NCBI GenBank assembly: GCA_024695475.1
Contig: JAILIC010000010.1
Span: forward strand, 1-64,000
Length of the DNA: 64,000 nucleotides
Direction: 5' to 3'
Source: Treponema sp.
GTDB lineage: Bacteria; Spirochaetota; Spirochaetia; Treponematales; Treponemataceae
In this document: positions 1-64,000 of the stretch, one piece after another
Numbering within the stretch: the stretch's first letter is position 1
Layout: each line of letters opens with the position of its first letter
The notes under the pieces: generated by a model
What the model saw: only the letters and a program-made list of their open reading frames with translations
Told to the model about the DNA's origin: nothing
Database searches by the model: none
Translations under genes and position numbers: made by a program

Positions 1-597
1 GGTACATTGAATGGTACTGATGTTGTTGTTGTACGCAGTGGTATTGGTAAGGTAAATGCAGCTCTATGTGCTCAGCGTCTTGTTATGGAGTTTGGCGTTA
101 CTCATATTGTTAATACTGGTATTGCTGGTGCTATGGCAGACGGGCTGGGGGTTTTAGACTTTGTTATTTCTACTGATGCACTGTATCATGATATGGATAC
201 TACTGGTTTTGGTTATAAACCTACAGAAATACCACAGATGGAAGTTTCTGATTTTAAGGCAGATGAAGCAATGCTTGCTGCCGCGGAAAGTGCATTTGCA
301 GTTATTCCTGAGGCGAAAGGTCATAAATTAGTAAAGGGACGTATTGCTTCTGGAGATCAGTTTATATCAGATAAACAGGTAAAAAAACATATAAAAGATA
401 TTTGTAATCCAGCTTGTGTTGAGATGGAAGGGGCTGCAATTGCTCATGCTTGCTACGTTAATGCTATTCCTTTTTTGGTTATACGTTGTATGTCTGATAC
501 TGCTTCTGATGATGGCAAGTCTTTATATGAATACAATGAAAAAACTGCTGCAGAGTTAAGCGCCTTAATCGTAATGGAACTTATCAAAAGGTTGTAA
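1..597 (+). CDS. mtnN: 5'-methylthioadenosine/S-adenosylhomocysteine nucleosidase, 5' end outside window
   Basis: Cytosolic MTA/SAH nucleosidase of the PNP/UDP phosphorylase fold, which cleaves adenine from methylthioadenosine and S-adenosylhomocysteine in the methyl cycle. Visible are the glycine-rich SGIGKVNAA and NTGIAGA segments near the start, the purine and ribose site VEMEGAA with its conserved Glu, and the SDTAS segment near the end carrying the catalytic Asp of the family. The reading frame is open to base 1 and about 30-40 residues are missing (usual length about 230), so the N-terminal catalytic Glu is not in view. The stop is 9 bases before the next ORF. The truncation is the window edge, not a mutation. 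Confidence 0.9.
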   Translation, partial: GTLNGTDVVVVRSGIGKVNAALCAQRLVMEFGVTHIVNTGIAGAMADGLGVLDFVISTDALYHDMDTTGFGYKPTEIPQMEVSDFKADEAMLAAAESAFAVIPEAKGHKLVKGRIASGDQFISDKQVKKHIKDICNPACVEMEGAAIAHACYVNAIPFLVIRCMSDTASDDGKSLYEYNEKTAAELSALIVMELIKRL

Positions 598-606
598 TTT
601 CAGTAG

Positions 607-2076
607 ATGAATATTCTTCTAAAATGTAAAGAAACGGCTGTCTCTGTAATTCCTGTAATGATTATTGTTGTTTTATTGGGAACAACCGTTGCTCCGTTAG
701 GAACACAACTTCTTTTTCGTTTTATTATAGGTGGCATTCTCCTTATTATTGGGCTTACTATATTTTTGCTTGGTGTTGATATAGGTATACAACCTATAGG
801 AGAACAGTGTGGTGTTGCTTTAACAAAAAAGAAAAGCCTTTCATTGCTTTTGATTGCTTCTTTTATCATTGGTTTTTTGGTTACAGCTGCAGAGCCTGAT
901 ATACAGGTATTTTCTAATCAGGTAAAAAGCATGTACCAGCTTGTTGATAAACAGGTGTTGATTTTTATGATAGCGGCAGGAGTTGGTTTATTTATGGTTG
1001 TAGGATTGCTCCGTACAATTGTAGGTATTCCACTTACGCCAGTGCTTTGGATTTGCTATGTTCTGATTTTTGTGCTGACAGTCTTGGTTCCGTCTGGATT
1101 TGTGGGTATTGCTTTTGACTCTGGAGGAGCAACGACAGGGCCGATGACCGTACCGTTTATTATGGCATTAGGTATAGGTGTTTCGCGAGTACGTGTCAGT
1201 TCCAATAATGATAGTTTTGGGTTAACTGGTTTGGCATCAATTGGCCCTGTTTTGGCTGTGCTGCTATATGGATTTTTGCTGTCTAATCACATACAAACCG
1301 ATGGACAAAGTGCTGCAGTTGTTTCTGAAGCAGAAATTGCGGGGCTGGGTGTTTTTATACAACAGATACCATCTATCATGCATGAGGCTGCTTTTTCATT
1401 ATTGCCTTTAGTAGCGTTGTTTATTGTTTTTCAACTATGTTTATTGCATTTGCCACTATTTCAGGTATTTCGTATTGCTATGGGTTTGATATACAGTTAT
1501 ATCGGACTTGTTGTGTTTCTCACTGGTGTAAATGGTGGTTTTATGCTTGCCGGAGGAACATTAGGAGCATTACTTGGTGCTAATGCCGTACAGTATGGCG
1601 GCTGGTGGTTTTTACTTTTACTTGGTACTGGTTTTGTCTTAGGTGCGGTTGTTGTTATCGCTGAGCCTGCTGTTTGGGTATTGACGGAACAAGTTGAGTC
1701 AATTTCTGGTGGTACTATCAAGCGTAAAATCATGCTCCTGTTTTTATCTGTAGGAGCTGCAGTTGCTATTGGATTAGCTTTGTTTCGTACGGTGACAAGC
1801 TGTAATATTATGTATATTCTGCTTCCGGGATATATAGTTGCGTTGCTTTTGACATGTATCTGTCCTCCATTGTTTACCGGTATAGCGTTTGACTCTGGAG
1901 GTGTAGCATCAGGTCCGATAAGCTCAACTTTTATTCTTTCATTTACCTTGGGTGCTGCTTCAGCAACAGGTAGTAATGGTGATGCTTTTGGGGTTATCGC
2001 TTTAATAGCAATGACGCCTCTTATTGCTATACAGGTGTTAGGTTTGGTATTTACCAAAAAAAGGAAAGTACAATGA
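607..2076 (+). CDS. DUF1538 family integral membrane protein (two tandem repeats)
   Basis: Polytopic inner-membrane protein of 489 residues, mostly hydrophobic, made of two homologous halves. The motif GIAFDSGG occurs at about residue 167 and again at about residue 425, each followed by a Gly/Ser-rich helix and an S/N-D-(S/A)-F-G motif, so this is an internal duplication. The layout fits the DUF1538 family, whose members are regularly encoded next to PII-like proteins. The stop overlaps the next gene's start (ATGA), implying translational coupling. The transported substrate is unknown; a transporter or channel regulated by the PII-like partner is inference. Confidence 0.8.
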   Translation: MNILLKCKETAVSVIPVMIIVVLLGTTVAPLGTQLLFRFIIGGILLIIGLTIFLLGVDIGIQPIGEQCGVALTKKKSLSLLLIASFIIGFLVTAAEPDIQVFSNQVKSMYQLVDKQVLIFMIAAGVGLFMVVGLLRTIVGIPLTPVLWICYVLIFVLTVLVPSGFVGIAFDSGGATTGPMTVPFIMALGIGVSRVRVSSNNDSFGLTGLASIGPVLAVLLYGFLLSNHIQTDGQSAAVVSEAEIAGLGVFIQQIPSIMHEAAFSLLPLVALFIVFQLCLLHLPLFQVFRIAMGLIYSYIGLVVFLTGVNGGFMLAGGTLGALLGANAVQYGGWWFLLLLGTGFVLGAVVVIAEPAVWVLTEQVESISGGTIKRKIMLLFLSVGAAVAIGLALFRTVTSCNIMYILLPGYIVALLLTCICPPLFTGIAFDSGGVASGPISSTFILSFTLGAASATGSNGDAFGVIALIAMTPLIAIQVLGLVFTKKRKVQ

Positions 2077-2726
2077 GTCAGTTTTGTTTGTTAGTAAGTA
2101 TTGTCCCCCATAACTGTGGAGAATTTATAAGTAATGTTGCAAATAAAGCCGGAGCGAGTGGTGGTACCATAGTTATGGGTAGAGGAACAGCAGCAACGAC
2201 TGTGTTGCAGATGCTGGGGTTGGGAGAGACTTCAAAGGATATTGTTTATATCGTAGTGGATACAGCAAAAAAGCAGGATATTGTATCGGCTATTGTTACG
2301 TCATGCGAGGCAAAGAAAAAACATTTTGGGATATTGTTTTCGATTGACACGTTTACTTTTGTTAAATCTGGTACTGAAGTCGGAGGAGTAGAAGATATGA
2401 GTCTTGAGCAAAAATCTCATCAGATGATTACTATTATCGTAAATAAAGGATATGCAGAAGATGTCATGGCTGCTGCCAGAAAAGCTGGAGCTGGTGGGGG
2501 TACCATTATTAATGCGCGAGGAACTGCACGAGAAGATGATGCAACTTTTTTTGGAGTATCGATTGTTCCAGAAAAGGAAATGGTACTTATTCTTACAGAG
2601 AGAGAAAAAGTATCCGCAATTCTTGAATCAGTAAAAAATCTTGCTTGTCTTTCAGAGCCTGGTAGTGGTATTGCCTATTGTACTCCGACCGATGATTTTA
2701 GTATGCTTGGCAAAAAGACAGTATGA
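2073..2726 (+). CDS. double-domain PII-like (P-II family) signalling protein
   Basis: Soluble protein of 217 residues built of two PII-like ferredoxin-fold units. The first carries AGASGGTIVMGRGTA and the second AGAGGGTIINARGTA, the same loop repeated about 110 residues later. Classical GlnB/GlnK are about 112 residues, so this is a fused tandem. It overlaps the DUF1538 gene by 4 bases and the birA start by 4 bases and has a good SD (AAAGGA). By analogy with GlnK-AmtB it probably binds a nucleotide or small effector and controls the adjacent membrane protein; the effector is not readable. I see no T-loop Tyr uridylylation motif. Confidence 0.75.
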   Translation: MSQFCLLVSIVPHNCGEFISNVANKAGASGGTIVMGRGTAATTVLQMLGLGETSKDIVYIVVDTAKKQDIVSAIVTSCEAKKKHFGILFSIDTFTFVKSGTEVGGVEDMSLEQKSHQMITIIVNKGYAEDVMAAARKAGAGGGTIINARGTAREDDATFFGVSIVPEKEMVLILTEREKVSAILESVKNLACLSEPGSGIAYCTPTDDFSMLGKKTV

Positions 2727-3775
2727 ATATCGTAGAAAAACCAAAATCAACAAAAGCCATTGTACTTGAAGCTTTGGCTCGTGTTACGTCACCTGATGGT
2801 TATGTATCGGGTGAAGAATTGGCCTTGAAATATGCCCTTTCGCGTGTTGCTATCTGGAAAGCTGTTGCCTTGTTACGAAAGGAAGGTATTGCTATCGAAG
2901 GTCGTAAAAATAAAGGTTATCGTCTTGTCAGCAAAGAAGAACCGCTCCGCGCTGATTTAATTGCAGCGCAATTACAGGATGATAGTGTGCAGATAGCTGT
3001 ATTTGATACCATTGATTCTACAAATACAGAGGCAAAAAGACGTTGTATAAGTCATCCAGGACATGAATTACACAGAAGCGTTATAGTTGCTGTATCACAA
3101 ACAGCTGGGCGAGGTCGACTGGGGCGAGCTTTTTATTCCCCTGCAAAATCAGGAGTCTATTTATCCATTATTTATATGCCGCCTGGTGGTGTAAAAGAAC
3201 CTGCAGCAATGACAGCTACTGCAGCGGTAGCTGTTTGTCGTGCTATACAGACTGTATATGGAATTGATCCATCTATAAAATGGGTTAATGATATTTTTTA
3301 CAACGGTAGAAAAGTCTGTGGTATCCTGACAGAAGGTATAACTAATTTTGAAACCGGAACTATTGATACTGCGATTATTGGTATTGGAATCAATATAACT
3401 GACGGTAAACAAGGTTTTCCAGAAGAGATACAACACGTAGCCGGTTCCATTTTGGGGGATACTGTAGTACAAGATGCTGCAGAATCACATGAAAGTCGTT
3501 CCAGTCGCAATGTTCTTGTTGCACAGGTTATAAAACAGGTTCTTGCTGTTTTGGATTCGGGCACCTCTGTAATGGAAGAGTATAAACAGCGTTCTTTAGT
3601 AATTGGACAAAAAGTGACGGTAAGTCCTGTTATCGATCATGAAAAAGAAGATTTTGTTGCTACTGTTATCGACATTGATGAAAAAGCTCGTCTTATTGTA
3701 GAAGATGCTGATGGTAAGAAAATTATTTTAAATAGTGGTGAAATTTCATTACATTCTGATAGTTTTTCAAGCTAA
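2723..3775 (+). CDS. birA: biotin--[acetyl-CoA-carboxylase] ligase / biotin operon repressor
   Basis: Activates biotin to biotinyl-AMP and attaches it to the biotin carrier protein. An N-terminal winged helix (about residues 13-65, with SRVAIWKAV as recognition helix) marks the bifunctional, DNA-binding class. The catalytic domain shows AGRGRLGRAF (adenylate-binding loop), KWVNDIF (substrate Lys/Asp region) and GIGINI. The tail from about residue 285 is the SH3-like C-terminal domain. Length 350 is slightly above E. coli BirA (321). The start overlaps the upstream stop as ATGA; no separate SD is evident, so translation is probably coupled. No biotin operator is visible in the window. Confidence 0.92.
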   Translation: MNIVEKPKSTKAIVLEALARVTSPDGYVSGEELALKYALSRVAIWKAVALLRKEGIAIEGRKNKGYRLVSKEEPLRADLIAAQLQDDSVQIAVFDTIDSTNTEAKRRCISHPGHELHRSVIVAVSQTAGRGRLGRAFYSPAKSGVYLSIIYMPPGGVKEPAAMTATAAVAVCRAIQTVYGIDPSIKWVNDIFYNGRKVCGILTEGITNFETGTIDTAIIGIGINITDGKQGFPEEIQHVAGSILGDTVVQDAAESHESRSSRNVLVAQVIKQVLAVLDSGTSVMEEYKQRSLVIGQKVTVSPVIDHEKEDFVATVIDIDEKARLIVEDADGKKIILNSGEISLHSDSFSS

Positions 3776-3792
3776 TTAGGTCGTAGTTAATA

Positions 3793-3821
3793 TTGTTTAC
3801 TGTATAATAAGATGATATAAT
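3793..3821 (+). promoter_or_regulatory. sigma-70-type promoter, probably leaderless, for the 548-aa gene
   Basis: TTGTTT (3793-3798), a 17-base spacer and a perfect TATAAT (3816-3821). The ATG at 3829 is 7 bases downstream of the -10 box, where transcription would begin, and the stretch before it (TTTAAAT) contains no Shine-Dalgarno sequence. A leaderless mRNA is inferred. Confidence 0.55.
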
Positions 3822-3828
3822 TTTAAAT

Positions 3829-5475
3829 ATGAGCGATTCACTGTTAGATCCGTCAATTCAGGCTATGTTAGATGAAGCCGGTGTTAATGGCGATAGTAAT
3901 CAAGAAGAAAGCGTTCCTGTCTCTGCTGACTCACAGGCAGAAGTACAGCGAGATCCGTTTGAAGTTGATTTGAATCTTAAATCTTTTGCCCCTATAACAC
4001 AGTTTTTTCTGGATCAACCTTCAAAGTATTATGATGACCCGCAGTATTATAAATCTGTATTGACCGGAGAGGGAGATGCAGCAAATCGTGTACATGCGGT
4101 ATTAACAAGATATCTTACCTGTAAGGATCCTAAGGACCGTACTGTGTATAGGCAGCAGATGGTTAATGCGTATTGGGAATTAGTACATACCATTGCACCT
4201 AAAATGCTAAATCCTGATACTCCAATATCAAAACGACTTATGCTTCGTTTTGGGGTACTTCTTCCATCTTTGTTTTCGGCAGAACAAAAGGAATTATTTT
4301 CAAAAGTTATTCTCCCCAATAAAAGTGGGGAACCTGTTCTGTATATGGACGAGTGGTTTCAAGAAATTGCATCAGGAAGACTTAACCCGTCAATGACTGA
4401 TGAGTCTCGTCCAACAAAATCAACAGGTGGCAACGATGCTGCTGAACAACAGCGTCTTATGGCTTTGCAGAGCAAAAACTCAGGTCGTATGCAGGCTTGT
4501 GAAAGCCAGGTTAAGGTTAAAGAAGCAGAGCGTACTTCACTTGAAAGCGAATTACAAAGCTATGTAAATACATTGACTGAACATACACCTATGTTGGAAT
4601 TGCCTGGTCATATGCAGGCGTATTCTGAGACTCAGAAAAAAGCAATCAGTGAAATTAATGAACGTCTACGTCGATTATTAAAGTGTGATAAAGAGTTATC
4701 TGGAAATTTACGCGAATTGGCTGAAATAAAACAGTCATATGTAAGTGTCGAACAAAAACTTGCTGCTGGTCCATCGCTTGTTGCAGCAAATACAGGTAAC
4801 CTTGATACAGAGTTTGGTACGGTACGCCAGATGGCAAAGATGACGATTGGTCGGCAGGGTAACCAGTTCCCTGTATTTACCCGTGAATTTTTTCATTGTA
4901 TACCAAAAACGACAGGATTTAGAGAGAATGTACTGAGTATTCTTTCTTGGGTTGAGTCTATCGATCCAGGTGCCTTCTGCCGTATCCATAAAAATATGTC
5001 AAACCGCATTGTTCCTTTTGTTTTGTTGGTTCCGACATATGGAGACTTTGGTTTTTGCTGGGAACCTTTTGATCGTTATAATCGTATTACCAGCCGTGGT
5101 CGTATTGTTATTCCAATGTATCCTCGTGATTTGACTATTTCTATATTGCGTGCTGTTGCTGATTTGCGTTGGCAGGTTGCAAAAGAAAAAGCATCATATT
5201 ACTGGATGGAAGAAGGTCTTACAGGACAGTATTATCAGTGGATTGATTCTCAAAAACTCAAAGGTGACTTAAAATCATTCTTTGTTGAGGATTATATTCT
5301 TTGGATGACAAAAGAAGCAAATGGTGTTCAGCGACTTGATAAAACAGTACGTGGTATATTCTGGCGATTTATGCCATTCCCACAGGCGTTAAAAGATGAT
5401 CTTAAAAAGAGAAGTCTTGTATATGCGGAATTGTGCCAGAAAGATATGAACCGTGCTATGTCTGATGGTTATTGA
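3829..5475 (+). CDS. spirochaete-type conserved hypothetical protein with central coiled coil
   Basis: Not recognised beyond resembling proteins I associate with spirochaetes. It has 548 residues, no signal peptide and no membrane segment. The N-terminus is acidic and low complexity (about 1-50). A helical region follows (55-200) and then a heptad-like, Gln/Lys/Glu-rich segment at about 205-310 suggesting a coiled coil. The last 200 residues are compact and rich in aromatic residues (many Trp and Tyr). It stands alone between its own promoter and a strong terminator, so it is a monocistronic cytosolic gene. A structural or scaffolding role would be a guess. Confidence 0.6.
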   Translation: MSDSLLDPSIQAMLDEAGVNGDSNQEESVPVSADSQAEVQRDPFEVDLNLKSFAPITQFFLDQPSKYYDDPQYYKSVLTGEGDAANRVHAVLTRYLTCKDPKDRTVYRQQMVNAYWELVHTIAPKMLNPDTPISKRLMLRFGVLLPSLFSAEQKELFSKVILPNKSGEPVLYMDEWFQEIASGRLNPSMTDESRPTKSTGGNDAAEQQRLMALQSKNSGRMQACESQVKVKEAERTSLESELQSYVNTLTEHTPMLELPGHMQAYSETQKKAISEINERLRRLLKCDKELSGNLRELAEIKQSYVSVEQKLAAGPSLVAANTGNLDTEFGTVRQMAKMTIGRQGNQFPVFTREFFHCIPKTTGFRENVLSILSWVESIDPGAFCRIHKNMSNRIVPFVLLVPTYGDFGFCWEPFDRYNRITSRGRIVIPMYPRDLTISILRAVADLRWQVAKEKASYYWMEEGLTGQYYQWIDSQKLKGDLKSFFVEDYILWMTKEANGVQRLDKTVRGIFWRFMPFPQALKDDLKKRSLVYAELCQKDMNRAMSDGY

Positions 5476-5481
5476 TAATGT

Positions 5482-5510
5482 AAAGCTGACCTTAGAGGTC
5501 AGCTTTTTTT
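5482..5510 (+). terminator. Rho-independent terminator
   Basis: Perfect 11-bp stem (5482-5492 with 5496-5506), 3-base loop TAG, running into a T tract, 7 bases after the stop of the preceding + strand gene. Confidence 0.9.
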
Positions 5511-5526
5511 ATGTAAGGGGTAATTG

Positions 5527-6045
5527 TTACCGTCCTTCGATTTTTTTTATTGTTATAAAAAATGATAGAAAAAGCAGTCCTCCACAGATGACAACCATCA
5601 TATCTGCTACATTAAATGTTGGCCAACGTGCTAAACCAAGTAAGCCATAAAATTTTATATCGATAAAGTCTACGACACCTTCAGCCCTAAAAAAGCGATC
5701 AAAAAGATTGCCGAAGCCTCCTCCGAGAACACCACAAATGCACCACCGCTGAAAGGTGGTAAAGTCATTGCTTCGAAAATATACAACTATAACTAATATG
5801 AGTACTGCTAACGGCACTGCGGAAAATAACAAGCTTCTGGTTGCCTGTGGTAAAGAATCTCCTAAGCTAAAAGCAATTCCTGGATTTGCCACATGGATGA
5901 TTCTTAAAAAATCGCCTCCAAAACTTGCACCAATAGAAAAAAGTGGAATATAGGTAACAATGAGCTGCTTTGTAAGCTGATCAAGAAAAAAACAAACAAA
6001 GGTAAGGATAAAAGGTAAACATTTTTTTTGTGTTATTTTATTCAT
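5527..6045 (-). CDS. lspA: lipoprotein signal peptidase (signal peptidase II)
   Basis: Inner-membrane aspartyl protease that removes signal peptides from diacylated prolipoproteins. It has 172 residues and four hydrophobic segments. Motifs in order: FFLDQLTKQ (about 19-27), NPGIAFSLGD (54-63), GNLFDR with catalytic Asp116, VVDFIDI, and FNVAD with catalytic Asp148. The length matches the family. A TATAAT lies on this strand at 6073-6078, inside the end of the upstream Nif3-like gene, with a GGGAG farther from the ATG than usual. The window encodes several lipoproteins that would be its substrates, for example those at 28507 and 30885. Confidence 0.95.
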   Translation of the reverse strand: MNKITQKKCLPFILTFVCFFLDQLTKQLIVTYIPLFSIGASFGGDFLRIIHVANPGIAFSLGDSLPQATRSLLFSAVPLAVLILVIVVYFRSNDFTTFQRWCICGVLGGGFGNLFDRFFRAEGVVDFIDIKFYGLLGLARWPTFNVADMMVVICGGLLFLSFFITIKKIEGR

Positions 6046-6072
6046 AATAGATTGTGTGTGACTCCCTGTATA

Positions 6073-6837
6073 TTATAGTCCTGTTGGTATATCAATAAAA
6101 GTAGTTGCAATGCCCGTATCTTTTTCGAGCTTTTGTCGGACAAGATTGACACCGACTGTTTCTGTTTGATAATGACCACCTGCAATAACGGTGAGACCAT
6201 GTTCTTTTATTGGGTGAAATTCCTCGTGACTAATTTCACCAGTGATATATGCATCAACACCTGCACTCACCGCCTGGATAAAGTCTTCTCCTGCACCTCC
6301 TGATATTATTGCAACGGTAGTAATAGTTGTTTTACCAAAAGGGAGAATATGTAGTGGTTTTTGATGAAGTAATGCACTGTCAGCCAGTTGTTCTATTGAA
6401 AGTGGCTGTGGCAATGAGCCTTTTACGCCTATAAGCATTCCTCGCCAATCACCAAAAGGTTGAAGATTGGTCATGTGAAGTCGTTGTGCAATACCATAGT
6501 TATTACCGACAAGTTCATTAGCATCAAGCGGTATATGGCAAGCATACAATGCTAAATCAGAGCGTATGCATGTGGCAATACGCTGATAGTGGATATCTGT
6601 AATAGGTGTGCAGTCTCCCCAGAAAATACCATGATGTACAAAGAGGAGTTGTGCACCTTGATTTATGGCTTCTGTCATTGTTGCAAGAGAAGCGTCTACG
6701 GCAAAAGCTACTTTGACAATTTGTTTTGTCGTTGGTGACGAATTACTTATTTGAATTCCATTTCGTGATGGATCATGGGAAAAGTTTTCGATATGTAAAA
6801 ATGAATTAAAATAGGTTGATAATTCATTGAGTGTCAT
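6073..6837 (-). CDS. Nif3-like dinuclear metal centre protein (GTP cyclohydrolase I type 2/NIF3 family)
   Basis: Cytosolic hexameric metal-binding protein of uncertain reaction. Metal-ligand motifs of the family are present: FVHHGIFW in the first third, HIPLDAN in the middle, and TGEISHEEFH with GGHYQTE near the C-terminus. The length of 254 residues is the short form without the inserted PII-like domain. I place the start at 6837 because AAGAGG lies 8 bases before that ATG; a longer frame to 6873 would run further into the upstream gene. The start overlaps the preceding gene's end by 14 bases, indicating coupling. Confidence 0.85.
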   Translation of the reverse strand: MTLNELSTYFNSFLHIENFSHDPSRNGIQISNSSPTTKQIVKVAFAVDASLATMTEAINQGAQLLFVHHGIFWGDCTPITDIHYQRIATCIRSDLALYACHIPLDANELVGNNYGIAQRLHMTNLQPFGDWRGMLIGVKGSLPQPLSIEQLADSALLHQKPLHILPFGKTTITTVAIISGGAGEDFIQAVSAGVDAYITGEISHEEFHPIKEHGLTVIAGGHYQTETVGVNLVRQKLEKDTGIATTFIDIPTGL

Positions 6838-7906
6838 TTGAAACCTCTTGGACATGGTATGATGCATACGCATTTTGTATTTTATTACTTGTTTTTATAG
6901 CAATATATCGGGCTATAAACATATCTTGGTCAAAAGTTCGCAATCCATGCAACCAAGCAGTGACAGGGTCGGTTGAGTCCAGGCAACCATATCCAGGGGT
7001 TTGATAATCAGTATCATAGTGCAATGAATACACGCCAACTATTTTATAAGGGTGTTTGGGAGCAACGATTGTAAGTGCTTGTGCTGAAGCAACATCTGCA
7101 AGAAGATAGTATTTTGTGTCTTTTCCAAATTGAGACTCGCTATATGCTATAAGGTGATCGTATACGTTGACGATTGCATCGGTTCTTGTTTGCAGTATAT
7201 TTTCAAATGCCTCTGAATGGTATAAGGATTGATAGACGATTGCAGAAGATCGAATTTGAGGTATATCTAGATAGGAATGGAACCAATTTTTTGTCAATTC
7301 TTGACAGTCTGCAGAAATAACAATAAAGCCCTTATTTGACAGTTCCTGTAAAACAGGCATGTAATTTTGTGTGTTGCTGCGAAGATCTGGTACAAAAAGA
7401 ATGACGGGCTGCTTGACCTCTAGATTCTTTTGGGGCTGTATCGTCCATATTGTCATGTTTGGCAGTGGATCAAATATTTGTCTTGGGGTATAGCCTGTTT
7501 GCAATGAGCCGGTCATATATGTTTTTGTCGTCACTGTATGTAATTGTGATTTTTTGTAATATGCAGGATGGAGATATAATAAAAGAGTTATACACAAAGC
7601 GGTGACGATAAGCATAAGAACAGAAAAAATGAAAAAAGGAATGTTATATAAGTCTATAAACAAGTGGTGTTGCAAACGGGTTAGTGCGTGAGTGTTACCA
7701 ATAAATATGAGCAGTGATATGATGAAAATAACGCCTTCTGATATTCCTAGTCCCCAAATACAGATTTGAAGAATACTGAGAAGTACCGATAATGGCGAAA
7801 GGATAACGATAGAAACAATGGTTTTTTGTTGAACGAAGAATACACGGATACAAATAAGAATTTGTATCCCTAGAATAAACAGTTCACTGATGAGTTTGTC
7901 GTTCAT
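6824..7906 (-). CDS. membrane protein with C-terminal degenerate alpha/beta-hydrolase-like domain
   Basis: Four hydrophobic segments occupy about the first 120 residues, followed by a soluble domain. The strand-loop PVILFVPDLRSNTQNY followed by GFIVISADCQ is like a dienelactone-hydrolase or PAF-acetylhydrolase fold. At the expected nucleophile elbow the sequence reads LLADVASAQ, not GxSxG, so the usual serine nucleophile is missing and the domain may be inactive or bind a ligand. The ATG at 7906 is preferred; an in-frame TTG at 7960 would add a hydrophobic stretch. Neither has a clear SD, and GATACT lies 9 bases before 7906. The downstream neighbour is the Nif3-like gene. Function unknown. 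Confidence 0.55.
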   Translation of the reverse strand: MNDKLISELFILGIQILICIRVFFVQQKTIVSIVILSPLSVLLSILQICIWGLGISEGVIFIISLLIFIGNTHALTRLQHHLFIDLYNIPFFIFSVLMLIVTALCITLLLYLHPAYYKKSQLHTVTTKTYMTGSLQTGYTPRQIFDPLPNMTIWTIQPQKNLEVKQPVILFVPDLRSNTQNYMPVLQELSNKGFIVISADCQELTKNWFHSYLDIPQIRSSAIVYQSLYHSEAFENILQTRTDAIVNVYDHLIAYSESQFGKDTKYYLLADVASAQALTIVAPKHPYKIVGVYSLHYDTDYQTPGYGCLDSTDPVTAWLHGLRTFDQDMFIARYIAIKTSNKIQNAYASYHVQEVSNDTQ

Positions 7907-8022
7907 AATATAAATAGTATCCGAAAAAATAAAGTCAATCAATGCAAAGAAAATTAACAATTGTACACTTATTATATAGTGCCAATTATGTATTTTTGTG
8001 TTAAAATAAAATTATAATTATC

Positions 8023-9519
8023 ATGACAGAAGAACAGAAGCGCATACCAGTTAATAACTCAAAAATAAAAATGGCAATTCAGACAGGAATTCCTCTAACC
8101 ATTACGACATATACATTACCTCATGATATAGAAGTCTATATGACGGATGTCCTTACGGCTTTTTTGACCGAGTTGGCACAAAAGCAAATGGTAGAGTTTT
8201 TAACCTACTGTTTAATTGAACTGGTAACAAATGCTAAAAAGGCAAATACAAAGCGTGTTTATTTTGAAGAGAAACACCTTGATTTAACGAATGAAGATGA
8301 TTATGTCCTCGGTATGAAGACATTTAAAGAAGATACAATTAGTCGTATCAATTATTATCTTGATTTGCAGAAAAACAAAGGACTGTATGTAAAACTGATT
8401 TTACAGGTGCGTAATAATAAAATACGGCTGGAAGTACGGAATAATGCGGTGCTCACTTTTTTTGAGTATAAACGTATTCATGATAAAATTTCACGTGCAC
8501 AGCAATATACATCGGTAAATGAGGCTTTGACGCAGATTATCGATGATACAGAAGGTGCCGGTCTTGGACTCATCATTATGATTTTGATGTTGAAAAAGAT
8601 TGGGCTTACTGAAGAAAATTATCAAGTACTTACTACTGATACAGAAACTATAACCAGAATTATCTTGCCTCTTAATGAAAAAACCCAATCTGCCATTGAG
8701 TTTTTATCTGGAGAGTTTGCCAAAATTATCGATGAGTTGCCTCAGTTTCCTAAGAATATCGCAGCGGTCAATAAACTGTTAGATGATCCTGAGTCAAAAC
8801 TGTCTGATATAGCAATGCATATTAGTAATGATGTTTCGTTAACCGCAGAGTTGTTGCGATTAGTAAACTCAGCTGCATTTGCTATGTCTTCGTCTTGTAA
8901 AAGTATTTTTGATGCAGTACGTTTAGTTGGTTTACGAGGAATTCGAAATCTATTGATTTCTATAGGTTCTCTTGATGCTTTAGCTGCACAGGAAGATGAA
9001 GTAAAAGAAAAGATTTGGTCTCATGCATATCAGGTAGCTTTTTATTCGTATAATTTAGCTCGTAATTTATGTGTCGGTAAAAAAGAAATTATCGAAGATG
9101 CCTATGTTTGTGGTTTATTGCATGATATGGGTAAAATCATATTCCAGACTGCACATCCAGGGTTAATGCAAAACCTCAAGGTAAAATGTGCTGCAGCAGG
9201 CATTTCAGATAGCATATTTGAGTTATTGGTTGCAGGTGTTAATCATGGTGAGATTGGAGCGTTAATTGCTGAAAAATGGAATTTTCCAGAAGTGATTATT
9301 TCTGTTATTAGATATCATCATGACTGTGAAGCTGCTCCGCAAGAATATCGTACGTTAACCTATCTTGTGTGTTTGGCAGATATGATGGTCCATTACGGCA
9401 ATCTAGAAATTGAGTATGAGCAGATTGACCCTAATGTACTCAAACACTTTCAGCTTACTGATAAGACCAAGTTTGAAGACGTAATCATGAAACTTAAGCA
9501 GGCATTTTCTAATAAATAA
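8023..9519 (+). CDS. HATPase-like / HDOD domain signalling protein
   Basis: Two-part cytosolic protein of 498 residues. Residues 1-220 read as a GHKL-type ATPase domain: LIELVTNAKKAN is a histidine-kinase N box and EGAGLGLIIM a G2 box. No phosphoacceptor H box is visible, so it looks like an anti-sigma or switch-kinase type ATPase. Residues about 230-430 form an HDOD domain, with LPQFPKNIAAVNKLL at the start, LRLVNSAAF, and the retained GLLHDMGK and NHGEIGALIAEKW motifs. HDOD proteins in other bacteria act in signalling and in chemotaxis or motility control. There is no SD; the 20 bases before the ATG are AT only apart from one C, with a TATAAT at 8013-8018. Confidence 0.75.
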   Translation: MTEEQKRIPVNNSKIKMAIQTGIPLTITTYTLPHDIEVYMTDVLTAFLTELAQKQMVEFLTYCLIELVTNAKKANTKRVYFEEKHLDLTNEDDYVLGMKTFKEDTISRINYYLDLQKNKGLYVKLILQVRNNKIRLEVRNNAVLTFFEYKRIHDKISRAQQYTSVNEALTQIIDDTEGAGLGLIIMILMLKKIGLTEENYQVLTTDTETITRIILPLNEKTQSAIEFLSGEFAKIIDELPQFPKNIAAVNKLLDDPESKLSDIAMHISNDVSLTAELLRLVNSAAFAMSSSCKSIFDAVRLVGLRGIRNLLISIGSLDALAAQEDEVKEKIWSHAYQVAFYSYNLARNLCVGKKEIIEDAYVCGLLHDMGKIIFQTAHPGLMQNLKVKCAAAGISDSIFELLVAGVNHGEIGALIAEKWNFPEVIISVIRYHHDCEAAPQEYRTLTYLVCLADMMVHYGNLEIEYEQIDPNVLKHFQLTDKTKFEDVIMKLKQAFSNK

Positions 9520-9539
9520 AATCGTCTCAACAGTCGGTG

Positions 9540-10364
9540 TCAGGAGCGATTGAGACTTTCAACCCACTTTTGCATAAGGATTCCAAACGCAACACCAACA
9601 TTAAGTGATGCTTTTAACCCAATCATTGGTATGGTTACTCTGCCATAGGTTGCTCGTTCTAATGCTTGCGGACTTACCCCGAGTTCTTCTGAGCCAATAA
9701 TGCAAATGCCCTGACGAGGAAAGGCAAAGTCTTCAATGGGAGTACCACCAGTTTCCAAAACAAAAACAGGTAACTCTTGTGGCAGCTCGTCCAAAGTAGC
9801 TTTTTGCCATCCCATGGTTTCTATACATCCCATACCACTTCGTATGGCTCGTGTTTGGTCGGGACTGGTACACGATGGAGATATATAGACTTTTTCAGCT
9901 CCCATGCCTTCTGCGGTTCTAAAAATAGAGCCTACATTAAAAGGAGATCGGATGTCTTCTGCATATACACAGACGCCAGGATAAAACTGTCGTTTTCTGA
10001 CTACGCCTTGTTCATCAACAGATGGCTGATGTGGCGCAATAACTAAATCCCATTCAGCAGGAAAGGTACCTATGATTTGCAAAAGATGGTTACGGGCACA
10101 GTTGCAGACGCGTCGCTCATCAAATACTGGTGCAGTAAGCAGGGCTTGTAATTCATTTTTTGCATCAGCAGGTAATTTAGGGTCTTCCAATACGATACGT
10201 GCAAGTTGTTTTGTATAGTCTTGTCGAGATAAAGATGCGTAGTTATATTCCGATCCTTTTTCGGCAATACCCGCAATATCTCTTTCTAGGGCACCAAAGC
10301 AAAGGGCAAGTTTTCGGCGTTTTTGACCACCGGAGAGTTGAAATAATTTTGATGGATCAATCAT
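9540..10364 (-). CDS. TrmH-family (SPOUT) RNA 2'-O-methyltransferase
   Basis: SAM-dependent RNA ribose methylase. The C-terminal SPOUT domain shows motif 1 (SPFNVGSIFRTAEGMG), motif 2 (IIGSEELGVS) and motif 3 (IPMIGLKASLNVGVAFG), which form the trefoil-knot cofactor site. The first 100 residues are a helical extension with Cys-rich ERRVCNCARNH, unlike the short TrmL type, so the target RNA is uncertain. ATG 10364 is chosen over an in-frame TTG at 10388 because AGAGG sits about 10 bases upstream. It lies downstream of the flgM terminator. Confidence 0.8.
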   Translation of the reverse strand: MIDPSKLFQLSGGQKRRKLALCFGALERDIAGIAEKGSEYNYASLSRQDYTKQLARIVLEDPKLPADAKNELQALLTAPVFDERRVCNCARNHLLQIIGTFPAEWDLVIAPHQPSVDEQGVVRKRQFYPGVCVYAEDIRSPFNVGSIFRTAEGMGAEKVYISPSCTSPDQTRAIRSGMGCIETMGWQKATLDELPQELPVFVLETGGTPIEDFAFPRQGICIIGSEELGVSPQALERATYGRVTIPMIGLKASLNVGVAFGILMQKWVESLNRS

Positions 10365-10385
10365 CGGTACGGTATCCTCTAAAAA

Positions 10386-10416
10386 CAAAAAAAGACGAAC
10401 CGTAGTCCGTCTTTTT
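10386..10416 (-). terminator. Rho-independent terminator after flgM
   Basis: An 8-bp stem AAAAGACG/CGTCTTTT extended past one mismatch, with A and T tracts on both sides, so it can act in either direction. On the minus strand it separates flgM from the methyltransferase gene. Confidence 0.75.
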
Positions 10417-10447
10417 TATATACATGGAATGTCAAACAAACTGTGTA

Positions 10448-10735
10448 TTACAGTCCGTAACTTTCCATGATTCTGTCGGCAACAGAATTTAAAACCTGTG
10501 AATTAATATAATTAGGGTCTTTAATCTTCTCTTTAATCTGCATTACTAAATCAGTACGTACATCGGGTGTTTCATCTGCTACTTGGTTGAGATAGTAAGC
10601 TTCAGCCATTTTTTTTGCTTCGTCAGATACTGAGATAGAATCAGAACCTGACTCAACCTTTGCAGATACATTGCTGCGGCGTGTGTTTTGTACGTTGCTG
10701 AGAGGATTGATTCCGTCAATTTTGTTTATCATCAT
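10448..10735 (-). CDS. flgM: anti-sigma-28 factor FlgM
   Basis: Small cytosolic inhibitor of the flagellar sigma factor FliA (sigma-28). The 95 residues show the family layout: an unstructured N-terminus with NKIDGINPL, then DSISVSDEAKKM, and a C-terminal sigma-binding region NSQVLNSVADRIMESYGL-like. No other flagellar gene is in the window, so flgM is detached from the flagellar operons here. It follows rsmI by 20 bases on the same strand and ends before a terminator. It is the clearest sign of a flagellated organism. Confidence 0.88.
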   Translation of the reverse strand: MMINKIDGINPLSNVQNTRRSNVSAKVESGSDSISVSDEAKKMAEAYYLNQVADETPDVRTDLVMQIKEKIKDPNYINSQVLNSVADRIMESYGL

Positions 10736-10754
10736 AGTTCCCTGCCTCGATACC

Positions 10755-11462
10755 TTAATTATCGGTATTTTCTTCAGAATGTTTAGTTTTTTTTATTCCA
10801 GAAACAAATACTGCGAACTCACCCTTTATCGAAGTTCTTGCAGAAAAATCATCACGCATTTCTTCTGCGGTACCCTCGATAATTTCCTCATGCAGCTTTG
10901 TAAGCTCACGGCCGACTACAACTCGCCGCTTATTATCAATATCGGCAATATCGGTTAAAAGCTTTACAATTCTAAATGGAGATTCATATAAAACAAATGC
11001 ATCTCCAGTTTCCAACAGCTCCTTTACTCGACTTCGTCTTCTTCCAGACTTAGGAGAAAGAAACCCTTCCATTATGAGTGTCTTACCGCCTGCACCAGCG
11101 ACACTCACTAATGTTGCAAAGGCAGATGGACCAGGAATGGGAACAACGGTATGACCGGCATTCCTTACTAATCCTGCCAATAGAGCACCAGGATCACTTA
11201 TGCCTGGTGTACCGGCATCACTGGCATATGCCACTGTCTTGCCTTCATCAAGTAACCCGATGATTTTTTGTGCAGCAATTTCTTCATTTTGTGCGCGACA
11301 TGAAATCAAAGGTTTGCGTATCTCAAAATGTGTTAACAGTTGCAAGGTATGTCGGGTATCTTCGCAGGCAATGGCATCAGCATTTTTGAAAGTCTCAATA
11401 GCTCGAAATGTAATATCACCTAGATTGCCGATAGGCGTTGCAACAATGTATAACGTAGACAC
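10755..11462 (-). CDS. rsmI: 16S rRNA (cytidine1402-2'-O)-methyltransferase RsmI
   Basis: Methylates the 2'-OH of C1402 in the 16S rRNA decoding centre. Family signatures: STLYIVATPIGNLGD at the N-terminus, ACEDTRHT, SDAGTPGISDPG (SAM site) and VPIPGPSA. I start it at the GTG at 11462, immediately before STLYIVATPIG, because the longer frame to 11537 adds a tail not typical of RsmI; a weak AGGT lies upstream. The C-terminus is short and lysine-rich. It heads a small minus-strand unit with flgM and is divergent from ettA. Confidence 0.9.
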   Translation of the reverse strand: MSTLYIVATPIGNLGDITFRAIETFKNADAIACEDTRHTLQLLTHFEIRKPLISCRAQNEEIAAQKIIGLLDEGKTVAYASDAGTPGISDPGALLAGLVRNAGHTVVPIPGPSAFATLVSVAGAGGKTLIMEGFLSPKSGRRRSRVKELLETGDAFVLYESPFRIVKLLTDIADIDNKRRVVVGRELTKLHEEIIEGTAEEMRDDFSARTSIKGEFAVFVSGIKKTKHSEENTDN

Positions 11463-11567
11463 AATTAAAGTATACCTATAAAAATGAATTTTCACAAGTC
11501 TGCTTTTTAATTGATTGAGAATGTAATGGGTATACACTTTCTAGTTTCTTCTATATAGTTATTTTAT

Positions 11568-13328
11568 ATGGCAAAGACATTTGACGATAAAAAAATCATT
11601 TACACAATGAATGATGTAAGCCGTGCATACGGTACAAAAGTTGTTCTGAAAAATATCAGTATTTCGTATTATTATGGTGCAAAAATTGGTGTTATTGGCC
11701 CCAATGGTGCTGGAAAATCAAGTCTGTTTAAAATACTGGCAGGTATTGATACTGATTTTACTGGTGAAACAATTTTGCAACCAGGATATACCATTGGCTA
11801 TCTGGAACAGGAACCATATCTTGAAAGTGGTAAAACCGTAAAAGAAGTAGTAAGTGAAGGTGCAAAAGAGATAACCGATCTTTTGGCAGAATTTGATAAA
11901 GTCAATGAAGCCTTTGGTGATCCAGATGCAGATTATGATAAATTAGGTGCTCGACAGGCAGAATTGCAGGAAAAACTTGATGCACTCGATGCCTGGAATC
12001 TCGAAAACAATCTTGAACTGGCAATGGATGCTTTGCGTTGTCCTCCACCAGATCAAAAAGTAGATGTTTTAAGTGGTGGTGAGCGTCGCCGTGTTGCATT
12101 ATGCCGCTTATTGCTGCAAAAACCTGATATCCTTCTCTTAGACGAGCCTACTAATCACCTTGATGCAGAGACTGTTGCTTGGTTGGAGCGACACTTGCAT
12201 GAATATCCAGGTACTGTTATTGCCATTACTCATGATCGTTACTTCCTTGATGATGTTGCAGGATGGATTTTAGAGCTTGATCGTGGTGAGGGCTATCCAT
12301 TTAAAGGTAATTATTCTTCATGGTTGGAACAAAAAGAAGCTCGTATTGCACGTGAAGAAAAAGGCGAAAGCTTACGCCGTAAAGAAATTCAGCGAGAGCT
12401 TGAATGGATCCACATGGGTGTTAAAGGTCGCCAAGCTAAACATAAGGAACATATTACTCGATATAATGAACTGTTGGCACAAGAGAGCAAACAGCAGCTT
12501 AAAGACTCTCAAATTTCTATACCAGCAGGTCCACGTCTTGGTTCCGTCGTTATTGAAGCCCATGACCTTACAAAGGGATATGGCGACCGCTTATTGTTCG
12601 AGAACCTCAATTTCACCATCCCTGCTGGTGCTATAGTCGGTATTGTCGGTCCAAATGGTGCTGGTAAAACAACACTGCTTAAATTGATAGCTGACGCTGC
12701 GGGGCAGACTGTAGAGCGTCTTGATGGTGGCACCGGTGGTGAAAAGCCTGACAGTGGTGATATAAAAGTTGGACAAACCGTTAAGTTGGTATATGTCGAT
12801 CAGATGCGAAGCAAGCTCGACATGAATAAAACAGTTTACGAGACCTTATCAGGTGGAGCAGATTTAATAAAACTCGGCGCAGTTGACGAAAAAGGTCGTG
12901 CTCTGGAAGGTGGTGTACGAGAAGTAAATAGTCACGCATACTGTTCTTGGTTTAATTTTAATGGTGCTGACCAGAATAAAAAAGTAAGTGTACTCAGTGG
13001 TGGTGAAAAAAATCGTCTTAACCTTGGCATGATGTTAAAAGAAGCCGGTAACGTGCTCATCCTTGACGAGCCGACCAATGATTTGGACGTACAGACGATC
13101 CGTGCATTGGAAGAAGCTTTGGAAGACTTTGCCGGATGTGCGTTGGTAGTTAGCCACGACCGCTGGTTCTTAGACCGCGTTTGTACTCATATACTTGCAT
13201 TTGAAAATAATAGTGAAGTCAAGTGGTTTGAAGGTAACTGGTCAGAATATGCTGAGTGGCGTAAGAAAATGCTTGGTGATGATGCTGATCATCCTCATAA
13301 GACTATATATCGTAAAATGACCCGCTAG
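11568..13328 (+). CDS. ettA: ABC-F ATPase, energy-dependent translational throttle protein EttA
   Basis: Soluble ribosome-associated ABC-F protein that binds the E site and gates entry into elongation according to ATP/ADP. There are two nucleotide-binding domains: Walker A GPNGAGKSS and GPNGAGKTT, signatures LSGGERRRVAL and LSGGEKNRLNL, Walker B LLLDEPTNHLD and LILDEPTNDLD. The NLENNLELAMDALRCP arm is typical of EttA. It has 586 residues against about 555 in E. coli; part of the excess is a Gly/Asp-rich insertion after the second Walker A (about residues 383-395). No SD precedes the ATG, but a TATAGT lies 8 bases upstream, so its mRNA may be leaderless. Confidence 0.9.
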   Translation: MAKTFDDKKIIYTMNDVSRAYGTKVVLKNISISYYYGAKIGVIGPNGAGKSSLFKILAGIDTDFTGETILQPGYTIGYLEQEPYLESGKTVKEVVSEGAKEITDLLAEFDKVNEAFGDPDADYDKLGARQAELQEKLDALDAWNLENNLELAMDALRCPPPDQKVDVLSGGERRRVALCRLLLQKPDILLLDEPTNHLDAETVAWLERHLHEYPGTVIAITHDRYFLDDVAGWILELDRGEGYPFKGNYSSWLEQKEARIAREEKGESLRRKEIQRELEWIHMGVKGRQAKHKEHITRYNELLAQESKQQLKDSQISIPAGPRLGSVVIEAHDLTKGYGDRLLFENLNFTIPAGAIVGIVGPNGAGKTTLLKLIADAAGQTVERLDGGTGGEKPDSGDIKVGQTVKLVYVDQMRSKLDMNKTVYETLSGGADLIKLGAVDEKGRALEGGVREVNSHAYCSWFNFNGADQNKKVSVLSGGEKNRLNLGMMLKEAGNVLILDEPTNDLDVQTIRALEEALEDFAGCALVVSHDRWFLDRVCTHILAFENNSEVKWFEGNWSEYAEWRKKMLGDDADHPHKTIYRKMTR

Positions 13329-13403
13329 AATGATGATGTGCTTTGTATGGCAGCAGATATGAGGTGTTGCCATACAAAACAAAGTAAAATAAGATAGATA
13401 AAC

Positions 13404-13433
13404 TTGACAGAGAATTATTCTTTTTGTTATAGT
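13404..13433 (+). promoter_or_regulatory. sigma-70 promoter of the tRNA-Ala gene
   Basis: Consensus TTGACA at 13404-13409 and TATAGT at 13428-13433 (18-base spacer, or 17 if TTATAG is read), 14 bases before the first tRNA base. This is the best canonical promoter in the window. Confidence 0.75.
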
Positions 13434-13447
13434 AGGAATATCCTTTT

Positions 13448-13521
13448 GGGGGTGTAGCTCACCTGGCTAGAGCGCTAGCATGGCATGCTAGAGGTAAGGG
13501 GTTCAAGTCCCCTCATCTCCA
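13448..13521 (+). tRNA. tRNA-Ala (anticodon GGC)
   Basis: A 74-base cloverleaf. The acceptor arm GGGGGTG pairs with CATCTCC (two G-U pairs) and the discriminator is A. The anticodon stem CTAGC/GCTAG encloses loop ATGGCAT with anticodon GGC, reading GCC and GCU Ala codons. The T loop is GTTCAAGTC between GGG/CCC pairs. The 3' CCA is not encoded and must be added by nucleotidyltransferase. It has its own promoter and terminator. Confidence 0.95.
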
Positions 13522-13526
13522 CAAAG

Positions 13527-13556
13527 AAAGACTGGAATTATTTCCAGTCTTTTTTG
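13527..13556 (+). terminator. Rho-independent terminator of tRNA-Ala
   Basis: An 11-bp stem (13527-13537 with 13542-13552), loop TTAT, followed by a T tract, directly after the tRNA. It also points at the 3' end of the convergent flavoprotein gene. Confidence 0.88.
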
Positions 13557-13566
13557 TTTTAAATCC

Positions 13567-14085
13567 TTATTCTTCGTCTTTTTTTAAGATCATCATAATT
13601 TGTCCGATGTACATGTTGTGATAATCTTTTGATTCATAATAGTTTGGCTCTATCTCATTGACCAGAAAGTTTTGTGGTTCAAGTGGCTGACAACATAACT
13701 TTTTGCATATCAATATGGTATCAGCTTCCTGAAAATAGGGAGTACCCACTGAGTGTGCAATTGTCAGTTTTGACTGTTCAATTTTATTTTCGTTGCGACC
13801 GCTTACACTGCCAAGATATCCCATTTGCTTAGCATATTTTTCATGGTCTAAAAATGATAATGAAAAAGAATCTGCTCCATCTAAAAACTCTTTTGTATAG
13901 CGGCTGTTACGGACAAAGATATAGGCAACATTCCTGTCCCATAAAACTCCTAGTCCACCCCATGAAGCAGTCATAGTATTAACTTTACCATCTTTTTCGG
14001 CAGTGATAAGCATCCATTCTTTACCAATAGCGGTGAATGGTTGCAATGAGTACGAATCAGCTGGTATTGCATTAAATGTAGCCAT
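13567..14085 (-). CDS. flavin reductase family protein (FMN-binding split barrel)
   Basis: Small cytosolic flavoprotein of 172 residues. The segment NTMTASWGGLGVLWDR is the characteristic FMN-phosphate-binding part of the flavin reductase-like split barrel, followed by FVRNSRYTKEFL. Such proteins in anaerobes are often NADH:FMN oxidoreductases or flavoredoxin-like carriers; the electron partner is unknown. The ATG at 14085 is preferred over 14100 because GAGAGGG precedes it by about 7 bases. It is monocistronic and convergent with tRNA-Ala. Confidence 0.8.
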   Translation of the reverse strand: MATFNAIPADSYSLQPFTAIGKEWMLITAEKDGKVNTMTASWGGLGVLWDRNVAYIFVRNSRYTKEFLDGADSFSLSFLDHEKYAKQMGYLGSVSGRNENKIEQSKLTIAHSVGTPYFQEADTILICKKLCCQPLEPQNFLVNEIEPNYYESKDYHNMYIGQIMMILKKDEE

Positions 14086-14173
14086 TTTTAACCCTCTCAT
14101 ATATGTATATATATGTAGAGTATAACATGAAACAGTATTTTTTTCTATTCAAAATACTATGCACATATGATGA

Positions 14174-15463
14174 TTATTCATGATAATACTCAAGAGGTTC
14201 TATCGAGGACTCTGGTAAACGGAGAGGAACAAAACCATCATCAATCATTTCTATCATGATTGGTACTAATTGAGGATCAAATTGAGTACCTGCACCTTGT
14301 TTGAGTTGTTCCCTGACTACTTCCAACGAGAGACTTTTTCGATAACAACGGGTAGTTGTCATAGCATCAACGGCATCAGCAATTGAGATGATACGTGAAA
14401 AGAGAGGAATACCGTTTCCTTTAAGATGATCAGGATATCCTGTGCCATCAAAACGCTCATGATGATGTCGTATGATAGTAGCAATACCAGGCAGGTAAGT
14501 AAAATCCTTAAAGATTTGATCGCCGATAGCACTATGTTGTTTTATTAATTCATACTCATTATCTGAGAGTTTTGTATTATTTTGTAACACGTTATCGGGA
14601 ATGCCTATTTTACCGACATCATGTAAGAGTCCAGCATAATAGACAATTTCTTGTTCATCTTTTGGCAGAGCGAGTCGTGTTGTAATCTCTTTAGCATAAA
14701 GAGCAACGCGTTCAGAGTGACCGCTGGTATACGTATCTTTTGCTTCGATAGTATTTGCAAAAAGCTTTAGGGTTTGCTCAATAAAATCTTGTGTCTGATT
14801 ACGGATTCTTTGAACCTCGTTTATTTTGGTGATAGTTACGTGAATATAAGTAAAGAGAAATATAATCGCAGTAAAAAGTATGGCTACAGCCATTCTAAAA
14901 ACAACTAAGTGTCCTGGATAAAAATAAGGCTTCATGGTAAGGGTGAGATCTGTATATGCAGGATCATAGTTACGTGGGGTATGTATCATAAGACCAAAGG
15001 TCTGATAGGAGCCTGGTTTTATGTAATAAAACTTTTCTTTATCATTAAGATCTGTAATGTCACTTTGTAATAACTGTCTGATATGTACGATTCCATCAGA
15101 TAAGGTAGCTGTAATATTCCAAGGATTTGGATCTATAACGCTACGGGGAGGAATACTAAATGAAATTTCCCATTGCTTGATAGTAAAGGCATTCATCTTG
15201 TTATAGAAAATACCATCATATTGAGCCAGTTCTATAGTGCCATCCTCTTCAGTCCAGCATTTCTCCATATTCTTTACTATAGAGACTTTCATAAGAGGAC
15301 AGTTATCAGCATTATTCATAAGCTTCATCGTTCTTGCAGGTAACGAAATACCTGTTTTCATGATGATAAGTAATGAAAACAATATGAGCGTTAAAGTGAC
15401 TAATATAAACTGTAAAAACCGTATACTTTTTTTATTTGCTTGTGATATATCAGCAGAAGACAT
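14174..15463 (-). CDS. membrane-anchored HD-GYP domain protein (probable cyclic-di-GMP phosphodiesterase)
   Basis: 429 residues. One membrane helix at about 20-40 and a second at about 195-215 enclose a periplasmic sensor region that I do not recognise. The cytoplasmic part is a complete HD-GYP domain: TSGHSERVALYA, LLHDVGKIG (HD), HHERFDGTGYPDHL (GYP) and SIADAVDAMTT. Metal ligands are intact, so hydrolysis of c-di-GMP is likely. Together with the two chemoreceptors and flgM it belongs to the motility-signalling side. No SD is present; TATACT ends 7 bases before the ATG, another leaderless candidate. Confidence 0.88.
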   Translation of the reverse strand: MSSADISQANKKSIRFLQFILVTLTLILFSLLIIMKTGISLPARTMKLMNNADNCPLMKVSIVKNMEKCWTEEDGTIELAQYDGIFYNKMNAFTIKQWEISFSIPPRSVIDPNPWNITATLSDGIVHIRQLLQSDITDLNDKEKFYYIKPGSYQTFGLMIHTPRNYDPAYTDLTLTMKPYFYPGHLVVFRMAVAILFTAIIFLFTYIHVTITKINEVQRIRNQTQDFIEQTLKLFANTIEAKDTYTSGHSERVALYAKEITTRLALPKDEQEIVYYAGLLHDVGKIGIPDNVLQNNTKLSDNEYELIKQHSAIGDQIFKDFTYLPGIATIIRHHHERFDGTGYPDHLKGNGIPLFSRIISIADAVDAMTTTRCYRKSLSLEVVREQLKQGAGTQFDPQLVPIMIEMIDDGFVPLRLPESSIEPLEYYHE

Positions 15464-15605
15464 TACGAATAGTATATCGTGTATTTGTTATAAATAACAG
15501 TGGTAAAGTTATATTTAAACTTAAAAATGCTTTTATCATGCTTGTGTGTTTTATATTACAGTGTTGTGTGATATACTGATGACCTCATAGAGAGGAGGCG
15601 ATATC

Positions 15606-15626
15606 GTGCTTTGGGTACGACGCTAA
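15606..15626 (+). CDS. possible six-codon leader peptide before the M18 aminopeptidase gene
   Basis: A perfect AGGAGG (15593-15598) stands 7 bases before GTG at 15606, which opens the frame M-L-W-V-R-R-stop ending at 15626. The aminopeptidase has its own AAGGAG 14 bases farther on. A strong SD in front of a tiny ORF suggests translational coupling or a regulatory leader, but it may be chance. Confidence 0.25.
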   Translation: MLWVRR

Positions 15627-15655
15627 CGTGGATTTTAGTAAGGAGAATATATATC

Positions 15656-17011
15656 ATGGAAGAATCTTTGATTACAGCGTATAAGCAGTTTTTGGATATT
15701 GGTAAAACAGAACGAGAATGTGTAGTTGAAATTGCCAAACAGGCAGAACAGAATGGCTACAAAAATATAGAAGCTGTATCTGTTGTTAAACCAGGTGATA
15801 AAGTATATGTCCAAAAAATGAATAAGAGTATTATGCTTTTTACTATTGGATCAGAACCAATGGCTTCTGGTATGAATATTTTGGGAGCTCATATTGATTC
15901 GCCACGATTAGATGTAAAGCAGCATCCTATATATGAAAAGGATTTTGTTGTCTATCTTAATACACACTATTATGGTGGCATTAAAAAATACCAGTGGGTT
16001 ACTTTACCATTGGCAATCCACGGAGTTGTATGCAAAACTGACGGAAGTACCGTAACTATCTCTATTGGTGAAAAAGAGACCGATCCTGTATTCTGTATTT
16101 CTGATATCTTGCCTCACATGGCTCAGGATCAGATGAAAGAAAAAGCTTCTGATTTTATTTCTGGTGAAAGCCTCGATCTTATTATTGGCTCAGGAAAGCC
16201 GACCAAAAACGAGGATAAAGATGATAAGGAAAAATCAGATAAAGATAAGCCATCTGTAAAAAAAGCAGTACTTGCATTGCTTAAGCAAACATATAACATC
16301 GAAGAATCTGATTTACTGTCAGCGGAACTGGAAGTAGTACCAGCAGGCAAAGCACGCGATTTAGGACTTGATCGTTCATTGATACTTGCGTATGGACAAG
16401 ATGATCGCTCTTGTGCTTTTACTTCTTTTAAGGCACTGCTTGATGCAGGAGTTTGTAAGAGAACTGCATGCTGTGTTTGTGTTGATAAAGAAGAAATTGG
16501 CAGTGATGGTGCTACCGGTATGTCTTCTCATGTATTTGAAAATGCGGTATCCCGTGTTGTCGAAAAACTGGAAGGTGGTTATAGCGAGCTTACCCTGCGC
16601 CGTTGCCTTGAAAACAGCAACATGCTTTCAAGTGATGTAAACGCTGCCTTTGATCCAATGAACAGCGGTTTGTATGATAAAGACAATGCTTCCTTCCTAG
16701 GTGGTGGCATTGTCTTTAACAAATATACCGGCAGCAGAGGAAAGTATGGTGCAAGCGATGCCAATGCAGAGTATTTAGCTAAAGTCCGCGCCGCAATGGA
16801 AAAAGCTGGTGTAGCTTACCAAATGAGTGAGATGGGTAAAGTTGACCAAGGTGGCGGCGGAACTATCGCTCTGTATGCTGCAAAGTATGGCATGAATGTT
16901 CTTGATGCAGGAGTGTCAGTATTGAGTATGCATGCTCCATGGGAAATTACATCAAAAGAAGATATCTGTCAGGCATATAACGCTTATAAAGCGTTCTTAC
17001 AGATTGACTAA
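15656..17011 (+). CDS. M18 family aminopeptidase
   Basis: Dinuclear zinc aminopeptidase of the M18 (aspartyl aminopeptidase) family, acting on peptides in the cytosol. Motifs are GAHIDSPRLD (first metal His/Asp), DKEEIGSDG (catalytic Glu-Glu) and HAPWEI near the C-terminus with the last metal His. Residues about 180-205 are a Lys/Asp/Glu-rich linker, longer than usual. The start at 15656 follows AAGGAG by 10 bases; the frame open to 15611 is not needed. 451 residues fits the family. No peptide transporter is adjacent, so it is probably general peptide turnover. Confidence 0.9.
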   Translation: MEESLITAYKQFLDIGKTERECVVEIAKQAEQNGYKNIEAVSVVKPGDKVYVQKMNKSIMLFTIGSEPMASGMNILGAHIDSPRLDVKQHPIYEKDFVVYLNTHYYGGIKKYQWVTLPLAIHGVVCKTDGSTVTISIGEKETDPVFCISDILPHMAQDQMKEKASDFISGESLDLIIGSGKPTKNEDKDDKEKSDKDKPSVKKAVLALLKQTYNIEESDLLSAELEVVPAGKARDLGLDRSLILAYGQDDRSCAFTSFKALLDAGVCKRTACCVCVDKEEIGSDGATGMSSHVFENAVSRVVEKLEGGYSELTLRRCLENSNMLSSDVNAAFDPMNSGLYDKDNASFLGGGIVFNKYTGSRGKYGASDANAEYLAKVRAAMEKAGVAYQMSEMGKVDQGGGGTIALYAAKYGMNVLDAGVSVLSMHAPWEITSKEDICQAYNAYKAFLQID

Positions 17012-17026
17012 TATCCTACAGGTGTA

Positions 17027-18016
17027 TCAAGACTTTTTGTTTTTGCCAATAAGCTTGCCACGAGAAATGTAATCCATGCCTGCCAGTTTTTTATGACTGA
17101 CAGGCTTTTTTATTGCATTGTGATTCATTTCTGGCATGGTGTGTGCTTCACGTTTATTCCAGATAGGTGTTGCTGGATGCGGGTCTCCTTTTTGGACATA
17201 GGTAAGCCATTCCTCTGGTTCTGCAACCTCAAATTTGAGGTGTTTACCGGTAAATGGATGGTCAAATTCCAGAGTCCGTGCATGGAGAGCAAGGCGCTTA
17301 AATGGATCTGTCTTTGCACGATAGTTTTCGTCCCCTGCCAGTGGATAACCCATATAAGATAAATGAGCACGAATCTGATTTTTACGACCGGTATCAAGGC
17401 TTAATTCAAACAGTGTATGAGTTAATCCCTGTGCTATGATTGTATAGTTTGTACGCGCTGAGATTGTTTTAAACTCTGCCTTACCGTCTTTAAAATGAAG
17501 GTTACGTTCATAAATTGAAGTAGCCTCATGAGATTGGTGTGCACGATGTTTGTAGGCACTTTCAGAAGGTGTATCGCTCGGACGGGGAACAAAACCGATA
17601 TTGTGGGCGTTATAGGCAAGCGGTGCATCAATACAGCCCTGAGGAGGCAACAATCCTTTTTTAGGATTTTCTGCTACTGCACGATATAAGCGTTCTGTTA
17701 CCATGGTATGCCACGTATCCATAATCTTTTTTTGAGCGGTTTCTGTCATGGCAAACATCATTACTCCAGAAGTATCCCGGTCAAGGCGGTGTACGACAAA
17801 TGGTCTATGATTTTTGGCATAAGAACCATTTTTACGCATTATCTGCTCAACGGCATCAATTGCAGTACGAGCTTTACTGCCCTCGTAGGGAACAGAGAGT
17901 ATACCAGATGGTTTTAGTATGATCATAAGATACGGGTCTTCATAAAGAATATCTACTTTTTCATGACCATAGTCTTTTTTATGTTCTCGTTTATACTGTG
18001 TACTTGCTTTTACCAT
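17027..18016 (-). CDS. RluA-family RNA pseudouridine synthase
   Basis: Isomerises uridine to pseudouridine in rRNA or tRNA. The catalytic motif VHRLDRDTSGVM carries the nucleophilic Asp. Further family segments are YEDPYLMIILKPSG, RKNQIRAHL and GDENYRA. No S4 domain is evident at the N-terminus, and the last 45 residues form a basic tail rich in His, Lys and Arg. 329 residues. SD AAAGGAG precedes the ATG. It lies 44 bases after slyX and probably shares its transcript. The target base cannot be told from sequence. Confidence 0.88.
   Translation of the reverse strand: MVKASTQYKREHKKDYGHEKVDILYEDPYLMIILKPSGILSVPYEGSKARTAIDAVEQIMRKNGSYAKNHRPFVVHRLDRDTSGVMMFAMTETAQKKIMDTWHTMVTERLYRAVAENPKKGLLPPQGCIDAPLAYNAHNIGFVPRPSDTPSESAYKHRAHQSHEATSIYERNLHFKDGKAEFKTISARTNYTIIAQGLTHTLFELSLDTGRKNQIRAHLSYMGYPLAGDENYRAKTDPFKRLALHARTLEFDHPFTGKHLKFEVAEPEEWLTYVQKGDPHPATPIWNKREAHTMPEMNHNAIKKPVSHKKLAGMDYISRGKLIGKNKKS
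17078..17112 (+). terminator. probable terminator for the M18 gene, located inside the convergent RluA gene
   Basis: GCCTGCCAGT (17078-17087) pairs with ACTGACAGGC (17095-17104), 9 of 10 positions, followed by a T tract on the + strand. It sits within the 3' coding part of the minus-strand pseudouridine synthase, about 65 bases after the M18 stop. Confidence 0.45.
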
Positions 18017-18060
18017 ATAAAACTCCTTTAGAACGGTTGCAGAATGCGCCAGTAATACTA

Positions 18061-18270
18061 TTAATAATGAGGGGGTTTGCGATTAGGAATTTCTTCTAAG
18101 GAATCAATAAGATCATGAAGTCGCCCAGAAAGGATTTGATTTTCTGTCTTAAGGACTTCAATCGTTTTGGTGTGTTCTACAGTAACTGCCTGTAATTGAT
18201 TCATAAAATCTTCTAAATAGGCAAGCTTTGTCTCTATTGCAGTAAGTCTGCTGTCTGTTTGAGTATCCAT
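18061..18270 (-). CDS. slyX: SlyX family protein
   Basis: A 69-residue protein, almost wholly one amphipathic helix with heptads (LTAIETKLAYLEDFMNQL), ending in the Pro/His-rich tail RKPPHY typical of SlyX. Such proteins are predicted to form coiled-coil dimers or trimers; the molecular role is unknown in all species. It precedes the RluA gene. The ATG lies inside an inverted repeat (18268-18315), with AAAGGG 13 bases upstream. Confidence 0.75.
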   Translation of the reverse strand: MDTQTDSRLTAIETKLAYLEDFMNQLQAVTVEHTKTIEVLKTENQILSGRLHDLIDSLEEIPNRKPPHY

Positions 18271-18315
18271 GCGTGCATTGTATCCCTTTGTTAAAAGGTA
18301 ATCAACGCACGCATG
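18268..18315 (-). repeat. inverted repeat enclosing the slyX start
   Basis: CATGCGTGC (18268-18276) and GCACGCATG (18307-18315) are perfectly complementary; a small CCTTT/AAAGG hairpin lies in the loop. The left arm contains the slyX start codon and the loop contains its SD. It has no T tract on the minus strand, so it is not a normal terminator of the upstream chemoreceptor gene. Confidence 0.5.
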
Positions 18316-18323
18316 AGATATCT

Positions 18324-20417
18324 TTAGACCTTAAATTGATCTATTTGTTTACCAATTTCGTTTATGGAGTCTTCCATTTGTGTAGCAATAGCACGTAAAG
18401 CTTCGCCTGTCTCATTGATTTTTTGAGCACCAACGGTCATTTCTTTTACGCTGTCTTCCATAAGACCAGTAGTATCCTGCAGTGTTCGTACTTCATCAAG
18501 AATGGCTTTGTTACCCGCTGACATTTCAGCACTTGCCGTTTTTACTTCAAGGGAACTATCATTCATCGTATGCAAAACATTGCTTATCTGCTGTGAGCCG
18601 GCATTTTGCTCTTCCATGGCAGCCTTAATCTGGCGAACCAATTGGTCAGTTTCTTTTATCTTGATGGTAACGGTGTCAAAAGCGACGCTAGACTGTTCTG
18701 ATGAAGAAACAACTTCACTTATGGAATGTTGAATATTACTCAACTGCTCACCAATAGTCTTTGACTGAGAGGTAGAAGTTTCTGACAGTTTGCGGATTTC
18801 GTCAGCAACAACGGCAAAACCTTTACCAGCTTCACCAGCGTGAGCAGCTTCGATGGCGGCATTCATTGCCAGCAAGTTGGTCTGTTCTGCAATGGCAGAA
18901 ATTGCAGCATTTGCTTCCTGTAAGGTCTCGCTTTGACCTTTAATCTGCTCAATTTTGTCATTGACGTCATTTTGTACTTGCAGACCATTTTGTGCTTTTT
19001 CAATTAAATCATTGAAAGATGCAGACATTTTTTCAACAGACTGATTTACAGAGCCGATATTACCGATCATCTGCTCAACAGCAGCAGAGGCCTCAGCAAC
19101 ACCGCTTGTTTGTTTATCAATCATCTTTTCGAGAGATTCAATATTAGAAGCAATTTCATTTACTGCCCCTGCAGTTTCATGAACACAGTTTGACTGGTTT
19201 GCAATCTGAGAGTGGACAGACTCAATATTTGCAAGAATTTCTGTTATAGAAGAAGATGTATTGTTTGTGCTGTCTTGCAGTTCAAGACCTGCGCTACCAA
19301 GTTTTTCTTTTGACTGCTTAACTTGTGTGATAATTTCCTGCAGTTTTGTCATAAATGTATTAAAACCGGTGACAACATCAGATATTTCGTTATTGCCTTT
19401 GTTGCTTATTCGTTTTGTTAAATCCGCATCCCCTGAGGCTACGTCAGCAATGGCAGTTTTAACATGTTTGAGCGGTTTGAGACCAATCGACATAGCAGCA
19501 CCGACTGTAATAAAGGAGATGATAAGCATGACTAAAGAGATTGTTCCGATAAATGAAGTCATGGTAGAAATACTATGATAAAAATCTTCATACCCACAAA
19601 CACCGAGTACGGACCAGTCAGTATCAGGTACGGGACGATAGGCGGCTATCATTTTCATGCCGTTGGCAGGATTTATAAAACTCTCGGTACCAGTATCGCC
19701 ACTCATCATTTTTTTAAGGATTGGCTTAATATTTTCGTCTGCATCGGTGTTTACATCCTGACCACTAAGTACCTCGTCAAAAACATTTGAGGCTATTGTG
19801 TGTCCTGTAGTGCGGCTTACAACTTGTATATGGGAATCCGAAGTACCAAATTTAAGCTTAGCTATTTGTTTTGAGAGGGTCTCGCCCATAACATTTATAA
19901 TGCAGCAGCCTACAGATTTGTGATTTTCATCAAAGACAGGCATGGCATATATTTGGAAAAACATGCCGTTGACAGGGCTGATGGTTGGGTCGGCAATATA
20001 GTTTTCTCCCCGTAGAGCTGCATCGATGTAAGGCCGTTTGATTTGGATTGCCTGTCCTGCAGCAGTATAACTTGATCCCTCGGGAGTGTAGAAACCGATA
20101 TTTTCGTAGTCATCAGTAAGTTTTGAAAGTTGAGAGAGCTGACGACATTTTTCGATGAGAGGTATATTGTCATCCCTGAGCATTTCAAGTCGTGATACTG
20201 CATCGAGCACTCGAAAGTTTTTTTCCATTTCACCTTTTATATTAGCAGCTGCAGTCTCGGTTACGGCATTGAGCAACTGATCGACCGAGTGGGTTGTTGA
20301 CTTTGTCGAAAGGTTAAGAGCAATAGATACAAGGATAACATTTGAAATAATAAATATTGTTAATACTATAGCAATAAGTTTAAATTGTAATGATGATAAA
20401 ATTTTTTTAAAGGACAT
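18324..20417 (-). CDS. methyl-accepting chemotaxis protein with dCache-type sensor
   Basis: Inner-membrane chemoreceptor of 697 residues. A TM helix at about 10-33, a periplasmic double-Cache domain to about 280 (contains FYTPEGSSYTAAG and KRPYIDAALRGENY), a second TM at about 285-307, HAMP, then the long signalling domain with the conserved hairpin tip [18 protein letters not shown] and ADEIRKLSE. dCache domains usually bind small metabolites such as amino acids. No CheR-binding pentapeptide is at the C-terminus. ATG 20417 is chosen because AGGAG is 10 bases upstream. It lies downstream of the pectate lyase terminator. Confidence 0.93.
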   Translation of the reverse strand: MSFKKILSSLQFKLIAIVLTIFIISNVILVSIALNLSTKSTTHSVDQLLNAVTETAAANIKGEMEKNFRVLDAVSRLEMLRDDNIPLIEKCRQLSQLSKLTDDYENIGFYTPEGSSYTAAGQAIQIKRPYIDAALRGENYIADPTISPVNGMFFQIYAMPVFDENHKSVGCCIINVMGETLSKQIAKLKFGTSDSHIQVVSRTTGHTIASNVFDEVLSGQDVNTDADENIKPILKKMMSGDTGTESFINPANGMKMIAAYRPVPDTDWSVLGVCGYEDFYHSISTMTSFIGTISLVMLIISFITVGAAMSIGLKPLKHVKTAIADVASGDADLTKRISNKGNNEISDVVTGFNTFMTKLQEIITQVKQSKEKLGSAGLELQDSTNNTSSSITEILANIESVHSQIANQSNCVHETAGAVNEIASNIESLEKMIDKQTSGVAEASAAVEQMIGNIGSVNQSVEKMSASFNDLIEKAQNGLQVQNDVNDKIEQIKGQSETLQEANAAISAIAEQTNLLAMNAAIEAAHAGEAGKGFAVVADEIRKLSETSTSQSKTIGEQLSNIQHSISEVVSSSEQSSVAFDTVTIKIKETDQLVRQIKAAMEEQNAGSQQISNVLHTMNDSSLEVKTASAEMSAGNKAILDEVRTLQDTTGLMEDSVKEMTVGAQKINETGEALRAIATQMEDSINEIGKQIDQFKV

Positions 20418-20466
20418 AAGCAGCATTCTCCTAACTATTAGTATCGGAATAACAGTCTTAATATAT

Positions 20467-20507
20467 TATAAAAAAATTATCCTGCTTGAGATAGATACAA
20501 GCAGGAT
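20467..20507 (-). terminator. Rho-independent terminator after the pectate lyase gene
   Basis: Perfect 10-bp stem ATCCTGCTTG/CAAGCAGGAT (20479-20488 with 20498-20507), followed on the minus strand by AATTTTTTTATAAT. Confidence 0.88.
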
Positions 20508-20514
20508 ATGTATG

Positions 20515-23448
20515 TTATTTTATAATGGCACCTGCGTTCATTGGTGCATTGCTGTTAAGCGTAAACAGTCCATGTAAATCAATTGTACCTTTGTCGGTTA
20601 ACGTTGGTCTGACGCTTGTGTCAGTGTTCTCAAAAATCGTGTCATTGAGTATTTCGTCTTTGCTGTTTTTAGCATTGGAACCGTCAAAGAAGTACGTTGA
20701 TTCACTCAGCAAGGTTGGTTGCTCAACAATGTTGTCTGCCCCTTCTGCTTTGAGCGAAATGACGCCTTTTGCACTAAAGTCACGTGGCGAGTTTGTTCCC
20801 TTGCCGTACAAGGTGATATTTGTGCCTTTGTTGCCATAACTGGTAACATTTTCTAGCTGTAGTGCCGGGTTAGAGTTACTTGTAATGCCTGCAGCTCCGT
20901 TTTCATAAGCGATGGAATTACGTAATACGTGCTTGACTGCAATACCGTCACCACCCATCTTAAAACCGTTGCCATCTCCATTGCCACTGCCATCAAGCCG
21001 GCTGCCGTTCCTGTAGGCAATACATTGATCAATCAACACTTCACCGATGGGGCCTGTTTCTATCTTGCTAAACAAATCCCAGCCATCATCAATGTTGCTG
21101 TAAGCAATACAATAACGGAATACGTTACCGTCGCGACAGGTGAGCTTTGCAGCAAATCCGTCCGCATTGTTCATTGCTGGATCACAGTTGTTGTAGCTTT
21201 CGCAAGAAATGATAAGGTTTTTACGTGGCCATTTGGCCTGACCATCCACAGACGATCCAGACACCTGCAAACCAGTGTCACCGTTGTCATAGGTCTTTAC
21301 GTTGCGGATAATGTTATAACTGCCGCCAACCTGCATTCCTTTGATGTTGCCAAAGGTCTTTGTAATATCGATGTTTTCGATTTCCCAGTAATTTCCCCAT
21401 AGTACAAAGCCGGATTTAGCATTGCTAAAATCAAGAATTGCACGCTCGTTGTCCTCTGTCGTAAGCTTTTTACGGAAAAGCGGAGTGCCGTTGTTACCAC
21501 GATCGATGACAATACCAGACTGCATGTAATATGTTCCGCCTTTGAGGACGATTTTTTGTCCTGGTTTAACGTAATACATAGCTGTTATGAGGTCTAGCGG
21601 AGACTCTTTTGTACCTTTGCCAAAAGCATCGCCGTTTTGGTCAACATAAAGCTTTGAGCCTTTATAGCCTTTTACGATAACTGACTGCACATCGGTTACG
21701 CTCTTGTAGTTTTCTTCATAATCGCCCTTTGTGGCGTTGTATTGTGCAATAACTTGATGTGTACCAGGCTTGTAAGTACTGTCTGGAGTAAACGTAATCG
21801 TCAAGTCATTCATATTTTTTTGCAAGTGTATTTTCTTTATAAAATCGACATTTGCCTTAACTGGTGCGTTATGAATGAGAACTCTGCCTTTTTTGTCTGT
21901 GACGGTAATGTGACCATCAGCATTTGTTGTGTACACAAAGGGATACTTTGTGCTGTAATACGATGTTGGACAGTTTACAACGTGAGTGAGTGGTATAAGT
22001 TCTGGCGGCTCTTCAAGAGCGGGAGGGTCGTTTTTTGGATCGGTAACCGTAAAAACAACGTCACTAAACGTGGCATTCATACCACGGGCAACTGCAAATC
22101 CTACATAAATGTGGTCTTTGTCCAGCTGACGGAGCTTTGTGTTATCCGTATCGTACATAATGTACTCGGTGATTGTGTCGTCGCTGGCATATTCCTTTTT
22201 GTAGATTGCGTGATAGCCTGTATTATCTTTTTTGAGGGTAATGCGATACGTGTCTCCTGTTTTTACAGTATCTGATCCTTGGTCGTAGCTAAATGCCTTT
22301 GCTTCGCTCTTTCCAAATTGTGCAATGCCAGAGTCTCCCATTTCAATTACGTCTCTTGTAATGCCCGAGACAAAACGTGCACCAACACCATCTTTGATTT
22401 CTTTTTTTGTACCATTGACGTGTGTCGTAAATTTCCAAGACAGAATTGCAGCAGAGTTTGTGTAATGGTTTTTCGAGTTTACTTTGTCTTGACCAAGGCT
22501 GTCCATCGCGATAAGACCAAAGCCTTCCTGTCCGTCTGGTGACTGATTGATGTAGTCAATGTGGACGGTTGCGGTAAACTCGAAGTTTTCTTTTTCTGGG
22601 TCAAGTACGGTATAATAATACGAAATACCGTCATGGAAGGCGGTAAACTTGCCACCTTTTTTGTTTATGGCACCAGTATCCTTATTATAATCACAAGAAT
22701 TGAGCGAAAACTTGAGATCGTTTGGATCAATCATTTTGAGCGTGTTAAGCTCGCTATTAGACGACTGCCCAAACCAAGTAAAGTTCCAAACTCGTTCTGC
22801 TTCGGCATTTATCTTTTTGTGCAAGGTGTCAGAAATAACAGATTCTGTGCCTCGCAATGCCGTAACGCTGATATCAGTAAAACTGCCTGCACGTAATCCG
22901 GTAATGTGGGCTTCTGTACTGCTTACCTCTTTGCTTACTTTTGTGCCACTTGCATCTGTGTAAGTTAAGGTATAGCCAGTAGCTTCTTTAACTGCGTCCC
23001 AGATAACGCTTACCGTTCCATTACCTTGGTTTAGTGCACTGATGACAGGCTTTTCAAGTGGAAGGGTAAAAGTAAAGTCTACGGCAGCACTTTCGTGTTT
23101 TACGGTCTCATCGTTACGAATACCATACACTTTAAATGTGTATGTTCCAGAAGCAGGCGGTGTAAACATAGCAGATTTAGCAGCCTTGCGAGTTTTTCCG
23201 AGTTCCACTGTTTTTTTGGAGCCATTCTTGTCTGTCATTTCGACAATGCCAGAATCAGCTCCCGAATTGTCGCGAGGTGTTTCGAGCATAAACTGTACGA
23301 TGACGTTGTGGGCATCATTACTGTCGATTGCAATACCTGTAATTTGGGGATTTGGGGAATCCGTCCATGGTGCCCTCTCGTCTGCAAAAAACGGGAGCGA
23401 AACAAGAGCTGCTACAATAAGAGAAAGTATTCTTTTTTTCACTTTCAT
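20515..23448 (-). CDS. secreted pectate lyase, PL9-like, with fibronectin type III module
   Basis: 977 residues, secreted. The signal peptide covers about residues 1-22. An N-terminal beta-sandwich region with an FN3-like domain (about 130-215, with VSVIWDAVKEATGYTLTY) leads to a region that may bind carbohydrate (about 220-470) and then a parallel beta-helix (about 600-890). Within the helix, the segments NNADGFAAKLTCRDGNVF and DDGWDLFSK match family 9 polysaccharide lyases, whose conserved Asp residues bind catalytic calcium and whose Lys abstracts the proton in polygalacturonate cleavage. It follows a small secreted protein by 21 bases and ends at a strong terminator, so the two form an operon. 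It implies growth on pectin from plant material. Confidence 0.85.
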   Translation of the reverse strand: MKVKKRILSLIVAALVSLPFFADERAPWTDSPNPQITGIAIDSNDAHNVIVQFMLETPRDNSGADSGIVEMTDKNGSKKTVELGKTRKAAKSAMFTPPASGTYTFKVYGIRNDETVKHESAAVDFTFTLPLEKPVISALNQGNGTVSVIWDAVKEATGYTLTYTDASGTKVSKEVSSTEAHITGLRAGSFTDISVTALRGTESVISDTLHKKINAEAERVWNFTWFGQSSNSELNTLKMIDPNDLKFSLNSCDYNKDTGAINKKGGKFTAFHDGISYYYTVLDPEKENFEFTATVHIDYINQSPDGQEGFGLIAMDSLGQDKVNSKNHYTNSAAILSWKFTTHVNGTKKEIKDGVGARFVSGITRDVIEMGDSGIAQFGKSEAKAFSYDQGSDTVKTGDTYRITLKKDNTGYHAIYKKEYASDDTITEYIMYDTDNTKLRQLDKDHIYVGFAVARGMNATFSDVVFTVTDPKNDPPALEEPPELIPLTHVVNCPTSYYSTKYPFVYTTNADGHITVTDKKGRVLIHNAPVKANVDFIKKIHLQKNMNDLTITFTPDSTYKPGTHQVIAQYNATKGDYEENYKSVTDVQSVIVKGYKGSKLYVDQNGDAFGKGTKESPLDLITAMYYVKPGQKIVLKGGTYYMQSGIVIDRGNNGTPLFRKKLTTEDNERAILDFSNAKSGFVLWGNYWEIENIDITKTFGNIKGMQVGGSYNIIRNVKTYDNGDTGLQVSGSSVDGQAKWPRKNLIISCESYNNCDPAMNNADGFAAKLTCRDGNVFRYCIAYSNIDDGWDLFSKIETGPIGEVLIDQCIAYRNGSRLDGSGNGDGNGFKMGGDGIAVKHVLRNSIAYENGAAGITSNSNPALQLENVTSYGNKGTNITLYGKGTNSPRDFSAKGVISLKAEGADNIVEQPTLLSESTYFFDGSNAKNSKDEILNDTIFENTDTSVRPTLTDKGTIDLHGLFTLNSNAPMNAGAIIK

Positions 23449-23469
23449 ACTATTCCTAGCGTATGATTT

Positions 23470-23964
23470 TTACTTTACATCGATTTGATAAATATACATT
23501 CCACTTTCAGAAGAAAATGCATAGTATGTACCATCTTTTGGTGCTTTTGCTTTACCACGTGCTACGTTTCCTGGTGCTGCAGCGATCGAAAGCACATTGT
23601 TACCCTCAGCGTCTACCACTACGAGGGTGCGTGTGTCTGTTTTAGAAGAGGTGGCACAATCTACGGTAATTGTCTCTCCTGCTTTTGCAGGGAATGACAC
23701 ACAGCGGTATTCTGTGTTGCCTTTTCCCTTTAGATTGATTCTGAGATTAAACTGTTCTCCGTCTGCATTTTTAGGGAGTGGATCACCAGGGGCGTCGATT
23801 ACGACGGGCTTTTCTGCTGTCGACAAAATCTTAAATCCGTCTTCAAGTGCGCTCTCACTCGTTAAAGTACCTTTTTCGAGGTCGTTTGCGTTTACATACC
23901 CTTCTGCACATACACTGAGTGCTATAAGAGAAACGAGCGCTGTTACTGCTAAAATCTTTTTCAT
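23470..23964 (-). CDS. small secreted beta-rich protein, partner of the pectate lyase
   Basis: 164 residues with a clear signal peptide (MKKILAVTALVSLIALSVCA, cleavage near CAEG). The rest has alternating polar and hydrophobic strands, for example RCVSFPAKAGETITVD and TRTLVVVDAEGN, consistent with a beta-sandwich like those appended to pectate lyases. No catalytic motif is seen; an accessory carbohydrate-binding role is inferred from context. SD AAAGGAG precedes the ATG. It is first in the operon with the lyase. I could not identify a convincing promoter in 23965-24120, though TATACT occurs near 24030. Confidence 0.65.
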   Translation of the reverse strand: MKKILAVTALVSLIALSVCAEGYVNANDLEKGTLTSESALEDGFKILSTAEKPVVIDAPGDPLPKNADGEQFNLRINLKGKGNTEYRCVSFPAKAGETITVDCATSSKTDTRTLVVVDAEGNNVLSIAAAPGNVARGKAKAPKDGTYYAFSSESGMYIYQIDVK

Positions 23965-24120
23965 AAAACATCTCCTTTATTTTCATTCTTATTGAATGTC
24001 GTTATCTGTATAGATTTTAGTATAATGGTGGTTTTTTAAACTTTTCCGCAACATATTTTGAAAAATCCCGATGTGTGGGAGAAATCTCGCGATTTTAGCT
24101 GCCGGCAAACAAAAAGCTCT

Positions 24121-24157
24121 AAAAAAAATGCCCTGCCTGAGCGGAGTCAAGCAGGGC
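24121..24157 (-). terminator. Rho-independent terminator after the HU-DUF4469 gene
   Basis: Stem GCCCTGCCTGA (24130-24140) with TCAAGCAGGGC (24147-24157), 10 of 11 pairs, followed on the minus strand by eight T. It isolates the downstream pectate lyase operon. Confidence 0.9.
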
Positions 24158-24173
24158 AAAACACTATGCTACG

Positions 24174-24938
24174 TTATGACACGATGGTGACTATCTTACT
24201 GATAGCGGTTACTGGGGTTTGCAACTCTCTGCCACCTGAGCTGAATTTGGTACGGATGACAATGCGATACTCAGCATCAGTGAGCGAGTTTGGTACATAG
24301 AACTCCAGTTTTTTTGCTGTGTTGTGACTTATGGTTTTATTATCTACAGGCACCCAAGTGCTTTCGTCTTTGTTGGCTTCACCGTCATCGAGGACTGGTG
24401 CAAACCAGATGCCGGATTCTGTTCCTGCAATTTTAAGCTTGCTGCCGATTATCTTTACACCCTTGTTTTTCATCAGGCTGTCGTTTTGATCCTGATTAAA
24501 TGTATTGATGATGGTGTTGATGACAGGATTTGAATCAGTGATGATAACCTTATCGACTTTAAGGCTGTCTACGGATTCTTGAGCACGTTGACTTGGCGTA
24601 AAATTCAGTTTAAATCCCGGAATGCTTGATTCCCCTGGATTTGTGCCACTGACACTGCCATTGACAGTAATGTACAAGGTTCCCAATCCAAGAACATCGA
24701 CTGCCTTTGCATTTTGACATGCCTTGAGCATTTCGTCTCCCAGGAGGCTTGCCACATGCTGGATCATGTAGGGGCTGACACCGTTGTTTTTTTCGGAAAT
24801 GTCTGCAATCAGGTTTTCGAGGGTGACGGTGTTTCTAGTTACATGTCCGACAAAAGAGTTTTCATCGGAAACGAAATGATTTTTTCTCAACGATACGCTT
24901 AAAATGCTGTCAGCAGATTTAAAATTTGGATTTGTCAT
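24174..24938 (-). CDS. HU-like DNA-binding domain / DUF4469 protein
   Basis: 254 residues in two domains. Residues 1-130 resemble the IHF-class HU-like proteins: TLENLIADISEKN, a helical pair, then a beta arm VDVLGLGTLYITVNG. Residues about 150-254 form an Ig-like DUF4469 domain with GSKLKIAGTESGIWFAP and YRIVIRTKFSSGGREL. I know this architecture from Bacteroidota and treponemes; its role is undefined, though DNA binding by the N-terminal part is plausible. The start at 24938 has AAGGAG 8 bases before it. It is monocistronic. Upstream at 25034-25068 are two 13-bp direct repeats. Confidence 0.7.
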   Translation of the reverse strand: MTNPNFKSADSILSVSLRKNHFVSDENSFVGHVTRNTVTLENLIADISEKNNGVSPYMIQHVASLLGDEMLKACQNAKAVDVLGLGTLYITVNGSVSGTNPGESSIPGFKLNFTPSQRAQESVDSLKVDKVIITDSNPVINTIINTFNQDQNDSLMKNKGVKIIGSKLKIAGTESGIWFAPVLDDGEANKDESTWVPVDNKTISHNTAKKLEFYVPNSLTDAEYRIVIRTKFSSGGRELQTPVTAISKIVTIVS

Positions 24939-25033
24939 ATATATACTCCTTAATATGGTTTTGTCAAAGTCGAGTACAACGCGTTGATTTCGTACTTGAT
25001 GACCAGAGTATAGCCGTTTGTTTTTAACCTGTA

Positions 25034-25068
25034 TGTCAACCAAGGTAATATTTTTTGTCAACTTTGGT
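25034..25068 (-). repeat. pair of 13-bp direct repeats upstream of the HU-DUF4469 gene
   Basis: TGTCAACCAAGGT (25034-25046) and TGTCAACTTTGGT (25056-25068) match at 10 of 13 positions with a 22-bp period, about two helical turns. On the minus strand each ends in GTTGACA, so they may be operator half sites or overlapping -35 boxes. Confidence 0.4.
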
Positions 25069-25108
25069 ATGAATTTTCAAAAAATATTGTTTTTTTGAAA
25101 AAGAGTTG

Positions 25109-25218
25109 CCCAGACTGTCGGGGTTAGCGATGTGTGTGATGCTGGGTAAGCCGTGTGAGTGACCGTGGGTAAGCCATGTGTGTGACACGGGGTAAGGAGC
25201 CCCCAGAGTGTCGGGGGC
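25109..25218. repeat. three 23-bp tandem repeats bracketed by 15-bp direct repeats
   Basis: Three consecutive 23-bp units (25128-25150, 25151-25173, 25174-25196) share the core GTGTG(A/T)GTGA and end in GGGTAAG; units agree at 18-19 of 23 positions. The array is flanked by CCCAGACTGTCGGGG (25109-25123) and CCCAGAGTGTCGGGG (25202-25216), one mismatch; the right copy extends to a GCCCCC/GGGGGC hairpin (25199-25218). There are no spacers, so this is not a CRISPR array. Confidence 0.65.
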
Positions 25219-25274
25219 ATTACAAAATGCAGAATTGTATCTAGGCTTGTCTGGTAATGAAATAACAAAAACTT

Positions 25275-25709
25275 TTACTCATCCTTTTCATTAATCTGTT
25301 TTAATTTTTCATTCATTTTATCAGCTGTTCCTGAATCAATTTTATAGGCTGTAAAAAATGCAAGAATGTAGGAAAAAAGAATTACTGCTTCAAATTCAAA
25401 AAAGGATGCAGGATTTTTAAAACTAAACCAGTTAAGAAAATGCCCGGTAACAAGGACAATAATGTTTACTGTAAAAGCGTATCCGATCTGCAAAAAAAAC
25501 ATTTTCATTTTTGAAATGCCTTTATCACTTAAAAGCGGAAGATAACAGACTGCACATATAAAAGCATCAAGCAGTATAAACATAATGTCTACGGCAGAAA
25601 GAACAGCCTGTTTTCCCTTAAAAATATAAAGAAAAACTGAATCAATTAAAAAAATTGCAGTAACAATAAGTGAAAATATATATATAACTGTCTTAATTTT
25701 ATCTTTCAT
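25275..25709 (-). CDS. DUF3021-type four-helix membrane protein, partner of LytTR regulator
   Basis: 144 residues with four hydrophobic helices (about 9-30, 38-58, 70-92, 103-124) and a charged C-terminal tail. Size, topology and position directly after a LytTR gene fit the DUF3021 family, whose members (as in the streptococcal HdrM/BrsM group of LytTR systems) act as membrane inhibitors of the neighbouring regulator. It is last in a four-gene operon, 25 bases after the regulator, with SD AGGAAG. I do not see a typical terminator directly after it. A role in sequestering the LytTR protein is inference from family and context. Confidence 0.65.
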   Translation of the reverse strand: MKDKIKTVIYIFSLIVTAIFLIDSVFLYIFKGKQAVLSAVDIMFILLDAFICAVCYLPLLSDKGISKMKMFFLQIGYAFTVNIIVLVTGHFLNWFSFKNPASFFEFEAVILFSYILAFFTAYKIDSGTADKMNEKLKQINEKDE

Positions 25710-25734
25710 ATAAACTTCCTAAAAATCAATAACA

Positions 25735-26172
25735 TTATAAACCAAGTATTTCCTTTAGTTTTGGAACATATTTTCTGGAAATAATTACCCTGTACCCGTT
25801 TTTTAGAACGGCTTCAAAACGCCCACCAAAAGCAGGTGTAAGAGTTTTGATTTTATTTATATTTACAATTACAGCTTTATTTGCACGGAAAAAACTGCCG
25901 GAATCCAGAATTTCTTCAATTTCATAAAGCTTAAATTTTGTCTGGAAAACATCTTCTGAAGTATAGGCAAAAACTTTTTCTTCTACAGACTCAAAATAAA
26001 AAATATCTTTTTTTTCAACAATAACGATTTTTGAATCTTTGTAGAAATTCATTTTTGAACTTCCGTTTTTAAACTGATTCAACAAACGGGTAAGGTTTTC
26101 ATCAAAACAAGAACATTTAACAATAATTTCATCTTCCTCACCTGGCTGTGTATCAAGAATGGTAATTTTCAT
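25735..26172 (-). CDS. LytTR-type DNA-binding response regulator without receiver domain
   Basis: 145 residues. The last 95 are a LytTR DNA-binding domain: KDIFYFESVEEKVFAYT, then the KLYEIEEIL helix, FFRANKAVIVNINKIKTL (DNA-contacting region) and IISRKYVPKLKE. The first 45 residues are not a CheY-like receiver, so no phosphorelay is expected; control probably comes from the adjacent DUF3021 membrane protein. It is third in the operon, 30 bases after the surface-antigen gene. The operon promoter has two GGTAAGATG boxes spaced 21 bp, the spacing LytTR dimers use, so autoregulation is likely. Confidence 0.85.
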   Translation of the reverse strand: MKITILDTQPGEEDEIIVKCSCFDENLTRLLNQFKNGSSKMNFYKDSKIVIVEKKDIFYFESVEEKVFAYTSEDVFQTKFKLYEIEEILDSGSFFRANKAVIVNINKIKTLTPAFGGRFEAVLKNGYRVIISRKYVPKLKEILGL

Positions 26173-26202
26173 TGTTACATTCTACTTTACATAAACTGTT
26201 TT

Positions 26203-27402
26203 TTAAAGCGAAATGCCAAGCGACATTACAAACTGCATGTAATGTTTTGGAATGTTATAGCCAGCTTCAATAGTCATTGCAGGAAGATTTACCTGCGGAA
26301 GATAGAGATGGAAACCGCCGGAAGGTCCATAAACATATTCAGTACTGGTATCATAATCTTCAATCAAAGCCTGCTGAAAAGACGCAAAGATTGAGCACAT
26401 AACAAGACGGCATTTTGCAATACCAATCTCTAAACCAACATCACAGCCAGCCATTTTTTCTGAATAAAAATTTCCAGAAATTAGCGAACAGGAGATATCA
26501 TCGCGAGTAAGTCGATTCATGACAGCTTTATTGTTTTCAATTCCACCTGCAATTGTAAAAAGAGAGCGTACCCTGTCGCAAAGTCGGATATTTTTTACAG
26601 CCTTTGTACTGGCAAAGTAAACAGGTTTGTTTGTTGAAGAATAGCCAACTTCCCCTTCAAGGTTGATTTCATCCTTTGAAATAAACCAACCGCTTAACTT
26701 TGAAGATGTATATTCAACAAAAGGCGCAAAATCAATTTCAAAAGATGAATCATACTTTTTTTCACAGGAAATTATGTCGTAAAATGCTAAATTAGCGCCG
26801 AATGAAAAGTTTTCGCTAGAAGCAAAACTTACGCCCGCTTTTGTAACAATTCTATGAACATCAAGCGAATACAAGTCTTCTTTATCAAGAGAAACCACCT
26901 CATATTCAGATTTCGCATACCCTCCGTATAATAAAAATCCAGATTCAGTAGAGGAGACTGCTTTTTTGTTATACGAGACCATTGTATTTACGCTTTCTTT
27001 TGAAAATATACCTCCGGTCATAAAAGTATTTCCAAGACCAAAGGCGTTTGTATCCATAAGAATTAATCCACCGGTAAAATCTTTGTCTGACCAAGAAAAT
27101 AAGGGTAGCGGAATTACCGACAGTTTTTCCTTAACTGAAATTTCAAGAGTTCCAGAATCTTCTCCTTTTTCTATATAGGTTATTTCACATTCTGAAAACT
27201 GTCCTCCAACAAGAATCTTTTCCTTAAGTTCCTCAACATTTAGCTCTGAAAAGTTTTTTCCTTCAAGATCTCCTGTAATTTTATTCATATAGCTTTCTTT
27301 TGTGCGCCATAAGCCTTTATATGCAACTTCTGTAACTTTATCTGCAAAAACAGTAAAAATCGAAGAAACTAAAATGCCAAAACATACAATAATCTTTTTC
27401 AT
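26203..27402 (-). CDS. outer-membrane surface antigen-like protein (POTRA plus BamA-like barrel)
   Basis: 399 residues with a signal peptide (MKKIIVCFGILVSSIFTVFA). Residues about 20-100 read as one POTRA unit (TEVAYKGLWRT, FSELNVEELKEKILVGGQF, LEISVKEK). The remainder is a run of amphipathic beta strands ending in QFVMSLGISL, as expected for a barrel of the surface-antigen (D15/BamA) superfamily. BamA itself is far larger with five POTRA units, so this is a short paralogue, perhaps a patatin-like or TamA-like barrel, not the essential BamA. ATG 27402 is taken because the signal peptide starts there. It lies 22 bases after the hydrolase lipoprotein gene. Confidence 0.65.
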   Translation of the reverse strand: MKKIIVCFGILVSSIFTVFADKVTEVAYKGLWRTKESYMNKITGDLEGKNFSELNVEELKEKILVGGQFSECEITYIEKGEDSGTLEISVKEKLSVIPLPLFSWSDKDFTGGLILMDTNAFGLGNTFMTGGIFSKESVNTMVSYNKKAVSSTESGFLLYGGYAKSEYEVVSLDKEDLYSLDVHRIVTKAGVSFASSENFSFGANLAFYDIISCEKKYDSSFEIDFAPFVEYTSSKLSGWFISKDEINLEGEVGYSSTNKPVYFASTKAVKNIRLCDRVRSLFTIAGGIENNKAVMNRLTRDDISCSLISGNFYSEKMAGCDVGLEIGIAKCRLVMCSIFASFQQALIEDYDTSTEYVYGPSGGFHLYLPQVNLPAMTIEAGYNIPKHYMQFVMSLGISL

Positions 27403-27424
27403 ATAATTCACCACAACAAAAAAA

Positions 27425-28507
27425 TTAAAAATGTATCTGAATGCCATTAACGTAATTTTCCCTGAAGAAATAGGTAATTTTTCTTTCCTCGGGATTAAAA
27501 ACTGCACTCCATACGGTAAGAGCTTTTCCGTTAAACTGCTTTGCCCTTACATATTTTAAAACCTGAGCTGTTTCGCTTTCAGACATTTTCCACTCTGAAG
27601 CAGTTCCTTTTTTATTTAGCATGGTGAATCTTGTATTTGAATTTTCTGTTTCTGCGTTATGGCCGTTGTCTTTTTTTGGACAATCAGTTACGTAATGGTT
27701 TGTAAGGATTTTTGTTTCACTTACATATATTTTATTATTAACCCATTCAACAGCCACAGATTTTCCGGATGAATCAGAAATTGCAAAATGATGAGCCCAG
27801 CCGATTACAGAATGCATATCTAAACCGCTGAGTAAATCTACCGCCTGATCAACAGTAGAAGCTTTATCCAAAACAAGTCTTATTGCATCCGTAGTTGTAA
27901 CGCTTATATTTCCGCGTTCCTGCGCTGTAGTTTCAGCATCTCCTGCCATTAAATCGGCAATATATAGACCTTTTTCGTTCATTCCATCCATTGGGACATA
28001 AATCAAAGCAAGCGCCTGAATGTCACTGAAAAACTTACCCTTAGGTTCCCAATTTTCATCAAATCCGAGATGTGAAAGACAGCAAGTTGAAACAGATTCA
28101 TAACCGTTATCGGGCTTTGTGTGAACTATTAGAACGGCACAGTCCTTCCAGTCATAATTGCGGCCAAAAAGAAAGCCAGCCGGATTTTCAGAATTCTTTA
28201 CAGTAATTGAACTGCACCCAAAATCACATGGAACAATTTTTAAGTCAGAAGCAGTCGTTTTCTTTGGAGAAGTCCACTTTCCTGTTTTTAAACTTGAACT
28301 AATAAAAGCAGTTAGTTCCTGAACGTTTTTAACCCCGCCTTTTTCAAGGTACGTATCAAGACAATAATCACCTTCATAATTCATGTAATAAACGCGTTCA
28401 CCGATTTTTTTAATGGATTTTACGGCGTCTGATTCTGCCTTATATGAGCAAGAAACTAAAGTTACGGAAAACAAAAATCCGAATATATAAACACTTGATT
28501 TTTTCAT
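27425..28507 (-). CDS. linear amide C-N hydrolase (choloylglycine hydrolase/Ntn family) lipoprotein
   Basis: 360 residues, exported as a lipoprotein (lipobox LVSC, Cys at about 20). The domain is of the Ntn-hydrolase type: CDFGCSSITV provides the candidate nucleophilic Cys, FGRNYDW is the Arg/Asp motif two strands later, and MDGMNEKGLYIADL is the oxyanion-region motif. Relatives cleave bile-salt, penicillin or acyl-homoserine-lactone amides, or peptides as the C45/C59 families; the substrate is not deducible. In contrast to classical members, the nucleophile is about 105 residues from the lipid anchor, so either a propeptide is removed or the enzyme is unprocessed. SD GAGGTG. First gene of the LytTR operon. 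Confidence 0.72.
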   Translation of the reverse strand: MKKSSVYIFGFLFSVTLVSCSYKAESDAVKSIKKIGERVYYMNYEGDYCLDTYLEKGGVKNVQELTAFISSSLKTGKWTSPKKTTASDLKIVPCDFGCSSITVKNSENPAGFLFGRNYDWKDCAVLIVHTKPDNGYESVSTCCLSHLGFDENWEPKGKFFSDIQALALIYVPMDGMNEKGLYIADLMAGDAETTAQERGNISVTTTDAIRLVLDKASTVDQAVDLLSGLDMHSVIGWAHHFAISDSSGKSVAVEWVNNKIYVSETKILTNHYVTDCPKKDNGHNAETENSNTRFTMLNKKGTASEWKMSESETAQVLKYVRAKQFNGKALTVWSAVFNPEERKITYFFRENYVNGIQIHF

Positions 28508-28551
28508 AGTGCACCTCACAAATAATGTGTAAGGTGATTTTAAATCCGCTC

Positions 28552-28605
28552 TTTATATCCAACAATCTCAAAACCGGTAAGATGCATTTTCAGGCGGGTA
28601 AGATG
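28552..28605 (-). promoter_or_regulatory. LytTR-type promoter: two direct repeats 21 bp apart upstream of a -10 box
   Basis: On the minus strand CATCTTACC occurs at 28605-28597 and again at 28584-28576, identical over 9 bases with a start-to-start distance of exactly 21 bp. The proximal box overlaps the -35 position of TATAAA (28557-28552), with a 17-base gap from TTACCG. LytTR regulators (AgrA, ComE, PlnC type) bind 9-bp direct repeats separated by 12 bp just in this position. A weaker, off-phase match (TGTAAGGTG on +) occurs at 28528-28536. Confidence 0.65.
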
Positions 28606-28738
28606 TACAGACGGGGAGGAAAGAAAATGTCAAATATCAGTGTTGACAGAATTTGACGATACGAGAGATATAGGTGCTTTGGACAATTTTATGATTTCTC
28701 CTGCGGCAGCATATATAATTGTATTAGCATTTGGATTT

Positions 28739-28787
28739 AAAAAAATCCCCCTGTCTGTGAAGTAAGCTTCAGGTAGGCAGGGGGATT
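28739..28787 (-). terminator. Rho-independent terminator of hsp20
   Basis: Stem AATCCCCCTG (28744-28753) with CAGGGGGATT (28778-28787) and partial pairing of the loop, followed on the minus strand by seven T. About 70 bases after the hsp20 stop. Confidence 0.85.
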
Positions 28788-28803
28788 AAAAGTGAGGATG
28801 GGG

Positions 28804-28838
28804 AATGCCCCCACTCTGGTATTAGTTGCGGGGGCGTT
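28804..28838. repeat. GC-rich inverted repeat after hsp20
   Basis: AATGCCCCC (28804-28812) pairs with GGGGGCGTT (28830-28838), one G-T pair. It lies 18 bases after the hsp20 stop and lacks a T tract, so it may protect the mRNA 3' end rather than terminate. It resembles the GCCCCC hairpin at 25199-25218. Confidence 0.5.
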
Positions 28839-28855
28839 AGTATTATATTATGCTG

Positions 28856-29281
28856 TTATGCAGCGGTAATTGCGATGCGCTTTGGAGCAGCCAGAGCCTT
28901 GCGAGGAATGGTGATGTCCAAAACACCGTTCTTGAATGAAGCTTTGACAGCCTCTGCATTGATGTCATCAGGCAGTGTAAAGCTGCGGCTGAATGAGTAG
29001 CAGTGTCTCTCCCTCATGAGCCATTTGCCTTCATCCTTTTTGTCTGCCTTTTCTTCTTTTTTGTCCTCAACATGAGAAGAAATGGTAAGTACGTTATTGT
29101 TGATTTCGATATCTACATCTTTTTCTGTACGGCCTGGCAGATCCATGCTCAACAGGTAGTTGTCTTTGTTTTCTTTTACGTCAACCTTTGGAGCATTGAA
29201 AGTAGTTCTGGAAGAATAGACAGGGAAAGCGTCATCCATCATGTCATTAAAAATGTTGTTAAAAAGAGCTAATTCGTTCAT
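28856..29281 (-). CDS. hsp20: small heat shock protein, Hsp20/alpha-crystallin family
   Basis: ATP-independent holdase of 141 residues that binds unfolding proteins. The alpha-crystallin domain spans about 40-135: PKVDVKENKDNYLLSMDLPG, ISSHVEDKKEEK loop, SRSFTLPDDIN and the conserved AxFKNGVLDITIP-type end (ASFKNGVLDITIPRK). The N-terminal arm is short, beginning MNELALFNNIFNDMMDD. The start at 29281 follows AAGGAG; the frame open to 29338 runs into the promoter. Transcription is probably sigma-54-dependent (29348-29364), unusual for this family. Confidence 0.93.
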   Translation of the reverse strand: MNELALFNNIFNDMMDDAFPVYSSRTTFNAPKVDVKENKDNYLLSMDLPGRTEKDVDIEINNNVLTISSHVEDKKEEKADKKDEGKWLMRERHCYSFSRSFTLPDDINAEAVKASFKNGVLDITIPRKALAAPKRIAITAA

Positions 29282-29606
29282 AGTGTATCTCCTTATATAT
29301 GGTTTAAGTTTTATAAGCGATTCAAGCATCGCTTTCACTATATAATTAGCAGATGCCGTGCCAACTTTTAAAAAAAAGTGTTTTTTTGATAAAAAAGAGC
29401 AAAAACAGGGGAAAATAACATAAAAGGGGGCTGCATGGAGCTATTATTGCTCTTAGTTCTGCAGGTAAGTTGCTGGCTGTGGGTAGGAGAGCTGGGACAA
29501 ATGTCTCAACGGGTTACTGTTGCAGGGATAAAAGCGGTCAATTAGGAGCAATTTGTGTCATTACTATACGGTTAAGTGGGTAAAAATGACACTATTTTGC
29601 AATTAT
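29282..29606. other. 325-base intergenic region with sigma-54 promoter and inverted repeats
   Basis: It holds the hsp20 leader and -24/-12 promoter, then AT-rich DNA (29365-29400). A palindrome-like GGGACAAATGTCTC lies at 29494-29507, about 135 bp upstream of the promoter where an enhancer-binding activator could sit. An 8-bp inverted repeat GTGTCATT/AATGACAC (29555-29562 and 29585-29592) lies close to the acetyltransferase stop. No gene is supported here. Confidence 0.55.
29348..29364 (-). promoter_or_regulatory. sigma-54 (-24/-12) promoter of hsp20
   Basis: On the minus strand TTGGCACGGCATCTGCT matches the RpoN consensus TGGCAC-N5-TTGCT, with the invariant GG-N10-GC spacing; only one base of the -12 block differs. 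Initiation would fall near 29337, giving a leader of about 55 bases with SD AAGGAG. Confidence 0.75.
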
Positions 29607-30206
29607 TTAGATGAGTGACTTTTTGACACGAGCCGGGACTCCTGCTGCCATTACGTTTGCAGGAATATCTGAAGTGACAACAGCACCTGAAGCAATGATG
29701 GCACCATCGCCTATGGTAACACCTGGATTAATAATGGCTCCAGATCCTATCCATACTTTATTACCGATGTGGATGGGGGCGGGGTGTAAAGTTCCTCTGG
29801 TATCAGGATTTAAATCATGATTGAGCGTACACAGAATTACTCCGTGACCGATTTGTACATCATCGCCTATTGTTATTCCCCCTTGGTCTTGAAACTTACA
29901 GCAAGCATTGATAAAAACACGTTTCCCGATAGTAATGTTTTTACCGCAGTCGGTGTAAAAGGGAGGAAAAAGCTTTAAGTACTTGTTAATTGGTTTACCG
30001 GTGAGTTTTGCAACAAGTTTTTGTACTTCTTGTGTCGTATGATATGTGTTGTTAAGTTCCATGGTAATTTTTAAGGCTTCTTCACTGAGATAGGCACTAA
30101 AGCGAAGATCTTCGCTGCCACTTTCCATGCTCTGTCCATTGTTCATATGGTGTAAAAAAGTATCGGTATAGGCTTGCAGTTCTTCTGATGATATGTGTCG
30201 AGACAT
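29607..30206 (-). CDS. sugar O-acetyltransferase (maltose/galactoside acetyltransferase-like, left-handed beta helix)
   Basis: Cytosolic trimeric acetyl-CoA transferase of 199 residues. The C-terminal two thirds are hexapeptide repeats (IGKRVFINACCKF, ITIGDDVQIGHGVIL, IHIGNKVWIGSGAIINPGVT, IGDGAIIASGAVVTS, ending AAGVPARV). The catalytic His is in NHDLNPDTRG. The N-terminal 70 residues differ from the usual Mac domain, having several short helices. The start at 30206 is the first ATG after the stop of the preceding lipoprotein gene (17-base gap), so it is third in an operon with NlpC/P60. The acceptor sugar is unknown. Confidence 0.82.
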   Translation of the reverse strand: MSRHISSEELQAYTDTFLHHMNNGQSMESGSEDLRFSAYLSEEALKITMELNNTYHTTQEVQKLVAKLTGKPINKYLKLFPPFYTDCGKNITIGKRVFINACCKFQDQGGITIGDDVQIGHGVILCTLNHDLNPDTRGTLHPAPIHIGNKVWIGSGAIINPGVTIGDGAIIASGAVVTSDIPANVMAAGVPARVKKSLI

Positions 30207-30222
30207 CTGTATGACATCCTTG

Positions 30223-30885
30223 TTATAGAGGGAGTGTAAAACGAAGCTGTTTGTCACCAGTGAGCAATAACACATCAAGAAGCGAAAGAGACTGTTGTAC
30301 TTTTTTGCCAGTCTTTTGTGATGTCATGGTGATTTGTAAACGGCTGTTTGCCAGCTCATCAGCTATGACTTGTCCGTATACAGATGCAACAAGCTCAAGA
30401 TAGTCCTGTGACGATAATGATTCCCCAGTTAAAACAGGAGCCATCAGTAAGTCTAGATATGCCCGTTCTGTCTCTGATAAGAGGTACGTTGCATGTGCGA
30501 CGATATCAGGTGAAAACGTGAAGTCTAAGTATTTTGTTCCGTTTTGGGTACGGACGGTAATACACTCAGGAATGCCGATTAATCCTTTTGAAATATCGGC
30601 AATGCTTGCTTTTAATGATAATCCAGTAAGGTCTTGTACCTGTGCAGATATATGGGTAATTCCCTGCTTTTTGAGCTGGCTGCTCAGTTCAACAGTGTCA
30701 AATAGAGGAACACCTGCAGGTATCTCACCTACGGCTCTGATTGTTTTTTCCATAGCAGAGCCTATGATAGAACGTGAGAGGACAGTTGCTGACTCTCCAT
30801 CTGAAGAAATAGTGATATCTACAGAGCAGGAGAGGAGCATTGTGGTAGCAGCAAATATACCAAGAATAAAAAGATGATGTTTCAT
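30223..30885 (-). CDS. hypothetical lipoprotein
   Basis: 220 residues, with a signal peptide and lipobox MLLSC (Cys at about 20), so it is processed by LspA and anchored in a membrane. After the Cys comes VDITISSDGESATVL and a predicted alpha/beta domain with no motif I recognise. It ends in beta-strand-rich KQLRFTLPL. It lies 8 bases after the NlpC/P60 gene, which suggests a joint role in the envelope. Not assigned a function. Confidence 0.6.
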   Translation of the reverse strand: MKHHLFILGIFAATTMLLSCSVDITISSDGESATVLSRSIIGSAMEKTIRAVGEIPAGVPLFDTVELSSQLKKQGITHISAQVQDLTGLSLKASIADISKGLIGIPECITVRTQNGTKYLDFTFSPDIVAHATYLLSETERAYLDLLMAPVLTGESLSSQDYLELVASVYGQVIADELANSRLQITMTSQKTGKKVQQSLSLLDVLLLTGDKQLRFTLPL

Positions 30886-30893
30886 ACTATGTA

Positions 30894-32009
30894 TTAAAAC
30901 ATCGAAAATGGTAATGCGATACGGACTCCTGTAGAAAAAAGGAGACCGGCAGACAAGCTGTTGTGTACTGATAAAGCACCGCCGTCTGTCTCATTAAATA
31001 TGGTATAAGAAATATCCTGAGCTAAGGTAACTTTTATATCACCCTTTGTAAAAGATGGTGTTTGCCAGGATACACCGATGATGCCAGGAAATACAGAGCC
31101 TTCGATCCGTCTGTCATCTCCAGGTAATTCTGGTGAACCTGCGGTTATGACTGGTCCTGCATAGACTCGTAAATAGTCATTTGGTGTGGCACTGATAAAG
31201 ATCGGTATCTGTATACAATTTGATGCTGTATTAAAACGGACGGTACTTCCGATACCAAGTTGCAAAGGCCAGCCGCTGTGGCGTAAGTTTGCAGTAATCG
31301 GTACACTCCTAAAATTGAGCATAAACTGCTTTGAGGTAAATAAACTCCAATCAACAGCAACGGTACCATCAAGTACCAGTTGATTAAAAAAACTATCCGA
31401 AGAAGAGTGGGTATTCTTTTTAGAAGTACTTGTCTTTTCTGGGGTATTCTTATTTTTTTTATTAGCTTTTTCTTGTTTTGTAGTTACTGCCTTGCTTGGG
31501 GTATCGTTTTGTGCGTCTATGACTGGTAAAAACTTTCCGGCTCCTGCATACATGCCGCCCCAATAGTTTTCACTTAGAGATGAAACGATGACGCCAGTGT
31601 TTGGCCCATCACTTGCTGCGTGAATAAACTGCCCATTGCCGATATAAATACCTGCATGTGCTATAGAGGAGGAACCTCGTGTTCTAAAAAAAACAATGTC
31701 TCCCTGTTGTAACTCATTACGTGGGATTATTGTTACATAAGAGTAGAGTGCTTTTGACGTACGTGGCAACTGATATCCGATGGAATCATGAGCGACCGTA
31801 TAAATAAAACCAGAACAGTCAAAGGCATTAGGACCAAGTCCCCCATAAGCATATGGGGTGCCAATATATTTTTTGCCTTCACTTATCAGTGCATAGCGAA
31901 GTTCCTGAGGAGTACGTGTGTCTCCAGGAATTTGGGCTGATGCAGTGAGCATAAAAGATGAAGTTGTGAATATAACGCCAAGTAAAAAAAGTATTTTTTT
32001 CAAATTCAT
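30894..32009 (-). CDS. secreted NlpC/P60 peptidase with C-terminal barrel-like domain
   Basis: 371 residues. Signal peptide about 1-26. The NlpC/P60 domain (about 38-165) carries the catalytic triad: FDCSGF (Cys), IAHAGIYIG (His) and FIHAAS (third His), the fold of DL-endopeptidases that cut peptidoglycan stem peptides. A Lys/Ser/Thr linker follows (about 170-205), then about 165 residues of alternating strands (SVPITANLRHSGWPLQLGIG, IPIFISATPN) ending VRIALPFSMF with a terminal Phe, like an outer-membrane barrel. SD AGGTAGG. It leads an operon with a lipoprotein and an acetyltransferase. The barrel reading is inference. Confidence 0.78.
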   Translation of the reverse strand: MNLKKILFLLGVIFTTSSFMLTASAQIPGDTRTPQELRYALISEGKKYIGTPYAYGGLGPNAFDCSGFIYTVAHDSIGYQLPRTSKALYSYVTIIPRNELQQGDIVFFRTRGSSSIAHAGIYIGNGQFIHAASDGPNTGVIVSSLSENYWGGMYAGAGKFLPVIDAQNDTPSKAVTTKQEKANKKNKNTPEKTSTSKKNTHSSSDSFFNQLVLDGTVAVDWSLFTSKQFMLNFRSVPITANLRHSGWPLQLGIGSTVRFNTASNCIQIPIFISATPNDYLRVYAGPVITAGSPELPGDDRRIEGSVFPGIIGVSWQTPSFTKGDIKVTLAQDISYTIFNETDGGALSVHNSLSAGLLFSTGVRIALPFSMF

Positions 32010-32114
32010 TATCCTACCTATACTTTGTTATTATCGGAAATCTGGAAGATTTTTTTACAGTATCTGTTTTAAATCTTTTAATATCCCATTTTTAATGCTA
32101 TAGTTGGTATAATT

Positions 32115-33044
32115 ATGAAACATGTTATGCAAATTCTTCAGGAGTCCGCTGTAGAAAACGGACCGCTCTGTGTGGGTCTTGATACGGATCCTTCCTATTT
32201 GCCTGCTTCGGTATTGCAGGCTTTTGATTCTCCTGTAGAGGCTGTTGTTGCCTACAATCGTGAACTTATTCGCCATATTGCGCAAGAGAAGACAGCTGCC
32301 TGCTTTAAAGTCCAGATTGCTTATTATGAAGCTATGGGTATTGCCGGTCTTAAAGCCTTTTGTGATACTTTGCACTTGGTAAAAGAGTATGGATTTCCTG
32401 TTATTTCTGATATAAAACGCGGAGATATTTCTTCTACTGCAGATGCGTATGCACGGGCGCATTTTTCTGGAGATTTTGAAACAGATATTATTACGGTAAA
32501 TCCTTATATGGGTTTTGATACGCTTACGCCGTTTGCTCAATGGTGTAGTCCGGCAAAGGGTGGTAAAGGAATATTTGTATTACTCCGTACCTCAAATCCA
32601 GGTATGGTTGATATTGAAAAGCAAGAATTAAAGCAGGGTGGCATTGTTATTGATGCTGTCGGTAAGGAACTTAATCGTCTTGCTGCAGAGTCACGTGCCC
32701 AGTATGCTGATGAGACTTGTGCTCCAATTGGTGCTGTCGTTGGTTGTACTGAAGAAAGTGACGCTCGTATGTTGCGAGATGCACATCCTGATTTGTTCTT
32801 CCTTATTCCAGGTTACGGTGCTCAAGGTGGTGCTGCTCGTATTGCTGCAACGCTTCTTGATAAAGCCGGTGGCGTCATAAATTCCTCACGAGGAATTTTG
32901 TGTGCATGGAAGAATGACAAGCGATTGGAACAGTCTCGTGAGGCTGGTACTTTGTGCCTTGCCGATATTATTGAGTCTGCCTTATGTGCTACTCGTGCTG
33001 CAAAGGCAGATTTGCTTAATGCTAAAAAAGAATTAGGAATATAA
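32115..33044 (+). CDS. pyrF: orotidine 5'-phosphate decarboxylase (subfamily 2)
   Basis: Last step of UMP synthesis, OMP to UMP. Signature DIKRGDISSTADAYA has the Asp-Lys-Asp catalytic set; LCVGLDTDPSYLP lies at the N-terminus and FFLIPGYGAQGG binds phosphate. 309 residues is the long subfamily-2 type. The true start may be the ATG at 32127: a TATAAT lies at 32108-32113, so transcription should begin near 32120, after the first ATG. No SD precedes either. The stop overlaps the pyrK-pyrD start by one base. Confidence 0.9.
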   Translation: MKHVMQILQESAVENGPLCVGLDTDPSYLPASVLQAFDSPVEAVVAYNRELIRHIAQEKTAACFKVQIAYYEAMGIAGLKAFCDTLHLVKEYGFPVISDIKRGDISSTADAYARAHFSGDFETDIITVNPYMGFDTLTPFAQWCSPAKGGKGIFVLLRTSNPGMVDIEKQELKQGGIVIDAVGKELNRLAAESRAQYADETCAPIGAVVGCTEESDARMLRDAHPDLFFLIPGYGAQGGAARIAATLLDKAGGVINSSRGILCAWKNDKRLEQSREAGTLCLADIIESALCATRAAKADLLNAKKELGI

Positions 33045-34852
33045 TGCGTATGCAGGTTGCAGTAGATTGTTCAGGTGTTCCTTATCCGGTGTTGGCTCAA
33101 GGAAAAGTAACGCTTTGTGGGACTGTTGAGTCAGCTCGTCCAGAAGGAAGTGTCTATCGATTAAAGCTCGTTATTAATGGTAAATCTGGTGTTATGCCAG
33201 AGCCTGGACAGTTTTATATGCTGCGATCTGAAAAATCAGGGGTGTTGCTTGCTCGTCCTATAAGTTTGTATCATGCCGAAAAAACACATCGCGGTGTTTC
33301 GCTTGAGTTTTTAATTTTGCTCAAAGGCAACGGAACTAAAGAGCTGTGTTCACTGGAAGTAGATGACGGTGTACAAATTTTAGGACCTTTGGGTAATACT
33401 TTTCCAAAGCCTCAGCCAAATACAAAGGTTTGTATTATTGGTGGTGGTGTTGGTGTTGCGCCCGTGGCAGGTTTTGCAGAAACGCTGCAGCCAGATTCCT
33501 ATGATTTTTATGCTGCTTTTAAAAGCGGTTCCTATGGTTTGGATCGTATAAAACCGCTTAATCTTGTGATAGCTACTGATGACGGCTCTGTGGGTACAAA
33601 AGGCATGTTGCCGGTTATCATATCAGAGGCTAAGCTTCGATTGGAGCAATATAGTGCAGTGTATGCCTGTGGTCCATCTCCTATGCTGGCGTATGTAAAG
33701 TCCATTGCAGAAAAAGCAGGAATTCCTTGTTGGATAAGCATGGAAGCTCATATGGCCTGTGGTGTAGGGGTTTGTCTTGGTTGTACCATTGCAACAACAG
33801 AAGGTAATAAGCGTTGTTGTAAAGAAGGTCCGGTATTTGATGCTTCGATTTTGCAGTTTGAAAAACCAAAAGTATCTCCTGCTGTCATCGAAGCTCAAAA
33901 GAATGTGCCGCTGAAGAAAAATCCTGATTTGTCTGTTAGTGTTGCTGGTGTAACATTGCGTAATCCACTTATCGGAGCTTCTGGTACTTTTGGTTTTGGT
34001 ACTGAATATGCTTCTATCATGGACGTGTCGGTTTTAGGTGGTATCGCAAGTAAAGGTTTGACGCTAGAACCCCGTCCTGGTAATACGGGTATTCGTATTT
34101 GGGAGACTCCGTCTGGCTTAATGAATTCTATTGGATTGCAAAATCCCGGTATTCCGCACTTTATTGAGCATGAGCTGCCGCAGATGCTTGCTTTGAAGCC
34201 TGTTGCAATTGCAAACTTATCTGGATCGACTATTGATACCTATATTGATGGTGCCAAATTACTTGATCAGACAAAAGTACCTCTTATAGAACTCAATATA
34301 TCTTGTCCAAATGTAAAAGCTGGCGGTGCTGCATGGGGAATGACGTGTGATGGTGCTGCTTCTGTGGTCAAAGAAGTACGTGCGGTTACAAATAAACCGC
34401 TGATTGTTAAATTGACTCCTCAGGCTTCTGATGTGGTAGGCGTTGCTCTGGCCTGTATTGAGGCAGGTGCAGATGCTATCAGCTTGTCTAATTCGTTCCA
34501 GGGTGTTGTTATTGATATAGAGCGAGGTGTACCGGTATTTGATAATATCAAGGCTGGTTTTGGTGGTCCTGCGGTACGTCCGATGGCAGTACGGCTGGTG
34601 TATGATTTGTATACAGCGCTACAGACGCTTCCAGTGGAAAAGCAAAAACCAATAGTTGGTATTGGCGGTATCAGTACTTGGCAGGATGCCATAGAATTTA
34701 TTATGGCTGGAGCAACTGCTCTGGAAGTTGGAACCGCAACTTTTATGCATCCCTTGACAATGAAGCGTGTTATCGAAGGTATTGCAGCTTTTATGAAACG
34801 AAAAGGCTTTACAAACATAAACCAGATGTGTGGTATAGCTCATTGCATTTGA
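33044..34852 (+). CDS. pyrK-pyrD: fused dihydroorotate dehydrogenase: PyrK electron-transfer subunit plus PyrD catalytic subunit
   Basis: One 602-residue chain joins two normally separate proteins of class 1B DHODase, which oxidises dihydroorotate with NAD. Residues about 15-285 are PyrK: flavin binding RPISLYH, NAD-side IIGGGVGVAP and YACGPSPML, and the 2Fe-2S Cys cluster ACGVGVCLGCTI with CCKEGPVFD. Residues about 297-595 are PyrD: IGASGTFGFG, LMNSIGLQNPG, ELNISCPNVKAG with the catalytic Cys of class 1B, VKLTPQ, and VGIGGIS for FMN phosphate. The frame is continuous with no stop or shift. It starts in the pyrF stop codon (TAATG), an evident pyr operon. Confidence 0.9.
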   Translation: MRMQVAVDCSGVPYPVLAQGKVTLCGTVESARPEGSVYRLKLVINGKSGVMPEPGQFYMLRSEKSGVLLARPISLYHAEKTHRGVSLEFLILLKGNGTKELCSLEVDDGVQILGPLGNTFPKPQPNTKVCIIGGGVGVAPVAGFAETLQPDSYDFYAAFKSGSYGLDRIKPLNLVIATDDGSVGTKGMLPVIISEAKLRLEQYSAVYACGPSPMLAYVKSIAEKAGIPCWISMEAHMACGVGVCLGCTIATTEGNKRCCKEGPVFDASILQFEKPKVSPAVIEAQKNVPLKKNPDLSVSVAGVTLRNPLIGASGTFGFGTEYASIMDVSVLGGIASKGLTLEPRPGNTGIRIWETPSGLMNSIGLQNPGIPHFIEHELPQMLALKPVAIANLSGSTIDTYIDGAKLLDQTKVPLIELNISCPNVKAGGAAWGMTCDGAASVVKEVRAVTNKPLIVKLTPQASDVVGVALACIEAGADAISLSNSFQGVVIDIERGVPVFDNIKAGFGGPAVRPMAVRLVYDLYTALQTLPVEKQKPIVGIGGISTWQDAIEFIMAGATALEVGTATFMHPLTMKRVIEGIAAFMKRKGFTNINQMCGIAHCI

Positions 34853-34877
34853 ACAAATTCCGTAAAAGTGTTAAATT
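34849..34877 (+). promoter_or_regulatory. candidate promoter, leaderless, of the RlmL-like gene
   Basis: TTGAAC (34849-34854), which overlaps the pyrD stop, a 17-base spacer, and TAAATT (34872-34877); the ATG follows after 6 bases. TATACT at 34877-34882 is an alternative but would leave no room for a start before the ATG. Confidence 0.4.
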
Positions 34878-34883
34878 ATACTT

Positions 34884-36089
34884 ATGAATACACTGGTGGC
34901 GTTATGCGCTATTGGGGCCGAGAAGGTCCTTGGAAATGAAATTAAATTTTTGGGCTATAAGCTTATCAGTAATGCTCCTGGCCGTGTCTCCTTTGTGGCT
35001 GATGACGATGCGCTTTTTAGATGTAATCTGTGCTTGCGTACTGCAGATCGTGTGTATTTGCAGATGGCTTGTTATGAGGCACTGGATTTTGATCAATTGT
35101 TTGATGGCGTATATGCTGTTGCATGGCAAGATTTTTTTAAGAAAGACAGCAAAGTAGTTGTTGATAAAGTCCGTACGTACAAAAGTAAACTGAACTCAGA
35201 ACATAGCATTCAAGGTATGGTACAAAAAGCTATATATAAAAAGCTTGGTGATGTATGGAATATGACTACATTGCCAGAAAGTGGCGAAGAATGTAATGTT
35301 CGTGTCTATCTTGATGAAAATACTGCATTGATATTGCTTGATTTGTCTGGTTTGCCATTACATAAACGTGGCTATCGTGCAGATGTCGGTGTCGCTCCAT
35401 TACGTGAAACTACTGCAGCGGTAATGTTGCAGTTGATGACTTGGAGACGCAAGACGCCTTTGCATGATCCGTTCTGTGGTAGTGGTACTTTGGCAATAGA
35501 AGCGGCGTTATATGCATATAATGTTGCTCCTGGATTTGGTCGTCGTTTTGCATTGGAACATCTTGCTATTTATAATAAATCTCGTGCTATCGAAATACGT
35601 AAACAGGAAGCTGAAAAAATCCGTACCGATGTTGAAGTACGTATTACTGGTAGTGATATAGATCCAGAAGCTATCGAGCGAGCAAAGAAAAATGCTGAGT
35701 ATGCATGTGTTACTGCCGGAAGGGCTTTGCAGTCAATCGGTAGTGATGCTCGTATTATCAGACCTGATTTTGTACAGGCAGATTTTAAGGATTTGAGTGC
35801 TCCTTATGAAACGGGCTTGCTCCTTTGTAATCCGCCTTATGGAGAGCGTCTTGGTGATGAAGCTCAGGCAGAAGCCTTGTACAAAGAAATGTCTTGTTTG
35901 TTTACATCCTTCCCTGGTTGGGAAATTGGAGTTATCACATCTCACAAAAAATTTCAGGAATGTATTGGGCGATATGCTCCTATACTTAAGAGCTTAAAAG
36001 CTGGTAATTTGGATACTTGTTTTTATATTTATAATAACCAGAAGGATAAGTCAGCTTTTTCTCGTAAAAAGGCAAAAAAGGAATTGTAA
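34884..36089 (+). CDS. THUMP-domain class I SAM-dependent RNA methyltransferase (RlmL N2-guanine type)
   Basis: 401 residues. A THUMP RNA-binding domain at about 40-155 precedes a Rossmann methylase: DPFCGSGTLAIEAAL (SAM site), GSDIDPEAIERAKKNA, and LLCNPPYGERLG (NPPY, amino-methylation of guanine). Matches the single-domain version of E. coli RlmL, which methylates G2445 of 23S rRNA. It lies 31 bases after pyrD with no SD; TTGAAC, 17 bases and TAAATT (34872-34877) put the predicted transcription start at the A of the ATG. A TetR gene follows after 3 bases. Confidence 0.85.
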   Translation: MNTLVALCAIGAEKVLGNEIKFLGYKLISNAPGRVSFVADDDALFRCNLCLRTADRVYLQMACYEALDFDQLFDGVYAVAWQDFFKKDSKVVVDKVRTYKSKLNSEHSIQGMVQKAIYKKLGDVWNMTTLPESGEECNVRVYLDENTALILLDLSGLPLHKRGYRADVGVAPLRETTAAVMLQLMTWRRKTPLHDPFCGSGTLAIEAALYAYNVAPGFGRRFALEHLAIYNKSRAIEIRKQEAEKIRTDVEVRITGSDIDPEAIERAKKNAEYACVTAGRALQSIGSDARIIRPDFVQADFKDLSAPYETGLLLCNPPYGERLGDEAQAEALYKEMSCLFTSFPGWEIGVITSHKKFQECIGRYAPILKSLKAGNLDTCFYIYNNQKDKSAFSRKKAKKEL

Positions 36090-36092
36090 CAG

Positions 36093-36695
36093 ATGGCTAT
36101 TGTTGTCGAACATGAAAAACGAAAAAGAGAAATCCTCAAAAAGGCTTTAGATGTTTTTACTGAAGAAGGATATGAAGATGTCACTTTTCAAAAAATAGCA
36201 GATCGTTGTGGAATAACCAGAACAACACTGTATATCTATTTTAGAAATAAACATGAGATCTTTTTGTGGAGTATCAAGCAGCTTACTGAGGGATTGGAAA
36301 ATAATCTTAAAAATGTCATTAAAGACACTTCGTTAACTGCGACAGAGTGTCTGCATAAAACGATTCTTACTATTCTTGATGCTTGTGAGCATAATAAGCA
36401 ATTGTACAGTGTGTTGTTGATTTATCTGATGCAACTGAAAAAAACAGGTGCTGATCCGGGAGAAAAGGTAAGACGTAGAATTTTACACTTGCATCATTTG
36501 CTTAATGTCATTTTTATTCGTGGTATGAAAAATGGCGAATTCAAAAAACTTGATGTAGGTCAAGTATATGAACTCTTTTTTAGTCTCATTGAGTCGGCAA
36601 TTTTCCGTCTGGCCGTCCTGAATGAAGACAGCCTTGTAGAAACACGTGCCATTTTACAGATGACTATCAATGAATTATTAGTTATTCATAAATAG
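36093..36695 (+). CDS. TetR/AcrR family transcriptional regulator
   Basis: 200 residues. The N-terminal helix-turn-helix spans about 10-56 with GYEDVTFQKIADRCGITRTT and LYIYFRNKHEIF, a standard TetR DNA-binding domain. The C-terminal ligand domain has no recognisable subfamily motif. It sits between the methylase (3-base gap, SD AAGGA) and the VOC protein (9-base gap), so it may control the operon or respond to a ligand of the VOC protein. No operator palindrome was spotted nearby. Confidence 0.88.
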   Translation: MAIVVEHEKRKREILKKALDVFTEEGYEDVTFQKIADRCGITRTTLYIYFRNKHEIFLWSIKQLTEGLENNLKNVIKDTSLTATECLHKTILTILDACEHNKQLYSVLLIYLMQLKKTGADPGEKVRRRILHLHHLLNVIFIRGMKNGEFKKLDVGQVYELFFSLIESAIFRLAVLNEDSLVETRAILQMTINELLVIHK

Positions 36696-36704
36696 TACCG
36701 TAAT

Positions 36705-37097
36705 ATGAAAATAAGTGCTGTCCATCATATAGCGATTATCTGCTCTGATTATGAACGGTCTAAAGAGTTTTATGTAAATACATTAGGATTTACGGTTCGC
36801 CATGAAGTATATCGGGCGGAGCGTCAGTCCTATAAACTTGATTTAGATATCAATGGACAGTACCAAATCGAATTATTTTCATTCCCTAATTGTCCACCTC
36901 GCCCTTCATATCCGGAAGCTCGTGGTTTACGACATCTTGCTTTTTCTGTTCCTGATATCGATGCTGCCGTAGCAGAGCTTGCAGCAAAAGCGGTTTCTTG
37001 TGAACCGATCCGTATTGACGAAATTACCGGGCAGCGATTTACTTTTTTTGCTGATCCTGATGGCTTGCCTCTAGAACTATACGAAAGTCCTCTATAA
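36705..37097 (+). CDS. VOC superfamily metalloprotein (YaeR/SMU1112c-like, glyoxalase I family)
   Basis: 130 residues, cytosolic, one glyoxalase/VOC unit: VHHIAIICSDYERSKEFY, YQIELFSFPNCPPRPSYPEA, LRHLAFSVPDI and DPDGLPLELYE supply His and Glu metal ligands in the expected order. The PPRPSYPEA loop is characteristic of the YaeR/SMU1112c group. It is not a lactoylglutathione lyase by itself; substrate unknown. Ends 16 bases before the DUF763 gene. Confidence 0.85.
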   Translation: MKISAVHHIAIICSDYERSKEFYVNTLGFTVRHEVYRAERQSYKLDLDINGQYQIELFSFPNCPPRPSYPEARGLRHLAFSVPDIDAAVAELAAKAVSCEPIRIDEITGQRFTFFADPDGLPLELYESPL

Positions 37098-37113
37098 GTG
37101 TATAGTATATAGT

Positions 37114-38394
37114 ATGGCAAAACGTACAGGTTATGCTGATTTACCCCTGCATCATGGGGTCGTGCCAAAATGGTTGGCCGATAGGATGATGCAGCTTGGC
37201 ACACTTATTATAGAATCCCTCATTTTACATTATGGTAAAAAAGAAGTATTGGTACGCCTGAGTGATCCTTTGTGGTTTCAGTCGTTAGGGGCTGTAATGG
37301 GTATGGATTGGCATTCCAGTGGTATTACGACGAGTGTCATGTATGCCTTAAAGCGAGGACTTAATCCCCGTGCACATGATTTGGGTATTGTGATTTGTGG
37401 GGGGCGTGGTAAATACTCTCGTAGAACACCTGATGAGTTAACCTATCTTTCTGATAAAACTGGTCTTGATGGCAATGGTTTGATACGTGCCAGTAAATTA
37501 TGTGCAAAGGTTGATAATACAGCTATTCAAGATGGCTTCCAGTTATATCAACATAATTTTATCGTAACAAATGAAGGTGATTGGGCTGTAGTACAACAAG
37601 GAATGAATACGGATACTCATACGGCACGACGCTACCATTGGTGTTCGTCTCAGTTGCGTTCCTTTGTAGACACGCCACATACTGGTATCGTTGGCGAAAA
37701 CCGAGGTACTATACTCAATCTTACTGATGCAAAAGCTGATAAAACGCGCGGTGTCATTGTTGATTTGGCAAAGGAAACTCCTGATAAGGTTCTTACTGAA
37801 GTAAAGGATATTGCAAAGGCACGGAATGGGGGGCTGCTGGTAACTCAAGGGGCATTGTTTCCAGAACTTCCTGTTGATGACACAGAGACCCGATATATTG
37901 AATTATCCGATGGTAGTCGTAATTGTATTATGCCTGCCCGTCATGAGGTGCGAAGAGAAGATGTTGATTTAAAGCGTCTTGGTGCTGTACTTGCTACTGC
38001 GTATGAAAATCAGGCTACGGGTTTTGAAGATTTATTGCTGACTCCAGGACTTGGTCCTCGCACCTTGCAGTCACTTGCGTTAGTTAGTGAGGTTGTACAT
38101 GGTACGCCTTCTCGTTTTACAGATCCTGCTCGTTTTAGTTTTGCTCATGGTGGCAAGGATGGGCATCCATTTCCTGTCCTTACAAAGATTTATGATGAGT
38201 CAATTCGTGTAATGCATGATTGTATTGAAAAGTCAAAGATGAACTATAATGATAAAAGTGATTGTCTAAAAAAGCTTCATACAACGGCATTACAGATCGA
38301 AGCAAATTGTGATCCTGCTGCTGATTTTAATAAAACGATTGAGCATGAGCGATTGCACTCACAGGAGTGGGGTGGTAGAACGTGTAAGGATTGA
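37114..38394 (+). CDS. DUF763 domain-containing protein
   Basis: 426 residues, cytosolic, matching DUF763 along its length: TGYADLPLHHGVVPKWLADRM-like start, DWHSSGITTSVMYALKRGL, DGFQLYQHNFIVTNEGDW, QQGMN, HTARRYHW, and LLLTPGLGPRTLQSLAL, which looks like a helix-hairpin-helix DNA-binding motif. DUF763 is common in archaea and thermophiles and scattered in bacteria; function unknown. No SD; TATAGT (37101-37106) is 7 bases before the ATG. The next gene is the XPB helicase, hinting at DNA repair. Confidence 0.82.
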   Translation: MAKRTGYADLPLHHGVVPKWLADRMMQLGTLIIESLILHYGKKEVLVRLSDPLWFQSLGAVMGMDWHSSGITTSVMYALKRGLNPRAHDLGIVICGGRGKYSRRTPDELTYLSDKTGLDGNGLIRASKLCAKVDNTAIQDGFQLYQHNFIVTNEGDWAVVQQGMNTDTHTARRYHWCSSQLRSFVDTPHTGIVGENRGTILNLTDAKADKTRGVIVDLAKETPDKVLTEVKDIAKARNGGLLVTQGALFPELPVDDTETRYIELSDGSRNCIMPARHEVRREDVDLKRLGAVLATAYENQATGFEDLLLTPGLGPRTLQSLALVSEVVHGTPSRFTDPARFSFAHGGKDGHPFPVLTKIYDESIRVMHDCIEKSKMNYNDKSDCLKKLHTTALQIEANCDPAADFNKTIEHERLHSQEWGGRTCKD

Positions 38395-38443
38395 TTTTCT
38401 TTATTTCATTGGGCGGGTAAGGAAAAAACACTTTTGAGTTGCA

Positions 38444-38472
38444 TTGATGAAAGTGTTGTGATGGAGTAGAAT
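38444..38472 (+). promoter_or_regulatory. candidate promoter of the XPB operon
   Basis: TTGATG (38444-38449), 17-base spacer, TAGAAT (38467-38472), with the ATG 8 bases after the -10. A GGAG at 38463-38466 lies 14 bases before the ATG, too far for a usual SD and partly inside the promoter. An 8-bp inverted repeat AACACTTT/AAAGTGTT (38427-38434, 38450-38457) overlaps it. Confidence 0.4.
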
Positions 38473-38480
38473 ACTCTGAT

Positions 38481-40301
38481 ATGCAAAATCCGACAGTTAA
38501 CCCATTAATGAATCCCCTCATAGTTCAGAGTGACAGAACGCTCTTATTGGATGTACATGCGCCTCGTGCAGAGGAATGCCGCATGGCTCTTATTCCTTTT
38601 GCAGAACTGGAACGCTCCCCAGAACATTTACATACCTATCGATTGACCCCTTTATCTTTATGGAATGCAGCAAGTGCAGGATTTACTCCAGAAGATGCAA
38701 TAGCAGCACTTCATGATTTTGCACGCTATGATGTTCCCCAGTCAGTTGAAATGTGGATAAAAGAAACTGCCGGACGGTTTGGAAAAATACGATTGATTCC
38801 TGCCCCTGCAGGAGAGGCGCCTGTCTCTCCCGATGGAGCAACAAAGGTAAAGATAGAGTATTTATATTTAACAGCGGCATCACTACCTATTTATAAAGAA
38901 ATTGCTGCCAACCCTATGGTAAAAAAGATACTGCTTGCCTGTGAGTATCAACGTCCTGATGGAGATACAACAGAAGTATCTGAAGAAGAAAAAAAACATT
39001 GCTTTTTATTGCCGTTAACAGATCGTGGTACCATAAAACAGTTGTTGCTGCGTATGGGATGGCCTGTAACAGATGATGTGCCTCTTATTGACGGTGAGCC
39101 GTTAGATGTGAACCTGCGGGATGTAACGCAATCGGGAAAAAAACTGGTAATCCGTGATTATCAAAAAGGTGCAGCACAAGCATTGATTGGTAATAAAGGA
39201 CCTGGCACAGGATTTGGTACGATAGTACTTCCTTGTGGAGCTGGTAAAACAGTAGTTGGCATGACCATAATGGACATGCTAAAAACAAGTACATTAATCA
39301 TTACAACAAATATTTCAGCAGTACATCAGTGGATTGATGAATTGCTGGATAAGACAACTTTACAGAAAGATCAAATCGCAGAGTATACAGGTGAGTCTAA
39401 AACAATAAAGCCTGTTACCGTAGCTACGTATCAGATATTGACCTGGCGTCCCGATAAAGAAGGCCCGTATCCACATTTTTCTTTGTTTAGAGAAAGGCAT
39501 TGGGGACTTATTATTTATGATGAAGTGCACATGTTGCCTGCTCCGGTATTTCGTGTTGCGGCAGAGTTGCAGACAGTACGGCGAGTTGGCCTGACTGCGA
39601 CATTGGTGCGTGAAGATGGACTAGAAGGATATGTATTTAGTCTTGTTGGTCCAAAACGCTATGATGTGCCATGGAAAGAGCTTGAACATTCTGGTTGGAT
39701 TGCTACTGCCGAGTGTGTTGAAATTCGTCTCGACCTTGAAAAATCTCAGGAAGTGGAATATGCCGTCGCCCCGGCACGACAGAAACATCGCATAGCAAGT
39801 GAGAACCCTGCAAAAATTCCTGTTATTCAGGAATTGATTAAGCGATATCCTAATGACAAAATATTGGTTATTGGACAGTATTTGAGTCAGCTTGATACAC
39901 TTGCTCAGCTACTGCATGCTCCTATTATAACTGGTAAAACTAACAATGAAGAGCGTGATGAGATTTATAAGAAATTTCGTCAAGGTGATATAAAAGTTTT
40001 GGTTGTTTCAAAGGTTGCTAACTTTGCAATCGATTTACCGGATGCTTCAATGGCTATCCAGATTTCAGGAACTTTTGGTAGCAGACAGGAAGAAGCCCAA
40101 CGTTTGGGACGTATATTGCGTCCAAAAGAACGTACCTCACGCTTTTTTACATTGATAACACGAAATACCGTTGAAGAAGATTTTGGTTCCAATCGTCAAA
40201 AGTTTCTTGCCGAACAGGGCTATCAGTATAGGATAATTCGTTATACGCAGGAGTCTGATTTAGACGAATTGTCGCTACCTATAGGTGGATTGTTATGTTA
40301 A
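38481..40301 (+). CDS. XPB/Rad25-family superfamily 2 DNA helicase
   Basis: 606 residues, related to eukaryotic TFIIH subunit XPB, a 3'-5' helicase and translocase in nucleotide excision repair. N-terminal 190 residues carry the XPB-type accessory domain. Helicase motifs in order: LPCGAGKTVVG (Walker A), IYDEVHMLPA (DEVH box), VGLTATLVREDG (motif III with the RED loop), VVSKVANFAIDLPDA and QEEAQRLGRILRP (motif VI). Bacterial XPB occurs in actinobacteria and spirochaetes among others. It overlaps the downstream partner gene by 7 bases. Confidence 0.9.
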   Translation: MQNPTVNPLMNPLIVQSDRTLLLDVHAPRAEECRMALIPFAELERSPEHLHTYRLTPLSLWNAASAGFTPEDAIAALHDFARYDVPQSVEMWIKETAGRFGKIRLIPAPAGEAPVSPDGATKVKIEYLYLTAASLPIYKEIAANPMVKKILLACEYQRPDGDTTEVSEEEKKHCFLLPLTDRGTIKQLLLRMGWPVTDDVPLIDGEPLDVNLRDVTQSGKKLVIRDYQKGAAQALIGNKGPGTGFGTIVLPCGAGKTVVGMTIMDMLKTSTLIITTNISAVHQWIDELLDKTTLQKDQIAEYTGESKTIKPVTVATYQILTWRPDKEGPYPHFSLFRERHWGLIIYDEVHMLPAPVFRVAAELQTVRRVGLTATLVREDGLEGYVFSLVGPKRYDVPWKELEHSGWIATAECVEIRLDLEKSQEVEYAVAPARQKHRIASENPAKIPVIQELIKRYPNDKILVIGQYLSQLDTLAQLLHAPIITGKTNNEERDEIYKKFRQGDIKVLVVSKVANFAIDLPDASMAIQISGTFGSRQEEAQRLGRILRPKERTSRFFTLITRNTVEEDFGSNRQKFLAEQGYQYRIIRYTQESDLDELSLPIGGLLC

Positions 40302-42448
40302 GTCAAAGAGATATAGAACGCGATAAGCATGTACAGGATGTATTATGCTGGCGTGAAAGTATGACCCGACTACCTGACAAACAGTTTTTTGAACTGATGC
40401 GCATGTATTTGGGGGAAATTAAAACTCCGTATAACAAGCAAAAACTGATAGAGGAACTTGGGGCTTTTTTACGCCATGACTCAAATCGTAAAATACTGGT
40501 ACGTCTGCTTAGCGAAGCTGATATCCAGATAATCAGTGCTATATCTTTTATACCTGACAGTACACAAGAGCGTTTGAATGATTTTTTTTCTGGTACTTTT
40601 TCGTATGCGGCTTTGTATGAGCGGTTGCTCAATCTGGAAGAGCGCCTCATTATCTATTATAAAAAGGATGCTGCTTCAGGTTCGTATGTGCTTGCTATTA
40701 ATCCATTGCTGGATGATATTCTAGCTTCTTATATCTCTCTTTCAGCAATATTGCCACATCCACTTTGTGCAGTACCTTTTGATGGAACTCTCTTTGTACC
40801 ATCACCGCTACTTCTTGCAGCATTTATCTCATTTGTGTATGGTCATGCAGATTTGTGTAAGGCTGATGGGGCATTTAAAAAAAGGACATACAATGCAATT
40901 ACGACTATATTTCCGGGCAAAGAGAAGTATTTACAATTACTGACACAAGCCTGGATCCATTTGTCTTTAATAAAAGAAGATAAGGATGGCTTTTTTGTCG
41001 ATTATGCGCGTTTTGTCTCGTTTGCTCAGTTAGAGGAATACTTTCAGTATGTCTATATTTGTGTCGCCAGTTGTGGACATATCAGTCGTACTGGCTTACG
41101 GGCTCAGTCGCAGTTATTGTTGGATATTGCGGCATCAGTTCCCGACTGTGGATATACAAAAGATTCGCTGTTACGATTAGGGCTTATTATTGCTGCACGA
41201 AGAGGGCGTTCCGATATGAATGTTCCATTGAGGGGCAGTAGATTTAGTCAGATTTTGAACAAATATCATCAGGAAGAAAAAGAACCTGCTTCAGAGGAAG
41301 TCTCGCTTTCGGTTGTGGAGCGGCTTATTGAAGCTGCTATAACAGGTGGCATTTTTGTACAAAAAGGAAGCGATGGTTCTGGGCAGGCTATATACGCCAG
41401 CAATGATCTATTTAAAAGCGCTGCACAGCCAATTCCTTATGTTGATACGGTGCTTAATATTGATGCTGCGTTTACAGTAACAACATTTCCTGGTATGCCA
41501 CTTGCGGGGCTATTGCCAATGGTGCAGTGTATGGATATTGTCCATTTTGATGCAACTGCAGAGTATGTCATTACAAAAAAATCGGTATTACGTTCTTTTG
41601 ATATGGGATTGAGTCCTGGACAGATATTGAACATGTTTGTTGATGCCTGTCTATATGATATTCCTCAAAATCTTAAAGTAAGTATTGATGAGTGGTATCA
41701 TACGTATTCCTCTGCCTCTTTATACCAGGGGTTTGTTCTTAAAGTTGATGCAGATAATGATCAGTTATCTCAAAAGAATCCAAAACTCGCTTCTCATATT
41801 AGGGCTGTTTTAGCACCAGGTGTGTATCTGTTGGATGTGAATACTACCGATGAGGCAGAGCAGGTAATGCTTGATAGTGGTATAGATTATATAGGTAGTG
41901 TAAAAACGGTACATGACAATGTTGCTATCACGTCGTTTCCGTTGTTGCGAGGCGGGCTAGATGTATTTGCTTCTAATCGCAATGCTAGTGCTGCCGATCA
42001 AATCAGTGTAAAAGAACAGGATTTGTATCTCAGGGAATTGCATCAACAGGTAGAAGCTATGCAATTAGATCGTGACCGCTTGGAAGGGTTAAAAGATCGT
42101 ATCGATCGAAAAATAATTTTGACACCGGTGCAATTACGTCCAGAATCAGTGCGTATTGAAAATAATGAAGCCTCTGGCATGGATTTTGTTGGTAAAATAC
42201 GTCTGGTTGAAAAAGCTATGGAAACGCGTTCAATGATTGAGCTGGTTTTTGATGTCCGCCAAGAAATACATGATACCGTTATGCCTCGCATTATAGGTAC
42301 GCCACTTGCAATAGAAAAACAAGGTGAAGATGCTCTTGTACGCGTACGAGTAGAGCCTGATCAGAGCGAGCAGTTGTTTTCAATTGGGCAGGCACGAATG
42401 GTAAGAAGATTGCGAAGTTCTCTTTTTCATGAGGTTAGAAGTAAATGA
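40295..42448 (+). CDS. helicase-associated protein, XPB partner
   Basis: 717 residues. I recognise the central segment (about 385-560: YVDTVLNIDAAFTVTTFP, YVITKKSVLRSFDMGLSPGQIL, DIPQNLKVSIDEWY) as the XPB-N-terminal/Helicase_C_3-type domain found in proteins encoded beside bacterial XPB, as in mycobacteria. It lacks Walker motifs and so is not itself a helicase. The N-terminus is helical; the C-terminal part has a coiled coil with LHQQVEAMQLDRDRLEGL and ends in a WYL-like region (MIELVFDVRQEIHDTVMP, ARMVRRLRSS). The start overlaps XPB by 7 bases and the stop overlaps the next ATG (ATGA), showing tight coupling. Confidence 0.75.
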   Translation: MLSQRDIERDKHVQDVLCWRESMTRLPDKQFFELMRMYLGEIKTPYNKQKLIEELGAFLRHDSNRKILVRLLSEADIQIISAISFIPDSTQERLNDFFSGTFSYAALYERLLNLEERLIIYYKKDAASGSYVLAINPLLDDILASYISLSAILPHPLCAVPFDGTLFVPSPLLLAAFISFVYGHADLCKADGAFKKRTYNAITTIFPGKEKYLQLLTQAWIHLSLIKEDKDGFFVDYARFVSFAQLEEYFQYVYICVASCGHISRTGLRAQSQLLLDIAASVPDCGYTKDSLLRLGLIIAARRGRSDMNVPLRGSRFSQILNKYHQEEKEPASEEVSLSVVERLIEAAITGGIFVQKGSDGSGQAIYASNDLFKSAAQPIPYVDTVLNIDAAFTVTTFPGMPLAGLLPMVQCMDIVHFDATAEYVITKKSVLRSFDMGLSPGQILNMFVDACLYDIPQNLKVSIDEWYHTYSSASLYQGFVLKVDADNDQLSQKNPKLASHIRAVLAPGVYLLDVNTTDEAEQVMLDSGIDYIGSVKTVHDNVAITSFPLLRGGLDVFASNRNASAADQISVKEQDLYLRELHQQVEAMQLDRDRLEGLKDRIDRKIILTPVQLRPESVRIENNEASGMDFVGKIRLVEKAMETRSMIELVFDVRQEIHDTVMPRIIGTPLAIEKQGEDALVRVRVEPDQSEQLFSIGQARMVRRLRSSLFHEVRSK

Positions 42449-43182
42449 TAGATCAAGCTACACCGTCAATAGAGACAAGGAATTTGGATGTTTCGCAGAT
42501 ACGTGCTGTTGTGTTTGACTGTGATGGAGTTATTATTAATTCAGCAGCTGACATGGCTGCGGCTGTTAATGCAACGCTTGCACATTTTGGTTTGGCACTT
42601 TTGCCAGAGCAAAAAATAGTTTCATTTGTGGGTAATGGAGCTAAAAAACTTATAGAACGCTCGATTATAGCAGCAGATCCCGAAAATCCTTGTGATGAAG
42701 AGCGGGTTCAATCTGTTTTGACATGGTATAAGTGCTATTATAATAATCATGCGGTAGATCGTACGATGCTTTATCCGGGATTTTATGATTTGATACAAAG
42801 CTTATTTATACATGGTTATCAAATGGCAGTTGTATCAAATAAACCTCTTGAGACGACTCGAGAGATTTTATCCTATTTTGATATTGAAGATTACTTTGAG
42901 TGCATCATTGGTCCAGAAATCGTGAAGCAAATGAAACCTGATCCTGAGGGGCTTGCACTTGCATTACGCGAGATAAATAAGAAAAACGCAGAAAATCCTA
43001 TACGGCCTGAGCAGCTCTTGATGGTAGGAGATTCTCATGTGGATATTCAAACGGGGCATAACTTCAAGTGTGCAACTTGTGCAGTTACTGGTGGATTAGG
43101 AAATCAAGAAAAACTTGCTGCTGAACATGCTGATATTACTGTTCATTATGCGGGAGATTTACGGTCTCTATTTGGGATATGA
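42445..43182 (+). CDS. gph: HAD hydrolase, phosphoglycolate phosphatase-like
   Basis: 245 residues, cytosolic HAD-IA phosphatase. Motif I VFDCDGVIINS with nucleophilic Asp, motif II VVSNKP, Lys in the QMKPDPEG segment, motif IV VGDSHVDIQTG. The helical cap is between motifs I and II. Gph removes 2-phosphoglycolate, formed when 3'-phosphoglycolate DNA ends are repaired, so its overlap with XPB and its partner could be functional, although Gph-like substrates are hard to predict. Ends convergent to the ABC transporter genes without a visible terminator. Confidence 0.8.
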   Translation: MIDQATPSIETRNLDVSQIRAVVFDCDGVIINSAADMAAAVNATLAHFGLALLPEQKIVSFVGNGAKKLIERSIIAADPENPCDEERVQSVLTWYKCYYNNHAVDRTMLYPGFYDLIQSLFIHGYQMAVVSNKPLETTREILSYFDIEDYFECIIGPEIVKQMKPDPEGLALALREINKKNAENPIRPEQLLMVGDSHVDIQTGHNFKCATCAVTGGLGNQEKLAAEHADITVHYAGDLRSLFGI

Positions 43183-43209
43183 TGAGTAAGCTGTGTAGCC
43201 GTCAATTCC

Positions 43210-44016
43210 CTATTGCAGGAGCATCTGATCATTTACTATGGTATGTTGTTTAATCTGCTTAAATCGTTGAACAAGTGTATCCATAGTTAATTGTTCTTTT
43301 TCTTCACGAGAAATATCTAGAATAATTTCTCCTGCGTCCATCATCAAAAGGCGGTTGCCGTATTCCAATGCATGTTGCATATTGTGGGTAATCATCATGA
43401 CGGTGAGCCCATAGTCTTTTGCGAATTTTTTTGTCAACTCCATGACAAGATGAGCATTTTCGGGATCGAGTGCTGCGGTATGTTCATCTAAGAGGAGCAA
43501 AGAAGGTTTTGACATGACTGCCATGAGTAAGGTGAGTGCTTGTCTTTGACCGCCAGAGAGAAGGTTTACGTTGTCATTCAGCCGATTTTCCAGCCCCATG
43601 TTGAGAGTTGCAAGCTGCTCTTTAAATTGAGTCCGCATTTTATTGTTGAGACTGATACGTAGTCCTTTCCAGCCTTTTTTGTAGCAAATCATCATGTTGT
43701 CTTCAAGACGCATTTTTCCAGCAGTACCAAGCAAGGGATTTTGGAAAATACGCCCGATATAAAGGGCTCTCTTATATTCTGGCTCACGGGTGATATCATG
43801 TAATGTACCATCTTCTTTTTGCATGAGGATCTTACCTGTCGTAGTTGGTAATGTCCCTGCTATGAGATTTAATAATGTAGATTTGCCAGCACCGTTAGAA
43901 CCAATCACTGTGATAAAATCTCCCTTGTGTATTGATAGAGAGATGTCTTTTAATGCCTTATTTTCATCAGGGGTATTTTGATTAAAGGTAATGCCAACGT
44001 GCTCAAGAGTAATCAT
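43210..44016 (-). CDS. ABC transporter ATP-binding protein (TrpZ-like)
   Basis: 268 residues. Walker A GSNGAGKSTLL, Q loop RIFQNPLLGTAG, signature NLLSGGQRQALTL, Walker B LLLLDEHTAALDP (His in place of Pro after Glu) and switch His MITHNMQHAL. The type belongs to the ABC_sub_bind-associated importer class resembling the predicted tryptophan/tyrosine systems. The start overlaps the permease stop by 4 bases. Last gene of the three-gene operon. Confidence 0.88.
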   Translation of the reverse strand: MITLEHVGITFNQNTPDENKALKDISLSIHKGDFITVIGSNGAGKSTLLNLIAGTLPTTTGKILMQKEDGTLHDITREPEYKRALYIGRIFQNPLLGTAGKMRLEDNMMICYKKGWKGLRISLNNKMRTQFKEQLATLNMGLENRLNDNVNLLSGGQRQALTLLMAVMSKPSLLLLDEHTAALDPENAHLVMELTKKFAKDYGLTVMMITHNMQHALEYGNRLLMMDAGEIILDISREEKEQLTMDTLVQRFKQIKQHTIVNDQMLLQ

Positions 44017-44951
44017 TTTACCCCTCCATTATATGCTGTTACTGGTCGTTTCATATGTTCTTTGAAATAGGCAAGGATATTGGTGTTTGAAATGGCAAGG
44101 CAGAGAATAATGAGTAACCCTGTAATCAGTTTGAGGTCATTGCTATTTAGCCCAATTTTGTATCCATAACTGCGACCGAAGAACATCAATGCCCGATACA
44201 CTGTTGAACCGATAATAACACGGAGTGTTTGTATGCCTATGTGATTTGATCTGAGCATAAACTCTCCAAGCATGAGAGATGCCAGACCGCTTACGACAAC
44301 ACCTGTACCGCTGCCAACATCTGCAAAACCATTGTACATGGCGGCTAAGGCTCCTGCGAGTGCTGCAAGTGCATTGCCAAGGCAAATACCGATAGTACGG
44401 ATAATTTGGGGGTTGACACCTTGTGAAATAATCATCTGCTCATTGGCGCCAAGAGCACCCATGGTTAGTCCAAAGTCAGTATGGAAAAAAAGATCAAGTA
44501 ATCCTTTTATAAGGATGATAACAAACAATAAGAAGATAACAAGCCCCCATTCTGCAGGAATTGATGGGAATGAATGTTCCATAAACTTTCTGATGCTTGA
44601 AAAAAGAGTTGTAATTTTTAAGAAGGAAACATTGGCTCTATTAGACATGATCCTCAGATTTATCGAATAGAGCATGGTCATAGTCAAAATTCCAGCAAGG
44701 ATATCGGGAACTCTCAGTTTTATATACACAGCCGAAGTAATGCAACCTGCCAGTATGCCGGCGATACATACCAGGCAGAGTGCAATCACAGGGTTGATTT
44801 TATGGACAAGGCATGCAGCAAGAACACATGCGCCTAGAGGAAAAGACCCGTCAACGGTCATATCACAAAAGTTTAGAATTCTAAACTCAAGGAATACTCC
44901 TAGAACCATTATGCCATAAATCATACCTTCTATAAGAATTACTTCGACCAT
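44013..44951 (-). CDS. ABC transporter permease (TrpY-like)
   Basis: 312 residues, with 8-9 hydrophobic segments, related to the branched-chain amino acid/ribose permease superfamily: GVFLEFRILNFCDMTVDGSFP, GCITSAVYIKLRVPDILAG, GSGTGVVVSGLASLMLGE. A single permease subunit serves as homodimer. Overlaps the ATPase gene (4 bases) and follows the binding-protein gene by 33 bases. Confidence 0.88.
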   Translation of the reverse strand: MVEVILIEGMIYGIMVLGVFLEFRILNFCDMTVDGSFPLGACVLAACLVHKINPVIALCLVCIAGILAGCITSAVYIKLRVPDILAGILTMTMLYSINLRIMSNRANVSFLKITTLFSSIRKFMEHSFPSIPAEWGLVIFLLFVIILIKGLLDLFFHTDFGLTMGALGANEQMIISQGVNPQIIRTIGICLGNALAALAGALAAMYNGFADVGSGTGVVVSGLASLMLGEFMLRSNHIGIQTLRVIIGSTVYRALMFFGRSYGYKIGLNSNDLKLITGLLIILCLAISNTNILAYFKEHMKRPVTAYNGGVK

Positions 44952-44984
44952 ATACCTACCGATTATGCTATTGATACTACCTTT

Positions 44985-45989
44985 TTATTTTGCAGTGAGT
45001 TTACCATTTTCGTATATATAGTTTGCTTGGTCAAGATAGCTCTGTGGGATAGTGATGTTACAGTTTTTTGCTGCATCCAAGTCAAAGAGTAAGTCTGAAT
45101 CAGAAGGTTTTGTCATTAATCTAACAGGCATATCAGCTGGCTTTGCACCATTAAGAATCTGTACTACCATTTCGCCAGTTGCCTTACCGGCTTTGTAATA
45201 GTTAAAGCCGCTCGCCATAAAGATACCGCCCTCTTTTGCACCAGTTACGTCACCTGAAAAGATAGGTTTTTTAGCTTTGCCAAATACCTGTACCAATGCA
45301 GGCAGTGCACTGAATACTGTATTATCAGTTGTCAGATAAATACCATCACAACGGTTGATGATTGCTTCTGCGGCTTGTTTAACTTCAGCTGATTTGGTAA
45401 TGGACTGTGTAACCAATTCAAGACCAGCTTCCTTGCAGCCTTTTTTTACTAGTTCCAAAGACGAAATAGAGTTCGCTTCATTGCTGGTATAAATATAGCC
45501 AAGTGTTTTGATGCCAGTGATTTCTTTGAATAATTTGATGTGCTCTTCAGTTGGAATGGCGTCACTCATACCGGTAATATTACCTTCACCATGTTCAAGA
45601 GTGGATACAAGTCCTGCTCCGATAGGATCTGTTACGGTACCAAATACGATTGGAATATTTTTAATGGTATTTGCAAAAGCAACAGCAACAGGAGTTGCAA
45701 TACCTACCGCGACATCAACATGCTCATCGCGATATTGGGCAGCAATCTGTGCTGCCGTGTTTGGATCACCGTTAGCATTTTGTAAGTTGAATGTAGCTTG
45801 TATACCAGCTTCTGCAATGGCATCTTGAATTCCTTGTTCAATATCGTCAAGGGCAGGGTGCTGTACGATTTTTGCAATACCGATACGATATTGTTTTTGA
45901 GCAGAACCTGCAGTATCTTTATTACCTGCAGCAAATATAAGCGAAGAACATAAAAGCAAAGTGGCAGTGCGTATAATTAATTTTTTCAT
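44985..45989 (-). CDS. ABC transporter substrate-binding protein (TrpX-like, ABC_sub_bind family)
   Basis: 334 residues, exported; signal peptide about 1-20 with cleavage near IFAAG, and no clear lipobox. Two-lobed periplasmic binding fold: GIAKIVQHPALDDIEQGIQDA at the start is characteristic for ABC_sub_bind, then VGIATPVAVAFA, GTVTDPIGAGLV, GYIYTSNEANSI. Family members bind aromatic amino acids in known or predicted cases; the ligand here is not shown. ATG 45989 follows AGGAGG by 7 bases. A TATAAT (46043-46048, minus) and a GTTACT/AGTAAC palindrome lie just upstream. Confidence 0.88.
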   Translation of the reverse strand: MKKLIIRTATLLLCSSLIFAAGNKDTAGSAQKQYRIGIAKIVQHPALDDIEQGIQDAIAEAGIQATFNLQNANGDPNTAAQIAAQYRDEHVDVAVGIATPVAVAFANTIKNIPIVFGTVTDPIGAGLVSTLEHGEGNITGMSDAIPTEEHIKLFKEITGIKTLGYIYTSNEANSISSLELVKKGCKEAGLELVTQSITKSAEVKQAAEAIINRCDGIYLTTDNTVFSALPALVQVFGKAKKPIFSGDVTGAKEGGIFMASGFNYYKAGKATGEMVVQILNGAKPADMPVRLMTKPSDSDLLFDLDAAKNCNITIPQSYLDQANYIYENGKLTAK

Positions 45990-46023
45990 AGTATCCTCCT
46001 GAGAGTGTGTATTGTACAGTATG

Positions 46024-46048
46024 GTTACTTTTTGTAGTAACAATTATA
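46024..46048 (-). promoter_or_regulatory. -10 box and putative operator of the TrpX-like operon
   Basis: Minus strand TATAAT at 46048-46043, with TTGACT 22 bases farther upstream (too long a spacer to be sure). Just after the -10 box the 18-bp palindrome GTTACT-N6-AGTAAC spans 46024-46041 and would cover the transcription start near 46036, a classical repressor position. Confidence 0.45.
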
Positions 46049-46159
46049 CAGTAATCACTTTCGATGTTAGAGTCAATGCTATAAATAGTAATATATACAA
46101 AATAAATTACAAATTGATATAGATTGACAAAGTAATATGGGTTATATAGGATTTTGGTT

Positions 46160-46996
46160 ATGAAGCTTCCGACACAAAAACTTGATGTAAAGTTAACTGC
46201 ATTTGATTTAGATGACACATTGCTTTCTGATGATTTGTCAATTCATCCTGATAATAAAGTTGCTTTACAGCGATGTGCTGAACAAGGTATCTATACGGTA
46301 CTTTGTTCGGGGCGTGCTGATGATGCCATGCTTCCTTATATACGTACGCTTAATATTGCAGGTACCCAATATGGTCGCTATTTTGTTTCCATGAATGGAG
46401 CTTCTGTATTTGATTTGCATAAACGGATACAGATTTATGGTCGTACTGTTTCAAGTAGTGTATTGCAAAAAGCCTATGCATTGGCACGTGAAAGGGGACT
46501 GTCCGCTGAAGTCTATGATGGTTCAAGCATTATTGCTTCTGATAAAAATGAATGGACAAGTATCGATGCAAAGCTTACAGGTCTGACTTTGCAAATTCCT
46601 GAGGTATTTGAAAAAATACTTGAAAAAGAGTTTCCTAAAATGATTATTCCAGGAGAGCCACAACTGCTACTTACTTTACAAGATGAGTTTAAAAAGGAGT
46701 TTGGATCTCGTGCAGTTATATTTATCAGTAAACCGTATTTTCTTGAAGTTATGCCACCTGCATGTGGAAAGGGTGAGGCATTGCTCTGGCTTGCAAATGA
46801 ACTTGGCATAGATAGAAATCAGACGATGGCATTTGGTGACAGTATGAATGATGAATCAATGCTTCGTGGCGTGTATCATAGTGTTGCTATGACAAATGGG
46901 TTAGATTACCTTAAGCAAATATCTCGCTATGAAACAAGAAAAGATAATAATCATGCAGGTGTAGCTGATTTTTTGAATGCTTTTGTATTAGCGTAA
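46160..46996 (+). CDS. Cof-type HAD-IIB phosphatase
   Basis: 278 residues, soluble. FDLDDTLLSDD (motif I), VLCSGRADD (motif II), PPACGKGEALLW (motif III Lys) and AFGDSMNDESML (motif IV) fit HAD subfamily IIB Cof proteins, which dephosphorylate sugar phosphates, FMN or pyridoxal phosphate. The substrate cannot be told. ATG 46160 has AGGA about 10 bases upstream. Divergent from the ABC operon. Confidence 0.88.
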   Translation: MKLPTQKLDVKLTAFDLDDTLLSDDLSIHPDNKVALQRCAEQGIYTVLCSGRADDAMLPYIRTLNIAGTQYGRYFVSMNGASVFDLHKRIQIYGRTVSSSVLQKAYALARERGLSAEVYDGSSIIASDKNEWTSIDAKLTGLTLQIPEVFEKILEKEFPKMIIPGEPQLLLTLQDEFKKEFGSRAVIFISKPYFLEVMPPACGKGEALLWLANELGIDRNQTMAFGDSMNDESMLRGVYHSVAMTNGLDYLKQISRYETRKDNNHAGVADFLNAFVLA

Positions 46997-47020
46997 CTAT
47001 CTATAAATGCTTGCATTGAT

Positions 47021-47049
47021 TTGCAGAAAAGAATGTGTAAAATTATAGA
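47021..47049 (+). promoter_or_regulatory. candidate promoter of the second chemoreceptor gene
   Basis: TTGCAG (47021-47026), 17-base spacer, TATAGA (47044-47049), about 70 bases before the ATG. No sigma-28 (TAAA-N15-GCCGATAA) box is seen. Confidence 0.35.
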
Positions 47050-47119
47050 TTACTCCTAGACATATAGAAATCTTGTGGTAAACTTAAAATAGTATTTTTT
47101 TTTTGGAGTGGTACTATTT

Positions 47120-49006
47120 ATGTCTGAAAGAAAGTTACAAGGTTTACTATCTAGCCTTAAAGTAAAAGTAGGTGCTTTTTCTGTTTTGATTTTGCTTATT
47201 GTTGCTGCGGTTTATACAGCTTCATCATTACGCACCATCAGTTCTTTACAAAAATATACATTGGATAAGCAAAAAGGGATTATGTTATCTGCTTATGATG
47301 AAAAAATCCAATGGCAGGTACAGAACGTCATTTCGCTTATTAAGACTTTCGATGAAGTATATAGTAAGCAGGGATACACGCTTGAAGAACGTAAGAAGGC
47401 CGTAAAAGAACTTGTCCGTGGAATTCGCTATGGTACAGAAGGATATTTTTGGATTGATACATTTGATGGCGTAAATGTTTTACTCCCACCTAAACCTGAG
47501 ACAGAAGGTACTAACCGTCTTGACTGGACTGACGAAGACGGAAAGCATATGGTTAAAGACTTTATCGAAATTGGTAAAAGTGATCAAGGTGGTTTTACCG
47601 ATTTTAAGTATCCCAAATTAGGAAGTGATAAGCCTGAGCCTAAGCGTTCTTTTACAGCTCCTTACAAAGCGTATTCTTGGGTTGTTGGAACAGGAAACTA
47701 TATTGATGATATTGATGCTGTTGTTGCTGAAGAAGAACGCAATCAAATAAGCTTGTTTAGAGGTATTCTTGTAAAGCAAGTTTGTATGGTACTTACTGTT
47801 GTTTTTGTAGCGTGTTTGCTCTTTGTTATTATCATTGTGAGAGTATTTGTACGACCTATTGTACAAATAACTGACAGTTTTAGAGATATCTCAGAAGGTG
47901 AAGGTGATTTAACTGCATGTTTGCCTGTTTCTGGAAAGGATGAAATTGCACGTCTTAGTGAATACTTTAATCGTACGATCGAAAAACTACGAATGGCTAT
48001 TTCGCATATAAAAACAAAATCTGTTGATATGAAATCTCTAGGAGTGTCGCTTGCAGATAATACTGCTAATACAACAAATTCGATAACTCAGATCATATCA
48101 AATATCGATAGAATTAATGAACAGATTGCTGATCAAAGTAAAGGTGTTCATGAGGCAGCTGATGCAGTTGATGTGATTGCAAATAGTATTTCGCAACTTG
48201 ATGATATGATTGAAAATCAGTATTCAAGTGTCACCGAAGCTTCTAGTGCAGTTGAAGAGATGATTGGTAATATTGCTTCTGTTAATATGTCTGTGGATAA
48301 GATGGCAGAGTCATTTACAATCCTTGCGCATAATACAGATAATGGTGTTACAAAACAAAAGGATGTAAATGAGCGCATTCAGCAAATTGAAGAGCAAAGT
48401 AAAATGTTGCATGAGGCGAATATTGCAATTGCTAATATTGCTTCTCAAACAAACCTGCTTGCTATGAATGCAGCAATTGAAGCTGCACATGCAGGAGAAG
48501 CAGGAAAAGGATTTGCTGTTGTTGCTGATGAGATTAGAAAGTTGTCTGAAACGTCTACGGCACAGTCAAAAACAATTGGACAGCAGCTCAATAACATCAA
48601 GGACTCAATTTCTAGTGTTGTTGTGGCCTCAACAGAAGCAAGTGATGCATTTGTAATTGTCTCTAATAAAATTGGTGAGACTGAGCAGTTGGTTAGCCAA
48701 ATTAAGAATGCAATGGAAGAGCAAAATGAAGGTTCCCGTCAGATAACTAAGGCACTTAATGGAATGAATGATAGTACGGGTGAAGTAAGACGTTCTTCTA
48801 AAGATATTGCAGGAAGAAATAAGCAGATTTTGGATGAAATGCAGAAACTTCGTTCTTCTACAGAAATGATGCGACAGGGTGTTGAAGAAATATCAAATGG
48901 CGCACATGAAATTGGAGATGGTAGCGGTATCTTGGCAAAGAATTCAAATGAAGTGCGAGATGCTATCGAAGATATTTCTTCTCAAATTAATCTGTTTAAG
49001 GTCTAA
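47120..49006 (+). CDS. methyl-accepting chemotaxis protein with single-Cache sensor
   Basis: 628 residues. TM helix at about 15-35, a periplasmic sCache_2 domain (about 40-205: [33 protein letters not shown]), TM at about 212-235, HAMP, and signalling domain with [18 protein letters not shown] and [12 protein letters not shown]. sCache_2 proteins often sense short organic acids. The signalling domain closely resembles that of the receptor at 18324-20417 while the sensors differ. ATG 47120 is chosen with GGAG 12 bases upstream. Confidence 0.93.
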
Positions 49007-49039
49007 CAGGTTTTATTATAAATGTAGCGTTTTGTATTG

Positions 49040-49068
49040 TTGTTTGATTACTTAAAGCAATGTAAAAT
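49040..49068 (+). promoter_or_regulatory. promoter of the beta-CASP nuclease gene
   Basis: TTGTTT (49040-49045), 17-base spacer, TAAAAT (49063-49068), about 50 bases before the ATG. Flanked by a 12-base inverted repeat GCGTTTTGTATT (49027-49038) and AATGCAAAACGC (49081-49092), 11 of 12 matches, enclosing the promoter. Confidence 0.5.
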
Positions 49069-49120
49069 AGAAGAGTACGGAATGCAAAACGCATTACTGG
49101 CAGAACTGTAGGAGGTGCAA

Positions 49121-50578
49121 ATGGGCATAACATTGTATTCTTTGGGTGCAACTCAAGAAGTTACTGGATCAAAACATATCGTTGAAGTGAATGGGCGTTC
49201 TATCATGATAGACTGCGGTGCATTTCAAGGAAAGCGAAAAGAAGCTGATGAAAAAAACAGAAATTTTAAGTTTCCAACGCAAGAACTTGATGCGGTAGTA
49301 TTAACACATGCACATTATGATCATTGTGGGTTATTACCTCTTTTGGTAAAACAAGGCTATGAAGGTAATATCTATTCAACACCTGCAACGCGTGATTTGG
49401 CAAATCTGGTACTTATGGATAGTGCACGCATTCAGGCACGAGATGCAGAGTATCTTCGGAAACAGGCAGCTAAGAAGGGTGAAAAGTTTTCATGGAAGCC
49501 TATCTTTAATGAGTTTGATTGTACTAAGGCTGCAAATCAAATAGTTACTGTCTCTTATAATCGTAAGATGTATATTACTCCAGATGTACAGTTGGAGTTT
49601 TTTGATGCTGGTCACATACTGGGATCTTCTTGTGTGTTGTTGTCGGTAAAAGGCTTGCATTATGGTACGTTTAGTGCTCCTTCACCAGCACGTGGAGGTA
49701 GCGGTAACGAGGTGCGTATATTATATACAGGTGATTTAGGACGGAATAATAAGCCGATTGTTAGAGATCCTTCGATAGATATTCCTGCGCCTGATTATGT
49801 TTACTTGGAAAGTACGTATGGCAATCGTAAGCATGAAAATAAAGAGTATGCGTTAGACGAACTGGAAAGAGTAGTACGTCGTGCAGTTGAAAAAAAAGGA
49901 AAAATTATTATACCGTCTTTTGCTATAGAGCGATGCCAAGAATTGGTTTATTACTTGCATTTATTTGTTGATAAAGGTCGAATTCCTAAGATTCCGATTT
50001 ATGTCGATTCTCCTATGGCAGCAAGTGCAACGGGTATCTTTAGTATGCATCCAGAATGTTATGATGAAGAAACAAAAGAAGCCTTTTTGAAGCATCATAA
50101 AAATCCATTTGGTTTTGGGTCTCTGTCTTTTATCAATAGTGTTGATGAGTCAAAGGAACTTAATAAGAAAGAAGGTCCGATGATAATTATCAGTGCTGAT
50201 GGTATGTGTGAAGCAGGTCGTGTTTTGTATCATTTGGCAAATGGTATTTCAGATCCTCGTAATACCGTTTTGATTGTTGGATATATGGCAGAGGATACTT
50301 TAGGACGTAAACTGTTTGAGGGTAGTAAAGAGGTTAAAATCTTGGGGGATTGGTATAAGGTTAATGCAGAGGTAGAATCTATAAATGCATTTAGTGCTCA
50401 TGCTGATTACGAAGAGATTGTTGAGTGGCTTGATGCGCTCGATACAAGTCGACTAAAACAAATCTTTTTGGTGCATGGAGAGACTGATTCACAAGAGTAT
50501 CTTCAGAATTATTTGGCAGAACATGGGTACCCTCAGGTTACCGTGTCAAAATATAATGAACGCTATCGAATAGAATAG
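49121..50578 (+). CDS. beta-CASP metallo-beta-lactamase fold RNA nuclease
   Basis: 485 residues, cytosolic. TGSKHIVEV at the start, Zn motif THAHYDHCG, FDAGHILGSS, the beta-CASP part with ESTYGNRKH, IPSFAIERCQELVYYL, ISADGMCEAGRVLYHL, and the C-terminal NAFSAHADYEE with LVHGE. This matches CPSF73-like ribonucleases (YsvK/KH-less type) known in bacteria as exo- or endoribonucleases. SD AGGAGG 6 bases before the ATG at 49121. Ends at a terminator. Confidence 0.88.
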   Translation: MGITLYSLGATQEVTGSKHIVEVNGRSIMIDCGAFQGKRKEADEKNRNFKFPTQELDAVVLTHAHYDHCGLLPLLVKQGYEGNIYSTPATRDLANLVLMDSARIQARDAEYLRKQAAKKGEKFSWKPIFNEFDCTKAANQIVTVSYNRKMYITPDVQLEFFDAGHILGSSCVLLSVKGLHYGTFSAPSPARGGSGNEVRILYTGDLGRNNKPIVRDPSIDIPAPDYVYLESTYGNRKHENKEYALDELERVVRRAVEKKGKIIIPSFAIERCQELVYYLHLFVDKGRIPKIPIYVDSPMAASATGIFSMHPECYDEETKEAFLKHHKNPFGFGSLSFINSVDESKELNKKEGPMIIISADGMCEAGRVLYHLANGISDPRNTVLIVGYMAEDTLGRKLFEGSKEVKILGDWYKVNAEVESINAFSAHADYEEIVEWLDALDTSRLKQIFLVHGETDSQEYLQNYLAEHGYPQVTVSKYNERYRIE

Positions 50579-50610
50579 GTACTGATCTAAAAGTACGTTG
50601 TTGTAGAGTG

Positions 50611-50653
50611 AGCTCGAAAAAGATATCTTGATATCTTTTTCGAGCTATTTTTT
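50611..50653 (+). terminator. Rho-independent terminator of the beta-CASP gene
   Basis: Perfect 16-bp stem (50611-50626 with 50631-50646), loop CTTG, followed by TATTTTTT. The T tract overlaps the convergent hisB stop. Confidence 0.9.
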
Positions 50654-51272
50654 AGACTATTATTCCTTTTGTGGATGGAATAGCACCATTACGTCGAGGG
50701 TCAATGGTTACTGCATCACGGATAGCACGAGCTGTAGCTTTAAACAAACCTTCCATTTTGTGGTGATCACTCCTGCCTCGTAAAATGTCTAGATGTAAAT
50801 TACATTTTGCTGTACTTACAAAGCCCTGCCAAAAGTCTTCAAAGCAATCAGTTTGGAAACTGGCTTCTTGACCTCCGGCTGAGATTGAAACCAATGGAAT
50901 ACCTGTGAGGTCTGGGTTGCAGACAAGAAAAGGTCTGCCACCAAAGTCGACAGCTGCACGGCATAAGCTTTCGTCCATTGGATAAATAGAGTATCCGCTA
51001 CGGAATATTCCTGCACAGTTACCAAGCGCCTTTGCAAAACACATACCGAGCGTTATGCCAGTGTCTTCTATAAGGTGATGTTGGTCTACTTCCAAGTCAC
51101 CTTGAATGGTGCCTGATAAATCAAATAACCCGTGTTTACAAAAAGAACGTAACATATGATTGAAAAAGCCGATGGGATTGTTTACGGTACACTGTCCTGT
51201 CCCATCGATATTTATTGTCAGTGAAATTGTTGTTTCACCAGTTTTTCTTTCGATTGTTGCTATTCGTTCCAT
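50652..51272 (-). CDS. hisB: imidazoleglycerol-phosphate dehydratase
   Basis: Sixth step of histidine synthesis, IGP to imidazole-acetol phosphate, a Mn enzyme. 206 residues, the monofunctional type. Metal motifs DQHHLIEDTGITLG and SDHHKMEGLFKATARA, plus GFFNHMLRSFCKHG. Fourteen bases after hisG, thus co-transcribed. No other his gene is in the window. Confidence 0.95.
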   Translation of the reverse strand: MERIATIERKTGETTISLTINIDGTGQCTVNNPIGFFNHMLRSFCKHGLFDLSGTIQGDLEVDQHHLIEDTGITLGMCFAKALGNCAGIFRSGYSIYPMDESLCRAAVDFGGRPFLVCNPDLTGIPLVSISAGGQEASFQTDCFEDFWQGFVSTAKCNLHLDILRGRSDHHKMEGLFKATARAIRDAVTIDPRRNGAIPSTKGIIV

Positions 51273-51286
51273 ACGAACCTCGTGTA

Positions 51287-52141
51287 TTAGGCAAGAACCT
51301 TACGTAATTCGTACTCGAGAATATCAGTGGCTCCGAGTTCTTTTAATTTTGGTAATAGATTGGGTACTTCACTTTTCCGTACAGCAATCTTGAGAGCATA
51401 ACCGTTGTCACCATATAATGGTGCAACAGTTGGACTGCGCATTGCAGGAAGTCCTTTTACAAGGCTGTCAAATTTATCTTTAGTGCAGTTCATTTCAAGC
51501 ATGACTCGATCTCGCGCATCGATAACTGCCTCAAAGAGCATCTTGAGCTCAAGAATTTTTTGGCGTTTAGCTGGATTTTGCATTGCTTCTTTTGATGCAA
51601 ACATGCGGGTTGAGCTTTTCATGATTGTTTCGACAATACGAAGTCCGTTTTCTACAAGAGTTCTTCCCGTGGCAGTATTGTCGATTATCATGTCGGCATC
51701 ATCAGGAGGAAAAACTTCTGTAGCACCGTAGGTACGTACGATAAGGAAATTGAAATTACTTTTTTCGAGCCATTTTCTGGCGATGTGTTCATATTCGGTT
51801 GCAACGATAACACGTTTTGCCTTTAACTGAGAGTCGTCCAATGCATTTGGTACTGCTGCGACAATACGTACTGGATCAAATCCTAAGTCCATGATTTCTT
51901 CTACATCTGCATCGGTTTCTTCAATCCAATCACGTCCGGTAAAACCTACGTCATGTGAGCCAAGTTCAAGAAGTTTACCGATATTTTGAGGTTTCATAAC
52001 TTTTGCTTCGAGATCGTCTTGATTAACGGTAGGTCGATAGGCACGTTCAGGGAGGGTGATTTTGATTCCTGCGCCACTGAAGAGACTTATGACGTTCTCA
52101 TAGATTCTGCCTTTAGGCAATAGTATCTTAAGCTTGTCCAT
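51287..52141 (-). CDS. hisG: ATP phosphoribosyltransferase, long (HisG-L) form
   Basis: First and feedback-regulated step of histidine synthesis. 284 residues: catalytic part with ILLPKGRIYE, DVGFTGRDWIEE and TGRTLVENGLRIVE (PRPP loop), and a C-terminal HisG_C regulatory domain (about 210-284, RSPTVAPLYGD, IAVRKSEV), so it is the long form independent of HisZ. SD GGAG. Divergent from the lrp operon across an AT-rich gap of 154 bases. Confidence 0.95.
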   Translation of the reverse strand: MDKLKILLPKGRIYENVISLFSGAGIKITLPERAYRPTVNQDDLEAKVMKPQNIGKLLELGSHDVGFTGRDWIEETDADVEEIMDLGFDPVRIVAAVPNALDDSQLKAKRVIVATEYEHIARKWLEKSNFNFLIVRTYGATEVFPPDDADMIIDNTATGRTLVENGLRIVETIMKSSTRMFASKEAMQNPAKRQKILELKMLFEAVIDARDRVMLEMNCTKDKFDSLVKGLPAMRSPTVAPLYGDNGYALKIAVRKSEVPNLLPKLKELGATDILEYELRKVLA

Positions 52142-52295
52142 ATTATTTCTCCGATCTTTTATAATAATAAAGTAATATAAATAATACTATATAATTATAT
52201 ATTATACTATAATGGCTGTTATTGAAAAGAGCTTAGAAATAGTATACCTTGTATAGAAATACCATAATACTGCATAAAAATAGGAGAGCTGTTAC
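52142..52295. other. divergent promoter region between hisG and lrp
   Basis: 154 bases, very AT-rich (TATAATAATAAAG... and TATATTATACTATAAT). On the + strand TTATTG (about 52219), an 18-base spacer and TATACC are a weak promoter candidate. Numerous TAATACT/AGTATA segments are compatible with Lrp-type autoregulation, but I cannot define a site. Confidence 0.4.
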
Positions 52296-52790
52296 ATGGA
52301 AAATAATGAAGAAATTCTTAACTTATTACGTGAAAATGCCCGTTTGTCTGTTGAAGATATCGCTGCAATGACTCGCAAATCTGCAGAAGAAGTAAAGGCG
52401 GCTATGAAGCAGCTTGAGGATCAGGGAATAATCATGAAGTATGCAGCTATTGTAAACCCTGAAAAAGATGGAGAGTCTAAAGATAAGGTTCGTGCGGAAA
52501 TAGAAATACAGGTTACACCTGAGCGTGAACGAGGTTTTGATGCTATAGCCGATCGTATCTGGAGATTTCCACAAGTCAAGTCTTTGTATTTGATGAGTGG
52601 AGGGTATGATCTTAAGGTAATTATTGAGGGTGATACCTTAAAAGAAGTAGCTTTTTTTGTATCAAGTAAATTATCAACTATTGATGGGGTTCGTTCTACA
52701 AAAACTCATTTTATCCTAAAGACCTACAAGGAAAATGATATTGTCTATGTCGAACAAGATAGAGACAATCGCCAAGGAGTTATTGCATAA
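52296..52790 (+). CDS. Lrp/AsnC family transcriptional regulator
   Basis: 164 residues. The winged helix is at about 5-55 (LLRENARLSVEDIAAMTRKS, KQLEDQGIIMKYAAIVNP) and the AsnC/RAM ligand-binding domain at about 70-150 with LYLMSGGYDLKVIIEG. SD GGAGAG. The stop overlaps the aminotransferase start (TAATG), so the pair is translationally coupled, a pairing common in Gram-positives and treponemes. Effector is probably an amino acid. Confidence 0.9.
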   Translation: MENNEEILNLLRENARLSVEDIAAMTRKSAEEVKAAMKQLEDQGIIMKYAAIVNPEKDGESKDKVRAEIEIQVTPERERGFDAIADRIWRFPQVKSLYLMSGGYDLKVIIEGDTLKEVAFFVSSKLSTIDGVRSTKTHFILKTYKENDIVYVEQDRDNRQGVIA

Positions 52791-53959
52791 TGAACACCAG
52801 AGAAGATCGTTTTTCATACAAGATGAAGGCAACTCCGCCATCTGGTATTAGAAAGTTTTTTGAACTTATTATTGGACGTGATGATATCATTTCATTAGGA
52901 GTTGGCGAGCCTGATTTTTCTACTCCGTGGCTTATGCGAGAAGAAGCTTTTTATCATCTTGAGAAGGGGCAGACATCTTATACGTCAAATTGGGGGTTGT
53001 TAGAGCTTAGGGAAGAGATCGCTAAATACTTAGAACGATACAATATGTACTATAATCCCAAAAATGAGATTTTAGTTACTATTGGTGGTTCTGAAGCAGT
53101 TGATTCAGCTTTGCGTTCAATATTAAATCCTGGAGATGAGATTATTGTATGTGAACCCTGCTATGTATCCTATCAACCACTTTCAGAATTATGTGAAGCA
53201 AAATTGATTCATCTTGATACAAGTATTAATGGTTTTTATCCTACTGCTGAGCAGGTCGAGGCTGCTATTACACCAAAGACTAAAGCTTTGATGTTATGTT
53301 CTCCCTCTAATCCAACGGGTCGCATGATTCCTTCTGAAGAATTGGCAAAGATTGCTGAAGTAGTTAAAAAACATCAAATTTGGTGTATCAGTGATGAAAT
53401 TTATTGTGAGCTCGTCTACGACGGACGAAAACATGTTTCAATTGGTAGTTTTGAGGGAATGAAAGATTATGCCATAATTGTCAACGGTTTTTCAAAGTCA
53501 TTTGCAATGACTGGTTGGCGTATTGGATATATATGTGCTCCACGAGAATTGACCGAACAAATGTGTAAATTGCATCAGTATTCTTCGATTTGTGCTCCAA
53601 TAATGAGTCAATATGCAGCTGCTGAGGGCTTGCGTCATGGTTGGTCAGAAGTTGAGAAAATGCGTATCAGTTATCAGCAACGTCGCAATTTGATGTATAA
53701 GTCATTTTGTGATATGGGGCTTCCTGTTGTAGAACCAGAAGGTGCATTTTATATGTTCCCAGATATACGGTCTACAGGACTGACAAGTGAAGAATTTGCT
53801 ACTAAGTTAATACAAGAATATCATGTTGCAGTAGTTCCTGGAAATGTATTTGGTTCTGGAGGCGAAGGCTATGTGAGATGTTGTTATGCTACAGATGTTT
53901 CAAAGATAAAATTAGCACTTTCGCAGATTAAGAAAATGATAGAGGATGTAAAAAAATGA
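52790..53959 (+). CDS. PLP-dependent class I/II aminotransferase (PatA/AspC-like)
   Basis: 389 residues, fold type I. IISLGVGEPDFSTP, GQTSYTSNWGLLELREEIA, SPSNPTGRM, SDEIYCELVYDG, NGFSKSFAMTGWRIGY with the PLP Lys, and GEGYVRCCYA with the carboxylate Arg. Substrate specificity (aspartate, aromatic or branched) is not readable. Located between lrp (1-base overlap) and the aldolase (4-base overlap); expression probably follows amino acid supply through Lrp. Confidence 0.9.
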   Translation: MNTREDRFSYKMKATPPSGIRKFFELIIGRDDIISLGVGEPDFSTPWLMREEAFYHLEKGQTSYTSNWGLLELREEIAKYLERYNMYYNPKNEILVTIGGSEAVDSALRSILNPGDEIIVCEPCYVSYQPLSELCEAKLIHLDTSINGFYPTAEQVEAAITPKTKALMLCSPSNPTGRMIPSEELAKIAEVVKKHQIWCISDEIYCELVYDGRKHVSIGSFEGMKDYAIIVNGFSKSFAMTGWRIGYICAPRELTEQMCKLHQYSSICAPIMSQYAAAEGLRHGWSEVEKMRISYQQRRNLMYKSFCDMGLPVVEPEGAFYMFPDIRSTGLTSEEFATKLIQEYHVAVVPGNVFGSGGEGYVRCCYATDVSKIKLALSQIKKMIEDVKK

Positions 53960-55059
53960 TACGTTTTGAATGCGATTATGCAGAAGGCTGTCATCCAGCG
54001 ATATTGGAGGCTCTTACAGCTTCAAACTTTGATCAGACACCAGGATATGGACTTGATCCATATTGTGAAGAAGCTCGCAGTATGATAAAAAATGTATGTG
54101 ATGCACCACAGGCAGATATACATTTTTTAGTCGGCGGTACGCAGGCAAATGCTACTGTTATTTCCTCTCTCTTGCGTCCTTTCGAAGGAGTTTTATCTGC
54201 TCCGACAGGGCACATTGCTTGCCATGAAACAGGGGCTATTGAGCATAGTGGACATAAGGTATTGCCGCTTGATAAGGATTTGATTGCACGTCATGCAGAA
54301 GAGTCCTGTGATGCTGATTACCAAGCTTTGAACGAAAGCAAAATAACGGCATCTATGGTACGATGGGCTATGGAGGAGCATTTACATAATCCTGTCCATG
54401 AACATGTGGTTAAACCTGCTATGGTGTATCTGGCTCATCCAAGTGAAAATGGCATGCTGTATACAAAAAAAGAACTGTCGGATATTGCGAGTGCATGTCA
54501 TATGTATGGAATACCTTTGTATGTTGATGGAGCTCGACTGGGGTATGGACTCGTTGCCGATGGTAATGACTTGTCTATTAAGGATTTAGCTAAACTTGCC
54601 GATATTTTTTATATAGGTGGTACCAAGTGTGGAGCCTTATTTGGTGAAGCTATTGTTATCACAAATAGTATGCTAAACCGTGATTTTAGGTATACAATAA
54701 AGATGAATGGTGGCATGCTTGCAAAGGGACGCTTGTTAGGTATTCAGTATAAAACGCTTATGTCGTTGACTGATGAAGGCTGTACTCTTTATGAGGCGAT
54801 TTGTCGTTCAGCTGTGGTGCAGGCTTATCGTATACGAGATGCGTTTGTTGCTAAAGGACTTAAGATGGCTTGTGCTTCACGTACTAATCAACAATTTGTT
54901 ATTTTAACTGCTGAGCAACAGAAAGTACTAGGAAAGCAGTTTGCTTTTGAATACTGGGGCCCTCATGATGCAACACATGATGTTGTTAGGTTTTGTACTA
55001 GTTGGGCAACAAAAAAAGAGAATGTGGATGTTCTTTTAGAAGCAATTGCACATCTTTGA
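53956..55059 (+). CDS. low-specificity L-threonine aldolase-like protein (beta-eliminating lyase family)
   Basis: 367 residues, fold type I PLP enzyme. FLVGGTQANATVISSLL, HIACHETGAIEHSGHKVL, YVDGARLGYGL (Asp and Arg for PLP) and FYIGGTKCGALFGE with the PLP Lys. Threonine aldolases split threonine to glycine and acetaldehyde. ATGA overlap with the aminotransferase. The trio reads as an amino-acid-catabolic or salvage operon. Confidence 0.87.
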   Translation: MIRFECDYAEGCHPAILEALTASNFDQTPGYGLDPYCEEARSMIKNVCDAPQADIHFLVGGTQANATVISSLLRPFEGVLSAPTGHIACHETGAIEHSGHKVLPLDKDLIARHAEESCDADYQALNESKITASMVRWAMEEHLHNPVHEHVVKPAMVYLAHPSENGMLYTKKELSDIASACHMYGIPLYVDGARLGYGLVADGNDLSIKDLAKLADIFYIGGTKCGALFGEAIVITNSMLNRDFRYTIKMNGGMLAKGRLLGIQYKTLMSLTDEGCTLYEAICRSAVVQAYRIRDAFVAKGLKMACASRTNQQFVILTAEQQKVLGKQFAFEYWGPHDATHDVVRFCTSWATKKENVDVLLEAIAHL

Positions 55060-55080
55060 TTGGAGTTATTATAAAGGGTT

Positions 55081-56430
55081 ATGAATATTTTTTCTATTTT
55101 AGTCGCGAGCATTGCAGTATTAGTGGTAGTCATTGTACTAATGCATTTTGGAGGAAGACCTTCTGCAAAGCAAAGTGCTAAAAACAGTCAAAAAAACAAA
55201 GCAAAACTGGTTAGAGATGCGGCTCGTAAGCTAAAACAGGATCCTCATAATGTTGCTGCATTAAAAGAAATGTCTAATTTCTATTATGAAGAACATAACT
55301 GGGAAAAAGCTTATCCATTATATAACAGTTTACTTGATTTGACAGAAATTCATCCAGAACTCGATAAATTTTTAATTTCAGTACGACAAGGTAAAACTGC
55401 ATTAAAGCTAAATAAATTGGAAGATTCGTTTAGAGGTTTGGTAAAGGCATACCAGCTTAATCCAAATGACTATGACGTTTGTTATAATTTGGGAATTGCT
55501 TGTTATCAGAATAATGATTTTGCAAAAGCGATTCCTTGTTTGCGAAAGGCACTGACATTACGACCAGAGTCTACTGATGCATATGGTCCAATAGGATCGG
55601 CTCTTTATAAAACCGGGAAGTTTAAAGAGAGTATCAAGTTTTTGCGTAAGGCACTAGACGAACATCCTGAAAATAAAGAAAATCTTTTTAATCTTGCAGA
55701 TGCAATGTATGAAAGTGGTTATGGCGAAAAAGCTATGAAGGTTTTTTTACATTTGCGTGCTGATCCTAAATTTGGTCCTCAATCATGTCTTCTTGCTGGA
55801 AAAATACATATGTCAACTAAGTCATATGAAAAAGCAATACAAGATTTTGAAATTGGACTTCGACATCAGGATACTCCCGAAGAAACTCTTGTAAACCTTC
55901 GTTATATGCTTGCTTCATGTTACTTTGCTATTAACGCGATGGGTAAGGGCTTAGAGCAGCTTAAAAAGATACAGATTGTAGCTCCTGCCTATAAAGATGT
56001 TCCAGCTTTGATTGCTAAATATTCTGAATTGAATCAGAATTCCAATTTACAAATCTATTTAAGTGCTTCAACAAGTGATTATGTTGCATTGTGTCGTAAA
56101 ATAGTTGTTGCTTTTTATCCAAACTCATTTGTTAAGATTGCAGATGTCTCTGTAACTCCTGAGAATTGTGAAATTCAATGTAGTGTTGATACTTCTAAAT
56201 GGGAAGATAATGAATTGTTCCGTTTTTATCGAACTACGGGATCTACAGGGGAGTTATATGTTCGAGACTTTCATTCAAAAGTAAAAGATATGAAAGTTGA
56301 TAAGGGCATTTGTATAACAGCAGGTCATTTTAGCGAGGAAGCTCACAAATATATAGAAGGAAGACCTCTTGATCTCATTGAAAAAGATAAGCTAATTAAA
56401 ATTCTCAAAAAGGTAGATTCTATTGCATAG
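55081..56430 (+). CDS. membrane-anchored TPR protein
   Basis: 449 residues. One N-terminal membrane helix (about 3-22) followed by a basic stretch and tetratricopeptide repeats at about 40-290: YDVCYNLGIACYQNNDFAKAIPCLRKAL, AYGPIGSALYKTGKFKESIKFL, NLFNLADAMYESG. The last 120 residues (from about 330) are an alpha/beta domain like a restriction-endonuclease-related fold, starting YVALCRKIVVAFYP and ending GHFSEEAHKYIEGRPLDLI. Proteins of this pattern occur in spirochaetes; function unknown. It overlaps the convergent rsmG end by 11 bases. Confidence 0.7.
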   Translation: MNIFSILVASIAVLVVVIVLMHFGGRPSAKQSAKNSQKNKAKLVRDAARKLKQDPHNVAALKEMSNFYYEEHNWEKAYPLYNSLLDLTEIHPELDKFLISVRQGKTALKLNKLEDSFRGLVKAYQLNPNDYDVCYNLGIACYQNNDFAKAIPCLRKALTLRPESTDAYGPIGSALYKTGKFKESIKFLRKALDEHPENKENLFNLADAMYESGYGEKAMKVFLHLRADPKFGPQSCLLAGKIHMSTKSYEKAIQDFEIGLRHQDTPEETLVNLRYMLASCYFAINAMGKGLEQLKKIQIVAPAYKDVPALIAKYSELNQNSNLQIYLSASTSDYVALCRKIVVAFYPNSFVKIADVSVTPENCEIQCSVDTSKWEDNELFRFYRTTGSTGELYVRDFHSKVKDMKVDKGICITAGHFSEEAHKYIEGRPLDLIEKDKLIKILKKVDSIA

Positions 56431-57109
56431 AAGCGGTATCTTGCCGTTTTATGATGACAAGGTGACGTTCTCTTTCTTGTTCAGTTGCATTTTCTGTTAG
56501 AAATGGAACAGTAAGCGGAATTACTTGGTGATGAGGGACAAGAGAAGAGATAGCTGCCATTTCTTTTTCGATTTTATCTTTTCGTGCTTTATAGGCTACC
56601 AATACTCCTGAGTGTTTAAGCAGTGACAAGAGGGTTATGGTCATTCTAGCATCAAGCGGTCGGAATGCCCTGAATACAGCGATATCGACACTTTCGGGAG
56701 GAACATGTTCTGCTTCTAGATTAATAACAGTAGTGTTTTTTAATCCCATCATAGCAATGCAATTTTCCAAAAATGCACATCGTTTGCTCATACGCTCGAC
56801 TAGGAGAAAGGTATATTCAGGGAACGCTGCCGCGAGAGGTAGCCCTGGTAAACCGCCTCCAGAACCAATATCCCCAAAAATAGGCGAAGTTATTTGAGAC
56901 GCAATCTGTTTAATAACTGGATATGCTGCAAGGCTGTCTAAAATATGATGAATAATGATTTCTTCATCGGTCTTTGCATCAACAAGATTATAGGCACTGT
57001 TAAAGAGTTTTAACTCCTTAATGTAAGCAATTATCTTTTTTTCGATGTCGTTAATGAGCTCTTGCGAAAATCCAATTTTTTCTAATCCAGTTTTTAAGTA
57101 ATCAGTCAT
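56420..57109 (-). CDS. rsmG: 16S rRNA (guanine527-N7)-methyltransferase RsmG
   Basis: 229 residues. SAM-binding IFGDIGSGGGLPGLPLA, the following LVERMSKRCAFLENC, IAVFRAFRPL and the ending KRQDTASM fit RsmG (GidB), which adds m7G527 in 16S rRNA. Loss confers low-level streptomycin resistance in other bacteria. Six bases after the 311-aa gene. Convergent with the TPR gene and overlapping its end, with no terminator seen. Confidence 0.92.
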   Translation of the reverse strand: MTDYLKTGLEKIGFSQELINDIEKKIIAYIKELKLFNSAYNLVDAKTDEEIIIHHILDSLAAYPVIKQIASQITSPIFGDIGSGGGLPGLPLAAAFPEYTFLLVERMSKRCAFLENCIAMMGLKNTTVINLEAEHVPPESVDIAVFRAFRPLDARMTITLLSLLKHSGVLVAYKARKDKIEKEMAAISSLVPHHQVIPLTVPFLTENATEQERERHLVIIKRQDTASMQ

Positions 57110-57114
57110 AAATT

Positions 57115-58050
57115 TTATTTTTTTCCGATATCAAGTAATAAGTCTATTTGATATTCTTTATTTTTTGTATGTACTGTAACAAGATTACCTGTCTTGTGTG
57201 CAATTAGTATATCTTGTTGTGATAGTTTATACAAGGAAGACTGACTGTCTTCTATCATTTGTGATACTGCTGGTGTTACCTGATAGGTCTGTTTATCATT
57301 TTCTACACCATTTGGTGTAAACAAGAGATAAAATGTTTCAGTATTGCTATTTTGTGCATACCCATACCGTCTATCTCCAGTGAGTAAAAAGGAACCGTTT
57401 TGTTCAATGTCACTAAAATAGACTGTTTTACAAGATGGTAATATATCGTGACCATTTATATTGAATCGAAGAATGTAGGGACTTGTCTTTGCTGTGCGTT
57501 CTGGTTGCTCGAGAGATATCTTTTTTAGTGCTTGAAGATTTTTATCTTGTACATTCTTAATATCTTGTAGTTCTGTCAAGATTGAAGTTAATAGTGAACT
57601 ATTATTTTCTTGCCCTGATTTTGTAGTATCAGAATTAACAAGAAGTTTTGAAATATTACCTAACATTCCTAGAGAATTGAGCATGGAAAGCTCTTGAGCA
57701 GAGACACTAGATGAAGATGCTGTCGATACTAATGATTTTTGCTGTAATGATAAGTCTTCTATAGTTGCAGTTGTAGTAATTGGTTTTGAACTGAGAGGTT
57801 GCAGACTATTTACTGATGTCTCTATGACTTGGGGTGTTTGCTGTGTAGATTTAGTACTTTTAGATGATTGCTTGGGTTGATAAAATTTTCCGTCCATTGA
57901 TGGAAATGACACGGAAGGCATAGTCATTCCACCAGAAATAGTCGGAAAATCTGGCATTGTAATAACGGTATTACTCGTTTGTGCAAGGCAAATGCCAGTT
58001 TGAAAAATAGAGATAGCAATCGTTATCAAAAAATACTTACATACTTGCAA
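57115..58050 (-). CDS. secreted hypothetical protein, Treponema type
   Basis: 311 residues with signal peptide (about 1-24, ISIFQTGICLAQ). Residues about 30-150 are Ser/Thr/Gln-rich and repetitive (QPLSSKPITTTATI, SSSSVSAQE), an unstructured linker. About 155-300 is a beta domain (RFNINGHDILPSCKTVYF, SFLLTGDRRYGYAQ, FYLLFTPNGVEND). Not assigned. The start overlaps the HExxH gene end by 14 bases and it precedes rsmG by 6, so it belongs to that transcript. Confidence 0.6.
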   Translation of the reverse strand: MQVCKYFLITIAISIFQTGICLAQTSNTVITMPDFPTISGGMTMPSVSFPSMDGKFYQPKQSSKSTKSTQQTPQVIETSVNSLQPLSSKPITTTATIEDLSLQQKSLVSTASSSSVSAQELSMLNSLGMLGNISKLLVNSDTTKSGQENNSSLLTSILTELQDIKNVQDKNLQALKKISLEQPERTAKTSPYILRFNINGHDILPSCKTVYFSDIEQNGSFLLTGDRRYGYAQNSNTETFYLLFTPNGVENDKQTYQVTPAVSQMIEDSQSSLYKLSQQDILIAHKTGNLVTVHTKNKEYQIDLLLDIGKK

Positions 58051-58849
58051 GGCTCTCCTCCACTAGTTCAAGTCGTTGCGTTAATTGAGCTATAGTTTTT
58101 GAAAGCCGATCGCGTTCTTTTTCAAGCTTTGTTTTTGGATCTGCTTCTGGTGCTGCTTTCTTCTTCATAAGTGATAATACTGAATCGGGGTTTTTACCGG
58201 CGAGAATTTCTTGCTCTGCTGCAGTACGGTCTTCAGGTTTTTTGAGTGCAGTCAGTTTTTTCATGTTTTCAAAACCAACTGCAGGATTAACAGGAATGAC
58301 TGCAACTTTAGTAATTTCTTTTGCAGAATTGCGGGGTAAGCATAGAATACGATCTAGATAATCTTCATAGCGGATATTAGCTTGTTCACAAAGGGCATGT
58401 GCTTTTGCTAATAGCTTACCGAACTCTTGCATAAGTTTACCATTTGTTTCGAGGTACTCTTTTTTAATTTTTTCAGTGAGATCCGCCAATTCTGGAGAAG
58501 CTGTCAAATTGAGTGTATAAAATCCTTTTGCTTCGGCTGTTTCAAGTAATGCACGAAATCGGTTCCAAAATGCTTGTGTATGTACTTTTGCATTGTACAT
58601 CTTAATTACTTTACCGCCAGTTAATGCCAACTGTTCAGTATTGATAAGGTGATGGGTGTATTCATGGATCGCTGTATAAATAAGTTCGTTATCAGTTTTA
58701 AAATTCTTATTGTGCAAAAGAATTTCTCGAGTATCAGGCTTATATAGGCCATTTACTTTTTTACTTTCTTTGCCAGTAAGTGTGACGGTAAAATCTAAAT
58801 CTACATCTTGTATTTCGAGAAGAATTTGTTTTATTTTTTCATTATCCAT
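58037..58849 (-). CDS. hypothetical protein with zincin-like HExxH motif and C-terminal coiled coil
   Basis: 270 residues, cytosolic (no signal peptide). AIHEYTHHLINTEQLAL (about 59-75) is a HExxH zinc-binding motif of metallopeptidases, SprT/DUF45-like in setting, with a further His at VHTQAFWNRF. A third ligand cannot be fixed. The middle is helical; the end (about 225-270) is Lys/Glu/Leu-rich and coiled-coil forming (LEKERDRLSKTIAQLTQRLE). 48 bases before it lies rsmE. Catalysis unproven. Confidence 0.6.
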   Translation of the reverse strand: MDNEKIKQILLEIQDVDLDFTVTLTGKESKKVNGLYKPDTREILLHNKNFKTDNELIYTAIHEYTHHLINTEQLALTGGKVIKMYNAKVHTQAFWNRFRALLETAEAKGFYTLNLTASPELADLTEKIKKEYLETNGKLMQEFGKLLAKAHALCEQANIRYEDYLDRILCLPRNSAKEITKVAVIPVNPAVGFENMKKLTALKKPEDRTAAEQEILAGKNPDSVLSLMKKKAAPEADPKTKLEKERDRLSKTIAQLTQRLELVEESLASM

Positions 58850-58897
58850 AGTTATGATCCTTATTATTGCTGGTGTTATATTCTGAAGAAAAGAAAT

Positions 58898-59653
58898 TTA
58901 AAGTAATTTTCCCATAGCGGCTAGTATAAGTGATGCTGCAACAGTTGCTGCCGTTTCTGTACGTAAAATACGGCTACCTAAACCACATAGAGTAAAACCA
59001 GAATGTTCAAGAAAATCTCGCTCTGAATTAGTCCACCCACGTTCACTGCCAATGGCGGCTGTTATATTGTATACCTGATTGCCAGTATCTTGCAAAGGAT
59101 TTTGTTGTAAAAATTGAAATAAAGATACAGATGGACGAATATTGTCGAGTGCAATTTTTACAGAATCGTGTATACATTCAACACTTTGTTTTAAATTGTT
59201 GAATGTTTGTATTTCAGGAACATGAGTACTTCCGGCTTGGACAGTTCCATCATATAGCATCTTATAAGCTGCTCCTCGTTGTACGAGTGTTGACTGCATG
59301 TATGATTTTTCACCAAGTTCAGTTCCAGTGAGCATAACTGAGCATACACCGAGTCCTGCCATGTCTCGTAATAATCTTTTTAGTTGTATTGGACGCGGGA
59401 ATCCTATAAGCATGGTTAAGGGGTATAAAGGTTTTCCTTCACTTTGTGGTTCAAAGGTAAAAGAAAGAGTTCCGCCATCTGAATTAGTTTTATCTGTTAT
59501 CTTAGTTATAGTAGCGGTTCCCGCTTTACCACCAACTATGCCAGCTGTAAATGTATCACCCTGCTTTTTATGTAGGACCTTTATCAGGTGTTGGGCACGC
59601 TCATCTCGAAGTGGTATGCTTTGTTCACCGGGATTAAAGAGGCAAATATTCAT
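58898..59653 (-). CDS. rsmE: 16S rRNA (uracil1498-N3)-methyltransferase RsmE
   Basis: 251 residues, SPOUT fold. PUA-like N-terminal domain with HLIKVLHKKQGDTFTAG, then the knot: LLRDMAGLGVCSVMLTGTELGEKS, IGSERGWTNSERDFLEHSGF, LGSRILRTETAATVAASLIL. It methylates N3 of U1498 in 16S rRNA. Three rRNA methylases (rsmE, rsmG, rsmI) are thus in the window. First of a probable four-gene unit running to rsmG. Confidence 0.92.
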   Translation of the reverse strand: MNICLFNPGEQSIPLRDERAQHLIKVLHKKQGDTFTAGIVGGKAGTATITKITDKTNSDGGTLSFTFEPQSEGKPLYPLTMLIGFPRPIQLKRLLRDMAGLGVCSVMLTGTELGEKSYMQSTLVQRGAAYKMLYDGTVQAGSTHVPEIQTFNNLKQSVECIHDSVKIALDNIRPSVSLFQFLQQNPLQDTGNQVYNITAAIGSERGWTNSERDFLEHSGFTLCGLGSRILRTETAATVAASLILAAMGKLL

Positions 59654-59714
59654 AATGCTATAGGATTATAAGAAGAAAAAACCATTATTTCAAGGTAATG
59701 AGTAATCATGTTTT

Positions 59715-60521
59715 TTATTTACTCATATTTACAGATTTGTTATAAGCTGCAGTAACAGCTTCGATAACTGCATTACGCAGCCCTGTACGTTCAAGGGCTG
59801 CAACACCTTCAATTGTGGTTCCTGCAGGGGAGCAGACTGCATCTTTTAAAGTACCAGGACATCTTTCATCAGAGAGTACCATTGCTGCAGAACCTAACAC
59901 TGTTTGTGCTGCATAGACATATGCTTGTTTGCGTGGCATTCCAAACCTGACTGCAGCATCAGCCATTGCTTCTATAAACATAAAGACAAAAGCAGGACCA
60001 GAACCACTGACAGCAGTAACGCAATCCATAAGTTTTTCGGGTACTTGTTCGACTAAACCAGCTGAAGTAAGTAACTCAGAGATATTTTTGACAGTGTCTT
60101 TTGAAACAGAATCTTTACAGCAAAGCGCTGTCATAGCCTGACTGATTGCAGCTGGCATATTTGGCATGATGCGGATAACTTGATTGTTTGGTAGTAAAGA
60201 AGTAAGTATATCAAGAGTAATACCGGCAGCCATTGAAACAACTGTTGTAGACGATTTTAAACTATCGTGTATTTCTGTAATGACTTGTCGGATAATTGCT
60301 GGTTTTACTGCTAAAAAAACGATATCACAGCAAGCAACTTCTGTGTTTGTTTTACAGGCATTACATCCTGTTTTTTGTGCTATTTTATGTGCATGTTCAA
60401 AATGTGATGCAGAAACAAAAATATGATTGGATGGAATGCTTTTAGCAAATGAGCGTACTAACGCTCCTCCCATGGAACCACACCCAATAAACCCTACGGT
60501 TACGTTTTGTATATTTGTCAT
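59715..60521 (-). CDS. proC: pyrroline-5-carboxylate reductase
   Basis: Last step of proline synthesis, NAD(P)H-dependent reduction of P5C. 268 residues. Rossmann GFIGCGSMGGALVRSF, LAVKPAII, RIMPNMPAAISQAM, AVSGSGPAFVFMFIEAMADA and SPAGTTIEGVAALE signatures are all present. 37 bases after proB, completing a pro operon. Confidence 0.95.
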   Translation of the reverse strand: MTNIQNVTVGFIGCGSMGGALVRSFAKSIPSNHIFVSASHFEHAHKIAQKTGCNACKTNTEVACCDIVFLAVKPAIIRQVITEIHDSLKSSTTVVSMAAGITLDILTSLLPNNQVIRIMPNMPAAISQAMTALCCKDSVSKDTVKNISELLTSAGLVEQVPEKLMDCVTAVSGSGPAFVFMFIEAMADAAVRFGMPRKQAYVYAAQTVLGSAAMVLSDERCPGTLKDAVCSPAGTTIEGVAALERTGLRNAVIEAVTAAYNKSVNMSK

Positions 60522-60558
60522 GCTATCCTCTCTATTGTACTAGTATGATTTAGAGTAG

Positions 60559-61401
60559 TTATTTTTCACCAAGTGCGTGACCGAGACAATTCTCATCGGC
60601 TAAAAATAGTGTACCATGTGCTGAACCATCAGCAAGACTCTGTAAAGCTTGCTGATGACCACCATTGGCAAGCAATACAGGGATACCGTATGAAGTCGTT
60701 TTTTCAGCAGCCTGCAATTTTGTCTCGATACCACCGGTACCGAAAGAATTTGTATTGCCAATTTTTATCTGTTTACGAAGCTCTCCTATATCGGAGACGG
60801 TATCAATAAGCTTGGCGTTTTTATTAGATTTTGGATTATCAGTATAGACACCATCGATATCACTGAATAGGATTAATAAATCTGCACTCCATAAAATCGC
60901 GGTAAGAGCACTGAGATTGTCATTATCACCGATACGGAATTCATCAAATGAAACGGAATCATTTTCATTGATGATTGGTACAACGTTTTCATCAACAAGA
61001 GTAAAAAGAGTATTTCGCATGTTGAGTGTACGGTGATTATCTTCAAAATCTTCTTTTGTAAAGAGTAATTGGCCTATGTGGAGTCCTTGCTCTAAAAAAG
61101 CACTGCGCCATTTATCCATCAATTCTATTTGTCCAATGGCACAGAGTGCTTGACGATAGTGCACATCTCTTTTGCGAGCCCATCCTGATATTGCAGATAG
61201 TCCGCTTACTTGAGCTCCTGAAGAAACGAGAACAATCTGCTTGCCCTGTTTGATTAAATCACTGCACTGTTTTGCGAACGAATGCATAAAATCAAAGTTG
61301 GCAGTTCCATCGGGTTTTGCTAAGGTATTACTTCCTATTTTGATAACGATTTTACGTGCAGCTTGTATTGCCTCAACAATAGTTGATTGTGTGTTATTCA
61401 T
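60559..61401 (-). CDS. proB: glutamate 5-kinase without PUA domain
   Basis: First step of proline synthesis. 280 residues instead of about 370 because the C-terminal PUA domain is absent. Amino-acid kinase motifs: VIKIGSNTLAKPDG, VSSGAQVSGL, INENDSVSFDEFRIGDNDNLSA, LFSDIDGVYTDNP and GTGGIETKLQAAE. Start overlaps proA stop (ATGA); SD GGAGAAGGG. Gene ends 37 bases before proC. Confidence 0.93.
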   Translation of the reverse strand: MNNTQSTIVEAIQAARKIVIKIGSNTLAKPDGTANFDFMHSFAKQCSDLIKQGKQIVLVSSGAQVSGLSAISGWARKRDVHYRQALCAIGQIELMDKWRSAFLEQGLHIGQLLFTKEDFEDNHRTLNMRNTLFTLVDENVVPIINENDSVSFDEFRIGDNDNLSALTAILWSADLLILFSDIDGVYTDNPKSNKNAKLIDTVSDIGELRKQIKIGNTNSFGTGGIETKLQAAEKTTSYGIPVLLANGGHQQALQSLADGSAHGTLFLADENCLGHALGEK

Positions 61402-62666
61402 CGAATTTGCCCTTCTCCGTCTATTAAAAATTTAGTAGTTGTCAAGGCCTTGATTCCCATAGGACCTCGAGCATGTAATTTTTGCGTACTTATTCCAAGC
61501 TCTGCACCAAATCCAAATTGTCCCCCATCAGTAAATCGGGTTGATGCGTTTACATAGATACAGGCTGCATCAACTTTGGTTTGGAATAAACGTGCATGAC
61601 TGCGTGTATTGGTGACAATACATTCAGAATGTTTGGTATTATACGTATTAATAAAATCAATAGCTTCTTCTACAGATTCTACACATTTAACAGCACATAT
61701 AAAATCTAAAAACTCAAAACCAAAGTCAGCTTGGGTTGCGTGTACTATACAATCATGCCCAGATTTTTCTGCTGCCGCTTTGAGTATAGGATAACATACA
61801 TCGTCGGCTCGTAATTGTACTCGACCTCCAAGTGTTTGCTCTAAAATTGGCAAAAAGGTTGAGAGTTTTGATTTATGGACAAGCAATGTCTCTAGTGCAT
61901 TACAAGCACCAGGACGTTGTATTTTGGCATTTTCAACGATATTTGCAGCCATAACATCATCTGCACTGTCATCGATATAGGTATGACAGACACCACTACC
62001 TGTTTGGATGACGGGAATTTTTGCTTTATCTACGACAGTTTGGATCAATTTTGCACCACCACGTGGAAGTGCTACATCGATATAACCAACGGCACTTAAA
62101 ATGGTATCGATATCTGCATGGTCGGTACTTTCAAGTAGCTCAACAGCAGTAGGTACTCCGTCTGGTATGGAGGATAGACCTTCCTTGATACAGGCCATCA
62201 ATGCTTTGTTTGAATATATTGCAGATGAGGAACCTCGTAAGAGTAGTGCATTTCCGCTTTTGTATGCCAAACAGAATGCATCGATTGTGACATTTGGTCT
62301 GGACTCATAGATGATGGCTGCTACGCCAAGTGGTACTCGAATTTGTCTAATTTGTAAGCCATTAGGAATGGTCCAACCTTCAGTTTCTTCACCGATAGGA
62401 TCGGTTTGTGCTATGACAATACGTATACTGTCGATAATACCATCGATTCGTTTATCATCGAGCATTAAACGCTCTACAAGGGCTTCACTCATTCCATGTT
62501 TGCGAGCGTTTTCAATATCATGTTTATTTGCATCAAGAATTTTAGAGCGTTGTATATTAATTTGATTACTGACGGCAAGGAGGGCAGCATTCTTTTGCGA
62601 AGCATTTTGGCATGAAAGGACTTCATATCCCTTTTTTAGTTGCATACAAATTGTCTTTATGTCCAT
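61398..62666 (-). CDS. proA: gamma-glutamyl phosphate reductase
   Basis: Second step of proline synthesis. 422 residues. PLGVAAIIYESRPNVTIDAF, LRGSSSAIYSNKAL, QRPGACNALETLL with catalytic Cys, and NASTRFTDGGQFGFGAELGIS are hallmark segments. SD GAGGAAA. First gene of proA-proB-proC, an order reversed from the usual proBA. A terminator hairpin is only about 30 bases upstream. Confidence 0.95.
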   Translation of the reverse strand: MDIKTICMQLKKGYEVLSCQNASQKNAALLAVSNQINIQRSKILDANKHDIENARKHGMSEALVERLMLDDKRIDGIIDSIRIVIAQTDPIGEETEGWTIPNGLQIRQIRVPLGVAAIIYESRPNVTIDAFCLAYKSGNALLLRGSSSAIYSNKALMACIKEGLSSIPDGVPTAVELLESTDHADIDTILSAVGYIDVALPRGGAKLIQTVVDKAKIPVIQTGSGVCHTYIDDSADDVMAANIVENAKIQRPGACNALETLLVHKSKLSTFLPILEQTLGGRVQLRADDVCYPILKAAAEKSGHDCIVHATQADFGFEFLDFICAVKCVESVEEAIDFINTYNTKHSECIVTNTRSHARLFQTKVDAACIYVNASTRFTDGGQFGFGAELGISTQKLHARGPMGIKALTTTKFLIDGEGQIR

Positions 62667-62693
62667 ATATTTTTCCTCTACATTTCTTGGAAT

Positions 62694-62724
62694 ATAAAAA
62701 AAGCCGGTGTAAGTAACATCGGCT
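62694..62724 (-). terminator. Rho-independent terminator between the 177-aa gene and proA
   Basis: AGCCGGTGT (62702-62710) pairs with ACATCGGCT (62716-62724), 8 of 9, followed on the minus strand by seven T. It lies 26 bases after the hypothetical gene and 36 bases before the proA ATG. Confidence 0.8.
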
Positions 62725-62749
62725 CTTGGGATTTATAATAAAATTGATT

Positions 62750-63283
62750 TTAGTAATTTGCTAAGAAGTACATTCCCAATAATAACACAAGCCGATACTG
62801 TTCTTCTGACCATGCGGGCTCTTGGGGGAGACTTTGTATATACCACCAGAAAATACCAAACTCAGGATCAATGCGGAATGCGTATTCAATGAACTCCTCT
62901 GTTTTTGCTTGTCCACCAAACATGAGATATACTGCTGTGTCGAGAATAGTATGAAAAGGAATATAGGATTCTTTCCATGTTTTTTGGTTAAGACTAGAAC
63001 AGAATTCTTTTAACTGATACAAAACTTGTTCTTTGAGATCAGAATCAGATTTTTCAACCCATGTTTTTTGTACGAGCAAACTGAGATTATCATGAAAACT
63101 GTTTATAAACTTAGTTTCTTCATGAGTTTTAGGAAGCGAAAAAGTATTTTTGTCGGCACCAAACAGTTCGGCAATAATAGGTACAGCTTTAGCAAGTTCA
63201 GTTACATTATTACTATGAACCAATGTGTTTACAGCGTCGATAGCATCTTTTTCAATAAAATCTTGTATGAAGTCTTTTGTCAT
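62750..63283 (-). CDS. hypothetical helical protein
   Basis: 177 residues, no signal peptide or membrane segment. It appears to be mostly helical with HEAT-like character (KAVPIIAELFGADKNTF, LKEQVLYQLKEFCSSL) and ends in Trp/Tyr-rich FGIFWWYIQSLPQEPAWSEE. I do not recognise it. SD AGGAT. Flanked by terminators on both sides, so monocistronic. Confidence 0.6.
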   Translation of the reverse strand: MTKDFIQDFIEKDAIDAVNTLVHSNNVTELAKAVPIIAELFGADKNTFSLPKTHEETKFINSFHDNLSLLVQKTWVEKSDSDLKEQVLYQLKEFCSSLNQKTWKESYIPFHTILDTAVYLMFGGQAKTEEFIEYAFRIDPEFGIFWWYIQSLPQEPAWSEEQYRLVLLLGMYFLANY

Positions 63284-63394
63284 AAGGATCCTATTTTGAG
63301 TTTGTGGATATATTCTTATAATAGTTTTTTAGCCTTTTTTATGCAAGTACACAGAAGAATTGGGTTACGTAATTCTTTGCAATTTTACTAGATA

Positions 63395-63440
63395 TAAAAA
63401 AACGTTCCTTGTGAATTAAAACCACAAGGAACGCTTTTTT
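63395..63440 (-). terminator. bidirectional Rho-independent terminator after the TRAP permease gene
   Basis: Perfect 11-bp stem CGTTCCTTGTG (63403-63413) with CACAAGGAACG (63423-63433), A tract before and T tract after, so it works on either strand; on the minus strand it follows dctM by about 40 bases. Confidence 0.9.
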
Positions 63441-63474
63441 AACAGAGACTTGTAAGTCAGGTTAAAAACGATGT

Positions 63475-64000
63475 TTAATAGTTTGTGGGAACATATCCTC
63501 CAAATATTTGTGGTAAGAACAATGAAATTTGAGGTACGAATGAAATCAGCAACAATGCAATTATCATACAAATGTAGAATGGTAACGTTGCTTTTACAAC
63601 CTTTTCCATTGGGGTTTTACCAACTGCCGATCCAATGAACAATACGGCTCCAACCGGAGGTGTAAGTAAGCCAATACCACAGTTAAGTACAACAATAATA
63701 CCGAATTGGATTGGGTCCAGCCCGCAAATCTTGGTAGCAATAGGCAAAAGAATTGGTGTTGCAATTAAGATTATTGGAGCCATATCCATAATACAACCGA
63801 GAATCAAAAGAATTAAATTCAATAAAAGTATCAAGATAATTCTGTTTGTGGTAAGTGAGGTAATGGCTTTTGCGGCTAAGTCAGGTACGTGTAACATGGT
63901 AAGACAATATCCAAATGCAGATGAAGTTGCTATAAGGATAAGAACAATTGCCAATGTATTAACACACTGATCAAGAGCTTTCCATACACCTTTCCAGTTA
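63475..64000 (-). CDS. dctM: TRAP transporter large permease subunit DctM, 3' part only
   Basis: The frame is open to base 64000, so the gene begins beyond the window; the visible 174 residues are the C-terminal part. LILGCIMDMAPIILIATPILLPIA, VVLNCGIGLLTPPVGAVLFIGSAVGK and PFYICMIIALLLISFVPQ are signature segments of the DctM/IT superfamily, the 12-helix Na+-coupled subunit of a TRAP importer for an organic acid or sugar acid. The partner DctP and DctQ genes should be upstream outside. In a pectin user the substrate may be a uronate, but this is a guess. Confidence 0.9.
   Translation of the reverse strand, partial: NWKGVWKALDQCVNTLAIVLILIATSSAFGYCLTMLHVPDLAAKAITSLTTNRIILILLLNLILLILGCIMDMAPIILIATPILLPIATKICGLDPIQFGIIVVLNCGIGLLTPPVGAVLFIGSAVGKTPMEKVVKATLPFYICMIIALLLISFVPQISLFLPQIFGGYVPTNY

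Follow-up and report, generated by a model that had tools for sequence, protein, structure and literature searches.

A putative LytTR Regulatory System with an amidase lipoprotein as cargo in a Treponema genome

We propose that the operon described here is very probably a LytTR Regulatory System (LRS), driving an amidase cargo under positive self-feedback; a reading built on computed gene order, protein families, the conserved layout of operator and promoter, and the presence of just one operator in the genome. The operon lies on the minus strand at 25275-28507 of the window, the 64,000-nucleotide stretch of Treponema DNA analysed here, and encodes, in order, an amidase lipoprotein, a mini-Omp85 barrel, a receiver-less LytTR regulator and a four-helix DUF3021-type protein, with intergenic gaps of 22, 30 and 25 nt (Table 1). 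The four closely spaced reading frames of the preliminary description were borne out, and its central suggestion, a receiver-less LytTR/membrane-protein switch set over its own operon, is very probable, the box being conserved and the promoter geometry LRS-like. Of its family assignments, the Ntn hydrolase, the LytTR protein without receiver and the POTRA-plus-barrel protein all stood (Pfam and models); that of DUF3021 holds via relatives only, with no Pfam match for the window protein itself. A hairpin 3' of the last gene might mark the operon end, although its absence from the terminator scan calls makes it a weak candidate; an Rfam search of the window returned tRNA only.

Table 1. Features of the operon and its promoter region (window coordinates)
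Feature	Position	Strand	Basis or detail
Possible operon end, hairpin GCCCCCGACACTCTGGGGGC, 3' of last gene	25199..25218	-	Sequence; no strong T-tract
DUF3021-type membrane protein, predicted LytTR inhibitor	25275..25709	-	Four predicted TM helices
LytTR regulator, 145 aa, no receiver	25735..26172	-	Pfam LytTR E=1.4e-25
Mini-Omp85 outer-membrane protein, one POTRA + 16-strand barrel	26203..27402	-	AlphaFold pLDDT 84.8
Ntn amide hydrolase lipoprotein, C45/AAT type	27425..28507	-	Pfam/NCBIfam; alignment; fold match
Predicted -10, TAAAAT	28537..28542	-	17-nt spacer; TAnnnT at offset 64-69, 43 aligned operators
Predicted -35, TTGTTG	28560..28565	-	20 bp from proximal box start; offset 41 from distal
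Predicted proximal LytTR box, GCATCTTACC	28576..28585	-	21 bp from distal; sequence; aligned operators
Predicted distal LytTR box, ACATCTTACC	28597..28606	-	Sequence; aligned operators

Both copies of the twin 9-bp box claimed earlier (CATCTTACC) were located on the minus strand, at 28597-28605 and 28576-28584, 21 bp from start to start; taken as 10-bp boxes, they are separated by 11 nt. Among 43 aligned operators the box1 consensus is GCATCTTACC, and box2 is the best-conserved part. Across this alignment a TTG stands 10 bp past the proximal box (offset 41-43, in 84-98% of the operators) and is followed 17 nt on by TAtnnT, which contradicts the earlier placing of the -35 on the proximal box with TATAAA as -10; that promoter was dropped, as the aligned promoters put the conserved -35 downstream of the boxes. 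A generic promoter scan of the window gave nothing exceeding shuffled sequence. With up to one mismatch allowed, the paired box occurs once in the 3.17-Mb genome, where the extended operator–promoter pattern likewise has a single match; a three-mismatch site (C35), which has no promoter context, was rejected as a second operator.

Searched across 196 genomes, the extended motif gave 63 sites in 46 genomes, and the reversed pattern, used as a control, gave 0 matches. Sites were present in 44 of the 58 genomes with a LytTR orthologue versus 2 of the 138 without (p=6e-29, relatedness not corrected). Dozens of orthologous operons thus keep the repeat ahead of their first gene at an unchanged gap of 11 nt, as the preliminary description required, and this shared placement, taken together with the single copy in the genome, argues that the paired box is not there by chance. 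About a quarter of the orthologue-bearing genomes give no extended-motif match, which is partly due to gaps in the assemblies and to boxes that have diverged. The three species of one clade all have the operator in inverted orientation, displaced towards the -10 by exactly 10 bp. Where a genome has two or three paralogous LytTR pairs, each carries the same box type, so that cross-talk among the pairs is possible.

The LytTR domain spans residues 48-143 of the regulator and is preceded by a conserved N-terminal segment of about 45 aa; orthologues at 54-78% identity were found in 56 other genomes of the same genus. Judged by sequence, its partner appears to be a divergent DUF3021 relative: it is 31-52% identical to members that score as DUF3021, it is the exception in a family alignment in which 13 of 14 proteins reach DUF3021 at E<=0.01, and it has no match at the cut-off of Pfam DUF3021 (PF11457), which several relatives at 31-50% identity pass. 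The DUF3021 HMM, when run on the window's own genome, returned nothing above cut-off and one chance-level match elsewhere in the genome.

The amidase begins with a signal peptide bearing the lipobox LVSC, followed by an N-terminal pro-domain, and is predicted to be extracytoplasmic. Its predicted nucleophile, Cys98, directly follows the invariant Gly97, and G97-C98, R116, D119, N270 and R293 are invariant across an alignment of 14 sequences. It passes Pfam AAT (PF03417; E=2.8e-17, 63.6 bits against a cut-off of 23.2) and matches CBAH (E=1.7e-10); with the C45 model NF040521 it scores 73.6 bits, below the 85-bit cut-off: related to that family, but short of its formal limit. From Cys98 onwards its structural model superposes on solved enzymes at the point where their mature chains start (Z 20-22); sequence identity to the solved members compared is 13-24%. 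It shares with C45/AAT enzymes, NAAA, acid ceramidase and choloylglycine hydrolases an Ntn fold, a Cys nucleophile after a pro-domain and conserved Arg and Asp, but differs from them in being a predicted lipoprotein of a spirochaete.

The barrel protein (399 aa) structurally matches BamA and TamA at Z 23-29, best with BamA (Z 29.2, rmsd 3.6 over 367 residues), and its model has the POTRA and 16 strands of the Omp85/BamA superfamily; a POTRA was also found in 16 of 21 homologues. It was rejected as BamA itself, having a single POTRA and 14 of the 297 bits of TIGR03303. Synteny rules it out as a core part of the operon, contrary to the earlier view of it as a member of a conserved set: it is missing from every other amidase-LytTR operon examined, its homologues in other genomes stand in unrelated gene contexts, and only this genome has it inserted between the amidase and the regulator.

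What travels together is the amidase-LytTR-DUF3021 order, kept in 14 genomes of the genus and in two further genera. It was found at 19 Treponema-type loci and one clostridial locus of 46; overall, three genera contribute some 20 genomes with this order, to which one Clostridia MAG is added. The proposed gene set thus survives as three genes, whereas the four-gene version is unique to this genome. A general linkage of amidase and LytTR in Clostridia was rejected, the LytTR-DUF3021 pair lying adjacent in 1 of the 27 clostridial amidase genomes in the order sampled. Other relatives have the pair behind redox genes in an operon or behind a small lipoprotein, without the amidase. The source is a gut/rumen Treponema, and the LytTR-DUF3021 switch elsewhere probably controls other envelope and redox genes.

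The LRS class was described in 2018 from S. mutans HdrRM, BrsRM, SMU_433/434 and SMU_1070c/1069c (PLoS Genet 2018, PMC6193735), and the operon described here resembles those systems in having a receiver-less LytTR gene directly 5' of the gene for a small membrane protein (DUF3021/DUF2154), direct repeats of 9-10 bp spaced by 11-12 bp, and itself as the predicted target. Promoters published there have 9-bp repeats, 11-12 bp apart, 4-11 bp before the -35, and in S. mutans the loss of the membrane proteins by deletion induced their operons. In the window, the Pfam scan found no receiver or other signalling domain in the LytTR protein; the adjacent downstream membrane protein has four predicted TM helices and relatives that match DUF3021; and the direct repeats, their gap and their distance from the -35 fall within the ranges of the class (9-10 bp, 11-12 bp and 4-11 bp). 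The cargo before the pair is an amidase lipoprotein plus a barrel, as against the ABC transporter or bacteriocin genes reported for S. mutans, and the host, unlike that of the S. mutans systems, is a diderm spirochaete, for which inhibition and feedback are argued by analogy. Operators given in the same source include SMU_1070c (GCAACTTAG-11-GCAACTTGA) and Listeria lmo0984 (GCATCTTAG-12-GCATGTTAC); the latter, of lmo0984-lmo0987, is close to the window's and lies 10 bp from TTGTAG, but is linked to an ABC transporter rather than an amidase. An LRS had already been predicted in Treponema, that paper listing T. bryantii SAMN04487977_102124/102123 as putative (Table 3, PMC6193735), with a box (ACCACTTAT-11-GCCACTTAT) of the same gap but different sequence; the passages on it and that table mention no amidase. 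The E. coli YpdB/yhjX operator, a direct repeat of GGCATTTCAT, also has two 10-bp repeats with N11, and shares GCATTTCA with box1 of the lipoprotein-type operons (PMC4847170), although YpdB, a response regulator that does have a receiver, is phosphorylated and has a histidine kinase as partner. New beyond known LRS are the upstream amidase cargo, the exchange of cargo on a conserved cassette, operators flipped with a one-turn shift and, probably, distal targets of the switch.

Synthesising these observations, we suggest that the DUF3021 partner, as in characterised LRS, would hold LytTR inactive at the inner membrane until a signal at the membrane relieves that hold. LytTR would then bind both boxes, which are predicted to share one face of the DNA at a spacing of about two helical turns, immediately before the -35. 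There it would recruit RNA polymerase to the promoter of its own operon; positive feedback would raise LytTR, DUF3021 and cargo alike. That cargo would be a Cys Ntn amidase with a lipid anchor that cleaves itself, belongs to the C45/NAAA/acid-ceramidase/choloylglycine-hydrolase superfamily and presumably cuts an amide outside the inner membrane, with the mini-Omp85 barrel as extra cargo captured in this genome.

The switch most likely turns its operon on, and it is the position of the boxes that suggests activation over repression. Autoregulation of either sign would keep the boxes, and binding sites alone give no sign; we nevertheless consider it very unlikely that they form a negative-feedback operator through which LytTR represses its own operon, with DUF3021 relieving or tuning this, because they stand 10 bp upstream of the -35 without overlapping -35 or -10, boxes placed in this way activate transcription in the LRS of S. 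mutans (PMC6193735), and operators that are flipped have moved by one turn of the helix, as expected if polymerase contact must persist. A single functional envelope unit made up of all four genes, with the barrel exporting or anchoring the amidase, seems improbable too: the barrel does sit inside the operon at short gaps, and some redox-type operons of the switch open with a predicted barrel (one with no solved relative by sequence), yet the window barrel's profile similarity to that family is weak (hhalign probability 32%), and no other amidase operon examined contains it.

What the amidase cuts bears on two further readings. It is unlikely to be a bile salt hydrolase or penicillin V acylase in a bile or beta-lactam response. 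The fold also matches bile salt hydrolases, and by sequence the closest solved proteins are choloylglycine hydrolases and penicillin acylases; full-length fold matches that include the pro-domain, however, go to the precursor forms of three other enzymes, isopenicillin-N acyltransferase, NAAA and acid ceramidase, which widens the candidate substrates from the bile-salt, beta-lactam or lactone amides suggested earlier to N-acyl amides, and the bile salt hydrolase equivalog NF038245 gives 33.4 of the 350 bits needed. Many carriers of the amidase operon come, by their record titles, from rumen or omasum; bile joins the gut only further on, so that bile salts look a poor guess there. A refinement of the LRS explanation, rather than an alternative to it, is that the amidase destroys its own inducer, an N-acyl amide or conjugated amphiphile that acts on the membrane, in a self-limiting detoxification or signal-quenching loop. 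We regard this as a tentative possibility: the enzyme class cleaves N-acyl amides, and the amidase-switch linkage survives deep divergence, across several LytTR branches, three genera and the Clostridia MAG, but the pair is also linked to cargo of the redox and lipoprotein types without amidase, and adjoins the amidase in only 1 of 27 clostridial amidase genomes. More doubtful is a transferable LytTR-DUF3021 cassette with one operator code, serving several gut-Treponema cargoes and once Clostridia, in which the amidase degrades the sensed amide and, elsewhere, a redox regulon is controlled in trans; were this true, the amidase type would be a self-limiting sense-and-destroy loop against a membrane-active amide sensed by DUF3021.

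LytTR/DUF3021 systems have been studied mainly in streptococci. The LRS proposed here brings one operator code shared across dozens of Treponema genomes, a single target operon in this genome and a defined enzyme cargo; with these, the question of what such systems sense becomes testable. The swapping of cargo types (amidase, redox, lipoprotein) on one cassette, together with the flipped operators, offers a natural experiment on the contact between LytTR and polymerase.

The four minus-strand reading frames, their spacing and the two upstream boxes set out in the preliminary description are borne out by the sequence, as are two of its family assignments: the first gene has AAT/C45/CBAH matches, as befits an Ntn amide hydrolase, and the third matches LytTR with no receiver domain (Pfam and NCBIfam in both cases). 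The second and fourth proteins gave no Pfam match by themselves; the fourth, with four predicted transmembrane helices, is 31-52% identical to Treponema proteins at the same position, and 13 of the 14 proteins in its alignment match DUF3021. LytTR orthologues (54-78% identity) are present in 56 of the other sampled genomes of the genus. Directly 3' of the operon, at 24174-25061, lies a gene whose product joins an HU-like DNA-binding domain to an Ig-like DUF4469 domain (HU-HIG type).

In the LytTR Regulatory System (LRS) as the 2018 PLoS Genetics paper (PMC6193735) defines it, a receiver-less LytTR gene lies upstream of that for a small membrane inhibitor, and direct repeats precede the -35 by 4-11 bp; inhibition and autoactivation are demonstrated for S. 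mutans, and a T. bryantii LRS is already listed. Since the window's system shows all of the sequence-level features of that definition, we assign it to the LRS class, the new elements being the cargo ahead of the pair, the Ntn amidase as that cargo, and an operator code shared across the genus. By analogy, we infer inhibition by the membrane protein and autoactivation here also.

The box is conserved ahead of orthologues, a check proposed in the preliminary description: the same repeat was found upstream of amidase orthologues, and the gap between the 10-bp boxes is exactly 11 across the loci. In an alignment of 43 operators on their boxes, to which near-identical species contribute some members, and with offsets counted from the distal-box start, GCATCTTACC stands at offsets 0-9 and 21-30, TTG at 41-43 (in 98, 98 and 84%), TAnnnT at 64-69 and an A near 76; the boxes are 21 bp apart start to start and the proximal one starts 20 bp before the -35, each distance being about two helical turns. 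At two mismatches or fewer, the combined box-promoter pattern matched 63 sites spread over 46 of the 196 genomes; its reversed control matched none. Sites occur in 44 of the 58 genomes with a LytTR orthologue (one partial) versus 2 of the 138 without, an association whose p-value is descriptive only, because the genomes are related and the pattern was partly learned from them.

Operator and predicted promoter elements of the operon in the window
Feature	Position	Strand	Basis
Distal box	28597-28606	minus	window sequence
Proximal box	28576-28585	minus	window sequence
Predicted -35 (TTGTTG)	28560-28565	minus	aligned operators
Predicted -10 (TAAAAT)	28537-28542	minus	aligned operators

In a deep clade of three species with two loci each (L120/L212, L121/L207 and L219/L224) the boxes are inverted, the coding strand reading GGTAAGTTGC, and the proximal box lies 23 nt from the -10 in all three, versus 33 nt otherwise; inversion with an exact 10-bp shift toward the -10 would be expected if a contact between protein and polymerase has to be preserved.

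The amidase model (AlphaFold, pLDDT 78) aligns with the isopenicillin-N acyltransferase precursor (residues 39-360; Z 23.3, rmsd 3.7), the NAAA precursor (35-351; Z 20.7) and uncleaved acid ceramidase (36-353; Z 20.4) and, from Cys98 onward, with bile salt hydrolases and penicillin V acylases (Z about 21-22). Matching both precursors and, from Cys98, mature enzymes, the protein most likely belongs to the Cys Ntn amidases and processes itself, its N-terminal part forming a pro-domain; Gly97-Cys98, Arg116, Asn117, Asp119, Asn270 and Arg293 are invariant in a 14-sequence alignment. An LVSC motif after a hydrophobic leader predicts a lipoprotein; the lipobox cysteine is absent from the aligned distant orthologues at L120 and L121, at least one of which starts with a hydrophobic stretch instead.

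The barrel model (pLDDT 84.8), with one POTRA and 16 strands, resembles Fusobacterium BamA (Z 29.2 over 367 residues) and TamA (Z 23-25). Homologues, mostly 21-36% identical, were found in 77 of the 274 genomes of the family, in unrelated neighbourhoods, 16 of 21 having the POTRA; among the amidase operons seen, only that in the window contains the barrel.

Linkage of amidase and switch is wider. LytTR adjoins the amidase in 20 of 46 amidase loci (named genomes), and the order amidase-LytTR-DUF3021 recurs in 13 other genomes of the genus, the set being found also in two more genera of the family (G270, G259). The linked loci come from Treponema and other Spirochaetales MAGs, with rumen, omasum, colon, rectum and faeces among the sources in their titles, plus one Clostridia MAG (RGIG2200, locus L209). 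In that MAG LytTR shows 30% identity, the third gene scores as DUF3021 (E=1.3e-12), and ACATCTTACC-N11-ACCACTCACC lies upstream, with TATAAT at offset 63. As L209 is the sole case among 27 amidase-bearing genomes of the sampled clostridial order, it would represent rare transfer or independent assembly. At L179:728-1908, an amidase gene has a recognisable operator and no LytTR gene within 4 kb downstream.

Elsewhere in the genus, LytTR-DUF3021 pairs come after different cargo. Type B, a redox operon (L111:1404-7408 and some 34 loci like it, comprising most of L073-L107, L111, L116, L117 and L119), comprises in its fullest cases a predicted barrel, a TPR protein, a DsbD_2/SafE-like membrane protein, a polyferredoxin (Fer4) membrane protein and a Glucodextran_C/TPR protein, and the same kind of operator precedes the first gene in many of these loci; type C is a lipoprotein of ~195 aa, and some pairs stand nearly alone. 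On a maximum-likelihood LytTR tree the amidase label changes at least six times and the redox label at least five, which argues that cargo has been swapped on a conserved regulator-operator cassette, or repeatedly lost.

Distal operators in other species precede a flavodoxin/FMN-reductase-like gene, a HEYGH-motif small membrane protein and lipoproteins and, less certainly, rubredoxin and NifB-like radical SAM genes. In five genomes (L164, L166, L168, L169, L170) the operator stands in promoter phase ahead of the flavodoxin_2/FMN_red gene, remote from any LytTR gene; in two of these, both incomplete assemblies, no LytTR orthologue was found. The HEYGH-motif protein, preceded by an operator in four species (L153, L163, L165, L167), has no Pfam family and is possibly metalloprotease-like. 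The boxes ahead of the rubredoxin gene (L157:2062-2387) and the radical SAM gene (L155:2045-3088, beside a nifH-like gene) are one- and two-mismatch matches, and may be chance because promoter phasing is weaker. At L158:1986-3240 one operator precedes two successive small type-C lipoprotein genes, with no LytTR gene found in the 3.8-kb stretch examined. The switch of the window's own genome looks dedicated to its own operon, since a distal operator was sought there and none found; a pattern near-identical to the combined one (three mismatches or fewer) has a single site in it.

That the LRS class is known, and already noted in Treponema, limits the surprise; what makes the question of the LRS signal testable is the combination of a conserved link to the amidase, an operator code and exchange of cargo.
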